Positions 1-64,000 of a stretch of DNA of 64,000 bases are shown here, one piece after another. How positions within the stretch are numbered: the stretch's first letter is position 1; every line of letters starts with the position of its first letter. This stretch comes from Vitis vinifera (lineage: Eukaryota > Streptophyta > Magnoliopsida > Vitales > Vitaceae), in NCBI RefSeq assembly GCF_030704535.1, contig NC_081810.1:4001501-4065500 (forward strand). The letters run 5' to 3'. The position numbers and the translations under genes were made by a program. The notes beneath the pieces were generated by a model that saw only the letters and a list, made by a program, of their open reading frames with translations, was not told the origin of the DNA and did not search any database.

Positions 1-524
1 AAATGCACCAAGTGAGAATAGGCCAGAAGCATTGATTAAATGAATTCAATTAAGAAATTGCTAACATGTCCTTACCACAAACCAGGCAAAGAGGGCTAGG
101 TTGCTCGTAGATCTTAAGCAGGCTGATTGTAAATCAGGTTGCTCGTAGATCTTAAGAGGATGGGCTTTCAGGGACTGGGGAAGATGGGTGGATTATAGAG
201 CTAGGGGCAGATAGATCGAAGGTTTGTCCATTGGGATTGGGCATGGACGAGCCTCGACTGGGCCAGCATTGATGAAAAAATTACAAAAGAATTTAAACAA
301 AAACCTAAGCAGAATAAAAGCCAAAATCCACCAAACCAGAATTAGCAATTTGCTAAATTAAATGCAAACTGTCTATACCCCATGCAGATCTAGGAAGGGA
401 AATTCAGAAGGTTTCCCAATTCGACATCAAGCCAAACAAAAACAAAAAACCCCCAGCAATATATTACATATCACTTCCTCTTTGTTCAATCATATCACAT
501 ATAAGTTCCTTGGTGTTTCCTGAT

Positions 525-551
525 TTATAACACAACCTATATGCTGCCACA
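525..551 (-). repeat. 27-bp copy of part of the SIZ1 PHD exon, in the adjoining intron
   Basis: Bases 525-551 are identical to 1268-1294, which lie inside the PHD exon and encode the WQHIGCVI part of the finger. Weaker similarity continues a few bases on one side. The intronic copy is too short to be an exon. Confidence 0.75.
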
Positions 552-1185
552 TTCGACAAAAACCTATATCTAAAATTGTGGTTAATTGCTAATCCCAAAA
601 AATGGAAGACATCAGGAGCAGATATGGAAAATTAAGAATAAGAAAATGATTGAAAAAATTAAACAAATCAATATTGAACAAGATGAATTTTGGTAAAATT
701 GGAAATGTGGAACCATCTAAAATTTAAAGCCTCGACCACAAAGCAAGATATTTCATTTGGGTATATACCTGACTGTCAATTAAATTTGTGCACTACACAA
801 CATGCAGACTGGGTGAAACATTGGACTTAATATGGTCATCAATCAGGCTCAAAGTCTCAAATGAATTGGCATATAGTGCAAATAGGTGACAATAGGCAAA
901 GAGGTTAATAAAGTATACCAGTTAAGACTTTAAAACTTGAATGAAAAGTATTTATTGTCATTTTGCTCAAACTTTCTTTTATCACTGCACTCTCCTCCTA
1001 ATCAATAAATATGTTTCCCATAGAAACAACACAAATCTTAGTACCAAAATGACAAAAAAACAATTTATTTAGCAGGTAATATAACAAGCAAAATAACAGC
1101 ATGCACATAAATCATTTGGAGAGATCCAAATATTTATACACAGTTTTAATTTAAATAAGGAAAAAAGAATATAGAAGCTACATAC

Positions 1186-4100
1186 GGGTCAGCTCGACTT
1201 AGTCGACAAATTTCACAGTAGAATGGGTCGGGAGTTGGTGGAATACCCTCCATAGTTTTCTCTGGAATTATAACACAACCTATATGCTGCCACACCTGGC
1301 ATTTTAGATCGTCGCACTGCCAGAAAAAGGGAAAAGGGAGAAGGACCAAAGCATAAGCAACAAATTAATGCTAAAAAGAGGGAATAGTAATTTGAGTAAA
1401 TACATAACACACAAAACCCATATATATAGATAGATAAATATATCACTAAATGTTTTGTAGTACTCCACCTGGAGCACAAACAATGTGATTTTTATTAGAA
1501 AAAAGGTTTTCTGCAGATGGCAACTACATTTACTTCTAATAAGAGATCATAGATTCATAAATTCAACTATTTAATTTTTTTTCCACCAATTGAGTCATGT
1601 ATGCAACTTGATAATTGCAGCCTCATATAGAAGTTATATGTGGATATACAAGTGAGAATCCAGGGAAATATGAACTTATGAAACGCATGCATTCATCTTA
1701 TGCAAACATGCTTAAGATATAGTTCATAAGCTAAACTAGCTTCACATTAAACAACAGTCTCATGTGTCCAATATGCAAAAGTATACAACCACCTAAAAGG
1801 GAGTCCAACTTGGACAAAAGGAAAAAAAAAACAATATATTTGGTAAAACCTTAAGCATTGTCTCATTTGGCAGTGCGCTTCCACATGGACAACGAATCTT
1901 CATATCATTATATGAATCCTCAAGTTCTTCTTTGAATTTGACATTACTGCTATCTGAGAGAACCTGTCCCTTTGATGCTAAGTCAGTGGCTCCAGATACC
2001 TGCATTTTTCTGGGAACACAAACAATTGGTCTGAGCATGTAAAGAAAAATGAGGATGTTGAAACTAGACATCATGATATTTAGAACAGAAAAGGCATTAT
2101 TAAAAATGAAATAATTGTAAAACTCTTCATATTGATGAAAAAATATCTGGAAACCAGCTGCCAGTGTTAATCACTATCTGTATTAACACAAGCTAAACAA
2201 AAATGTACAATGCAAACAAAGACCAAATGAACATTTAAATCAATTGAACTGCCCCATAATCATGAGAGAATAAGTTATAATAGAGATCAAATGCAAGGGA
2301 AACTAATAATAAACCAATCAGAAACCTGTAAGTATCCTCAACTAGTTTTGCTACTTCTTCCTTCCCAACAGCATTCTTCTTTGCCCACATCCTGGAAACT
2401 GCGCAAGAAGGCCAAACACTTGAGATTTTTCATAGTGGAGACACTGAATTAAAACTTCATATTTAGGAATTAATAAGACCAAGTTGATAGCCCCAAAAAA
2501 CATAGTTTAAAGCCTTCTCTGGACAAAACACATAACAAGCACATGAATCCCTAAAGGGAAAAAAAGAGGACCCGACCAAAATAAAAACCTAAGAAGGCCA
2601 GTTTGAGGAAGAGGAGCTACAGAAGAGGAGAGGGCTCCCACCTTCTTCCTTTTTGTTTGTGTTGTATATGCCATGTATACTTTTAATTTTTATTCAATCT
2701 GCATTTACCTATTAAAAAGAAAAAGAGGAGAGGGAAAGGGAGAGCAACATGCTGCATTCTTTAAAATCATTCTGAATCATGTATGTACAAAGCAAGTGTC
2801 GGGCAGCAAATAGGTTTGACTATGGATGTAAGACAACCTTAGCATGATATCATTCGTGATTTCAAGTCCAACCGCAAGCCCATTACAGGATACATATATT
2901 TTCCATGCGTGTCATGTACACCAACTCTTACATTAGTTAAATATAGGCAGTCATCTGACCCTAACAAGGAACTAAAACCTCTGATTTTATGACTTTTTAA
3001 TCCTAATTAACTTGATTCTTACCATGCACAATATTCAAGGAAGACAAATGTAATTCATTGGTGGGCTAGAGAAGAGATGTTCTCCGTTTATAGTTGTGCA
3101 TGGCATATAGATAGTCTTGCATATACTAGCTGATTAAAGTTGGAACGACCTACTTGTCTTTTCCCCAATACTAAAAACCTAAATGAGTTCCTTAAATGAA
3201 AACATTATAACTTAATGAGAGCTCAACTTTGTGTGTTATTGAAGCATTACAACTAATTGTAGAAATGTAAAAAGTTATATAACAGGTTTTGTTACTTACG
3301 GCTTGAATTTAATTTATTAATATTTTCAAAGAGGCTAGTTAATTATTAATTCATGAAATAATTCAATAATGACAGAATTGAGGTTCTGTTCTCAAAGAAT
3401 GAGCTCCTCCCTAGCAGAGCAAGTTCAACGAGGAAAGCAACCTTGGCAGCTAGTCTTGCACCTGATATAAGGCAAAAGGTGACCAGCAAAAGGAATTTCA
3501 TTAAAAATGTTAATTTTTTTCCCTTTTTCAAAAGATAAACTCGCAGTTTCAGTGGAACAGAGTTGTCCCGATGAAATCTTACCTTCATAAAGGAACAGGA
3601 AATATTTGACACTTCACTATTTTCTATAACTCTTCTAGAATCTGGAACAGTTACTTTCTAAGGTTCCTATTTATATAACTATAAATTCCCTCATATTATT
3701 TAATATTTCTTTAAATTTGTTCTCTCATTTAAAATTTCATATAACTCTGCTGCATAATTGTTAGGAACTTTTTATTCGATTTTAATCAATTATACGTTCC
3801 ATCAAAATTGTTATGCTTAAAATGCATTTAAGAGTGAAAATCTTATTCATGGTTTAAATTCCATTTACATCTATTGCCTATTGGAAAGTTTAACCTCTAT
3901 TTTTCATTTAATCATCAGCACAAAAAGAATCAGCCTCCATTGGCATAATTTTCCATAGACTAATGCCACTAAGTACTAATGACTATGCTCTGCTTTTGAC
4001 AGTTTCGAAACCAACTACAACCTGTAAACATCTTGTAATTTAATAGTCACATCCAAAAGGAAAAATATATGGTGTTTGCTTTGCCCAGAGGAATGCCTTA

Positions 4101-7100
4101 CGTGCCACCTAGCACCCCAAGTAATATCAGGCTTCATAGCTAGGAGGACACCTTTTGCCCCTTACTAGCTTCTAAGTTAGACATGTCAAAATGCAACCAT
4201 GACTGCCTACTAATGGAAGAAGTTCCTGCAACTACAGCTTTAACTGGATACTCTGCATAACATCAAGAGTATAAGGAATAACGTTTGAACATACCAAAAA
4301 ACAAGCGAGTTCAATATACAACAAAAATTATCATCTCACAAATGCTTCAACTAATTATTAAACCATAGAAGATAACATCTATTTAGCATGATAAATAAGT
4401 TTATGTTATGTCCTCTGGACTGTACATTAGATATGAGAACATAATATTCATTGGTAGCACTTCCATGGTCTTTTCTTTTTCATTTTCCTTTTCTTTTTTC
4501 TTCTTCCTCCCAATAAGAAGCACTTCCAATATCTGAGCTTAGAACATGTACAATAAGGAAAAAAACATAGATATATATATATATATATATAAAAGATTGT
4601 AAGACAATTTCTTTTATAGGAAAACTATCATCATTGCATGGGAGGCAGGCGGGCAGTAGGATAAAACCAAGGTGATATTTGTAAGAAAGAACATACCAGA
4701 AAATTAATATGAAGGCAATAATTCGTGTATTGATTGTATAAGAGAATATAGAATAAAACCATTTACCTTGTTCATCAGAGAGAATGGCTAATATCCGATC
4801 AACGAGATCCTACACAATGAATTACAAACAACTGAAACATAATCTTCGTAACAAGTCAAACACAAAGACACAGCAAAAGAGGTTGATGAAGTAATTTAAT
4901 AAAGTGACAAATGAATTAATAGACACAATGCAAACATGCTAATTTAGGCCAAATTCTATTATTTATATTTACTTCCTGCCTGTAATCTCTTATTTGATAG
5001 AAATGGAAATTAAGCCTATAACAAATTAATAGCAATTTCAACACCATGCATTTCAAAAATTGATGGATTTGCATCCCCATAATACGACAAACAAACATCC
5101 ATCCGAACTGGCATTGTGGTAATCACGAAAAAACATCTTGGCAGAAACAGTTTAAAATTATTTTGCTGAAGAATTTGTGGAAACCAGAAATTTCAAATCT
5201 TTTATTTCAAAAATATGTGCAACATTGGTACAGCTTATTCCTCACCATCGATGGACCTTACTCTGCTCCCACTTCCACCACCTCCAAAACCAACACCACA
5301 CCACTCACCACCATGCACCATTCTGATTCTACAACCAGCTCCATTGCCACCACCAGCTATCATCCAATAGCAGCCACAATCCACCACCTCAGCTACTTCC
5401 ACCGGCACCCATCCCCATTCCACCACTGCCCTTGCAACTCTGCCTCTCACCTCCACTAATCACACAAACAGGATCACCCAGGGTTCCTCCAACTAAAAGT
5501 TGAATTTAACATATCATATGGGAAATGATAGTGACAGACAAAAGCTACGTTTAAAATAAAAATTAAATGAAAATGAATGACCAAGAAAAATGGTAACCCC
5601 CCGAATGTAACTTTTAGTATTGAAAGCATACAATATTATTTTTCTCCCTTTTTTTCCCTTTCTGATAGGCTCTTACTGATAGTCCAAAAGACAAAGGATA
5701 ATCCTAAAATAGATAAATAGATAAATAGAAAGAAGGATCAGGGTAAGAAAGAGAACTGATTTTCTGGATTTTGGATATAAGGTACCCAGGAAAAATGCAT
5801 AAAGAGTGCAGTCCATAGAACAGAAATGAAGCCCTAAAAAGGGAGAGAAGGCAAGGCAGGCAAGGAAGGGAAGAGGGGAGGCAGAGATAAAATACTAACA
5901 CAAAGCCAACCATCAGAGAACCAATATGAATATGAATCATTCTGCACAATACTAAACGCACAGCCAACCCAAAATGAGGAATGAATCATTGTGCTCTGCC
6001 AAGATGCAACTTCTAACGCAAATAAACTTCAACCAGAACAAAAATCAATGACAAGATAAAGAGAGTGTTTTAGCATCAATGCAGATGAATGAAGACACAT
6101 CTTCTCCTTCATTTGTACTTAAAAATCCATATCAATGAACTAGTTTGTTTCTGATTTAAAAATATATATATATATAGAAAGATGAATGAAGCCACAGGCA
6201 ACGAAAGCAATATTTCAGATATCGTACCTGCTTCTTTCCCTGCTTTGAAAGACCAAGTTGAGTCAGTACGTCCTTGAGCTCCTTTATTCGAAAATATGCC
6301 AATTTGTCCTACAGTATGAGAATGAAAAAGTGTTGCCAATAAACCCACTGCAAAGGAGAAAATCACACCACCATTCCTAACAATGTGGTCATACACAGTA
6401 CTGAATCAAAAGCCACCCAACATAAGATGAGTAGCACTGTTCCAGTGGTAGCTTCAGGAAATTTTCTATGGTTAAAAGAAAGAATTCCTGATTGGAGAGG
6501 GATTTTTGCAGCATTAGATCAACCATAATAAACAGCATTTCTAAAACCAAATCATTTTAATCACAACCATTAAATGCATTCAGTAAAGCATTTGAAATTG
6601 AAACCCAAGCAGGCTGGGCTGCAGGCCAGCTTGAAGCTCACAATGACAGGAAAAAAGAAACCCTTGCCAACTCAGGCCTATCAAAATAATGAGTTCAACT
6701 CTAATTTCAACAATGTGTACTTAAAATAATTGCCATGCTGTCACAACACCAGCTAAACCACCCATCATCTAAGCTAGTTTAGCAACTGGCAGCAATCACG
6801 AAGATATGTTATTTGGATAAACGAACTTTATGATTTAGCTGGAAACAGGACAGCATTGCATGAGCACACAACTAGTTGACACTCACCAAGGATATAGTGC
6901 TGGCCAAGAATAACAATGTCAAATTATTCTATATATTTTGATTCACAGTCTGCCAATCCCAATTTTTTAACGATTCATCACCTTATTGTAACATAAAATC
7001 AGAAACCTAAAACCATGTACTTATCCTGTTTGCAAAGTAAATTTCTTAAAGTAAAATCCCCTAAACTTTTTGTGACTGTTATACAAGTAAACAATCTGAC

Positions 7101-8929
7101 TGAAAAAAAAAATCAAGTTGAGATTGACCAAACTACTTCTTTTTCCTATTGTTTTTCTAGGTTTTTGAAAAGCACACACTATTTTCCTCCTAATTCGATC
7201 TCTCAATGTTTTGCATTTTCAGATATAATATTGAAGAAGCAGTCCCAACACTCCATCACTGTGATCATATTGACATTGGCAGATGGAAAATAAGGCCAGT
7301 ATATCAACTGTCTTCAATTTTAATTTTTCACTTCCTTCATCCCGTTCCTAGTCATAAATCCTCAGAGATTAGATGGGATGCTGAAATCTAAAAGGTTTGA
7401 AGTTCACTTATCAATGCAGTTATGGAACACAATTACAAAGAAGTAACAGAGCCATGCCCCCCCCCCCCTCCCACAAAATTATATTCTTTAAAAATTATAC
7501 TGTTAAACACTAAAAGCCAGTGGATGTGATATGATCAATTTTTCAGAAAATTAATGCCATTAGAAAGCATTTGAACTAATTTGATAACTAGAATAGTCCC
7601 ATTTCAATTTTTCCATCATTTAGTGGAATTTTTTTATCTAAAAAAAAGATGATCAGTGAACAAGTGACTCTTGTGAGCAAATCTTCTATAGAAATTTATT
7701 TTCTATCTTCTTTGATAAGTTGATCAAAGAAATATAGAAGGCAGCAATCAAAGAAAAAGAACACGTTAGTAAACCTATGATTAAGAGAAAAACATAAGGT
7801 TCTAGACGACAACAACTTGGTCTCTAGAAATCCACCATATTTTTTTTCTCTTTCTATAAGAACCATTAATGCTGGCGGTGACCCTTCTAAGCCTGTTATC
7901 CATTATCATCATCAATCCCATGCGTAAAGAAGTCAAAAATATTGAAGGCAAAGGAATGACCACTCAGAAGACGAGAAATAACTTTAAGACAGATGCAATG
8001 TTACTAATAACCAATCTTCGGTTAACAATTCTCATAGCATGCCTCTTTACCACACTATGAGCTTCTTTGGCAGTTTCAAAAGGACATCAACAAGTTTGAC
8101 CTATTATCTTTCTTAAAGAACATATCGTATCTTGAAGCCAAGGTCAAAAAGGTATTGCTAATTGGCAAAGGAGGAAACAAAAGAAATATAACGTGGACAT
8201 CCCAGTAAACATATGTCTAATCAATATTGGCGTGCATGACATCGGTGGAAGTACTGTCCAATCTAATTGTAATTCATTGCTTGGCTATGAAGTTACAAGG
8301 ATGAAAGTTGTCAATACCCATCTCTGAATTGATTAAAAAAAAAAACTGATGGAAAAAATAATAGGCAAAGTGAAGCTGTAAAATTTTTAAAAAAAAACTT
8401 AGTGATTTCAGTCTATGTGCTTCTCCAACCACATCAACAAGTCATTAACAATTCTTAACAAAACTAATGATGCAAAACTGTTGAAATAAGCTGATGACGA
8501 TATAGTTTTGTTGATTGGTTTGGCTTTTATTTATGCAAGAGAGGTGTTTTTGCTAATCTCTCCATCTCATTGCCATTTTGGCACTGTTAATTATACTCTT
8601 ACTTGCCAATCAACAAAAAACAAAAAGCTGATTACAAGATAGCAATAAACTAAACAGTATGCTTACACCAATTTCACTAACACCCACCACTAAATTAATC
8701 TGTACCATATACCACTGAAAAAATAAATAAATCTAGCTCCTTTAAAAACTACAATATAGCATTGCATTTCATTTTCAACAAGCCACAAAAAGTTGATCAA
8801 ATCAGTAAATTAAGAACCAGAAGAAAAAACTACAAAATAAATTTTTTTCAAAAACATACGTGTGCAACGAAATCCAATTAAGTTAAACTTAAAGAGACTT
8901 GATACCTTGCATGAAGTCACTAAATCCAT
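1186..8929 (-). CDS. SIZ1: SIZ1-type E3 SUMO-protein ligase, 5' part (gene continues past the left edge)
   Basis: SIZ1/PIAS ligases transfer SUMO from the E2 enzyme to nuclear proteins; plant SIZ1 acts in phosphate, cold and abscisic-acid responses (family knowledge). Six coding exons can be read on the minus strand: 8906-8929, 6228-6308, 4767-4809, 2326-2398, 1850-2009 and 1186-1316. All have GT/AG borders and phases that join into 170 codons plus two bases. The start MDLVTSCKDKLAYFRIKELK opens the SAP DNA-binding domain (about residues 1-48). Exon 4 gives MWAKKNAVGKEEVAKLVEDT. Exons 5-6 encode the plant PHD finger (about 112-168), with CPCGSALPNETMLKCDD, then VWQHIGCV and FYCEIC. The PINIT and SP-RING domains, needed for catalysis, are not in the window. 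No further exon is visible in 1-1185, so the next intron exceeds 1.1 kb. Identification is firm from the SAP-PHD order. Exon borders were read by eye. Confidence 0.93.
4571..4591. repeat. (AT)n microsatellite in a SIZ1 intron
   Basis: This is an uninterrupted AT dinucleotide run in the intron between coding exons 3 and 4 of SIZ1. Only its simple-repeat character is visible. Confidence 0.9.
5240..5460. other. CCA/CAC-rich island in a SIZ1 intron
   Basis: About 220 bases rich in CCA, CAC and ACC triplets stand out from the AT-rich intron around them (between coding exons 2 and 3). On the plus strand a 98-codon frame crosses it (5163-5459), rich in Thr, Ser, His and Pro; the minus strand reads Gly/Val-rich. 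No domain, start context or splice support is seen, so I do not call a gene. It may be a captured fragment of a Pro-rich coding sequence. Confidence 0.5.
6309..8905 (-). other. SIZ1 coding intron 1 (2.6 kb)
   Basis: The intron separates the eight-codon first exon from the rest of the SAP domain. It holds a poly-C run near 7459-7470 and several short A/T runs. I found no recognisable gene or intact element in it. Confidence 0.8.
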
Positions 8930-9250
8930 CACGACACCCCGGTGAAATTAAACCCCGAATCGGTCCAGATTCTGCAGTCCACACCAACCAATAATTAGAA
9001 ACCAAGCAAAGGAAACAAACACGTGATATCTATAGTACAAGCGATCTATTCAAATTAATCAAAACCATAAATAAACAAACAAAATCAATCAAATTCCAAA
9101 AGAATTACATCATCGTGAAATGAAACACACCTAATCAAAATGAAAACCCTATCTCGAATCAAAACCCTAATCACTAAGAACCAAAACCCTAGAAACCGAT
9201 TGAGTGGATACGTACGTGAATCGATTGAAGATGGAGGAGTTGAAAATTGA
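8930..9250 (-). promoter_or_regulatory. SIZ1 5' leader and proximal promoter
   Basis: This is the sequence just upstream of the SIZ1 ATG at 8929. A plausible AG acceptor lies near 8973 (ctgcag on the minus strand), so a leader intron may be present, with the transcription start near 9200-9300. This is inference from position and splice-like sequence. The long open frames on both strands at 9167-9546 are probably leader or promoter shadows. Confidence 0.35.
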
Positions 9251-9550
9251 TTGAGCAAAAGGAGAAAACGATCGATGAAACTGCCAGTGCTTCAGACCAT
9301 CGCGCCGACTTCTCCAATGCCCTGCGTTTCTTTTTGACCCAAAAGACTGAAATCGGAGCCAATCCTCCCCCTTTCCACCAATACCATCTTGCGGACTTGT
9401 TGGCCCCATTTGCAATCTGGTTTGTTGTCGAGAACAAGTCCGGGTTTTGTTACGGTGTAAATCTTGGTGCGACCTTTTTCCCATGTGGGCGCATGGGATT
9501 CGCTGATCAACTGTATGTACGGCCTTTGATGGTTTTAAATCCCTAAAGAG

Positions 9551-12490
9551 CAGATCTGATGGTTCAAAGTTACACGTTCAACAAATGGACGGCTGTGATC
9601 TTGTCATGGGCTGATTTCTAAATGACCTGCATATTTACGTAGTATTTTCTCAAAGAATTGGTGCTTTCTCGTGTAAACCGTGATGTGATAAATCGTTAAT
9701 TCCCTTTTTTTTCTTTTTCTTTTTTGAAATTAAATTTTGAAAAAATAAAATATTATTTTTTCATAAATACATTTTTTTATTTATATACAAAAATTAAAGT
9801 CAAACTTTGCACGTGAGAATGGCAGTAAGAGTAAAGAAAAAGTTAAATACGTGTCATCGGAGGATTATTTTAGTTTAAATTCTCATTTTACATAGAAAAC
9901 CCACTTAAAAAAAAAAAAAAAAAAAAAAAGGAGGAAGAGGAATCGGATATGATCGTTTGAAGAGCAATTTGAGACGTACACTCTTGTTTGTGGCTGAGTG
10001 GCAGAGACGCTGTGATTGGTGGGTCCCACAAAAAAATATGTATAAACAAAAATTTTGTGGGCCCACAAAATAACGCGTTGATAGAAAAGCTCGCTTTCTC
10101 CTATGGTCAAAACATCCAAGAAATGATTGATAAAGGTCAAACCATCAAAGTCAGGTGATCTAACGGTTAGATGTTAATCAATGTCCGTGGGACTTGATAC
10201 GTGTCTCTATACGGTAGCCCACCCACTTGTGGAACCATCTAGACTTCTTTTTATTTTTATTATAAAACTTTCCAATCCTATTATTGTTCCCCACGATAAA
10301 TTGATGGGTGATTCACTAGTAGTATATAAAATTTTTTAGTTGATTTACATTTTATTATCATTAAATTACAAGTTCATCACCAGCCACGTGGCAGTCATTA
10401 ACAATTACTAAACAAACCTAATGTGTCCATTTTTTCTAGAGATATAAAATTTAAGCCTTTTTTCATTCTTAAAAATTTTGAACAAAAATATAATAAAAGT
10501 AATAATTAATAATTAATTAATTAATTTAAAATCAAAATTTTAATATAAAGATGAAATATTTTGAAAATATATAATTTTTTTATTAAATTTAATTATATTT
10601 AATTTTTATATTTTTTATAAAATGATTAAATATGAGAAAATAGAAAATAAATAAAATATATAAATTTTTAAATAAGTATTAAAGTAAAAGTGAAATGCCG
10701 CTTTCAAAAGGTAGGCAACTCTCACATTGTTTATTGGGTGTTGGCATGCACTAAATGCATGCGTCATTTGGTACGTAGTCCATTTGTCCATCCATTTGAT
10801 TTACAACTTGTACATTGTGCATGCATAGAATATGTGTATATATAAAATGGCTATCGTCATACAACTACTTAATTATTGTTTATTCACTTTATGTACCATC
10901 ATGACCATTTTTGCTCAACATGCTTATCTATAAAGTTACCCATGGAATCTTCTTCTTTCCTCCTTTACATATATGCTCAAGTACATACACAATTGCATAA
11001 ATTTCGTTATTTAAAACTAAGTTTATATATTTATCCGATGTTTATTCTTGAAAAATATTTTTTAAAATATATAGAAAAAAAAAAAATATATATATATATA
11101 TATAAACATTGATTTTTCCTTTTCTATCTATGTTTGTATTGATTATCATACGTGTTAATGAATTATCAATCTTGAATTGACATGTGTGTTAAAGAATTAA
11201 ATAAAAATTCATTTCATGTCACAAATTTTATAATATAAAACACTTGTGACAAATATAAAGTTGTCATGTACCATTAAAGGTTCCAAAAAAAGGAACTAAT
11301 GTTGTGTGATGTTTGACACATAGGACATATCATTTTTGCCACGTGTCATCCATATTCTCTCACACTAGGTTGACACAAAAGAGGAATAATCTCGTGATGG
11401 GAAAAAATTAATTAATTAATTTTGATGATTAAAAAAGTATAATTATTATTAATCATAATTATGATAAAGATAAACATCACAACAATAATAATCGTCAATA
11501 ATATTAGGGCAAATTTCTTAACTCATTTAATGGAATGCTTCCTTATTTTCAAAACAAGCTTCTACAATCAAAAACATTATGGAAAAGGTCTAGAATTTTT
11601 ATATTGAAATTTGAATTTGACGATTTGAATATTTGAAAATTTTTTAAATGAGGATTTTTTAAAATTTAAATTTCAAGATTTAATTAAAGATTTTGAGATC
11701 TTAGTTTAATAAATATAATGTCTATTTTACTGAAAATTTCATTTTTTTTTTTAAATGTCTTTTGATTAAAATATTTAGCATTGGGATACTTGGATGATCA
11801 TGGGCTAATTAATTAATGAAGAACACTTATGAGCTAAATTTAGTGATCAAAGTCTATTATGGGTTTAGGTTACTAAAGTCTATTATGGGTTTATATCACT
11901 CGAGCCCAATTGAAAACCATATAAATACTATCTCGGTTAAGGTTTTAAGTTTTTGTCTTATCCTACCATCCAAAAAGAGAGAGTTCTCACCTCCACTCTT
12001 CCAAACAACCCATCATTTGTGTGCTAATGAATAAGGATGAATCATAAGACAAAAGATCGTGGGCATACGAAACATCTAGCCACTTTAGATTTGTTATTTT
12101 TTAAACAAAATCGACTTGGAAAAATCCAAATCATTTGATCCTTGTTATTTAAAAATGTAATTTTTGCTACCATTTCTATGATCTAAATACCCTAAAAAGT
12201 TTTTATGTACTTAACTTGATTTTGGAATACGGAACAAAGTGTTCCAAAATTATTTACAATTACAATATATTTATATGGATTAGGATAATGATGCAAACAT
12301 GAAAATCCCTAAAAAAATTAATTTGTTTAAAAAAATAGTATAAAACCTTGTAACAAATACTCAATAAAGTAACAACAATCCTTGTATGAATGAAAGTAAT
12401 TCAAATGCATATGGCACAATCACCCTAGTGATGCTAAAATAAAGGTATGTTAATAACCCTATATGTCTATGCATTTTCATTAATATATCC
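9551..12490. other. AT-rich intergenic spacer
   Basis: No gene was recognised. It holds a poly-A run at about 9908-9930, a GGGCCC-centred inverted pair near 10019-10067, a (TA)n run at about 11088-11104, and a direct tandem repeat of about 26 bases near 11849-11900. The section from about 11770 to 12100 has the look of a decayed LTR but I cannot prove it. Confidence 0.6.
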
Positions 12491-12499
12491 AAAATTAGA

Positions 12500-12690
12500 T
12501 TTGTAATTATTGAAGTGTATATTGATGACTGGAATCTTGTCGAGATTCTCGAAAAGCTCACAAAAACTACAAATTATTTGAAAAATAAAATTGAGATGAA
12601 AGATCTTAGAAAAACAAAATTTTATCTTGACTTGTAGATCGAACATTTTTCAAATAGAGTTTTAGTACATCAATTGAATGTGAAATTTCA
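12500..12690 (+). mobile_element. Ty1/copia reverse-transcriptase fossil
   Basis: The plus strand carries the block around the copia RT active-site box (VYIDD), followed by a KIEMKDLRKTKFYL segment matching the copia motif downstream of that box. It is an old, broken scrap, and no paired LTRs were found. The family call rests on motif order. Confidence 0.75.
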
Positions 12691-13859
12691 CTTAAGGAAT
12701 TATTGTGACACCACATATTTCATTATCACAGATCTTCATGATAATCCAAAATAACACATTATCTCATTCCTATAAGGTATCATTGTATCTTTATCAAGAA
12801 TATCTATTGTCATCAGCTTCTATTAATTGTGACATAATCCGTAGGGAATATATGATTGTTATAAGATTTTGCTCATAGTTCAAGGCCTCCTAATGACTTC
12901 AACACAAACTTAATATCATTTTAAAGTTAAAAGCTCGTGTAGTATCGTAGTTCGGTGAATCATAACAACTCGATAGCCAATATCATAATTTACCATTGGC
13001 CTTATCCAATTGTAATTACTCACATTAGTACACTCACCATGAGAAACTCATTCCAATTACCAATATTAGTCATTCTTCTAATTATAAAGTAATATATTAT
13101 AATCTTATATGAATTGTTTAAGTCCATTAACTTACTGTGAATAACTCATCAATCTTGTGAGAAACCTATGACTTGGATATTTCATATAACTCCCAATGCA
13201 CCCAATTCATAATACAAGTAATGTAAACCTAAATGCTCAAATTAATATTAATACAAATGATGGATAAATAAATGGAAACTCAAATTTGACTTTGTTACAT
13301 CATGTATTGCTTTTAAGGGTTTTATTCAAACATTTCCAACAATCCCTCACAAAGTGCATGATTGAGTAAAAAAATAGATGATGAATAGAGAAATACCATA
13401 ATCCAATGCATCAAAATTAGTGTCTATAGACCACAAATCAACCTTACAATAAGTAAGTTGTGAATTAAAGAAACTTGTTGAAAATAATTTTTTTATGAAC
13501 CAAATTTCTTTGTATATGTAGAGAATTTATCATCCACATAGGTTTCTTAATTCAAAACTGTACATAACAAGTTAGCATGAATAGGTCATATGTCCTACCT
13601 AAATATTAATCATGAGAACTCTGGAAGCCTAAGTTCTTAAAGGAGGTGATTCCACCTCCACTTTTATATAAGTTAATTTATCAAGTATGTATTGTAATTA
13701 AAAATAACACTCATAAGGGATATGGTATTTATTAAGAATAAGTACTCAGTCTCAATCATTGCAATATGTGTTCAATTTGTACTTTGAGGATGAACTCTTA
13801 GACATAACTAATTGATAAAGCATCTCATGTTCAATATGTTACTTGGAATTACCCATATC

Positions 13860-14600
13860 TATTTCCTAGGATTTCCATTTCAGTAATCTGGGTTACCATC
13901 ATTCTTAACTTTTATGTTAGATGCGAGTTTCATCCTCCTCGATGTTTCTTCAATTAATTTTTTATTGAGTGGTTTAGTAAGAGGAACAACCAAATTTAAC
14001 CATAACCTAACAAAGTCTAATGTTATTATCTCTGTCTCAAGCAGTTGCCACATAATGGTGTGCCTCGGGTGTATGTGTATATTATTTCTATTAAACATCT
14101 AACTCTTTATCTTCATAAACTGTAATTGCAACTTTACAATTACAATGCATAAACACAACGATGGTGATCTCATCCAAAAGAGAATATCTACCCAAAGGTT
14201 TCTAAACCATTTAAACTCATAATTTTCCTTTTATAAGGTAATAAATTTAGTCTCTGGATCGAGTAATTCAAGTTTGTTTATAAGACTTCTAAGAAATTGC
14301 TTCTCCTCCAATAAATACATACCCATTGTAGATTTCATTTCATTTGAATAAGAAAGTTAGCATCACTATACTCATTAAATATATTAAGAGATCCATTTTA
14401 GCACAAACCATGGTTTATGGTGCTTTTCATGTACTTAAGTACCTTGTGAATAGCCTTTCAGTTGTACTGGCTAGAACTTTGGGGGTATTGATTAAATCTA
14501 TCTAATTTATAAGCAATATTAGGTCTAGTTCAATCACTTAAGTACATAAAGCTACCAATGATCTAAACATGTATTAGTAATAGCCATAAGTTGAGTTGGA
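13860..14600 (-). mobile_element. Ty1/copia RNase H region fossil, opposite orientation
   Basis: Read on the minus strand, this stretch shows the end of copia RT, the RNase H domain (MHCNCKVAIT and RHTIMWQLLE blocks) and the pol C-terminal segment (VPLTKPLNKKLIEET). It is broken in several places and looks ancient. It is oriented against the RT fossil at 12.5 kb, so these are two different insertions or one that was rearranged. Sequence at about 12.7-13.86 kb may be its decayed 3' end and LTR. Confidence 0.8.
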
Positions 14601-16655
14601 AGCTTGATCGATTGAGTCACCATAGACCACTCAAGTCAATTTAACCCCCTCTTGGGTGTAGGATTAGGTTAGAATAACTTGACTTTAGAAAACCCATACA
14701 AATTTGGGCCCTACACATGTAAGCTTAGGTGCCATTTCTTCTTCTCTCCCAACCATATTATTTATTAACCTTCCAAAATCATCCCAACGTATTTGTCAAC
14801 CTTCCAAATATGATTTTAAGATCCAACACTAAGGATTTTTCAAAATCTTTAAATTGGTTATTGGGAAATTTAAGAGAAAATGCAAGACAAAAAAATAGAG
14901 ATAAGAAAATAAAAGAAAAAAAGAATCAAGGAAAAATATAAAGACATAAAGAAGTTGACAAATTATTTCTACACATTTTTAAAATTTGTTTAATTTATTT
15001 TTCATCTTCTATATAAAATTTATGTGATTTGAACGAGTTAATTTGCATTATATTTAACTTTTTTATATTGAGAAAATTAAAATATTAGTTAAAAACTTGT
15101 GTATGTTCAAATTATTCAATATTTGTATAAAAAAAATATAAAAGTGAAATAAATTTAAAAAGACATATAAAATAATTTATTGATTTTTAATCTATATTTT
15201 TTATTTTTGTTTACCTTTTTCTTCGATTTTATTTTCCTTCTTATTTTATTTCCTTTAAATTTTGTAGGAATCAAACATAGAGTTAGTGAATTTCCTTGCT
15301 AAGAAAATACTCTCAAAGCTCGCACCAAGCTATTCTACATGCAACTTAATATCATCTCCACTTGAATTCAACCTTCTCAACTTTGAATTATGTCATAAGA
15401 TTGACTTATGAAAAACTAAAAACCTTTTTTAAAACACAATAAGAACTTCTATGCCTATTTTGTTAATTTTATTTAAAGAACTTACGAAGGAAAATGTTCA
15501 TTCTTACAAAAAAAAAAAATTTATATTTTGACTTATGTAAAAAGTTTTTTAATGATTAATAAAACTTTTATAATACTTATATTGTCTTTCAAAATTTTTT
15601 TACTTTGGTTTCAACTTTAGTTACTAGGCTTACGCCAAAGAGTGGAAACTATCCCAAATCGATCGATATTCAAATTAATACAAAGTTTAAAATTTAAAAT
15701 GCATATGTTTTTTCTCAATAAATTTTTTCTGTATATACTCTCAACAATCTTCTTAGCAACATTTAATCACTCTCAATCTCCATAAGTGCTTAATAAAGCA
15801 GCTTTTCAGCTTTACCCTAATTTAGAATTGATTAAATCTTAATATTCAAGAGTTAAACTCAAACTTCAAGAGAGTCTTACTAATTAATAGTTAAACTCAA
15901 ACTTATTCTCTTACTTGGGCAAATCTTAGAAATATTTTCTAAATTCAAAAACAAATTTTGAGATTTAAAGAAGTTGCTAGATTCTTTGTATACACGTAGC
16001 CTTGTAATATTTATTCACATATATTTATATTCATTACATTTGAATTAATTCTAAGATTAAGATAAATATGATTTCACTATGATTGACAATATTGTTTTAA
16101 AAAAACGCTTTTTGTTTAAAAATCTTTTTGAAGAAGGATTGAGTATCTGATAAAGTTTAGGAAATATTTTTAATAATTTAAAAAATCACTTATGTTCTTG
16201 TATAGCATTTTTATGATTGTATTCAAAACACTATAGAAAAAACATTTTTAATAAAAATACTTCCGAGTATAAATATTATAAAACGAAATTTTACAAGTTT
16301 TATTAAGATTTAAATTTTATAAATTCTTTTTGGCCTTTTGAGACATAGAGAATATCAAAGAAAGGAAAAAAATTAAATAAATATATTCAAATCCTTTTAT
16401 TTAGTTTATTGTAGTAATTATAAAGAAAAAATAAATATAATGAAAATTATATAAAAGTTTATATTTTTTTTTCAAAATTTTTAATAAAATGAAAAAAATT
16501 ATTAAATTAGACATTTTCTTTGAATTTGTTTCTCCACATTTTATTTTCCTTTATCTTCTATGTTGCCCATTTTCCTTTAAAATTAAATCAAAACTTGCTA
16601 GGAAACGAAAGCAGGAGAATATGGATTCTGAAATTGGGTCAGTGAGTCCGGGTTT
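14601..16655. other. AT-rich intergenic spacer upstream of PBG1
   Basis: No gene, RNA or intact element was recognised. The sequence is very AT-rich with many short A/T runs. Short ORFs such as 14729-14941 are low-complexity and have no family resemblance I can see. Confidence 0.6.
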
Positions 16656-16698
16656 GGCCCATATATTGAAGACTTCATAAAAAATAAACTCGGCCCAT
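16656..16698 (+). promoter_or_regulatory. Two site II-like elements (GGCCCAT) in the PBG1 promoter
   Basis: GGCCCAT occurs at 16656-16662 and 16692-16698, about 150-190 bases upstream of the first candidate start codon (16847). Site II (TGGGCC/T, bound by TCP factors) is common in plant housekeeping promoters, including those of ribosomal and proteasome genes (established knowledge). Function here is inferred. Confidence 0.5.
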
Positions 16699-16940
16699 TA
16701 TCTATAAGAACAATAATGAACTCGGTTCCGAGTCGACTCACCAACTCAGTCCACTTTGTAAAAGCAAAAGAGGTTTCTTGAGGGAAGGGAAACAGAAGTC
16801 GAAACCTAGATCCATTTATTCAATCTTCAAATACCCGGAAAGATATATGAACGTGAGTTGCAGGGTCTGATCACAGCTCTCCAATTTTTTAATACGACGT
16901 CGTTTACTGAGCAGCTCTTCCTTTGTTCTCTATGCAGTTG

Positions 16941-19900
16941 ATGGATTCGTCTCATTCCAACCCCATGTCGCTGTGCTCTCAAGCAGACTCCCAGAGGACT
17001 CTGTACGTTCCATTTCTGATCCGTTTGGAAATTTATGGATTTGGGCTCTTCTGATTTTAAAATGTGGTTCTAGGGTTTTGATTGTTTGTGGGAAGATTTT
17101 TATTTTGCTGAGGAAGGTGATGATTTGTTGAGGTTTGGTACAGGTACCCGTATGTTACTGGAACATCTGTGATTGGCGTTAAGTACAAAGATGGAATCCT
17201 TATGGCTGCTGATATGGGAGGTTGGCTGCTAAACCCATAAACGCAACATTGCATTTTTTTTTTGGGGGGGTTATTTTTAATTTAGGTTGTTCTCAATTTT
17301 GAGAAAATGAAGGGAAAACGAAGAAAAACATGACTACGAGTTTTTCTGTTTCTAAACACTCGATTCAGATCAACTGAGCCAATCGTTTTTCTACTGGGTC
17401 TTAAACAATGAAAAATAAAATTATTATTTTCTACTTTCTCTCATTTTCTCTGTTACCAAATGGGTTCTGGCCTTTTGATATATTCTACTGTAAATACATG
17501 GGAAAATTCTATTCAATTTCACTCTGTTTCAAAGTTGATTATGTTCTCCTGTGTAAGTACTTCTGCTTATCCCAAGCTTGCGAGTGTTGAATTGTGGTTG
17601 AGTGGTTTCTAGCATTGTCAATAAGCCCTCTGTTATATATTGGTAGTTCTGATGTTTTTTTTTTTTTTTTTAATACAGACTTGGTTGTGGTGCAGGCATT
17701 GTAATCGCTGTTTGCCTTATGTTTTTGATGAAAAATAGTTTTTTTTTTTTTCCTTTTTTCCTATTAATGCATAAGGTTGTGGTTATAGACATTTCTAGGG
17801 AGTAAGCATTAATATGGCCCCATTAGAAACCAGCTTAACAACTGGTTAAGTTAGTAAACACTATCTCTTTAAATTTGTCTAGGCAAGATGAAATTGATAA
17901 GTTTGATTACAATAATTTATTAGAAAAGTTCCAGCATATAGGCATTGTATATTTGATCTTGTGGTGGAAGAGAGTAAAGCAAATCTGACTTGTTTCTAGA
18001 ACTACTGCGTGTTGGGATTTTGTGCTGAACTTCTTCAATGTCAATTTTGTTTTTGCCTTGGCTCTGAAAGGCTTTGTATTTTTCTCACCCGGAAAAAACT
18101 TGCTCACATTCGATCATAGGGGCACTCCCAAAGGCAGGACTGGCTGCAAGAGAAGTAATTAGAATAGGCCCTGAGAGGCTTTGTATTTTTCTCACCAATT
18201 ACTTTTAAGAGTCTTTAACTGTTTTATTGGGGAGACTAAATGACTAACTTACTATTGCTACATAGAGCGATTAAAATGCGTAGACTAAAATTTTATCTAA
18301 AACCACCTATGACAATTTACAAATAACCACCATGTTGTGGATCAAGATTAGCTTTATCAGGGATTGTATATGTTGACCATAGCATATAACACACTATCCT
18401 CTTGTTCTTCCAGGCTAAATTACCATTGTGGATGCAATGTAGATCATTAGTTATGAGAAATATGTTTCTGTTGAATCGTTTGTACTATTTCTGAAATAAA
18501 ATCAAATCAAAGTTTTGAAAGAACTCTTATATGTGCTGTTTGATTTTTAAGGACACATTAGAAAAGAGATGAAAGCTGAATTTTATTACAGTTACCCCGG
18601 AGGGGCTTTGTGAGGTTCCAGTCAAGTTTCATTTTCCTGTCTCTTCTCACAAATCAGGAGGCACAGCAGGAAACAATAACCAATCTGATAAGATCATCTA
18701 CCTTATGACTTTAAATTGTTAACTCTAGAAAAATGGCATGGCATTTTGTAAGGGAAAATATCTAATTAGGTGGCTTCAATGGAAAACCCTATCTTTTGAT
18801 TTTATATCAAAATAACGTAGTGGCTGATTTGGAGGATGAGATGGCTAAAGATGGAAGATTCTTTGTGAAATCATACTATAAGGTGCTGATCTTGATTCAT
18901 AGAAAATCTTTGCTTGGGAAGTAGATTGGAGAAGTTTCTTACTGTGGACCAGCTTCAGCAAAAGGGAGGATATTTGCCAATTGGTGTTTTTTGTATAAGC
19001 AGGAAGAGGAGTCAGCTAATAATTTAATTATCCAGTGTGAAATATTTGCCAATTGATCATCTTTCATGATTTTCTTTTCTTTTTCTTTTTTTTCTTCCTT
19101 TTTTTGTTTTCCTTAGTTGTATTTGTTAAATGTGTGTTTCTTCAATGATTTTTCGCATAACCTGCCTTAGTGATCACTTCTATCTATTTTTCTGCAAATG
19201 CCTTTGCATAATTGTTGATGTTTCCCTGAATTATTTGTGGTTTAGAATCTTCATAACACTTTCAGATTGTAATACTAACTGGTTCTATGAATCCCAATTC
19301 GTGACAAAGTTGCTTATTTGTTATCCTCACATTACAGGTTCTTATGGGTCTACCCTTCGTTACAAGAGTGTGGAGCGAATGAAGCCTATTGGAAAGCACT
19401 CTCTTCTTGGAGCAAGTGGAGAAATAAGTGATTTCCAGGAGATTTTACATTATCTTGATGAACTTATGTAAGCAGTAGCTTCTTTTACTTGCATGAAAGC
19501 AACAAATAGCTAAACCTTATTCCTTCTTATTACTTTTAGCCTATGCTAATATACAAGCTTCAAGTTAGTTATGATTTCTGGTTTTGGATGTTTTACTATT
19601 GCAGCTTGTATGACAATATGTGGGATGATGGGAACTCTTTGGGGCCTAAGGAGGTGCACAGCTACTTAACTCGGGTGATGTACAATAGGCGCAATAAGTT
19701 CAATCCTCTGTGGAACTCACTTGTCCTTGGTGGTGTGAAAAATGGACAGAAATATCTTGGCACGGTAACCCTGAATTCCCTGACATTCTTTGTTATGATG
19801 CTGTGGCAAGTTATCAGCATTTGGGGGATATGACTTGTATTTATGATTATGAATCTTATCCAGGTTAGTATGATTGGTGTACATTTTGAGGACAATCATG

Positions 19901-21297
19901 TGGCAACTGGATTTGGAAATCACCTTGCACGACCAATTCTTCGTGATGAGTGGCATGAAGACTTGAGTTTTGAAGATGGTGTTAAGTTACTGGAGAAGTG
20001 CATGCGTGTACTTCTGTATCGAGATAGGTCTGCTGTCAACAAGCTTCAGGTGTGGCTCTATCTTTATGTGGTTTGCTTCATGGTTCATGTAGTCCTTGGT
20101 GCCCTTTAATGAGTTGACTAATTAGGTTCTGCAATTATCTGCTTGGAGATTGCTCTCATGAATGACTTCTCAAAGGGATAGTTTGTTTGGCTAAGTTCTT
20201 TTACTTTTGTGTGACTTATCAAACTGCAACCCGTATTTATTTAATAAATGTTTCCCAATGTGTTCATGGTTTTTTGTTAGCCATTTTCATTTGTGAAATT
20301 TTAATTGGATATCAAAGGATGTTCATGGGGGTCAAGAAAACCTTCCAATCATTCTTTGCTTCTTTCTTTACCTACATCGTCTAAAATACCTATCTGGCTT
20401 CTTCTATTTTCAATCACTCTACCATCTTGTTTTTTTCTTTTTGTAATTTTTTGAAAAAAATTTCAGCACTTCCTTCAAAATCTTAAAGGAATTATTTGGT
20501 GAACCCTGTTCCCACCAAGTTTGAACCCTCTCTCTCTTTCCCTCCCACAATTTGTTAAACCACTTGATTTGAAGGCCAATAGATAGTTTAAAATCATCTC
20601 TTTAACCTACATTTTGACCAATCAGCCAAACTTTATTTGGGGGAATCGAGATACATTTTTTTTTGTAGGCAAATTATGGGTATATTTGTGGCTCATGGAT
20701 GTATTTGTGGTGCCTATCAAAAAAGGAGCACTACTCTAGGTCATGACAATTATGGAGTCACATTCTCCCCCTTGCTTCCATGCAAGTAAATATAATATAA
20801 AGGTGGTGCTTATAGATTCTCCAATTTTACTAGGAGTTTGAAGAGATTGACTTATGTTTAGGAATATGTGATTGTTATCTTGTCATGATTGGTGTCAGTT
20901 TAAGTTTTTCATGTTAATCTTAGTTGTTATTGGAGGTTGTTTATTTAAGAGAATGTTGTTGACTTCCTTAGTTTTGTCAAATTCAATGCCCTAGACACTA
21001 AATGTTTGTTGGATTAAAAAGGGTGAAAAAAATTAGATATTTGTATGTCATCATTGTACATGCTCTGCATGGGTGACTTGCTTCTAAATCAGAACAATTG
21101 TTTGCCTTGAAGTGTTGAAACTGAGTTAATATAAACTAAGATAATTGTCTGATATGGTTTTCCTGTAAATCATTCTCTTTCAGATAGCAAAAATAACAGA
21201 AGAAGGTGTAACTATTTCTCAGCCTTACTCCTTGAAGACTTTCTGGGGATTCTCTGCTTTCCAGAATCCAACTGTGGGTGCTGAAGGATCTTGGTAG
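16941..21297 (+). CDS. PBG1: 20S proteasome subunit beta type-4
   Basis: This is a non-catalytic beta subunit (beta-4 in plant nomenclature, beta-7 in yeast) of the 20S core. Six coding exons join in frame to 242 codons plus stop: 16941-17002, 17144-17220, 19338-19467, 19605-19764, 19864-20049 and 21184-21297. The protein reads QRTLYPYVTGTSVIGVKYKD, then GSYGSTLRYKSVERMKPIGK, SLLGASGEISDFQEILHYLD, DNMWDDGNSLGPKEVHSYLT, RRNKFNPLWNSLVLGGVKNG, HVATGFGNHLARPILRDEWH and ends GAEGSW. This follows the Arabidopsis PBG1 sequence I remember along its whole length. The N-terminus is ambiguous. ATGs at 16932 and 16941 are in frame, and a perfect donor (AAC|GTGAGT at 16853) after an ATG at 16847 could splice to an acceptor at 16937, giving a slightly longer start. 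Intron 2 (2.1 kb) holds a LINE scrap. Site II-like elements precede the gene. Confidence 0.97.
18822..19045 (+). mobile_element. LINE (L1-type) fragment with zf-RVT domain, in PBG1 intron 2
   Basis: The plus-strand frame from 18826 reads DLEDEMAKDGRFFVKSYYKV, and later FANWCFLYKQEEESANNLII followed by QCE. This is the zinc-binding zf-RVT region found at the C-terminus of plant L1-like LINE ORF2 proteins. An in-frame stop lies between the two blocks, and the conserved middle part is shortened. No 5' part, poly-A tail or target-site duplication was recognised. It sits in sense orientation in the intron and is a dead fragment. Confidence 0.7.
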
Positions 21298-24200
21298 CTA
21301 GCCAGCTGCATAGCTTCTTAAGATTCAGATCTTCCAGTAACAGATGTCGGTTAAGATACATGAAGCTGCCAAGTATGGGCTAAATTTGAAAGTTGATTTG
21401 TCTTTATGTTTTGGAAGGCAAATGCTATGGTTTGTTGAACTCTCTATGTGTACTGCTAAATAGTTTTGAAGATGGGCTGTTGGATTATTAGAACAAGAGA
21501 TTCCTTGAAATCATTAAACTTTGCTCATCATTATATTTGGCCTTTTTTGTTTGAAATGGTGTTATTCATCAGTTAAATGTAATTTTGGAGGATATTGATT
21601 TCTTTAGTTCAAATCCTCAATCCTCAATCCTCAATCCTTGAATGAAGGATGTTTCTCAGTGAAGCAATGCATAGCTAAAATTGTATCAGGATTGAGGCTG
21701 GTATAGGGGCTTTTAGCTTAAGGGTTTTCGTTCAAGGGTTGAGCAGAAAAGTGGGTTGGATTTAGAATTCTCTCCGATGTCAAGAAAAATATTGTGTGCA
21801 TAATGTTGGTGGTATGGCAAGTACAAGAAATATTTGGTCTGAAAAGAGTGATGTGTGTGCATTTGAATCGCCATCTCTTTCTAAGCCATGCTATAGATGC
21901 TGTATTTGATGATTGAAGGTGAGGATATTTTGCAAAAAATGCTAAGCTACATGAGACTCTGGCCCCTTTCCTAAGCCAAGGTATTGTAAAGGATTTAGGA
22001 GACCCAGCATCAACAGGGAGAGGGACACTGCAGCAGACTGGATGGGTAGGAGTTGGAGCAGAGAGATGCCCCGATAAAATCTCTTGGACCACCTGAGGGA
22101 GGTCACCAGGGCTCTTATCTAGGTGCTGGGAATGGAGGGCAGAAGCAAATCTGGCATGGGCTTATTGGGAACACTAGCATATCATAGGCAACCTTTCTGA
22201 ACTCTTTAACTTCCAAACTCATTGACTGAGAAGGAAAATCATTACAACTCTTCTACATATTGCAATTCTATTGTGAACCCATCTCCTCATAAACGTGCTT
22301 AATATCATTAAGAAAATTCTTGAACATCTTCCAATGGTATCTTATATATATTACAGTACAATGTTTAATAAAGCTTTTCCCATCCTGCTATTCCAGTGGG
22401 CAGTGGGCTAGCCCAGTTTTTTGGAGGACATGCACTGAATAACTCTAGGCATTTACGAGCGCAACCATTGCTGACAGCCTGCTGTACTCCTAGCTCCAGC
22501 TGGCTACCTTTTGCCAGATTTTCTTCTTCAAGTGGGCACCTTGTTATGAAAAAGATATTCATTATTGCTTGAATGTGAAAGTAGCAAGTTCGCCATTTTT
22601 ACTATTGGGTATATTTGATGGCTCCAATTCCATCAAATGGGGAAAAAAAAATCAAATGATTGTATGCTATCCAGATCTTATAAAACGCTCAGAGTCTTGA
22701 TCATTTCTAGCTTGTTCTGCTTGAGATTCAGCCTATTCACAACAAACAAAAATACATACAGATCTTACCTTGAATGAGTCCCGCTAAGAAGTTCAATGCC
22801 TTACTCCTCATCCGAATTTACCAGCATTAGTCAATGAGGCTTCAATAAGCTCGAAGCGTGTGAAGACTCATTTTGGATTTGAGTAGGTTGCAGTGGTAGG
22901 GGCTTGAGAGATCTATCCGAGAAAATAGGAAACCATGGCTTATGGCTTATTGGTCTGCAAGAGATGCTAAAATAGTAGGAGAAGATGTTCCTCAGCCCCA
23001 AAAGTTTTTGCATATTCCATATCTTCAAAAGCTGAACACATGATCAGCCTATCCACAGTCCCAGCTTTACCTGCAAGAGGAGTATACTCTCTTAGCTTTC
23101 CAAGAAAACTGAGAACAAAGAACTTAAAAAGAAACACGACACCTACCTTGAAACTCTACATATATCCTCTGCCCAGCTCCCCAGTTGACTTATTTACACA
23201 TGAAAGGTTTCCTATGCAGGAGAAATGATGCTGGCGCCTAGCCCTCGAATGGACATGGGCGACGGCGTCATCTCTCCTGCGAAGAGAACCTTTCTCTGCA
23301 TCTTTTGGTAGGATCACTGGAATCTTTATCTTGCAGAGGCCATTTATTTATAGATCACATATGCTGCTTCTATCCAGACTGTTTCCAACCAAACAGGCCT
23401 ACAAGGCCCTCAATTATCATTGATCCTCGAGCACACATTATTGAACAGACAGTGTTTTCCCTGCTATTTATGTTCTTTTATGTGGCTACGATTTTGAACC
23501 TCCCAAGAGATGGATCAGTTATGTCCCATATTTTAGGTGATGTCACCCTCCGTACGTCAGTGGCTGCTCCACATATTTGCACTCTTACTTTTCTACAAAA
23601 GAAGGGACATACGAGACAGACAAAAGCAAAAGGGGTGCCTTCGTTCCCTTCATCATTACAATTGCTTATCATGCTTCAGTCTCTATGTTCTCATAACAAA
23701 ATAGACAATATCACTGTTAGTTCACTCCTAAACAGTTAAGCACATGCACTTTTTCTCCACTTTGAGCACCATCTTTTGAATGTGGCACATGGATTGGAAA
23801 GCAAAAAACTGCTTCACTTTGTGCTTACCACTTCTCTTTTTCTTCCAAGGATGGAATTCAGCCGCTATTATTGACTTAAGGCATTTGGTCCAAATCATCA
23901 AATCATCATTTAAGGTGAGAAAAAAAGGAATAGGTTGTGATGCTTTTGTTAGGAGGCTGGTCTTCATCATCCATTATCTCAGCAGTCTTGAGTTTCCACT
24001 TGTAAGCATAGGGATAGACAGCTGAATTATTGCAGACTTTATACTGTTTGCCTACAAATACTGTGGAAATCAGATGGAATGAAATGGGTATTCTCTCAAA
24101 CAGTTTTGTCGTAAAACAAAGAAGGGAAAATGCATAAAACAAGTGAGACTGATGAGAAAGTTCTCTTCTTGTATTCAACAGTCACTTCCATACTGTTCTT

Positions 24201-24612
24201 TCCTGTTCGAATTATGATTCATTTTATTGCCATTGACATGAACAGATGCTTCCATATACTATGGCTTAAAGGGACTAATCCACTCTTTTTTCCTCTTGGA
24301 TCATATGAACTTATCTTTCATCATAATTTGTTAGGCCATATTTATTCATCAATAACCAAATGAACATTGAATTTCTCCACATTCTTTCAACTGAATTTTG
24401 CTCACATGGTCTAATGTTTCTCAATTATTTTTCCAACAATGATGAAGACTTGATCCTTTTGTCCTGTTCTCGCCAATTTGTTCACATTTTCTCATATTGT
24501 GTACCTTCTTCTTGACTTAAAGAGCTTAGTCCTAGTGAGCTTGAACACGCATCTAAAGCGCTCCAAACATCATTTTATAAATGCTCCTAGGCCTTAGCTT
24601 AGATACTAATTA
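21298..24612. other. PBG1 3' end and unassigned intergenic DNA
   Basis: The first 250 bases are probably the PBG1 3' UTR, since they are T-rich with AATAAA-like words missing or weak. Beyond that, open frames at 21718-22092 (minus, 124 codons) and 23305-23739 (plus, 144 codons) have no domain I recognise and no convincing gene context. A short minus-strand frame at 23212-23301 is described as a finding. Confidence 0.5.
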
Positions 24613-25036
24613 TGTGATATCCCACGTCAAATAGGATAGGAAAAAAAGTTTTAACTTTATTAATAAATTTTTTTTTAACATTGTAGATGCATTTTAAGGC
24701 TGTGAAACCTCTTAAGCTTAGAGTAGATAATATCTATTAAATTATGAGTGGGTTGTTATAAATGATATTAAAGTCAATCCTCTACCTAGACCTAGATGTA
24801 GACCTTTGTTTGTTCGACTTTGTAAGGTGTATCTATCTATTTGACCTCATAATCTTTTGAAACACAATGAATTGTGTTTTCATGGAAAGTGATTGTGATA
24901 TCCTACATTAAATAGGGGAAAATTTTCCTACTACATGTACGAGTTCCTTTTAACCTTGTATATGCATTTTAAAGTTGTGAGTACCTTTTGGGTTTAGAAT
25001 AGACAATATCAACATAGTTAGGATCGAGTTCTTATA
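24613..25036 (+). mobile_element. TRIM-like small LTR element fossil
   Basis: Two diverged copies of a sequence of about 145 bases start TGTGATATCC at 24613 and 24894. Each runs through a conserved core (GTAGATGCATTTTAA, then an AGATAATATCTA/AGACAATATCAAC block) to a GTTATAA-type end. After the first copy comes an AATGATATTAAAG stretch that resembles the tRNA-iMet primer-binding site of plant LTR elements. The short inner part of about 130 bases has no coding capacity, which fits a TRIM. It is decayed, and the two ends differ greatly from each other, so it is old. Confidence 0.55.
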
Positions 25037-26287
25037 ATGACTTGAATTCAAATCTCCTAAATCAAATGATCTTGCTATAAATTTTGAGTACTTTTTAGCC
25101 TTTTTGGTGTCTAATATTTGCTGCTTACACCAACCTTCTCTACCAGAAACTGGCAGCCATGCGCATTGTGTTCTTCACTGGTATTTTGAAATATGTTCTT
25201 GTGTTCATATGGTTTGGAATTAGTCCTATTTCTTGGGTGGCATGTGGGGGCTTTTTGCCTGGTCTAGGCTCAGCCCATCAGACCAGAGCTTCCAAGGGAT
25301 AGGACCTTTTTCCAACAGAGACAAAGTTGCTGCTGAAGGCACTTGGGGCCATATTTTCCAAGACAAATGGTTCCCTGCTAGCAGCTTATGGGTAGACCTC
25401 AGTTGTCATCTCAATGAAAACTGTTGCTTATGCATGTATATGATACTAACCTTTTTGAAGAGATTTGATGTGGATAGTAGATAACATATACATCTGGCTT
25501 AAGTTATGCTTGATCACCCAAGATTCTTGTACCGAAGTTCAAATTCTTACTCTCCAATTACTCAATTTCATGGCCCATCACTTTCCTTGAATGAAGTCCA
25601 AATTGTACTTCTTTTTTCCTTCTTCAATAGGCTATGTAAAAGTTATGCAGAAAATCTGGGTAAGATTATGGAAATGCAACTAAATCCCAAGTTGGGGGCT
25701 GGTTCGAATTAGCATTAGAATAGTTGAGTGCTGACCAATCCAGTAGCATTTTTGTGATTCAGATTTTCACTTTCTCCATGATAATCCATTGATTGAACCT
25801 GGGCTCATATCAATACTCACTGCAGGGAATATAGATTTTCAAGTGGTATGGAAAGCAACAGGATATATAAGTTGTGAACCCATCCATTTCATTTTAATAA
25901 ACGTAGTGATGGAGACAGCTTCCTAGTAGGTTCTTTGAACACTGCCCAAAAAGCTTTACTTTATATTCACCAATCCACTATACTATGATTTGGAAGTGTC
26001 AACCCTTATAAATGGCCTTCTGTCCATTCATGTGGAGCCAAGGTGAGTGACCTCTGAATAATGGTTGAGGCTTGAGAGAGTACAAAAATGCGATGCCTCT
26101 GTAGATACTACAAGTTTTTGTTATTCAAAGAGGCTGATGAGGTTACAAACTTGCAACGAATAATTAGCTTACTTTAGCCAAATTAGTGATGACATTGATG
26201 ACATTGACGTTGATAACTCATGATTGTTTCGAATTGCAGAAGGCAGAATGCAGAGGCTTTTGGAATTTGGAAACAAGAAGACCATTG

Positions 26288-26440
26288 GTGTGATGTTGGA
26301 TGAGGAAAAAGTTTTTTGATGCTACATATGCATGAATTCTTAACTTTGTAGATACGTTTTAAAACTGTGAGGGCCTATTAACCCAAAATGAACAATATTT
26401 ACATGGTTGAAGGCGAGACGTTATAAATGATATCAATCTC
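26288..26440 (+). mobile_element. Solo LTR-like fossil of the same TRIM-like family
   Basis: A third relative of the repeat at 24.6-25.0 kb shares the GTAGATACGTTTTAAAACTG core, an AACAATATTTACATGG block and a GTTATAAATGATATC end that mimics the LTR end plus primer-binding site. No partner copy is seen nearby. It is broken and old. Confidence 0.5.
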
Positions 26441-27729
26441 TTCCCATGGGACATAATGAGGATTTTGTGGACAGAAATTTGGCTAGTTATAAAATTTATA
26501 GATAATCATAATGTATGGACTGTAAGATTTGCTAAGGAAGAACATCAAAATAGGCCACGGGCCACTGCAATAACGCCAGCACCTTGTCACCATCCCCACC
26601 ATTACTGCCTTATTTTCTGAGAAACATTTGTGGTGCGTAAGAGATCTAAAGGGATTATCAGAAATGTAGGAGAAAGTAATGGCCTCACACTCAACATTAC
26701 AAGGCTTGAAAAGTAAACCCATTGCAATCAATGATGTTAGGTGCCTTGAATTCAAATTTACAGTCAAGACACCTTTAATTCAAATGCCTAATTATTGAAG
26801 CTGCTTAGTGAGATAGTCTACGGCAAAACTTATCTTCCGTCCTCCGTCTTATTTCTGGCCCTATTTGTCAAGACACTAAAATTAATACTTTTTATGTGGT
26901 GCATTAATACATAGCTACATAATATAAGTCACCCACAGTTGAATATGCAGCCTTCAAGTATGTGCTATGTTCCCCTCTGGTGATGAACTCCACTAAGAAA
27001 AGGCTTACTGATTTTTCTTGCCACTGATATCAAGTTGTTGTAGGAGCAAATGATTAAGAAGCACTATGATAAGATGATTTTGTGCGAGGAATGCTGACTG
27101 AACCTTGCTGCATTCCACCTATTTTCAGTACATGAAATTAATGTACCGGCTTTATGATTTGCTGAAGGCTGCTGCTTAAGGGAGACAGCCTGTCGTATCT
27201 GGTGTATCTCTCTGTATATTTTTTAGCTCATGTTCATAGATAATGGGTTACCATATGGCTGAACACCATCTTCCTTTTTTTCCTCTAATGAAACCATCTT
27301 TTTGTATAACCAAACAAAAAGGAAAATCAAAGGAAGATGCCATGCCTATCTCTCATGCTTCCTAGCTCTCAGAATTTAACTCCTGTAGCCCATTGGGGAA
27401 CATGCCAAATTTTCCAAGGGACAAACTTTTCACGTCCCTTCTTGTTTGTTTGCTTTTCCCCCCTTGTTTTTACTCTGCATACCTTGTAGGAGGGGTCTAG
27501 GGTAAATCCTCCACTAGCTTAATGGATTCAATATATATAGAAGTCCTTGGTATAACATAGTTTGTTTCATGGTTTAATACTGATACTGATATACACATAA
27601 GCTTAAATTAGTCTTCCCAATCACTGCTGCTACTTCTAGGGTCCATGACTTTAATTTGTGGAATCTTCTTCACCGCCACCAACAGCCCCCCCGGCCCACG
27701 GCCTCAAGTGCTCCTACTCTCTCACGGAG

Positions 27730-28035
27730 ATTTAGGAATGAATAACAAAAAAAAAAAAAAAAAAAAATGCTACAAGAATCGAAAATCCTAGATTACTTCA
27801 CTACCCCCTTCGATAGTGAGAAACAAAAAAATAGAGAAAACATACGCCAAAGAAAAAACAATCATACGTACAAGACAATATTTACATGGTTCGGTAATTT
27901 GTCTACATCCACGGAGTTGTCGGGCCCAACAAGTCTCAGTAAATCTCTCATTAAAAAGTCATGCAATACTATTCGGGTCGGGTCGCCAAACCGGATCAAA
28001 CAAAACTAGACTCCACAAAGCCTAACAATACCCAA
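27730..28035 (+). repeat. Dispersed plant repeat with a poly-A tract
   Basis: A 23-base poly-A run (about 27750-27769) is followed by a stretch containing ACATGGTTCGGTAATTTG and CTACATCCACGGAG. I associate these words with high-copy plant LTR-type repeats. Its ends are not visible and the class is uncertain. Confidence 0.4.
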
Positions 28036-28675
28036 TGTACTAATCTAGCTACTTTTGTGTGGTATATTCTAGACAAAAATGACTTAATTAGCTTTTCAAA
28101 AAATACAAGGTGTCTTCTTCTGTAAAAAAAAGTAAAGATCCACTATCTTGATCCCGACACTTTAAGCATATACATTTATGGGCACTGTAATAATATAGAG
28201 GGACCACATGTGGTTCATGAATCCTCTTCATCATACTTAAACAACAAGGCACCTACAATAAATGTGGTGATTTTGATTCATGGTCCACGGGAGGGGAATT
28301 AACCCAATGTTGAAGAGGAAAAGTGAATTCTTTTATATGAGCATAAAGTGAAATAAGACAGGCAAGGAAGGAGAACCCACACGCCTAACAATGAGGAGGC
28401 GCCTTCCTTCCCACAAAGTTGAATCAATATACTCTCTTTTTCACAGTCCACACCCTTCACTCTATGCCTCAGAAAAAGTGAGGTGGTATCCCCTTCCAAG
28501 TCACATAAATTGCTTGATTTAAATGCTTATCTAGAGCATATCAATACATTTCCTAACATAAATTCCAAAGCCAAAACCACATAAAACCTAAAAAGAGGGA
28601 AAAAAAAAGGTTAAAAAGAAAAAAGGAAAGAAAGATCCTTCTCTGCTCTTTCTTCCCTCTTCTCCGCCAAAGAAA

Positions 28676-29042
28676 ATGCAATCCTTAAACCTCCATGGAA
28701 GCTATGGTCTTCCCCTCTGTGTTTCAGGGATCACTCATCGTCACACCGTCTCTGATGAGTATGTTTCTCTCCTCAACTCTCTCTCTATATATGCAATGCA
28801 TTTTTTCATTTTTTTTCCCCTCTCTTTCTTTGGGTTGTCTTTGCAGGATGGCAGATCATGACAGAAGAAGGGAGGCCATGAAAAGGAAAATATCTCAAGC
28901 TAGAGAGAGCGTGCACACAAATCAAGAAATGGGTATTGGGAGAAACTATGGAAGAGAGGTTGAACAGATCAAAGAAGGTGAGGTTGATGAAGATCATGAT
29001 CATTACCGCCCTTGTTTGGCTTGCACAGCTAAAGCTGCATAG
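28676..29042 (+). CDS. Small two-exon gene, 92-residue protein of unknown function
   Basis: Exon 1 (28676-28758) and exon 2 (28847-29042) join in frame across an 88-base intron with a GTATGT donor and a T-rich TTTGCAG acceptor. The product has 92 residues. It begins [20 protein letters not shown], has a charged middle ([20 protein letters not shown]) and ends [13 protein letters not shown]. The middle is Lys/Arg/Glu-rich and probably helical. The C-terminal CLAC pair is notable. There is no signal peptide or membrane segment. A CT-rich leader of the kind common in plant 5' UTRs precedes the ATG. I do not recognise the family. The clean splice sites and plausible leader argue for a real gene, but a chance pair of frames cannot be excluded without RNA evidence. 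Confidence 0.5.
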
Positions 29043-30860
29043 CTTTGTTCCTGAATCAAAATTGTTGCAAGACCTTCCCTTCTGGGATTCCTTGAGTTAC
29101 ATCTCTTTATCAATTTATGTATGGATTCATCCCCTGTTGGGCTCTTCATTTCTATGATCTTGGTTTTGGTGTGTTCTTCTTCTAGTTTTCCTTATGGAAC
29201 CCAAAATTCTAGACATAGGGAGTTGATTTGAGGGCCTCAAAGGGCACATTATTGTCAAGAGGAGATAATTTCTTTCTTTCCAAACATAGGATATGGCATA
29301 GTCATAGACCCTAAAATTTTAACTCATGAGAATCGTAAACATAAAAACCCTACTTGCTAAATATGTATAGATCCAAAACAATGAAACTGGTATCCTTTGC
29401 TGACAATTGCAGTATTAGTCTACAAGGAATTTCTTCCCTCAGAAACCTCCAGGGGTAGATGAGAGATCAACTTTAGGTGTAACTGTGTAAGGTTAAGGTT
29501 AACAGTGGAGTGAAATAAAATGAGGATAGATAACATCCAACTGCCCCACCAGACAAAAAATGAAATAAGTTAATGGAGAAGAGAGTGATATTAAATAATT
29601 GGGATGGCAACAATTGAAAAGAAGTCGACAGGTATGCCACCAGAACAAGACAAAACATATCCACTGGGTCTTCCCCATCAAGCCATTCTATGGACATTTT
29701 GATTTGGTTTAAGGAAGGCACAGTAAATAAATCCCATATTTATATGAAAAATGAGGAACAGGTACAGATTCCAATTCCAAAAGGATACCAACTTGAAGGA
29801 TAATTCTAATGCCGTGACAATAAATATGAGGGCTGTTGAGAGGAAAATATTAAAGAAAGGTTTCAAGATGAGGATATTCCACCACGTTAATCTGACAACT
29901 TATATATTAAAATCCTAAATTGGATCCAAACCAGATGCAAATACCTTTTTTTAATCCTTACCCATTTAACCACGGGCTGGAGAAGAAGGGGTGAAAGAAA
30001 GGTATTGGCAAAACAAGAGAAGACCAACTGTGTGAATCTTCTGGATTTATGAATGGGGTTGCGGCTCAAGTACTGTCCCTGTGGAAGGACACCAGAGAGT
30101 CAGAGACTACCTCTTGAGCAGTATGTTTGCCAAGGCATGACAGAAAGTGGAAAAATTGGAACAAGGACGATGATGGGGAGAGGTTTTACGCCTAGATGAC
30201 AAGCATAAAGAAATTCATTGCTCTTTTAAGTCTTATCCTAATTTATAAGTTTTTTAAATCATATCAAATTTCTGTACCAAAAAGAGTCAGATACAAAAAA
30301 TAACTGAAAGAGAAAAGGGCCTTTTTTTTTATCTTAATACCTACCAAAGCAACAATAATCATAAAAAGGCCTGTTCCTACCCTATGATATAGAATCAAAA
30401 TGTGTCCACTTACTATTATTATTTTCTTCTTTTTTAATTATATTTATTTCACCTCGAAATACGAGGTATTCAAAACATAGAAGACCATGATAATAAATTA
30501 GAAATTAAACGGACATAGGCACCATACCGTAACGGTTGGAAGTTGGAGACGTGTTATGTATTTATGTTGATGGTCATTGACAGTATGACTTGGGGTTGGG
30601 TTGTTGGCACGAGACAACCAAATTAAAAGCCTCATTTCGAAACCGGATCCAAACCCGAATCACTTAAATGTCCTAACGAGAAAATTAAAGGCTAGGATTT
30701 AAATCTTCCACGAGGCAGAAACCAATAAATAAACTAAGAACAGTTGATTAAAAACCAAAATATCCGGAGTAAAAGACACAACAAAACTCTTGAGCCGCGA
30801 AAGCACCTCGATCAAAAGAGGACACGACACAACATGACAATGACAAAGGAAAAGCAAAGG
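29043..30860. other. Unassigned intergenic DNA
   Basis: No gene, structural RNA or recognisable element was found. Short frames on the minus strand between 29473 and 30069 are AT-rich and lack domain signals. The final part, toward 30.86 kb, approaches the eEF1A copy 1 3' UTR. Confidence 0.5.
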
Positions 30861-31057
30861 ACTCAACCAGTTATCTGCCACCGCCTATCAAGCACCCAGT
30901 TCTGGGACAGGCTACCCAAGGAAGAAGGCAGAAAACTATGACGCACAAAATAAAGCGGACGATCTATGACAGTAGTAATAGATAAAATGTTTTCACGACA
31001 AATCATTTTATTTTGATGATAGGAGGCTTCCTCTGTTGAGCTCCCATTGCGCACGCT
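30861..31057 (-). other. 3' UTR of eEF1A copy 1
   Basis: Downstream of the stop at 31058, the minus strand at 30868-30907 matches the 3' UTR of the second eEF1A gene at about 61420-61460. They share CTGGGTGCTTGATAG followed by a GGTGG-containing block. This shows that the two genes share ancestry beyond the coding region and that this part is probably transcribed. Confidence 0.65.
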
Positions 31058-32504
31058 TCACTTCTTCTTGGCTGCAGACTTGGTGACCTTGGCTCCAGAT
31101 GGATCCTTCTTCTCCACGCTCTTGATGACTCCAACAGCAACAGTCTGACGCATGTCACGAACAGCAAATCGACCAAGTGGGGGATACTCGGAGAAAGTCT
31201 CCACCACCATGGGCTTGGTTGGAATCATCTTAACAAACCCTGCATCACCATTCTTCAAGAACTTGGGCTCCTTCTCAAGCTCCTTGCCAGATCGCCTGTC
31301 AATCTTGGTCAGTATCTCAGCAAACTTAACAGCAATGTGGGAGGTGTGGCAGTCCAGAACAGGGGCATAGCCATTTCCGATCTGACCCGGGTGGTTCATG
31401 ATGATGACCTGGGAGGTGAAGTTGGCTGCCTCCTTAGCAGGGTCATCCTTGGAGTTGGAGGCAACAAACCCACGCTTGAGATCCTTCACAGCAACGTTCT
31501 TCACATTGAAGCCAACATTGTCACCAGGCAAAGCCTCTGGGAGAGACTCATGGTGCATCTCAACAGACTTGACTTCAGTTGTCAGTCCAGAGGGGCCAAA
31601 GGTCACCACCATACCGGGCTTCAGGACACCAGTCTCCACACGTCCCACTGGGACAGTTCCAATCCCACCAATCTTGTACACGTCCTGAAGAGGGAGTCGC
31701 AGTGGCTTGTCTGTGGGCCTCTTGGGCTCATTGATCATGTCCAGGGCCTCAAGAAGAGTTGGGCCCTTGTACCAGTCAAGGTTGGTAGACCTCTCTATCA
31801 TATTGTCACCCTCAAAGCCAGAGATGGGGACAAATGGAATCTTATCAGGGTTGTATCCAACCTTCTTCAGGTAGGAAGAAACTTCCTTCACGATTTCATC
31901 GTACCTTGCCTTGGAGTACTTGGGTGTTGTGGCATCCATCTATTAGTTACAAAACAACAATGCAAAATATTAGTTGAAGATCATTCATAGAGTAGTGCAA
32001 TTGGAAAAGGGATATCAGAAATGTAAAAGAACTAAGTTTCACCTTGTTACAGCAGCAAATCATCTGCTTCACACCAAGGGTGAAAGCAAGTAGTGCATGC
32101 TCACGGGTTTGTCCATCCTTGGAGATACCAGCTTCAAAACCACCAGTGGTGGAGTCAATAATGAGGACAGCACAATCTGCCTGTGAGGTACCAGTAATCA
32201 TGTTCTTGATGAAGTCCCGATGGCCAGGAGCATCAATAACAGTGCAGTAGTACCTGGTGGTTTCAAACTTCCACAAGGCAATATCAATGGTGATACCACG
32301 TTCACGCTCAGCCTTCAGCTTGTCCAACACCCAAGCATACTTGAATGACCTCTTGTTCATCTCAGCCGCTTCCTTTTCAAACCTCTCAATCACACGCTTG
32401 TCAATACCTCCAAGCTTGTAGATCAAGTGACCAGTGGTAGTCGACTTGCCAGAGTCGACATGGCCAATGACGACAATGTTGATGTGAACCTTCTCTTTAC
32501 CCAT
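31058..32504 (-). CDS. EEF1A: Elongation factor 1-alpha (eEF1A), copy 1
   Basis: eEF1A is the GTPase that brings aminoacyl-tRNA to the ribosomal A site. Exon 1 (32043-32504, 154 codons) and exon 2 (31058-31939, 293 codons plus stop) join to the normal length of 447 residues. The intron is at the position shared by plant eEF1A genes. G1 GHVDSGKS, G3 DAPGH and the switch region with [13 protein letters not shown] are present. The NKMD motif is split by the intron (CCCNK|MDATTP). Domains II and III follow, including PVGRVETG and the lysine-rich AAKKK end. The protein is identical to that of copy 2 at 59.8-61.3 kb. A leader intron of about 1.48 kb precedes the ATG. Strongly biased codon use (AAG, CTT/CTC, GCT) fits a highly expressed gene. 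Confidence 0.98.
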
Positions 32505-32524
32505 TGTGGATTCCTAAAAAGATG

Positions 32525-34007
32525 CTGTGGTGAAAAATAAACTTGAGTTATTTTTTTCAGATAAAAATTTCTGGAAACCACACCCTCTCAAAAAGAAAGG
32601 AAGTCCTTTGTATGTGCATGCAGGGTGAGACATGGGAAGGGGATTATGTTGGGCAGCAGTCAATATATATTTTGTCCAAAAGGAGGCACATGTTACAACT
32701 AGAAATTTATTAAACAAAACACATGACAATTAGTTACTTAACAATGAAATGAGAATGTGACGTAACAAAAAGAATTTTTATATAAGATCTAAAAAAATAG
32801 AATTTTGATAGGATAAATTGCAATTGAAAATTTGAATCACAAAGAAATATGTTCAACTCATCTTGGAAATTGGCAAAAAGATTTTTTTTGAACCAGGGAC
32901 TTCATGTTTGTAAAACAGAGACTAGAAAAATCAATTACATGGCTCAAACTTAAACCAGGACAGGGACATCAGTACCATTTTTTAATCAAAAAGGGAAACA
33001 AATTAATTAAAAGGCATAAACTTCCATTAATAAGGAATAAAAACCAAAAAACAAGAAATTCCACATAAACCACGATACCTTTAAAAGATTCAATGCAGTT
33101 CCACAATAAAAGATATAGCTCATTATAAAAGGTGCTACGCTTTCACTGAGTTAAAAGAGCCATTACAATTCTATTATGAAACTTATAGCCCCTTGTCGGA
33201 TTTGAACCGATGCAATACAACTTGAAATGGTGTAACTCTACCACTGAGTTAAAAGGGCTATTTTTCAATTTTTGGTAAAAAAAGAAAAACCCTCTATTAT
33301 ATTGCAATCCATTGGTAACACCTTGAGATGGTGTTACTCTTATCTCCGAGGCATCGTTCCGTAAATATAATTCAGAGGTTTCTATCCCTTCAAAACTAAA
33401 CATTCTCAGTGCACAATTTCAATCCTTAATGGACAGAGAAAGATGAGGAAAGAAATGCAATATAATATTGGTGGTGTAAAATAGAAAACGAAAAGGACCA
33501 TCAAAATATCAAAGAATATTTTATTTATCTTCTATTTTTGCAGTCAAAAAATTTTATTTTGTATTATACAACGTTTTCTCAACACTCAGACCACTCAAAG
33601 AACAGATCCGAACAAGATCAACAGCAAAATCCAATTGCTAACAACAAATCTAGACTTCAACACTGTTCATACACATACTAAGCACGAATAGCTCAACAAA
33701 CAAAGCCTTTCAAACACCCGATCTCAATCGATTCGATCTTTTTAATTAAAAAACTTTGTTTTCGAAAAAACAAAAACTTAAACCATTCTTTCTGCATCTT
33801 TTAATCAAAAGAACAAAAACAAAAACACAACAATTGTATCCAGAACAGATCTGAATCACAAACAACAGATCAATAACCAAAAAAAGGCAACTTACAGAAA
33901 CCAAAACAAAAGAAAAACCGATCAAAACACCACAGAAATAACAAATCGAACTACAAAATCATCAAATCCCAATCAAAAGCAAAAAGAAGCAGAAGAAAAA
34001 ATCGAAC
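32525..34007 (-). other. Leader (5' UTR) intron of eEF1A copy 1
   Basis: The putative donor is ACG|GTTCG at 34008/34007. The putative acceptor is CACCACAG with the exon resuming at 32524; another AG lies closer to the ATG. Plant eEF1A genes typically have a long leader intron that raises expression (established knowledge). This one contains a plastid-type tRNA pseudogene at 33188-33258. Its upstream half is homologous to 47.9-48.6 kb. Confidence 0.75.
33188..33258 (-). pseudogene. Plastid-type tRNA-Thr (trnT-GGU-like) pseudogene in the eEF1A leader intron
   Basis: The minus strand reads GCCCTTTTAACTCAGTGG at the 5' end (acceptor stem, D arm) and ATCGGTTCAAATCCGACA then AGGGGC at the 3' end (T arm, acceptor stem). 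Both match my memory of plastid trnT-GGU rather than nuclear tRNA-Thr. The length of 71 bases is tRNA-sized. The anticodon arm has diverged: the loop now reads ATTTCAA, so the formal anticodon would be TTC. A second partial 5' half, GCTCTTTTAACTCAGTG, lies at 33144-33160. No CCA end or promoter of its own is evident. It is most likely a nuclear insertion of plastid DNA. Confidence 0.7.
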
Positions 34008-34130
34008 CGTTAGAAGGAGATATCGTGCTAAAACCCTAGCCGCAGCGAGAGAACACAGCAAACAGAAGAGGGTATGTGGGAGAGACGAGAGGTGCAGGAT
34101 AGGCTTTGGGTCTATTTAAAGGGGACGGCT
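34008..34130 (-). promoter_or_regulatory. Leader exon, telo-box-like element and TATA-like box of eEF1A copy 1
   Basis: On the minus strand a TATA-like TTTAAATA (about 34112-34119) precedes a CT-rich leader. The leader carries GGCTAGGGTTTTAG (34030-34040 region), a telo-box-type AAACCCTA element typical of plant translation-machinery genes. The leader exon ends at 34008. The same element order recurs in the orphan copy at 48.6-48.74 kb. Confidence 0.65.
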
Positions 34131-34914
34131 AGGGCTTTGCAAGACGTGTAATTACACAAATACCCTTAATTTTTTTTATATTGACTAGAGTCAATGGCGG
34201 CGTTATAGAAAGCATCCTACCGAAAGTACCGATTTGGTTTCACACTTCTAGAGCGTAGGTTAAAAATAAGCCTTTTACCCAAACAAATATCCATTTTGAA
34301 CATTTTTAAATTATTATTTAAAATTATCTGTTTCTCCATCGCATTTTATCTTTTAATTATCATTTTAAAAAAAAAAAATTGGTCTGAAATCATATTTAAA
34401 ATGGGATTTCAAATATATATGGAAAATGAATTTTCAAATAATAATAATAATGTTTATTAAATAAATGATAAAAAAGGCAGTATATTAATTTTCCTATTTT
34501 ATATTTTAAATTTACAAAATATTATTTTTAAAATAGTGCTTTAACATTTAATTTTTAATTTTTAAATCTTAATTATTTAATTTTAATTATTATATATTTG
34601 TTAACATAGAAATTAAATTAAAATTTTAATTTTGTGGTTATTTATTATTTTATTCAATGTTTTAATTATAAAATATTTTTAATGTTTATAATGAAATATC
34701 ACTTTGATTATTAAATTAATTTATACGAGTGAAATGGATGATAAATAAATTATTGGGTTATTTTGATATGATTAAATAAATAATTAAATGGAAGGAGTAG
34801 TCATGCGATAGTGTTCTCCAATGATTTAGGAATCATCGATATATTAAAGTAAAATATTTTTATTTATGTATTATGTGTTTTTTTTAATGTAAACTAATTA
34901 TACAAATGACATTA

Positions 34915-34954
<40 letters not shown>

Positions 34955-36720
34955 TTGAATTGAAAGTAAATTTATGTTATTTACTAATAAGGAGTTATAT
35001 GAAAAAATAAATAAATTTGGTTATTAAGCTTAATCATTAAGTGATTATTTAAAAATATTCTTATTATATTATTTCTCTATGGGTCTTTGAGCTCACCATT
35101 TTCTATTATCTCATATTTTAGGTACAAATGATATTTGGGATAAGTGCTTAAAATAGGCAATATGCTTTTGATTTCTTTACTTGATTATGATTTTTGGAAT
35201 TATTATTAAATTTTTTTTGGATAATTATTGATTTTAATATTAAGTTATTAATGATCCATTTTCAATTAGTTTGGATTAGAGATATGATATATTTTGGTTT
35301 AGTGTTTATAATTTGATTATTATTTGTTAATAAAAAAACATTTTTGATTACTTTCAGAGACGCATAAAAATCCCAATTTGATTATTTCATTGACAAGTTT
35401 TCTTCTCATAGTCATGAATGAAACTATAAATACGAAAACCATTCAAGATTTTCACATTATAAAAACCTTGACCATTGTTTTGATAAAAAAAAAAATAGAA
35501 AAACTTCAAGAAAAGACCTTTAGGGAGAACACTTTAAAAAAAAAAAATTATGCTATTTTTTCTTTCTTTTTTTTGTTAAAAAAAATATATATGCTATTTT
35601 TTCTTTTTCTTATTTTCAGTAGGAGTTTCTATGTTGTTAAAAAAAAAACTCCCATAAATTGCTCTTTCCATTTTTCTTTTTCTTTTTTAAAAATATATTG
35701 GATTAAGTCGAGTTAATCTACTTGGGCACCCAAACCCATCTGCAACATCTCCTACTAGCATAAGATGAGTTGAAATAGCCCGATCAATAACATTCAAGTC
35801 CTTCTTGTTCCTCATTTGAAGGTCATTCATATAGACAAATGGGTCATATGACCATGCGAGCACACCTACAATTTAAGAGCTAGAAACTTATGTATCTATT
35901 AGGGATACATAGTAGTCCAACTAAAAAACAAAATGAGTGAACAATAATAATAATGTCTCATTGTACCTCAAACTTATTTAATTATATTTTATTGCATATA
36001 CTCCATCCCTCAAATTTGTATACTTTACATTATTATAAGTGTATTCACAAGTATATGAAATACAAAAGCAATATAATCAATCAAACGTGAGCATATTTTT
36101 GTCAATATGACCTAAAAAAATATTCATTTTGAGCTCATGTCTTTTAGATTCAAATTAACAATTTACCTAATATGCCTCGTAAGGATAAAGTATTTCATTT
36201 CCATAAAAAAAAAATAAAAAAAAAAGTAGCAATATTAATTTATCACCTCAAAATATGGCCAAAAATACAAAAAGTATTTTAATGGGCTATGTCCAAAAGA
36301 TTTCTCACACTGAGGATGCGGGGATTAATCACTCACTTTCCTTATTTTATCACATTCAAACATATGCAATATGAAATGCATGCTATGATGGTTTCTTTTT
36401 TACTTTGATAGCGTATGTCAAGCTTTCACTATATGAACCTTAATCAAAAGCACTATCGCATTTATTGGCTTTTCTTAAACTTTATTTTGTTAAAACTTAA
36501 AGTCCAATTTAAACAAACAAATATAATTATGAGTGATTACATTTGGTCAAGATGTCATTTAGGGGGTGTTTGATAAAACTTAATACTTGTTACTTCATAA
36601 CTTAGATTAACTTTAAGCTAAATTATACTTAATTTATTGACTTAAAACTTATTACTTAATTATAACTTTAAGTATTAAAGTTGTTCAATAAAATTAATTT
36701 AAAACTTATTATAAATCATC
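34131..36720. other. AT-rich intergenic spacer
   Basis: No gene was found. It includes an (ATT)n run (about 34916-34953) and long A/T runs at 35.46-35.7 kb. At 36560 there is a GGGGGTGTTTGATAAAAC sequence of the kind found at MITE ends, without a partner that I could see. Confidence 0.6.
34916..34953. repeat. (ATT)n microsatellite
   Basis: A trinucleotide run of about twelve units in AT-rich spacer. Only simple-repeat character is visible. Confidence 0.95.
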
Positions 36721-39493
36721 AAATTGATATATTTATCTTCATAAATTATAACTACGGTAAATGAGATCAAGAAATGGTAAAGGTGATCGTATTAGAGTAG
36801 TAAAGTTGTGTAAACCCTTTTGCCATGAGTCTTACCTTGTACTTTTTTATACTACCATCACCATTGCATTTAACTATAGACACTCATTTGCAGCCTACAA
36901 TTTTCTTCTTTCTCGGTAAATCAACAACTTCCCAAGTGCTATTTTTTCTAAGAGCATTTATCTCTTCTAGAATTACTAACTTCCAATCAAGATGATCTAG
37001 AACTTCTTGAATGGTTCTCATAACAAACATGTGAGATATTTTAAAGGTAAATGCCTTATGGTTAATGGAAAGTATATGATATGACACATATAACAATAGG
37101 ATGCTTAATATGGGTTCGGATGCCCTTCCCAAGTGCTATAGGAATGTTAAGATCTAATGATTCAATATTAGGAAGCACAACATTAGAAAAAAATGAAACT
37201 AAGGGATTACCTGGATTATTTAAGGAACCAAATCTTAAGGATTATGATTGAGCCCGAACTAGGATTGTAGATTGATCTTTACTCTTATGATGGGTATTTC
37301 TTCTAGTATAAACTAGGATCTCAGACGTAGGATTATTGTAATCATTTTGTAGCATTTCTCCCTTTGTTTGTGGTACATTTATACTCAACAAAGGAAGATT
37401 GATATTTAGAACAATTATTTTTGGAGTATCGGTTGTCTCGAAAAAAAAAAGACTAGGCAAAGGTACAAATATTTCATAGTTTTGATTGAAATATAGTTGA
37501 TTTTCCAAAAAAGAAACATCCATACTAATACGAACCTTTATAGTTTTAGGGTTATAACGCTTATACTTTTTTTTTCTTTTTCTTTTTTTTAAATTTGGAG
37601 TGTAAACACACATTTTTTTTGTTTTTGTTTTGAGATCTAGTTTGGATAAAATAAAAATAAAAATGACTAGGAATGTGGACAAACATTGTGCTACCAAACA
37701 CTTTTAATGGTAAATCCAAAATTATTCTTGATTTAGGAAAAGTATTTTTTAGACACTTTAATGGTATAGTATACTTTGAAACTTAGGTAGGCGTTCTATT
37801 AATTAAATAACAGGCTACTAAAATGGCATCCCCACATAAGTATTTTGGAACATTTATAGAAAACATCATGGTTGTCCAACTTCAAGTAAGTGTTAATTTT
37901 TTTTTTAGTAATACCATTTTGCTAAGGAGTACCACAACATGTGGATTGATATTGAATACCTTCTTCTTTCAAAAAAAAAAATCCAAATATTGATTAAAAT
38001 ATTATGTTCCATTATTAATGCAAAATATACTAATTTTTGTTTGAAATTGAATAATATTTTTACTTCAGATTTTTCACTCATCAAATATACCCAAGATGAT
38101 TAAATATGATCATCCATGAAAGTCACAAACCATTTTTTTCTAAATAAAGTGGTAATTTTTTATGGACCCCAAACATCACTATGAACTAAATAAAAAGGTT
38201 TTGATACACGATATGGAATTGAAATATAAGAAATTCAATGGCTTTTTTTTTATAAATGACAACTTTCACACTAAAAAATTAGCAATCTAAGTTTGTAAAT
38301 AAAGTAGGAAATATATGTTTTAGATAAGGAAAACTAGGTTGTCTTAATCTAAGATGTCAAAGCATTGTTTGTTCAACAACAAAAATTGAAGTAATACTAC
38401 TACTATAGCTTTAATCTTGTTTATTATTGAAGAAGTTGACATCAAAATTATTAAATACCTTTTACCATCCTAGCATTGGCATACTACTACTCTAGCCTTG
38501 AGTTTGTTTATTGTTGAAGGAGTTGTCATCAAAATAGTAAAGGTCATCTATCATCCTCGCACTGCCAACCATCATCCCCGAGCTTTAGTCTTGAAATTAA
38601 GTGAGAATCAAATAATATGACACAACAATTAGAATCTTTGGATATTTTACTCACAAACAAAATATTACAAACAAGGTTAGGAACATGAAGAATATATTTT
38701 AATTTTTTTTTTCATATTCTAATTAAACCTTTCCTTGCAATAGATGAGAATCTACCATCTACAATTCTAACTTTCTAATTACCACAACAAGGTAAATAAT
38801 ATTTAAATAAATGAGAGAGACTGGTTATATGATTTGATGCCCCTTAACCAATAATCCATGGTGCAATGGTTAAGCAACAAGGAAAAACACTAGGATTGCT
38901 ACTTGTTTAAGCCAAAGAACCACAAGGAATACCAAATGAAGAATTGGATTTTAGTAGTTTAAGAAGATGGTCCATCTACTTTTTGTTGAAGAAACTCAGA
39001 CTTGTCTTGACCTCGTTTGCAGAAGGAAACATGTGGTTGGTTATGTTACCAAGTTTGTTACTTTTCTAGTTTTTGGGTTTCCTATGGATTTTCCAATACG
39101 TTTCTTGATTATAACAAGGTTTGTTGCAGTAGTGCATTATCATTAAAAGTAACTAATGTTGAGTTATCTATTGATCCATCACCCATTTTTTTCCAAGCAT
39201 GACACTCTTACAACTTTCTTCCCTCTAAAAAGCCTCTCCAATTGGAGGAAGAGGTTGTTGACCAATCATTTTTCCCCTTACTTCATCAAATTCAATATTT
39301 ACACCAGTAAGAAATTTGAAAATTAGGTTATTCTTCACCATTTTCTTGTAGTGATTACAATCATCAACTTTCTTCCATGTGTAATCAAGAAATATATCCA
39401 GATCTTGTCGTAGCCTTTTTAGACCATTGAAATACATGGTGACGTCTCCTCCTTGTTATATCTCATCAAGTTACATTTGATTGATATTGTTCC

Positions 39494-39686
39494 TGTTAAA
39501 AAGCATTTTGAAACTTCTAAAGAGATTATTGTGCCACGTGGCATTGAATAATAGGTTGGGTTGTTAGGGTTGGTTTCTTCTTGTTGTATAAATTTCTTGG
39601 TTCTAGTTCTTAATAAAAGAAGACTGAGAAAGTGAGTGGGCTTATTTGCCTGTTTTATCCTCTGTTTTTATTATCTATTTATCTCA
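39494..39686 (+). repeat. Left (5') LTR of the nested copia fossil
   Basis: The 193-base repeat starts TGTTA and ends CTCA, and it pairs with 44026-44219. It contains a plausible TATA-like stretch (TGTATAAATTTC) and a polyadenylation-like TTAATAAAAG. The primer-binding-site match begins just inside its right border. Confidence 0.88.
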
Positions 39687-42600
39687 TATGGTATTAGAGT
39701 TTTCGACTCAAAGCTCTACAATGGAAACTTCATTGGAAACCTCATCTAATTCTTCATTTTCTCTCAATCCTATCATCAGTCCTTCAAGTGAGCTAGTTAC
39801 AGTAAAACTCACAGATGAAAATTTTCTCATCTAGAAACAACAAGGTCTCGCTACGATTTGAGGCTTTGGTTTAGAGGGTTTTATTTATGGAACCTCTATT
39901 TGTCCATCTGAGATGACATCTAGGGTCAATGGAAGTCCACAATTAATTAATCCTGAGTATGTGACTTGGCAGAGACAAGATCAACTACTTGTCTCTTGGC
40001 TTCTATCTTCAATGAGTGAGAGTATTATACCATAAATGGTAGGTTGCAACACAACTAATGATATTTGGAGAACCCTTGACAAAGTCTTTGCAATACAATG
40101 CAAAGCTAAGATTATGCAATACAAATTGTAGATCCAGAGTCTGAAGAAATCGGGCTTACCAATGAGAGAATATCTTCTCAAAATGAAAACGTATTTTGAT
40201 TCTCTTGTTTCAATTGGGCATTAGATATCAAAAGAAGACCAAATTCTCTATTTTCTTGATGGTCTTGGCCTTGAATACGATTATGTGGTTTTAGTCATTA
40301 CTTCTAGAGTTGATTCTCACTCTTTGGAAGATGTACGAGGGTTGCTACTAGCCTAAGAAAGTCGAATCGAGCAGTATTCGGTGAATTTTGATGGATCTCA
40401 ACCATTTGTGAATGTTGTTTTTCATAATCAGCATAAACAATTCAACAATGGGATTCAAAGGTTTAATCAGGAAGCTTCTCAATCCTACTAGGGAGCATAA
40501 CAATTTCAAAATAATAAAGGACAAGGTTGTACTGGTTGTGGAGGAGGTTGTTCATGGAATGGTGGTTCTAAACCACAATGTTAGTTGTGTGGAAAATTTG
40601 GACACACTGTCCAAAAATGTTACCATCGTTTTAACCCAAATTTCTCTGGGTTCACAAATGATTTAGTCTTTGCAAACAACAATGTTAGTAAAAACACGTC
40701 CGATGACTGCAATGTTAACCACTTCGGAATTGCTCAATGATGACAACTAGCTTTCAGATTCATGAGCAACAAATCATGTTACAAATGACCTTAGCAATCT
40801 GAATTTTGGTTCTGAGTATTATGGCAGAAATAAGATCCATATGGGTAATGGTGCAGGTTTGATGATTGTTCATTCTGGTTTTTCCTCACTTTATTTTTCT
40901 AATTCACCTAGAGTTTTTTTTCGTTATTTAACCTACTACATGTTCCCCACATTACTCGCAATCTCATCAATGTCAATCAATTTGCTAGAGAAAATAATGT
41001 ATTCTTTGAGTTTCATCCATCTATTTAAATTGTGAATGATCTAGCAACGAGAACACCTCTGCTCAAATGGAGACTACATGAAGGGCTATATCGATTCAAC
41101 CTGTTCAAGGCTCAACCATTTTCATCAACTAGTTCACATCAGTTTCCCCCATTAGCTCCAAGGATCACCAAGTCTTGTATCTTAAATCTAGTAGAATAGG
41201 AGGTTGTGGTCCAAATTTTCCTATTATTTCTACTTCCAATCAAAATTATGATAATGTTAAGTCATTTACTATTTTGAGTTTGTGGCATAGGAAATTAGGA
41301 CACCCAACTCTCTCTACTGTCAAACAAGTTTTGTCAAATTGTAATTTGAAGTTTTCAATGAATGAGAAGGATCGTTTTTGTTTTGCATGTCAACTTGGCA
41401 AAAGTCATAAATTGTCTTTCTCAAATTCCTTGACTGTATATAATGATTCATCACATTTAACAGAATCTGATCTTTGGGGTGCTGCTTCAGTGACATCTAG
41501 GAATGGGTTTAGATATTACATTAGTTTTGTTGATGTGTATTCAAGGTACACTTGGATCTACTTCTTAAAATCCAAATCTAAAGTCACTCAAACATTTCTA
41601 CATTTTAAGGCTCAAGTTGAACTTCTCTTGAATAGAAAGATCAAAATTCTTCAAATTGATTGTGGTAGTGAATTTAGATCATTAACTTCACTTCTACAAT
41701 CAACTGGAATCACTCATGGATTATCTTGTCCACATACTTTAGAACAAAATGGTCGTGTAGAAAGGAAATATCGTAAAGACAAGTTTAACTATCTTAGCTC
41801 AATCTTCTTTACCTTTGAAATTTTGGGATGATGCCTTTGCAACTGTTGTTTTCCTTATCAATAGGTTGCCAACATCAATTCTTCATGGACACTCTCCCTT
41901 GGAGATACTTTTTTCGCACCAAACCTGATTGCTCATTCTTAAAGGTATTTGGTTGTCAATGTTTTTCGTACTTGAGACCATATAATTCTCATAAAATGCA
42001 ATTTTGTTCAATTCCCTGTGCATTTGTTATATACAGTCATAAACACAAAGGATATAACTGTTTAGATCTGAGTGGTAGGATCTACATATCTAGGCATGTT
42101 ACATTTGATGAAAACATGTTTCCTTTTGCTTCAACAATTGTTCCTGAATATTCTACAATCTCTAATCATGTTAATACCAGCTCATGGCTCCCATTGTTGA
42201 CCTCGGTTCATCATACAATCCATCCTAATACTCTTCACACTAAGTCTAATCATGTTTCCCCTTGTTCTTTGAAAGAACTTGATTCCTCTACTACTCAAAA
42301 AACACAAACAAGTCCAAGAACTAGTAACAATTTTACCTCAATTCAACTAGAACTGTTGGAAACTCAACAACCTACCATAGCACCATCGGGGAATAGCCCC
42401 CCAATGAGGACTAGGTCTAAAACAGGGATTTATAAACCTAGAGTGTTGCTAAGAATTGACCTTTCTACTGTTGAACCAACTACAGTGCATGAAGCTTTTC
42501 AAAGTCCCCTATGAAAAGTTGTTATGCAAGAAGAATATGATGTTTTGATTGCTAATGGCACATGGTCTCCAGTTTCGTAACCTTCAAACAAGAAAATTGT

Positions 42601-44025
42601 TGGGTGTAAGTGGATTTTCAAACTTAAGAGACATCTAGATGGTTCTATTGCTCATTACAAGACATACTAGTTGCAAAGGGATATCATCAAAGGCCTGGTT
42701 TTGACTTCACAAAGACGTTTAGCCCAATAATTAAACCAAGCATTGTTTAGGTAGTTTTGACACTAGTTTTTGCTCAAAATTGGGAGATTCGCCAACTAGA
42801 TGTGAATAATGCATTTCTTAATGGTATTATTCATGAAACAGTTTTGATGGAGCAACCCCTTGGTTTTGAGAAATCTACAATTTTTGTTCCACTAGTATGC
42901 AAGCTTCACAAAGCCCTTTATTGATTAAGGCAAGCTCCTCGAGCTTGGTTTGATAAACTCAAGGATTATCTCTTGCAGCTTGGTTTTGTGAGTTCTAAAG
43001 CTGACCAATCATTGTTTCTTCGATTTACTTCTACCTCATGTATTTATCTTTTGGTTTATGTTGATGATATCATTATCACCAGAAATGATTCACTTGTAAT
43101 TTCCATATTGATCTTCCTACTCAATCAAAAGTTTTCACTCAAGGACCTTAGTATTCTCCATTATTTTTTGGGCGTTGAAGTTCAGCATACTGAAAATGGA
43201 GGAATGTTGCTCTCACAAGAGAAGTATCTCACCGATATTTTAAGAAAGGCTAAGATGGTTATAGCAGAGGCCTTTTCAACACCTATGGTTGGAGGTTTGA
43301 GACTCTCAGCACATCAAGGTGAACCTATTCCAGATCCCAAGCTTTATCGGAGTATTGTGGGGGCTTTACAATATGCTACTATTACCAGACCTGAAATATC
43401 CTATAGTGTGAATAAAGTATCTCAGTTTATGCACAATCCATTGAACTCTCACTGGCAAGCTGTTAAACTAATACTTCGATATCTTAATGGCACTCTTCAT
43501 CATGGTCTTTATTTTTCCAAACCTTCACATTTGTCTCTTGAAGGTTTTTTTTTATGCGGATTAGGCATCTAATCCCGATGATAGGAAGTCAACCTTAGGC
43601 TACTGCATATTTCTTGGACAAAACCTAGTCCTTTGGAGCTCCAAGAAGCAACACACCATTTCTCATTTTAGCACTAAAGCAGAGTACTGAAGTCTAGCAA
43701 ATGCTACTATTGAAATGGTGTGGTTGTAGGGATTGCTGAAAGAACTATGAGTTCCACAACCTCAAACACCAATCATTTGGTGTGATAATCTCAGCATCGT
43801 ATCTTTAAGTGTTAATCCAATTCAACACTCTCGGATGAAACACATTGAGCTTGATCTTTACTTTGTTTGTGACAAAGTTTTGGAGAAAATCTTGGCAATT
43901 CAACATGTTTCAGCTTATGATCAAACAATAGATATCTTCACAAAGCCTCTTTCATTATCCTCATTCTGCAGACTTTGCGACAAACTAAACGTCATCTCTC
44001 CTTCTACGCTTAGCTTGCAAGGGAG

Positions 44026-44219
44026 TGTTAAAAAAACATTTTGAAACTTCTAGAGACATTCTTGTGTCCCGTGGCATTGAATAATAGGCTGGGTTGTTAA
44101 GGTTGGTTTTTTCTTGCTGTATAAATTTCTTGGTTCCAACTCTTAATAAAAGAAGACTCAGAAAGTGAGTGGGCCTCTTTGCCTATTTTATCCTCTGTTC
44201 TTATCCTTTGTTTCTCTCA
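44026..44219 (+). repeat. Right (3') LTR of the nested copia fossil
   Basis: The 194-base partner of the left LTR is preceded by the purine-rich tract GCAAGGGAG. The sequence just outside loosely resembles the primer-binding site found inside the left LTR, which may be coincidence. Confidence 0.88.
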
Positions 44220-44560
44220 TAGTGTCAAAGTTCCTTTGCAGTTGGATAGCACATATAGTTGGAACTAATATCATCATCCATGGCATCCACAAGTCATGCC
44301 ATAACCATGGAATTCTCAACATCCCAGAGTGTACATTTGAACCGATTGAGACTAACGTAGAAAGTAGTAACATGGGTAAATTTAGATGATACCTTTGACA
44401 TGGTGTAAGGCTAGAATGGAAGAGGAGCATGCTGGTATTTGAGTCCAAGATATTTTAAGGTTTTTTGCGAAGAGAGTTAGAAAAGAAATTTTTGCTCTGC
44501 TACCATCAAAAGACAGATATGAAGAGGAATCAGAGTGGTATGATTAACTTCTCATTGATG

Positions 44561-46099
44561 ATAAAAAAAGATTTACAAGTTTCCTACTTATAAGCTATAC
44601 AAAGCATCAATCAAGGAACAAAATAACTACTAATCTATTTTTAACTTTCCTAATTTACAAAATTTAACTAATCCTATATTTACACAAAATACAATTAGGA
44701 AATCTCTAGAATCTCAATCAAGATATTCAACTTTCCAACCCTCTATGAGCTTTTCTTGATCTTATTTTGCTCTTTCTTAAGAGTTGAAAAGTTAAGCATT
44801 GAAGCTCAAAACCGTCATTAATATCTTAATCATAATTTGTTATTATCAAAATTCAAACCTAGTTTATAAGAAAAAAAAATTAAAAACTTTCAATCTAGTC
44901 TACTCATTGGTTCCTTTTTAATTTTACCAAGGTAATGGTTGTTCGATCCAATTTTCAAAACATTTAAAAAAAAAATTGTTGAATATCTAAACAAATGTAC
45001 AAAATAAAATTTCAATAAAATATAGATTACTTATAGCCAAACAGGATAATACATATGGGTTGTTCCTTTTCCTTCAAATCCTCATTGAAGGATGGAATCA
45101 AAATACCAAAACTTGGGTTATCTACTAAATTTGTGAAAATCTAGTAAACTTTTCCCTTCAAACATGACAATCTTACACCACAAAATGAAAAATCTAGTAA
45201 ACAGTTCCCAAGCTTTCCATTTTTATTTTATTTTTACACGTAATTCTAGTACGACAAAATGATCCAAAACCCCCTTAAAAAATGCTTACTCATCCAACAT
45301 GAAGATGATTATTATTATGTCCTTGGAAATTTTAGAGGAAGAGCATAAGACCTTTCCCTGTTCCAACTCGAGAATTGAATAAACATGCAAAGACTCTTTC
45401 CAGTCAGAGAAAATGAGAATGTGGAAACATCGTCTGTTAAAAGACCTGTGTTTGTCTAATCGCATGCTTGTCAGCAACCAAACGAGGCATCAGTTTGTGG
45501 ATAATTGACAAGGAAAATCAAACACATGGTTAAGATCTAAACTCCAATAAAACTGTCGTTGCGAAGAGCATGCCTTAGGACTACTACAAAGCAAAAGTCA
45601 TTTGGATGAGTAGAAACCTGCCAACCATTGATCATATTGTAGGCTGTGTAGCTGTCAAATGTGAAATTTCTGAACAAATTTACTGCTACCAAGCCTATGA
45701 CCATTTCATTTTTTGCTTTGGCCCTACTGTTTACTTGAAGGAAGCACAAAATACTGCAGAAAAGCTATCAATAGGAACAGCTCAAGCACACTTGATGCTT
45801 TGAGGCAACTTGCTATAAGCATACGCCCCTGCATAAGCTTGGCGGGGCATGATGATGGCAAAAGGACTTAAACAAGTAGCTGAAGTGGAAGATTCAAAGG
45901 GGCTCGATATAAAAACGAAACAAACAAAGAAGCAGATCGTCAACAAAGAAGTTTCAACTTTCCATTGGTTGTCACAGGTTTGCAACTAAGCATTTATTAG
46001 AGGTACGAAACAATGTACTTCAACAAACAACTCTAGTCAATTCTTTGAAATTTTAGCTGCCGATCATATAGAGGACATAATCTAACAGATTTTGCCTCT
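44561..46099. other. Intergenic spacer and COX7a-like 3' flank
   Basis: The first few hundred bases may hold remains of the older copia LTR. From about 45.3 to 46.1 kb there are open frames on both strands (for example 45537-45749 minus) without a family I can name. The last 100-300 bases are probably the 3' UTR of the minus-strand COX7a-like gene. Confidence 0.45.
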
Positions 46100-46406
46100 T
46101 CATTCTTTCTTTCCAATCCCATGAGCCATATTATAGATCCCTTGTGCCTGTGCAAAATGCATAACAACCATATCACAAAGAGGCACAGGAACTCGATCCA
46201 ATTTTGTTTATCAAGATTTGATGAAAAAACTGAAGTCAAAAGAGTCTTACAATAAGAGCTACAGAAGCAGCCGCCAGAGCAGCAGGAATGGCAACCGAGG
46301 TGATCTTGTCCATTCGTCCTTTCAGGTACGTGTGTTTATGGACCTGCTGGAAAAATCGTTGCTTCTCAAGGAGCTTCTCTCTTGGAACAAAAGGTGGTTC
46401 TGTCAT
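46100..46406 (-). CDS. Cytochrome c oxidase subunit 7a-like protein
   Basis: The product is a small accessory subunit of respiratory complex IV in the mitochondrial inner membrane. Exon 1 (46251-46406, 52 codons) and exon 2 (46100-46147, 15 codons plus stop) join in frame across a 103-base GT/AG intron. The protein has 67 residues. It starts MTEPPFVPREKLLEKQRFFQ, then QVHKHTYLKGRMDKITSVAI, PAALAAASVALIAQGIYNMA and HGIGKKE. This agrees with the Arabidopsis At4g21105-type COX VIIa-like protein as I remember it: a charged N-terminal part, one membrane helix (about residues 37-56) and a GIGKKE tail. No cleaved presequence is expected for this family. An AG acceptor (AATGCAG) lies one base before the ATG, suggesting a leader intron. 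Directly upstream on the same strand lies the orphan eEF1A promoter/leader at 47.9-48.7 kb. Confidence 0.9.
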
Positions 46407-47904
46407 ACTGCATTATGAGTTGAAATCTAAATAAAGGTCATCCAATATAAGCAAGCTTCTGGACCTAAATATGACTACAGCTGTCATTCAGTGTTTCATC
46501 ATGTTCAATTTTTTTCCTTTTTCCTTCTTGGGATTGGAATCCTGTCATGTTGGAATTTCTAAATCTTATTGTGGGGGAGATTCTTATTTGGGAATTCTTG
46601 TTTGACCAGCGATGAAGAATAAAGAAACAAGAATATAATGAAAATTATTTGACAACTCATACATCTTCAAATTCTTCATTCCTTATATCATGAAAACAAG
46701 AAGGGAGAAAATTTTATTGAGCATAAACATTTTTTATTTTCCTTCACTTCTCTCATTTTCTTTTTCCTTTTTATTTTCTTTTTCTAATCTTTCAAGCTAA
46801 ACTTTAGACAATTCAACAGAGTATAAAAGTGCTAGGATCTTCACTTCTGTAGAAATTCTAAATCCAAAAGCTTTGGACAAACTTGAACAAGGACACCCCT
46901 GTGGTTCCTCCTAGCCCATCAAATGGCCATTGGACCAAACAAAACAACACCCCCAAGTCCACAACAACAAAAAAAGAAAAGAAAAAAGAGTGAAGAAATA
47001 TATAAGCTGTGTAACATCGATGCTAGATGGATTGCAAAACCCTCTAGAAGTGGAAAATGGACTTTAGAAACTTCTCCAAAAGCTTAGCACCCATTATAGG
47101 AGCCAAAAACCCTCAAGTGTATACAGATAATAAGTAACTTGTTGGACAAAGTTATAAGTCGACCATATATACATGGTAAAATATGGTAACATTTACTATA
47201 ATATCCCTAAGCCATACCACAAAAAATTTAAAGAAATACTTTTTTGTATCACATGTGGACAAAAAAATTCACCATCAAGACAAAAGGGCTTGATCTTACA
47301 TACTTCCTCAAACCTTTATCCTCCATCTTGACATTAAGTAGAGGATCCATGTCCCTTCTCTGCCTACCTAGAAGAGCATGTGCATTGGGATACAAATTCC
47401 AGTAGATATTGGCTCGTGACCATTTGCTATGGTATAGTGTTTCTTGTATAAAAAGTTATTTCTAACTCTTCAAGTTGGTTGTTATCACCTTTGGAACCAA
47501 GGTTTTTACATCCTCCTCCGAGCTAGCATAATTGTAGGCCCTTGTGAAGACTCTTCCATGCTAGCCAGTTTCATCTCATCAAAGGGACTGCTACAAATCG
47601 AAGTTGGTGAGAAGTTCACTCTTCAAGGTGATTCTGGCTATAGCACATCATATGAATTTACTACGTACCAAAGTAGCACTAAACCTCCATACATAATCCC
47701 TTAAACCTTCTACGCCCACCATCTTAACAATAAACAAAGATACCATGCCTCTTCTCTGTTGAGAAAAGCACATGTACTGGGATAAAAACGCCATTCAAAG
47801 GTCAACAAATGATGCAACCCACCCACTTGGTAGGTTAAGAAACCGCATGAATGCAAGACCTTACTAACTCGGACAAAACACCTTACATAAGAGTGCATCA
47901 TTAC
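46407..47904 (-). other. Upstream region or putative leader intron of the COX7a-like gene
   Basis: No coding sequence was recognised. Two diverged direct repeats of about 90 bases lie at 47310-47402 and 47703-47794. A TATATA-containing stretch near 46998 could be an independent promoter for the COX7a-like gene. If the eEF1A-like leader exon at 48608 is used instead, this stretch forms most of a leader intron of about 2.2 kb. Confidence 0.4.
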
Positions 47905-48745
47905 CCTGTACACTACCATTGAGCTAAAAGGGCTATTTTGCAGTTTTATGGAACCAATGCTCAAACCTTGAGATGGTGTTTTTATGGTAACACAAAACAA
48001 AATAGAAATAGAAAAGTCATTAGAAAAAAAAAATTGAAGAAAGATAGGCAAGAAAATTTTGGCGTATCAAAATAGAAAGCCAAAAGGTCATGAAGATATC
48101 AAAGCATATTTTTACTTTTTTTTTTTCATAAAAATAACTGAAAACATAAATGTAAAAAGTCAATTTTATTTTACAAAGTTTTCTCAGAAGTCAGACAACC
48201 CATAATACAGATCAGAACAGGATCAACAACTAAATCCAATTGCCAACAATATATCTAGATTCAACAGGATTCATACACAAACTAAGAATGCCTCGCTCGA
48301 AGTAAAGCTTTTTAACATCCGATCTTGATTTTTTTGATCTGTAAAATTTTAAAAACTTTGCTTTCGAAGAAACAAAAATTAACATAACAATTGTATCCAA
48401 AACAGATCTGAATCACACGCAAAAGATCAAAAATAAATTTTTAAAAAACAACAAAACAAAGCAGAAACAAAAAGGCAACTCACGGAAACAACGGTGAAAG
48501 GAAAAATAATCAAATGAACACGTAAATAACAAATCTTACTGCAAAACCATCAAATCCAAATCGAAAGGAAAGCAAAATCGGAGAAAATTTCGAAGAACAG
48601 ATCGAACCTTAAGAAGGAGAAGAAATCGCGCTATAACCCTAGCCGCAGCGGAAGAAGATAGCAAGAGGTTAAGGTTCAGCTTTGAAAAAATGTTAAAAGA
48701 ACAAAGTCGACACCCGACAGAATATATATATATATATATACACGC
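47905..48745 (-). pseudogene. Orphan copy of the eEF1A promoter, leader exon and leader intron
   Basis: On the minus strand this stretch aligns with 33220-34130 of eEF1A copy 1 over some 800 bases, about 75-80 percent alike by eye. The shared blocks include the leader end (CTTCTTAAG|GTTCGAT, versus CTTCTAACG|GTTCGAT), GCTGCGGCTAGGGTT, CAGATCTGAATCACA and AACAATTGTATCCA. They also include AAAAGGGCTATTT from the tRNA-like pseudogene and CCTTGAGATGGTGTT. A TATATA run (48722-48740) sits where the TATA box belongs, and the donor is retained at 48608/48607. No eEF1A coding sequence follows; the next gene on this strand is the COX7a-like gene. It is either a dead eEF1A 5' fragment or a recruited promoter. 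Confidence 0.8.
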
Positions 48746-50925
48746 AGGAAATAATTTATTTAATATATGTTTTCACTTTTTTATTTCCTAAAATACCCTT
48801 ATCACTAATGATCAACTTAAATAATAATTTAATCTTTTCATTTTGTTTTAATTATTTGATGTAACATAAACTATTCTTAAAATTATCATCAAAAAGCTAA
48901 AATGTGATTCAAAATTTAATATTTTTCATAATTATAATCAATTTAAATAAGAATTTAATCTTTTCATTTTCTTAGGTTTAACACAAGGTATTTCTAAAAT
49001 TGGCATCACAAACATAAAAAATAATAGAAAATTTAATATTTTCATTTACCTCAAATTTCTATTTCATCAACTACTTCAATAGGAATTTAATTTAGGGTTT
49101 TAATGACTTGACACAACAAAAATTTGTATGCTCATAACTTTATTGTGATTTTATATTCATATTCATAACTATTTCATCTTTCATCTTATTTGACAAAGCC
49201 CCCATGATCCACCGATACAATGTTTATTAGTTTCAATAATTGATTCTAGGTTTATTTTATTTTATTTATTTATTTATTTATTTTTATAATATGTATGTAT
49301 GGAAGTCTAGTTATAGTAGGAGATCATCGCATAACGTTTTTCGATTTTGGATTTAAAATTGATACGAAATAAGGTTAAAATTTGTTTGGAACTCTCCCAT
49401 AAATCAAGTTTTTTTTTTTATTATTATTAATAACAAATTTGAAGTAGTTTAAATCATATTTGAGTGTATATTGAGAAAATAAATAAAATGTATTTAATAC
49501 TTATATTTATTATTAATTTTTCTTTTTATCCTAACTTATCTTTCATTTCTTCAATGAAATAAATTAATTTAAAAAAAAATTACATGAAACTTTTTGCTTT
49601 TTATAACCATAATAGTGATTTCCATTTATTTTGAGATATTTAAATCTTTTAAATTTGTATATTTAATTAAATAATAGTGAATTAATAACAACACTTGTTA
49701 TATTATAGATAATTATTGAATAAAAAGTTTTACAACTCATTTACATTATTTAAAAAAAAAATTATTGAGAAAATTACTACATTGTTTTTAAAATATTAAG
49801 ATTTTGATATAAAATTTACTAAAATTGTGAAAAATTTTCTATTGAAATTTTAATTATTTTGATTTTTTTAAAATATTTTTAGAACAAGACTTATTTTTCT
49901 TTTATATCTTTTTCGTTTGATTAAATAATTGGGTATATTATATATATTCTTATTTGATATGAAATTATTTAATTTGATTTGGATTCCATTTTATGATATG
50001 AAATCATTTAATTTAACCTACTTCTATTTTCTATCTTTACAAACAAAAAATAATAATAAGTTTTACAAAATATATAATAGTTTTTCAAAACAAATTAAAA
50101 ATATAATTTTTAACAACATAATATAAGTCAATTATTTTTTCATAAAAATTCTTTAAAAGAAAGTGTATCATTAATTATTTGTGTCAAGTTGTATCGAAAA
50201 CCAATCATTAATTTTTTATTTACTTTTCATTTTTTTCATTTCAAAAATGTCTTAAAAGTTATAATTTTCATTCCTTTAAAACCACACTACTAATATAATC
50301 AATGTTATAAAAATTTATCATTAAAAGTTTGAAAACTTTTCAAATTTATTGTAATCATTTCATTTTTCATCTTTAAAGTTTTAAATTTTTTATCTTTTTT
50401 TGTCATTCTCTATTATTTTCAAAATTTTCTCTTCAACTCTTTCAGGTATATCTATTTTTTTTTCATATTTTTTTAATCCACAAATTTCTTGCTCAAATTA
50501 GGTCATTTTTGTTCTGATTTTCATTAAAAAGCTTTTATATAAAAGAAAAAAAAGTATTTAAACTATATAAAAAATAATTAACTAAAAGAAATTTACAAAT
50601 TTAGTGTAAAATAAATAAATAATGAGTTTAAATTAAGATCGGTAAATGTTATGGCAAAATACCAAGGTGATGTTTATTTTTTTATATAAGAAAATTGGTT
50701 AAAAAATAATTTTATTATCATAAATTTTGGTGTCAAAAAGTGTGATGTTACTTATATCTAATCCCTTTTTTTTTTTAATTTAGTTTTATGTTTAATTCAA
50801 TTATTTGATTTTGAATCTCTACTTGATTTTTATATAAGCTTTGAAATAATAAATTCACATACTAATTTTTTTTATTGGATTTTTTTCATATTCCTTCACA
50901 TGCTTTGGCGGCTATACACTTACTA

Positions 50926-50940
50926 ACGCGCACGCGTGCG

Positions 50941-50974
<34 letters not shown>
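50926..50974. repeat. 49-bp alternating purine-pyrimidine tract (CG/CA then TA)
   Basis: Bases alternate purine and pyrimidine without a break, first as CGCGCACGCGTGCGCGCGCA, then CA units, then TA units. The GC part is the kind of sequence that can adopt Z-DNA, and the TA part that can extrude or melt easily (known physical behaviour). Biological use is unknown. Confidence 0.9.
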
Positions 50975-51790
50975 AATTAACAAACCTTTCTTTACTCATT
51001 CTCATTTATTTTTTAAATATGATGTCATTAATACTTTTTTTTTTCAAGTACATGATTTATTTTTTATTATGTAGTCACTCATTTTTATTTTTGTTTTTAA
51101 TTCTATATCTTGCTTTATAAAACTTCCTTGAATAAATAGTCTTGCTCAAAATTTTAAATTTTATTATTTATTATTAGATATTTAAATAATATAGTAAAAA
51201 ACAAGCAATTATGCCCAAAATACAGGGAAAATCTTTGATGGGCTTTTACATGTAGGGATGACAACAAGTGAGTTTGGACCGGTCACTCTATCTCAACCAG
51301 TCACATTTATTTATATCTATTCTGATTCTCTCTCAAGATTTTTTTAAAGAGAAACGTGTGAACCTATATATATATATATTTTTAAATTTTTTTTCAAATT
51401 TAAAATTTATTAAAAATAAATATGAGGCATAGATAAAGAAAAATATTTATAATTTATTTTTATAAAAAATAATATTTTATTTATGTTAAAAAGTTTTAAA
51501 AAATTTTAAAAATCAATTAAAATAATTTTTTATTTAAAATAATGTAATGAGGTAGGGCAATATGGAACAAAGTCATGCTTGAATCATCCTAAACCCATAT
51601 TAGGTTTTTAAAAACTTCATAAATCTGCATTCAATTTGTTTATCTTTATCTCAAATAATTTCTATTTGAATGCTAGATGGGTGTGTATTACAAAAAATAT
51701 GTCCTATTATCATCCGTATTCACATCCATGAGAACCATGACAATGAACATCTCTATAACTTGAAAAGATGTAATCTCAAATAAGAATTTA

Positions 51791-51908
51791 ACTTTAGAAC
51801 TTATTTGACAATAATTTTAGAAAATAATTATAACCATTTTAATACTTTAAAAAAAAGTGTTAGAAAGATTAAAAAAGTTTTCTAAAATTATTACCAAATG
51901 TGTTTTTA
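51791..51908. mobile_element. MITE with imperfect terminal inverted repeats
   Basis: The left end ATTTGACAATAATTTTAGAA and the right end read inversely (ATTTGGTAATAATTTTAGAA) match except for two bases. The ends enclose about 70 bases of non-coding AT-rich sequence. A related copy occurs at about 57745-57866. There is no transposase, so it is a non-autonomous element. Superfamily was not determined. Confidence 0.65.
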
Positions 51909-52230
51909 ATAGTGTTGAGTTAGCTATAATAATAACGATAAGTTTTAAGATACAAGAAAAATAATTTAGATATATTTTTTATTTTAAAAATAAAAATAGT
52001 AATAATTGTTGTATTTTACGTAGGAGGGAAATGTACGCAAATGACACCTAATTAAATCCATGTTTCATATTGAAATTCTCAATTTATCACGATTTTTTTA
52101 ATAATTTTTTATTATATTTAAAATTATCGTTTTTCATTTATTCATTACTTTGTTTGTTCATCAGTGAAATTGTGTCCTTAAAATAAGAGAAGCAAAAGGA
52201 GATTTAAGCCGGGTTCGGAGACCTGATCGG

Positions 52231-52776
52231 CCAGCCAAGCCCGCAACCTGAAACTTCCACTTGCGAAATCCTCTCTTCCATACTGTAGATTCTGCTCGAC
52301 GACATCTTTCGTGTCGTTTTGGTCTCTGCAATACTCGAGGAGGTTAGATCATTCACTTTTCTCACATTTTCTAACTGATTTCGATTTCACCGTGTTCATT
52401 TCACTTCAATTCAACCAAGGAGAAAAAGAAACCTTTTTGTTAGATGCGGAACCCTAATTCGATTTTCCTAATTTGATTTCATTTACCCTTGGTTTGATTT
52501 AAGAGAAAGTGAAAGAAAACGAAAGAACTTGGGGAATTTGAATGCCATGTTTCATATTCGATTTAAAATCTTGTAATCTTCTGTTTTCCTGCAGATTCTT
52601 AATGGCCAAACTGAGTGCCACTGAATTCATTGTATTCCGCGTCTGATTGTGTGGTTTTTGTTTAAGTGAGATCGTTTGTGTTTCTGCTCCCATTGAAATC
52701 ATACGGTTCCGCTTTTGTTTTCTTAGCAACCAAACAGAGGGTCAATGAACTTTGACTGTTTTCAGTGTTTGAGACT
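52231..52776 (+). promoter_or_regulatory. Leader region of the PPR gene with a probable leader intron
   Basis: A GAG|GTTAGATC donor-like site near 52342 and a TGTTTTCAG acceptor ending at 52765 would remove about 420 bases, leaving only 11 bases before the ATG at 52777. The sequence is otherwise CT-rich leader-like DNA. Splicing is inferred. Confidence 0.4.
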
Positions 52777-54105
52777 ATGATTTGTGTTCGTAGGGAATGT
52801 TTTAGGAGTCTCTGCTCTAGCAGAAATTCTATAAAACAAGTTTTCTCTAGAAACCCATGTCAAAATTATTCTCCATACTCCAAAATTTACTCAAATTATA
52901 CACCTTCAGCCTTGGATTTTCCATGTTATTTGCATCAGATTAATAACACATCGAATCCTAAAAAACTTTCTACTCAAATTCAGATAGGGTCCAATTCATA
53001 CAAATACACCCACCTTTCATTCTATTGTTCTTACTCAAGTGGAGCCTTCAGATCCTTCAAAAAGAGAGCTCGGAAAAGGTTGAAAGCCAATGCCAAACCT
53101 TGCCTCAATGAAGCTCAATTTCACCAAGCTATATCAGAGCTCCTTCCAAGATTCAGTGCAGGAGAATTATGTGAGGTTTTGAATCTTCAAGAAGATCCTA
53201 TAGTGTGTCTAGAGATATTCAATTGGGCATCACAACAGCCTAGGTTCAGGCATGATGTTTCGACTTATCACATTATCATAAAGAAGCTTGGTACTACAAA
53301 ATTGTACCAGGAAATGGATGATGTGGTGAATCAACTGCTTTCTGAGCCTAATATTGGTTCTGAGGCTCTATACACCACCATTATATATTTTCTTACAGAA
53401 GCTAGGAAGTTGACCCGAGCAGCCATTATATTTAAGCATATGAGAAGTTGCAGTAACTTGGATTGTAGGCCTTCTATTAGAACGTATAACCTTCTCTTTG
53501 CAGCATTTCTGAGTAGGAGAAGCGATTCTTATATAAACCACATGTATATGGCAACTATTAGATGCCTTTTCAAGCAAATGGTCAATGATGGAATTGAACC
53601 TGATGTTTTCTCTTTAAATTCAATGATCGAAGGGTATGTACTTTCCCTTCATGTCAATGATGCCCTTAGAATATTCCATCAAATGGGTGTGGTCTATAAC
53701 TGTCTGCCCAACTCACATTCCTATGATTACTTGATCCATGGGTTATGTGCCCAAGACCGAACAAACAACGCTAGGAAGTTATGCAATGAAATGAAGGGGA
53801 AAGGGTTTGTTCCGAGCAGTAAATCATACAACTCACTTGTGAATGCTCTGGCTCTCTGTGGAGAGGTTGATGAGGCTGTGAATTATCTCTGGGAGATGAC
53901 TGAAAAGCAAAGGTCAGCCGATTTCATTACATACCAGACAGTGCTGGATCAGATCTGTAGACAAGGAAGGACGCAAGATGCCATGAGTTTGTTAAAGGAA
54001 TTGCAAGTGAAAGACCTTCTGGATGGGCATACCTACCAGAAGCTGCTATCATTGCTTGAACAAGAGTTTGGAAAATTAAACAACCAAAATCAATTTAGGC
54101 ACTGA
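52777..54105 (+). CDS. Pentatricopeptide repeat (PPR) protein, mitochondrial-type
   Basis: PPR proteins bind organelle transcripts and steer their processing. This intron-less frame gives 442 residues from the ATG at 52777; the open frame extends upstream to 52765 only by a GTG. The N-terminus (MICVRRECFRSLCSSRNSIK) is Arg/Ser-rich and lacks early acidic runs, which suggests mitochondrial import. After a basic stretch (FKKRARKRLKANAK, about residue 90), P-class PPR motifs follow. They include TYHIIIKKLG, TYNLLFAAFL, VFSLNSMIEGYVLSLHVNDA, SYDYLIHGLCAQDRTNNARK, SYNSLVNALALCGEVDEAVN and TYQTVLDQICRQGRTQDAMS. No E or DYW tail is seen, so RNA editing is not suggested. It resembles the small At3g25210/At2g27800 group from memory; I cannot decide which. 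Confidence 0.93.
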   Translation: MICVRRECFRSLCSSRNSIKQVFSRNPCQNYSPYSKIYSNYTPSALDFPCYLHQINNTSNPKKLSTQIQIGSNSYKYTHLSFYCSYSSGAFRSFKKRARKRLKANAKPCLNEAQFHQAISELLPRFSAGELCEVLNLQEDPIVCLEIFNWASQQPRFRHDVSTYHIIIKKLGTTKLYQEMDDVVNQLLSEPNIGSEALYTTIIYFLTEARKLTRAAIIFKHMRSCSNLDCRPSIRTYNLLFAAFLSRRSDSYINHMYMATIRCLFKQMVNDGIEPDVFSLNSMIEGYVLSLHVNDALRIFHQMGVVYNCLPNSHSYDYLIHGLCAQDRTNNARKLCNEMKGKGFVPSSKSYNSLVNALALCGEVDEAVNYLWEMTEKQRSADFITYQTVLDQICRQGRTQDAMSLLKELQVKDLLDGHTYQKLLSLLEQEFGKLNNQNQFRH

Positions 54106-56697
54106 GAGCTGGGGTCCTCCAAATGGAATCGATGATGTGTTCTTGTTTTCATGTGGAGATATCTGTACTATTGTTGATGTTATCTATGAAAAGGGTTCAC
54201 CTCCAAATTAAGGAGGGTTGAGTTTGGTTGTTAGTCCTTGCTTAACCTTTTTCAGGAGTTAAATAAATTATGAATATAGTGTATATTACTTCGAGCAGTT
54301 GAAATCTGAATTAGTTTTATGTAGCTGTTAACTATGTTATAGTATGGTTTTCCCAGGGACTATGAAATTAACATGTTTTGCCTACCAGAATATCATCTTT
54401 CTTTGACCTCTAATTTCAATATCAATTAAAATTTCTTCAGAGTACTTACATGAGACTGATTTATGTGAGTTAAACATCTCTCATCATGATCTCAGTATTG
54501 TCTGGAGTTCTAGTGGAGAGCTTTATTCTTTTCCTTAGCATTTTCTCCTGTTTTTTCTTTTGGAGCTATCAGATTTCCTTACTGAAGACTTTGCTCAGAT
54601 TATATATATACTTGTATATAATATTCATGGTTTAAGAGTTGTGAAGTTAAGAACCGAAGAGGAATTGCATTCTGCAACCTAGATGGTTTTTGCCTTTTTC
54701 ATAGTTCAAAGTCGCAGTATTGGTCATTGACTCGAGAGATCCTGAGGCACATCAGTCTCGGTATCTCAGATTGGTATAAGGTGATACGCAAAAAATTCTA
54801 ATTTAAGAGGTCAAAATAATTTAAAAAAATTATGAAATTTATTAAAAAATTAAATACAAATAAGTAGAGTAAAAAATTAATAAAATAAACTTCTATTATA
54901 TTAAAATTATTCAAATTATAATAAAAACATATTTTGGGATGATTTATAATAATATTAAAAATCTCTAAAAATATTTTAATTTAATCACTTGATAATAAAT
55001 GTTTCTTATTGAAGATGAAAATAATAAAAGGTAAATTTTTTTAATAAAAATTTGTTTGAATTAAATATTTTGAAAATTTTAAAATATATTTTCAATTATT
55101 AAAAAAATAAAACCATGATTCATCTTTAAAAAAATAAATATAATTTTTTTTATAAAATATATTCATTAATTTTAATTTTTATATAAATATTCATTTCCTA
55201 TAAGTTTAATATTCATTATTCATTTTTTATCATTATAACTTTCATCAAATTATTTAAAACCCAAATACTCATTATTTACTTAAAAAATAAATTCATATTA
55301 TTTAAAATCTAAATCCTCATCTCTTTAGATACCTATAACCCTCGTGTCCACGGTCAAACACCTATCTCTCTCAAGATACCCATTTCTCCTCTAAAGCCAC
55401 AAGTCTCAAGCAGCTACTCATCAGACCCACTTTCTATTTTCTCCCACTTCCATAAATCACCTCACCGTCGATAGCAGTGGTGTCGGAGTTTGACGACTCT
55501 GCCTCCTTCTCATGTCGCTCATTTCCATCTCCAACAGGAACTTGGGCTATTCGAACAAGCAAGCATGCTTCTTCAATCTTGCCAGCAACTCCAAGATGTA
55601 GGGTTCTAACTTCTAACTCTCTGTATTTTTCATTTTCGCGGGTTTTGATCCTCTCATCTTCTCCACAATTTCTACTCCAATATTACATTTTTTTCCATTT
55701 GCAATTACCCAAATAGCTTAGTCTCAACATGATCTTGGAGTTGTCTCAAAGTTTCCATGGGATTCATTTCGAGACTGTTCATTTATCTTCAATTCAACCA
55801 GGTTTGTTCACAAGTTTGACAAAATATCCAACTCGGGTATCGGTCCAGTACCGGCCATGGTCGAGGTGGATACGACTTGGCCGAGTTGTACCAGTCTCAA
55901 TGGAGATTTTGAACCCTGACCTTTTTTATTAAACCTAACATTTAACAACTTAAGATGACTTAAAATTAAATTGTACTTAAGTTATTAAGTTTATGAGTCA
56001 TTAACTTGAGTTACCAAATTCATTTTTAGTCTTTAAATTGAGTTATTAAACACGTTTCTACTGGTGGGAGGAACTTGGTGCTTGTTTAGTGTACCTTGTT
56101 GGATGGTTCTTTCTTCGCTCTTTCCTCTCCCTTTCTTTCAGCTCCTCAACTGTATTGGTTCAAGCCAATATTTGGATCTTCGGGTGATAAAAGTCAATAT
56201 GAGCACTTGAGAATTGAATTACCCTGAAATAAAGCTTGACTTCTATCGATTTAGTGATTGGTTACAAGAACTGGTGCATAGGACCCTGATATGGAATGCT
56301 TAGTCAGCCATATGGCGTTCCTCACATTCAAAAAGTAGGTCTGAAGGGAAAGAGAAAAAGATAACACTTTTTTTTCTCCTAAATTCTTCTAAGATTTAGG
56401 CTATGTAGTGGAAAGATACAATGATACCTAACTCAAGGCGTAAGTAGGTATTTTTACCATTAAAAATGCTCTAAAAAGTCATTGAAGAAAGAAAAGTCAT
56501 AGGGAAGGCAATATTTTCGGTTGAAGAATGGAAGGGGTGGCATATTTACCAATTTTGTCTGGGCTTCCAATGGTATTATCATAGGCTACATGTGGCCCTG
56601 CCCCACATAGACGACAATCTAACATTGAAGAAAGAAAAAAGAAAAAAGTTGATCATCAATGTAAACCTAAAGGACATGTTATGAGTGTAAAATTAAA
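54106..56697. other. PPR 3' flank and unassigned intergenic DNA
   Basis: The first 200 bases are the likely PPR 3' UTR. From about 54.7 to 55.93 kb lies a stretch bordered by sequences rich in GTATC/TCTCGG words (near 54720-54785 and 55835-55920) that look like parts of a dispersed repeat. A CT-rich part at 55.33-55.7 kb contains open frames without a recognisable family. Confidence 0.4.
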
Positions 56698-56980
56698 GGC
56701 TATGTTTGGTGCTGCAAAATACCAAGGAAAAAAAAATTAAAATAAATGATTTTCTTATATTTGATTTTACAGTAAAAAAAAAAAATTTAAATTTATCAAA
56801 TATTTATATATTTATAAATTATTTAATCTTTATATAATAAATGGAATAATTAAATAAGTTTGAAGGAACATATCAAAATAATTTTTAAAATTAAAATTTA
56901 TTTTTTATTTTTTTCTATTTTTCTTTTTTGTTTTATTTCTCTCACATTTTCCCACAAGTTTTTCGAGAACCAAACATAGC
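56698..56980. mobile_element. MITE-like element with GGCTATGTTTGGT ends
   Basis: GGCTATGTTTGGT at 56698-56710 is mirrored by ACCAAACATAGC at 56969-56980, enclosing AT-rich non-coding DNA of about 260 bases. The length and end structure fit a MITE. Superfamily and target-site duplication were not settled. Confidence 0.65.
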
Positions 56981-57744
56981 GAAATGATATGTTTGGTTTG
57001 TTGAGGAAAATGATTTTATGTCTAATTATTTTATGAAAAATATTTAAAAAATTAAATATAATTAAAACTAGTTAAAAAAAATGGAATTTCTTTTTGTCCA
57101 AAATTTTATTTTTATCATGCTTTCCATGAAGTTATAAAATGCTAGTGCTAGCTTTTACTTTTAACATTGTAATTGCCATTGTCTTTTCCTCGTTGATACC
57201 TTTAATTGGTCGGAGAGGGGTGGCCGACCAAGGCTGATTCGTTGTTGATTTCTGTATATATTATTATTATTGTTATCAAACATTATATTTGACTCCACAA
57301 ATTTCACTTTTTATATTTAAGAATGATTCTACTTTATGGAGCAAGTGTGACAAGAATTGAATATCTAATGAACTTCTCAATTTAAGCACAAAAACAATTC
57401 ATAAAATAATAGGGTGATTGGTTGTGCCCCCATCACAATCCCATAGGCCCATTATAAAATAATTTCAAAATTAATCCTTGTTATTTTCCCTTCATATTCC
57501 ATATAGTAGACAAAAGGAATTAAACTATAGTTAAATATGAATGTTCGTGAAAGTAACGAGATAAGGTAAATGTACCATATTATATACTAAGGGTCTTTTT
57601 ACCATCATTTTTACTCGAAAGTGTTGTTTTTATTTAAAATGCTTTAGTGAAAATGTTTTATGAAAACGTTTTTAATTTTTTTAATATTTGAATTATAAAA
57701 ATTTTCAAGTGTTAAAAATGCTTCATAGAATTACTATCAAATGA

Positions 57745-57866
57745 GTTCTAAAAATGTATTTGACAACAATTTTAGAAAGTATTTATAACATTTATAATAT
57801 TTGAAATATAAAATTTTTATGTTAAGAAATACCAAAAATACTTTTTAAAATCACCATCAAATGAAA
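57745..57866. mobile_element. MITE related to the one at 51.8 kb
   Basis: The left end ATTTGACAACAATTTTAGAA and the right end, whose inverse reads ATTTGATGGTGATTTTAAAA, form imperfect inverted repeats around a non-coding core. It is the same family as 51791-51908. Similar sequence directly to its left (about 57.6-57.74 kb) may be a partial second copy. Confidence 0.55.
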
Positions 57867-58520
57867 TAATTGGTATTTGTTTTCTTATTTAATTCTAACT
57901 AGAACTTAAAACTAAATATTGTCCGAGAGTATTAAGTATTAGATTGTTTGTTTTTATAATATTTTATTTATATTAAGTATTAAAAAATAAAAAAAACTAA
58001 CATATTACTTTTTCCATTTAAAAAAAAGTCAAATATTTTTAATTTTTCTATTAAATAAAAAATTTATAATAAGTTATGAAAAAATAGAAAAATAAATAAT
58101 TTATAGATGAAAAGCAAATTGCTTTGAGAAAAAGCTACAAAGGCAAACATCTTAGTGTTTTTTTTTTATATAAAAATTACAAGCTATTTTTCAATACTAA
58201 AAATGATTTTTCATATTTTTAAAAATATTTCTTAAATTTTGTAAACACCTGTTTTTTGTTTTTTTTTTCAAAAATATTTTTTAGGCTAAAAAGGCTTATT
58301 GATTTCAAACAGACTCTAAGTCACAAATATTTGGAGCTCAAATTTTATTTTTTCAAATTGGTATTTTTCAAATCAAAAGAGGTTTAATTGGCCAAAAGAA
58401 ATGAAAAATAAACCTAAATTAGGGGGAAAAAAAGGTTTATATATGGTATAGGGGAGCTTTATGGGGAAAAAAAAAATCATCAATTATGAATAATAAATAA
58501 AAATTCATGAAAAAGGGTAA
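57867..58520. other. AT-rich spacer leading to the eEF1A copy 2 promoter
   Basis: No gene was recognised. The sequence has many A/T runs. A TATATATGG word near 58438 could be a TATA box if transcription of eEF1A copy 2 starts early. Confidence 0.5.
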
Positions 58521-58742
58521 GCAAACCCTAGCACCCAAGGGCGAAAAATGAGGCTGATATGGTAGCCGTTGGATGGAAAGCTAAAGATCCAACGGCTCAA
58601 AGAGAAACCCTAAGCGCACTGGGGAACCCTAGCCACTTTAAAGCAAGAGTGACCTCCCGCAAGCTCAGCCTCTCTCAATTGGCATTCTCTCTCCCTCTGC
58701 TTGAAGGCGAGAGAGATTTTCTCTTCTTCTATCAGCTTCTAG
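58521..58742 (+). promoter_or_regulatory. Promoter/leader exon of eEF1A copy 2 with telo-box-like elements
   Basis: AAACCCTA-type words lie near 58524, 58605 and 58625; they are typical of plant translation-machinery promoters. A TATA-like CTTTAAAG is at about 58636, followed by a CT-rich leader ending CTTCTAG at 58742. The next bases GTCAG form the donor of a leader intron. Which TATA-like site is used cannot be told from sequence. Confidence 0.6.
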
Positions 58743-59819
58743 GTCAGATCTCTCTGTTCCTTTGTCTCCTTAAGGTTTCTCTATTGTTTTTCTTTATGAT
58801 ATTAATAATAATATTATCATTGTTGTCTTGTTTGAATTCCTTATCTCTGTTAATATAATCTATATTCTGGATAATCTGGATGTGGAATGATTTGATGAAC
58901 AAGTTTGGAATTTGCTTCTGTTTTCTTTGTATGTGTGTACTGCTTGATTTGAGTTGAAGTATTGGATTTGTTTCTGATCCATATGTTTAGATCTGTTTTT
59001 TCGTATCGATCACGATGGATTATGTGGATCCCCGATCTTGAATTTTTTTCGTAATTGGATGTGTCTAGGTTTTCTGTTTGGGATATATTAAAATTTTCTA
59101 TTGTTCTTCTTCAACGCGTGATCTCATAGGCCTACTTGCTCGTTTAGTATTTTTGGATTACGGTTTTTGCTTCGGATTTGGGTTTTTAATTCCAGATCTG
59201 GAGCGGTTATCATATGTCATCTATTTGCTCGGTGAGGAATTCGAAAGAAAAAGAAAATTAAAGCTTCAGCTTCACTAGCGGGGTTAAACTAAATTTAGTT
59301 GGTCAATTTTATGAATCATGCAAAAAAAAATTGAATATTGTTTGTTATAGATCGGCATGACTCGTTATTTATACTATTTTCTTTTTGGAAGTGAATAAAG
59401 TAATTTATGGGCTGGATCTTTACTATAGAGTAATGCAGATCCGGTTCTAGTTTTTGATGGAAATATTATGTTATTGGATTTTATTTAATTTGCTTGTTAC
59501 TGTTTTAGTTTTCTCATATCATCTTGCATTCTTCTAAGTATTTATAATAGTAAAATATGATTATATGTTGTATCTCTTTCCTAGGTATAGGGTTTTGGTA
59601 ATTTTTAGTTTATTGTACCTTGGCATATCTACTGGATTTCAATAAGTTTAGTTTTTGTTGTCATTCTGAATCAAACTGGTTTTTATTTTCTGTTTCAAGT
59701 ATGGAGTTGACAAGGTTTTGCAATTCTAATTGTGTGGCTAAAAATATATATTTGGCTTTAGATTGCTGTATGATATGGATTCATGAAATTGATCTTTAAC
59801 TTTTTCAATCAGATTTCAG
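58743..59819 (+). other. Leader (5' UTR) intron of eEF1A copy 2
   Basis: It runs from the GTCAG donor at 58743 to an AG at 59812 or 59819, about 20-30 bases before the ATG. It is T-rich and about 1.07 kb long. Unlike the leader intron of copy 1, it shows no tRNA-like insert, and I see little sequence similarity between the two. Confidence 0.7.
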
Positions 59820-59840
59820 TTTTTCTGCTAAAAATTCATA

Positions 59841-61270
59841 ATGGGTAAGGAGAAGGTTCACATCAACATTGTCGTCATTGGCCATGTCGACTCTGGCAAG
59901 TCGACCACCACTGGTCACTTGATCTACAAGCTTGGAGGTATTGACAAGCGTGTTATCGAGAGGTTTGAAAAGGAGGCAGCTGAAATGAACAAGCGGTCCT
60001 TCAAGTATGCCTGGGTGTTGGACAAACTGAAGGCTGAGCGTGAACGTGGTATCACCATTGATATTGCCTTGTGGAAGTTTGAGACCACCAGGTACTACTG
60101 CACTGTTATTGATGCTCCTGGTCATCGGGACTTCATCAAGAACATGATTACTGGTACCTCACAGGCAGACTGTGCTGTTCTCATTATTGATTCCACCACT
60201 GGTGGTTTTGAAGCCGGTATCTCCAAGGATGGACAAACCCGTGAGCATGCACTGCTTGCTTTCACCCTTGGTGTGAAGCAGATGATTTGCTGCTGTAACA
60301 AGGTGAGCTTCATGAATAAGCATACCCATGTTTTTGTTTCAGTAGTTAACATTGGAAACTAATTTTCTTGTATCACATGGGTTTGTAGATGGATGCCACA
60401 ACACCAAAGTACTCCAAGGCAAGGTACGATGAAATCGTGAAGGAAGTTTCTTCCTACCTGAAGAAGGTTGGATACAACCCTGATAAGATTCCATTTGTCC
60501 CCATCTCCGGCTTTGAGGGCGACAATATGATAGAGAGGTCTACCAACCTTGACTGGTACAAGGGCCCAACTCTTCTTGAGGCCCTGGACATGATCAATGA
60601 GCCCAAGAGGCCCACAGACAAGCCACTGCGACTCCCTCTTCAGGACGTGTACAAGATTGGTGGGATTGGAACTGTCCCAGTGGGACGTGTGGAGACTGGT
60701 GTCCTGAAGCCCGGTATGGTGGTGACCTTTGGCCCCTCTGGACTGACAACTGAAGTCAAGTCTGTTGAGATGCACCATGAGTCTCTCCCAGAGGCTTTGC
60801 CTGGTGACAATGTTGGCTTCAACGTGAAGAACGTTGCTGTGAAGGATCTCAAGCGTGGGTTTGTTGCCTCAAACTCCAAGGATGACCCTGCTAAGGAGGC
60901 AGCCAACTTCACCTCCCAGGTCATCATCATGAACCACCCGGGTCAGATCGGAAATGGCTATGCCCCTGTTCTGGACTGCCACACCTCCCACATTGCTGTT
61001 AAGTTTGCTGAGATACTGACCAAGATTGACAGGCGATCTGGCAAGGAGCTTGAGAAAGAGCCCAAGTTCTTGAAGAATGGTGATGCAGGGTTTGTTAAGA
61101 TGATTCCCACCAAGCCCATGGTGGTGGAGACTTTCTCCGAGTATCCCCCACTTGGTCGTTTTGCTGTTCGTGACATGCGTCAAACTGTTGCTGTTGGAGT
61201 CATCAAGAGCGTGGAGAAGAAGGATCCATCTGGAGCCAAGGTCACCAAGTCTGCAGCAAAGAAGAAGTGA
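59841..61270 (+). CDS. EEF1A: Elongation factor 1-alpha (eEF1A), copy 2
   Basis: Exon 1 (59841-60302, 154 codons) and exon 2 (60389-61270, 293 codons plus stop) join at the conserved plant eEF1A intron position. They give a 447-residue translation elongation GTPase identical in protein sequence to copy 1. G1 GHVDSGKS, G3 DAPGH and split NK|MD are intact, as are domains II and III and the AAKKK end. It lies in inverted orientation about 27 kb from copy 1. The coding intron here is 86 bases and unlike the 103-base one in copy 1. Exon 2 is far closer to copy 1 than exon 1 is, which suggests gene conversion. Both copies look functional. Confidence 0.98.
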
Positions 61271-61700
61271 AATGTGCCTTTGAGGATATTTATCCTAGAT
61301 AGACTAGTTATGTCTTTAATTGGTGTTATTTGTTTTCGATTTTGTTTTGTTGATTTTGGCAGTTTTGGGTACAGCTCTGGAGATTTTCATTTCAGTTCTC
61401 TAATTTCACTTGCAAGGACGCAGACCTGGGTGCTTGATAGAAGGTGGAAGCTATAGCTGCCGTTTATTGTTTTGGTCACTTTACAGTACTCAGATGAGTT
61501 GCTTCATTTGGTTGATAAACAATTTCAATTTCTGTTTATTGTCAGGATCTTGGATTTCGGTACATTGCTTTTTAGCATCATTTTGTGTTTGGTATGAATT
61601 TATCCTCCGTTTTATCAGTATTTATTTATAACTGCTTTCAGGTAATATTTGGATCAAATTTTGGCTGCCCATTTTGATATTGGAAATGTTGCTCTTGTTT
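61271..61700 (+). other. 3' UTR of eEF1A copy 2
   Basis: T-rich sequence downstream of the stop shares a block at about 61420-61460 (CTGGGTGCTTGATAG) with the 3' UTR of copy 1. The poly-A site was not located. Confidence 0.6.
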
Positions 61701-64000
61701 GACTGTATCGTCTGTCTATATACCATCTAGCAAAATAACCATATAAGTATTCAAATGTTTTATGTAGCTTTGTTTCAGACTTATGGCATATTAGGAAGAT
61801 GGTTTAATTGAAATTCAGCACTGATTCAACTTCATTTGTAATACTATTGCTGGTATCATTGTAAAATGTGCAGTACATTATATCAGTGTAAAGCTACAGC
61901 CATCTATTGAAGCAAAATTTTGTCAAGAGCTGAGCTTCATTTCCAGAAATCTGAATATTTCTAGTGTATCATGGAGGGAGGTTTACAATGATTAAAGTAA
62001 AATTTCCTTGTACCAGAAATAGGAAACAAATAAACAATACATAGCTATCGCTATTCAAGTGAAAGAATAGGGGAGATGATATGATAGTGCTATTTTAGAA
62101 GTTCATTCACAGAATCTTATGTTTTATCAAAATGGATTCTCGTAATAATATTTTTTTACTAATGGGAAATAGGTTGCTTATGCAAATTTCAGTCAACCCA
62201 TCCAATAACATCACACCATAAAGATTCCTTTTTATCTTTTGGGAGAGTTGTGCTTCAATTGGACCTTGAAATTAACTTTTAAGAGACAAAAATACCTATG
62301 AAGATGACACATTATATTTTTTAAACAGTTAGTTGATTGCATGTGACAATGACTTGAAAAAGACCCAAAATTTTATTTAATTAAATAAAAAAAATGTTAT
62401 TTATAAAATATCTTTTATTTTTATTTTTTGACAAAAATCAATTTTTGTTTGAATTAGAAAATATTTATATAAAACAAAATAATCTTTGTTTTAAAAAAAA
62501 TTCGCAAATTTATTTAGAAAAGTATTACAATTTTTTTTTTTAAATTATCCCCGTTTTATCCTAAAAAGATATTTTAAATTAATTATAAAAACTTAAGAGA
62601 AAAAAAGTTCAAATTTATTTAAAAATTTTGATTTCAGATTCTAAAAAAAAAAAGATTTATTTAAAAATAATAATTTATTAAAAAAAACTCAATTTATTAG
62701 AAAAGGAAATTCGATTTTATTTTAAATATATATATATTTTTTCCTTTTCAGTTTTACTCTAAATTTTTTTTTTTACTACTTTTATTAAAAAAAAAAAAAC
62801 CATTTTTCAATTTTTATTTTTACGAGTTCTATTTTTATTTATTTTTAAGTTTTTGATATAATTTTTAATATGGATTTCGTGCTTTTGTTTTTTCACATTA
62901 AAGGCATTTCAAAAAATATTGAAGTTTCATATCTTTCTTTTCAATTTTCATACTTTGATCGGGTCTTGAGCTTAAATGGGTAGATTTTATGAACTTAAGG
63001 CTATTTTTCTTTTGACCAAATTGGATTTAAAGCACAATTTTCCCTTTTCTTTTTTCTAATCTTACGAGTAATATTGGATAGAATGTGACATGTGGAGATG
63101 CACATCATAAATCTATTTATGCATCTCCACATAAATCTATTTATGATTCGGGGAACATAGATTAGGATTACAAGAGTTCGAATTAAAATTAAAAAAAAGT
63201 CGGAGGGATTTGTCATTGTATGCCCATGCCCTTCGTATTGAAGGAAGGTTAGAAAAACCTCATGTCTCGTATCCATTTGAATTCCCAATTATTAATTGTC
63301 TATTAATTGTTTTAATAGGAATAAAGAGCTGTTTGGCTTTATGATTCATCATCATCCCATTAAAACCAAACATGGATTTGTCTCTCTTTTTAACCCTCAG
63401 ATGCAGTATTTATTCAGCTCAGACAACGATCACCAAAACAATATTTTACCACAATAATAATAAAATGTCTTTCCACAAACATTAGATCATGAGTTCTAAA
63501 GTAATATCTCCATCTCCCAACACCATTTAAAAAATGTAGCCCCTATGAAATTTTCTTTGCATCGAATTTAAATAATGTCTTTCTAAAAACTTAACATCAA
63601 ACCTCCTCAAACAGGATGCTGCGGGCTGGCCAAGCCCTTGGGTAGAAACAAAATGTCAAATGTAACAAAGTTGGTAGAGGTGGCCCCTTAACCACATGCT
63701 GATCACATTACAGAATGGAAACAGCACATTGCTTAGGATTTCACCGCATGATGGCTGAGTTAGAAATGGCCCTCTCTCCATTTCTTGCTTTCACTCAAAG
63801 GGTTAACCTCCCCGGTTCCACTAATAGGAAGCTCAAATCTGCAAGTGATCAACAATATTTAAATGTCAAGCCAAATACTAGTGAATTTTTTAAGGATCGC
63901 TGAAACAAAGAATTGCACCAACTACCCCTTGTTGAAAGTCATTTGCAAAAGAATACGGAGATCAAAATAAGGCTTCTCGGAGTGGTTTCACATTCATTCT
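61701..64000. other. AT-rich right flank
   Basis: No gene is certain. The section 62.35-62.9 kb is very A/T-rich. A perfect hairpin lies at 63091-63131. The last 600 bases are less AT-rich and could be the edge of a neighbouring gene, for instance its 3' UTR on the minus strand, but no domain is visible. Confidence 0.45.
63091..63131. repeat. Perfect 12-bp inverted repeat (hairpin)
   Basis: TGTGGAGATGCA at 63091-63102 is mirrored by TGCATCTCCACA at 63120-63131 around a 17-base loop. The loop and the right flank both contain the self-complementary word ATAAATCTATTTAT, so two alternative hairpins overlap. It may be a MITE relic. Confidence 0.85.

Follow-up and report, generated by a model that had tools for sequence, protein, structure and literature searches.

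Organization of the locus

The window described here is the whole 64,000-nucleotide stretch at C6:4001501-4065500 of a 21-contig, 495.6 Mb assembly. It carries two eEF1A copies in inverted orientation and a COX7a gene, and on the minus strand the order is eEF1A copy 1, COX7a and then, further upstream of COX7a, a segment related to the 5' end of eEF1A copy 1 that we refer to as the leader piece (Table 1).

Table 1. Features of the eEF1A and COX7a region; positions are those of the window
Feature	Position	Strand	Remarks
eEF1A copy 1 coding region	31058..32504	(-)	two exons, boundaries approximate
eEF1A copy 1 counterpart of the leader piece	33235..34061	(-)	leader exon end, donor (34007), intron front
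COX7a coding exon 2 with stop	46100..46147	(-)	
COX7a coding exon 1	46251..46406	(-)	ATG at 46406
Stretch common to the COX7a paralogue (C6:22.4 Mb)	46408..47286	(-)	three aligned blocks, K80 0.23
Single-copy filler	47287..47909	(-)	degenerate ~100 nt direct repeat inside
Plastid-type trnT(GGU) relic, 5' half	47901..47940	(-)	common to eEF1A copy 1; homology ends within
Leader intron, front half, eEF1A-type	47910..48607	(-)	begins at donor GTTCGATCTG; 7 GATC, 3 TTNGATYTG
Leader exon, 3' part, eEF1A-type	48608..48664	(-)	ATG-free; contains GCGGCTAGGGTTATAGC
(TA)n run, possible TATA element	48722..48740	(-)	homology to eEF1A copy 1 not detected
Multicopy repeat just upstream of the leader piece	48770..50925	(-)	
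eEF1A copy 2	about 59841-61270	(+)	

The COX7a gene encodes 67 residues and is placed in its family both by a profile match (PF02238, E 8.7e-15) and by a full-length alignment (E 1e-30) with a COX7a, chain 7jro_i, the one sequence listed and, according to the associated paper, from mung bean. The ATG is preceded by an acceptor-like TGCAG and one further base; the initial annotation had described an AG acceptor here, in front of a COX7a-like gene lying next on this strand. A paralogue with the same two coding exons is situated 18 Mb away at C6:22.416 Mb; it too has TGCAG one base before the ATG, and it differs from the window gene at eight of the 67 residues with a Ka/Ks of 0.24 (Fisher p 0.0026), which indicates purifying selection on COX7a in this pair. 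A further COX7a-like gene at C8:18.69 Mb (L045 5740-6040) is 47% identical in the matched part and has ATT in place of the ATG, and would be either a pseudogene or a gene with a different start. We also note that 669 nt close to the paralogue at 22.4 Mb (L042 1251-1903) resemble window positions 12678-13332 at 68%.

The inverted eEF1A copies are identical at 875/885 and 448/466 positions of their two coding exons, while their leaders and the intron between the exons are unrelated, at chance level (leaders z 1.0), and their 3' flanks are slightly similar (0/300 shuffles as good); the pattern suggests gene conversion limited to the exons. Copy 2 (58400-58700) and an eEF1A gene on C8 (L044 5600-5960) have a promoter and leader block, ATCCAACGGCTCARAGAGAAACCCTAA, in common that was not seen in the promoter of copy 1, so that the two C6 genes may go back to two more ancient eEF1A types. 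A plus-strand element at 39498-44221, judged Copia-like by eye from its reading frames, lies between COX7a and eEF1A copy 1 and has 191-nt direct terminal repeats that are 88% identical.

Origin of the leader piece and the sequence upstream of it

The best local alignment pairs the leader piece, 48664-47910, with eEF1A copy 1 at a score of 480, relative to 42.8 +/- 4.4 in 40 dinucleotide shuffles (z about 100), and has 75.0% identity in 693 aligned columns with a K80 of 0.304. In copy 1 it runs from the last part of the leader exon through the donor and ~770 nt into the leader intron. Divergence is spread fairly evenly (62-86% per 100 columns), and the exon and donor do not clearly stand out. 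The match had first been described as about 800 bases with promoter, leader exon, donor and intron; the leader exon end, the intron front and the donor at 48608/48607 all stand, the donor being intact as AAG/GTTCGATC, and the promoter falls away, similarity above 48664 being at chance. In the genome search the single full-length match to the leader piece is eEF1A copy 1, and the one other match besides itself is 50 nt on C7. Among the 56 matches listed to the eEF1A copy 1 stretch we examined copies 1 and 2, the C13 and C8 genes, the leader piece and the tRNA matches. A search of Rfam with the leader fragment gave four matches, every one far under the family cut-offs.

At the downstream end the homology extends about 9 nt more inside the trnT(GGU) relic (0/500 shuffles as good), which is whole in eEF1A copy 1 and represented by its first ~40 nt in the leader piece. 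The copy 1 relic is 83% identical to two organelle-like contigs of 770,000 and 132,500 bases, whose counterparts are read by ARAGORN as tRNA-Thr (ggt), and the insertion common to the leader piece and copy 1 is a good sign of their common descent. In the copy 1 leader intron this plastid trnT(GGU)-derived tRNA is complete and occupies 33187-33258, and ARAGORN assigns it the anticodon TCA. Beyond the relic, the possibility that the filler at 47909-47287 is leftover eEF1A intron was rejected (177/200 shuffles as good), and the filler matched neither the rest of the copy 1 intron nor the sequence upstream of the COX7a paralogue. Nor was any remnant of eEF1A coding sequence found in 44300-48664, where exons 2 and 3 do as well in 153/200 and 113/200 shuffles, in agreement with the earlier remark that none follows the leader piece. 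Relative to a plant eEF1A unit, the locus has the leader exon and the 5'UTR intron donor, and lacks both the downstream coding region and, upstream of the start, the full set of TEF1, TELO and TATA boxes.

The leader motif GCGRCTAGGGTTNTAGC has three exact matches in the 495.6 Mb, namely the copy 1 leader, the leader piece and the eEF1A gene on C13, and six more sites at one mismatch, relative to two sites at up to one mismatch for a reversed control; the pattern is a post hoc one, written from three leaders that had already been seen. Within the nine loci, taken as 3,017 nt each, eEF1A coding sequence was reached in that of C13 alone, a check that is blind beyond about 1.5 kb since the coding start of copy 1 itself falls just outside its stretch. 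Because the exact matches are two eEF1A leaders and the leader piece, eEF1A is the probable source. The reverse direction, in which the leader was originally that of COX7a and was taken by eEF1A copy 1, would fit the failure of the copy 1 leader to align with that of copy 2 (z 1.0), but in the C13 gene the same 17-mer motif is found after a TATA-like site and before the donor, the C8 eEF1A gene repeats the GTTCGRTT donor context, and no match to the motif lies near the COX7a paralogue, so that we give this direction hardly any credence. The first coding exon of copy 1 has Ks values of 1.07 and 0.88 relative to the C13 and C8 genes, whose leaders do not align with the copy 1 leader beyond weak stretches. 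With a K80 of 0.30, the leader copy is younger than the split from these genes, and the COX7a duplication (Ks 0.27; noncoding K80 0.14-0.23) is of similar age to the leader copy or younger.

Upstream of the leader piece, the sequence from 48665 to 48900 resembles the copy 1 promoter at chance level (87/200 shuffles as good). The same is true of the adjoining 100 nt (486/500), of a further promoter-homology test upstream of 48664 (58/200) and of the sequence beyond the upstream repeat (184/200). That repeat starts some 105 nt farther upstream than the leader-piece homology, is AT-rich with (TA)n flanks on both sides, and is multicopy, with at least 124 matches from 40 scored of 858 candidates (query 52700-48665). 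Its ends, inspected by eye in 10 fetched copies, look Helitron-like. Helitron capture of the leader fragment was rejected; the fragment was not found to lie between the termini of the element, and the best terminus-like site on the far side, at 47675, is equalled in 172/500 shuffles.

The TATA-like run, initially read as a retained copy 1 element, is a (TA)n stretch in which homology to TTTAAATAG of copy 1 was not detected, and the TATA match is at chance (135 and 36 of 200 shuffles). The best TEF1-like string sits inside the repeat (32/200 shuffles as good), and words near-identical to it recur in other copies of that repeat. The AAACCCTA-type element, also said to persist, does so within the leader exon as CTAGGGTT, but the sole exact AAACCCTA farther upstream in the 4.5 kb scanned is in the repeat, at about 49100. 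TEF1 was above chance in just one of four live eEF1A promoters, that of copy 1 (1/200), which makes the TEF1, TELO and TATA motif test a weak one, and the absent promoter homology is the stronger argument. Two features would fit joint capture of the eEF1A promoter and leader: the distance from the end of the TATA-like run down to CGCTGCGG is about 73 nt, similar to the roughly 65 nt for TTTAAATAG in copy 1, and the string TGAACCTTAA at 48678 is close to a TELO box at 9/10 positions (2/200 shuffles as good, in one of 28 motif tests). With no alignment above chance upstream of 48664, even though the adjoining leader is 75% identical, and with the TEF1-like string belonging to the repeat, we regard such a capture as very improbable.

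The 5' side of COX7a and the signals kept in the leader piece

The sequences upstream of the two COX7a genes align in three blocks up to window position 47286 (up to 880 nt), between which the paralogue carries an extra ~1.2 kb and ~0.2 kb. Beyond 47286 no similarity to the paralogue was detected, and the eEF1A-type leader is absent from it. In the 300 nt before the COX7a ATG there are 10 upstream ATGs in the window and eight in the paralogue, so the ATG is expected to be reached through splicing or a very short leader; by comparison there are none in 48721-48608. The aligned blocks contain no donor that scores at least 1 in both genes, although two weak donors, at 47217 and 46882, are above 0 in both, and the GT of a paralogue GTGAGT (L041 4523) has been lost in the window. 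The blocks have also diverged more (K80 0.23) than the intron between the coding exons and the 3' flank (K80 0.14).

Several elements within this stretch favor a proximal COX7a promoter. Site II elements (TGGGCY) are reported for COX gene promoters (PMC5877523), and there is a single one in the 4.5 kb upstream of the window gene, 512 nt from the ATG, for which no counterpart was found at the corresponding position of the paralogue. Both copies of the shared stretch have a TATA-like site, 765 nt upstream in the window and at 2060/2062 in the paralogue, and a TEF1-like 12/16 string lies at 47208 (3/200 shuffles as good, one of 28 tests). Together with the two weak donors, the missing eEF1A promoter, the repeat that abuts the leader piece and the survival of the paralogue without an eEF1A-type leader, these elements argue for a reading in which the leader piece is a dead relic, a decaying partial duplicate of copy 1 whose exon COX7a never uses, transcription of COX7a beginning instead at a promoter of its own no more than about 1 kb from 46.4 kb. 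We consider this rather unlikely, since at 25% divergence the piece has kept its donor, an ATG-free exon and six of seven GATC motifs, while the shared stretch lacks a donor of at least 1 in both copies, is the less conserved part of the noncoding sequence, and is devoid of GATC in the 447 nt from 47286 to 46840.

Candidate leaders were scored at each GT on the 60 nt before it (pyrimidine and GC content), the 300 nt after it (T-over-A skew, number of GATC), the absence of ATG, the fit to a donor matrix and a TATA-like site; the weights were set by hand, before the scan was run but after the locus had been seen. The known or expected donor ranked first in four of four eEF1A controls (34007, 58743, C13 6692 and C8 5994). 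Upstream of the window COX7a, donor 48607 is first of 244 GT sites with a score of 6.48, compared with 5.93 for live copy 1. Upstream of the paralogue the first of 338 sites is L041 8586, 5,989 nt from the ATG, which scores 4.04 with a weak donor (0.0), and the candidate at L041 4523 in the shared block scores 2.47. In a background of 206,000 strand-bases (both strands of the window minus its three leaders, with L042, L045, L066 and L067), three of 9,337 GT sites reach 4.04 and none reaches 5.3, so that a score of 4.04 is expected about 0.11 times per 7.3 kb by chance. If the leader some 6 kb upstream of the paralogue is real, the stretch common to both genes would be 5'UTR intron, and the two COX7a genes would differ in the upstream half of that intron.

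The 720 nt around this candidate paralogue leader resemble eEF1A copy 1, the leader piece and the C13 gene better than any of 60 shuffles; for copy 2, the C8 eEF1A gene and the C8 COX7a-like gene the equally good shuffles number 4, 2 and 2 of 60. Within the window the figures are 7/60 on the minus strand (best at 48572) and 0/60 on the plus strand, where the match at 50675 falls inside the repeat. We read these similarities as shared composition, because the shuffles are single-base ones of a T-rich sequence, with a distant relation to the other leaders possible. Similarity of 48665-48770 to the candidate paralogue leader was considered and set aside (53 and 56 of 500 shuffles as good in two scorings), and an old COX7a promoter therefore cannot be claimed there.

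The front of the leader intron is rich in signals that in other systems are associated with expression. GATC downstream of the transcription start site is described as raising expression, with an effect conserved in vascular plants (PMC11525189). The first 500 nt of the leader piece contain seven GATC motifs, equal to live copy 1, relative to a window mean of 1.51 per 500 nt; the densest 500-nt intervals in the 64 kb are the eEF1A copy 2 leader, followed by copy 1 and the leader piece with equal counts. Six of the seven are conserved between leader piece and copy 1, as opposed to 29-32% of all 4-mers (p 0.003-0.005), and GATC ranks first of the 46 4-mers with at least 10 occurrences, on which three aligner settings agree. 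When the copy 1 leader was decayed neutrally by 12.5% in 4,000 runs, the GT was kept in 75% and the exon stayed free of ATG in 67%, while a leader score of 6.48 was reached in 0.7%, a contrast that is overstated if the ancestor outscored today's copy 1. The survival of six or more GATC is likewise less unusual if copy 1 alone is constrained, the corresponding frequencies being 14.6%, 3.5% and 0.4% at 12.5%, 18% and 25% decay. Three of the nine minus-strand TTNGATYTG sites of the window fall within 50 nt of the leader-piece donor, and none of the three coincides with the single copy 1 site when positions are compared with the alignment. The signals kept in the leader piece are moderate, not decisive, evidence that it is used.

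A native leader inside the shared block, at first the favored reading, was weakened by the donor, GATC and leader-score results and is kept as a rival. COX7a could also have two promoters, a proximal start and the eEF1A-type leader as an alternative distal first exon in some tissues; this fits all of the anatomy, and the shared acceptor can serve either leader, but the proximal leader in such a scheme is backed by weak motif matches alone, and we judge it quite unlikely.

A proposed exchange of leader halves and its precedents

We lean toward an exchange of leader halves within the 5'UTR intron of COX7a, as opposed to promoter capture. Of the reading first put forward for this locus, the anatomy, the paralogue and the retained signals support the part in which the eEF1A leader end, donor and intron front form the upstream half of the COX7a 5'UTR intron, and promoter homology at chance and the repeat upstream do not bear out the capture of an eEF1A promoter. 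After the split from the C13 and C8 eEF1A genes, ~755 nt of the copy 1 unit were copied, with orientation kept, into a site 2.2 kb upstream of the COX7a coding region. The stretch common to both COX7a genes would be the acceptor half of the 5'UTR intron, which the paralogue would join to another leader about 6 kb upstream; the window gene would have lost the ancestral leader and would use the eEF1A-type exon and donor, joined from 48608 to 46407. The predicted start of transcription is near 48.70 kb, aided by the intron GATC and TTNGATYTG from downstream of the start site. Against the exchange are the absent promoter, the nearby repeat, the location of the site II element at 512 nt from the ATG and not near the leader piece, the even divergence of the piece, and the mismatch in position between its TTNGATYTG sites and that of copy 1. 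More tentatively, and with rather less confidence than we attach to the exchange itself, we suggest that a promoterless leader-intron fragment with GATC and TTNGATYTG signals established a new start next to a repeat and now forms the 5' end of a respiratory-chain gene.

If the leader piece is used, the leader of a highly expressed gene has supplied a new 5' end within a 5'UTR intron that was already present, with the promoter unmoved, and the locus would be a natural setting in which to test whether plant transcription starts are fixed by sequences downstream of them. The COX7a pair, one with an eEF1A-type leader and one with another, offers a ready comparison. Intron signals that act without a proximal promoter were reportedly described by Gallegos and Rose in 2017. 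Our literature searches on COX7a and grapevine gave no match, and those on precedents and background showed nothing on this arrangement among the entries inspected.

The closest precedent, by analogy, is the rice pair OsRpl6-1 and OsRpl6-2, with a 5'UTR acquired through a transposable element (PMC2631504). There, as proposed here, two paralogues for a mitochondrial protein have a 5'UTR intron at the same position, and their 5' noncoding sequences part from a point inside that intron (PMC2631504). At the grapevine locus the shared acceptor side with a difference upstream is found from 47286 down, in what would be an intron, and the upstream half is traceable to another source, eEF1A copy 1. The differences from the rice pair are that the foreign half is an eEF1A leader and not a transposon, that the gene is for a COX subunit, and that the case is known from its sequence alone.

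Three other systems resemble parts of the proposal. The cassava MeEF1A unit has a leader exon, donor, 5'UTR intron and enhancer-like intron front like those seen here, and differs in that its promoter block and eEF1A coding region are absent from this locus (PMC3880305). Expression of Arabidopsis COX5c depends on a 5'UTR intron, as cited from Curi et al. 2005 in PMC5216049, which is similar to what we propose for another COX subunit, although the COX5c introns are the genes' own, whereas here the upstream half would come from another gene. Introns with TTNGATYTG are described as acting without a proximal promoter and as able to shift the start site (PMC6760150), and here too the start could be set without the original promoter. 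Those reporters were engineered (PMC6760150), whereas the COX7a locus would be a natural, putative case and, if the proposal is true, a natural counterpart of reporters in which intron sequence, and not the proximal promoter, decides where transcription begins.
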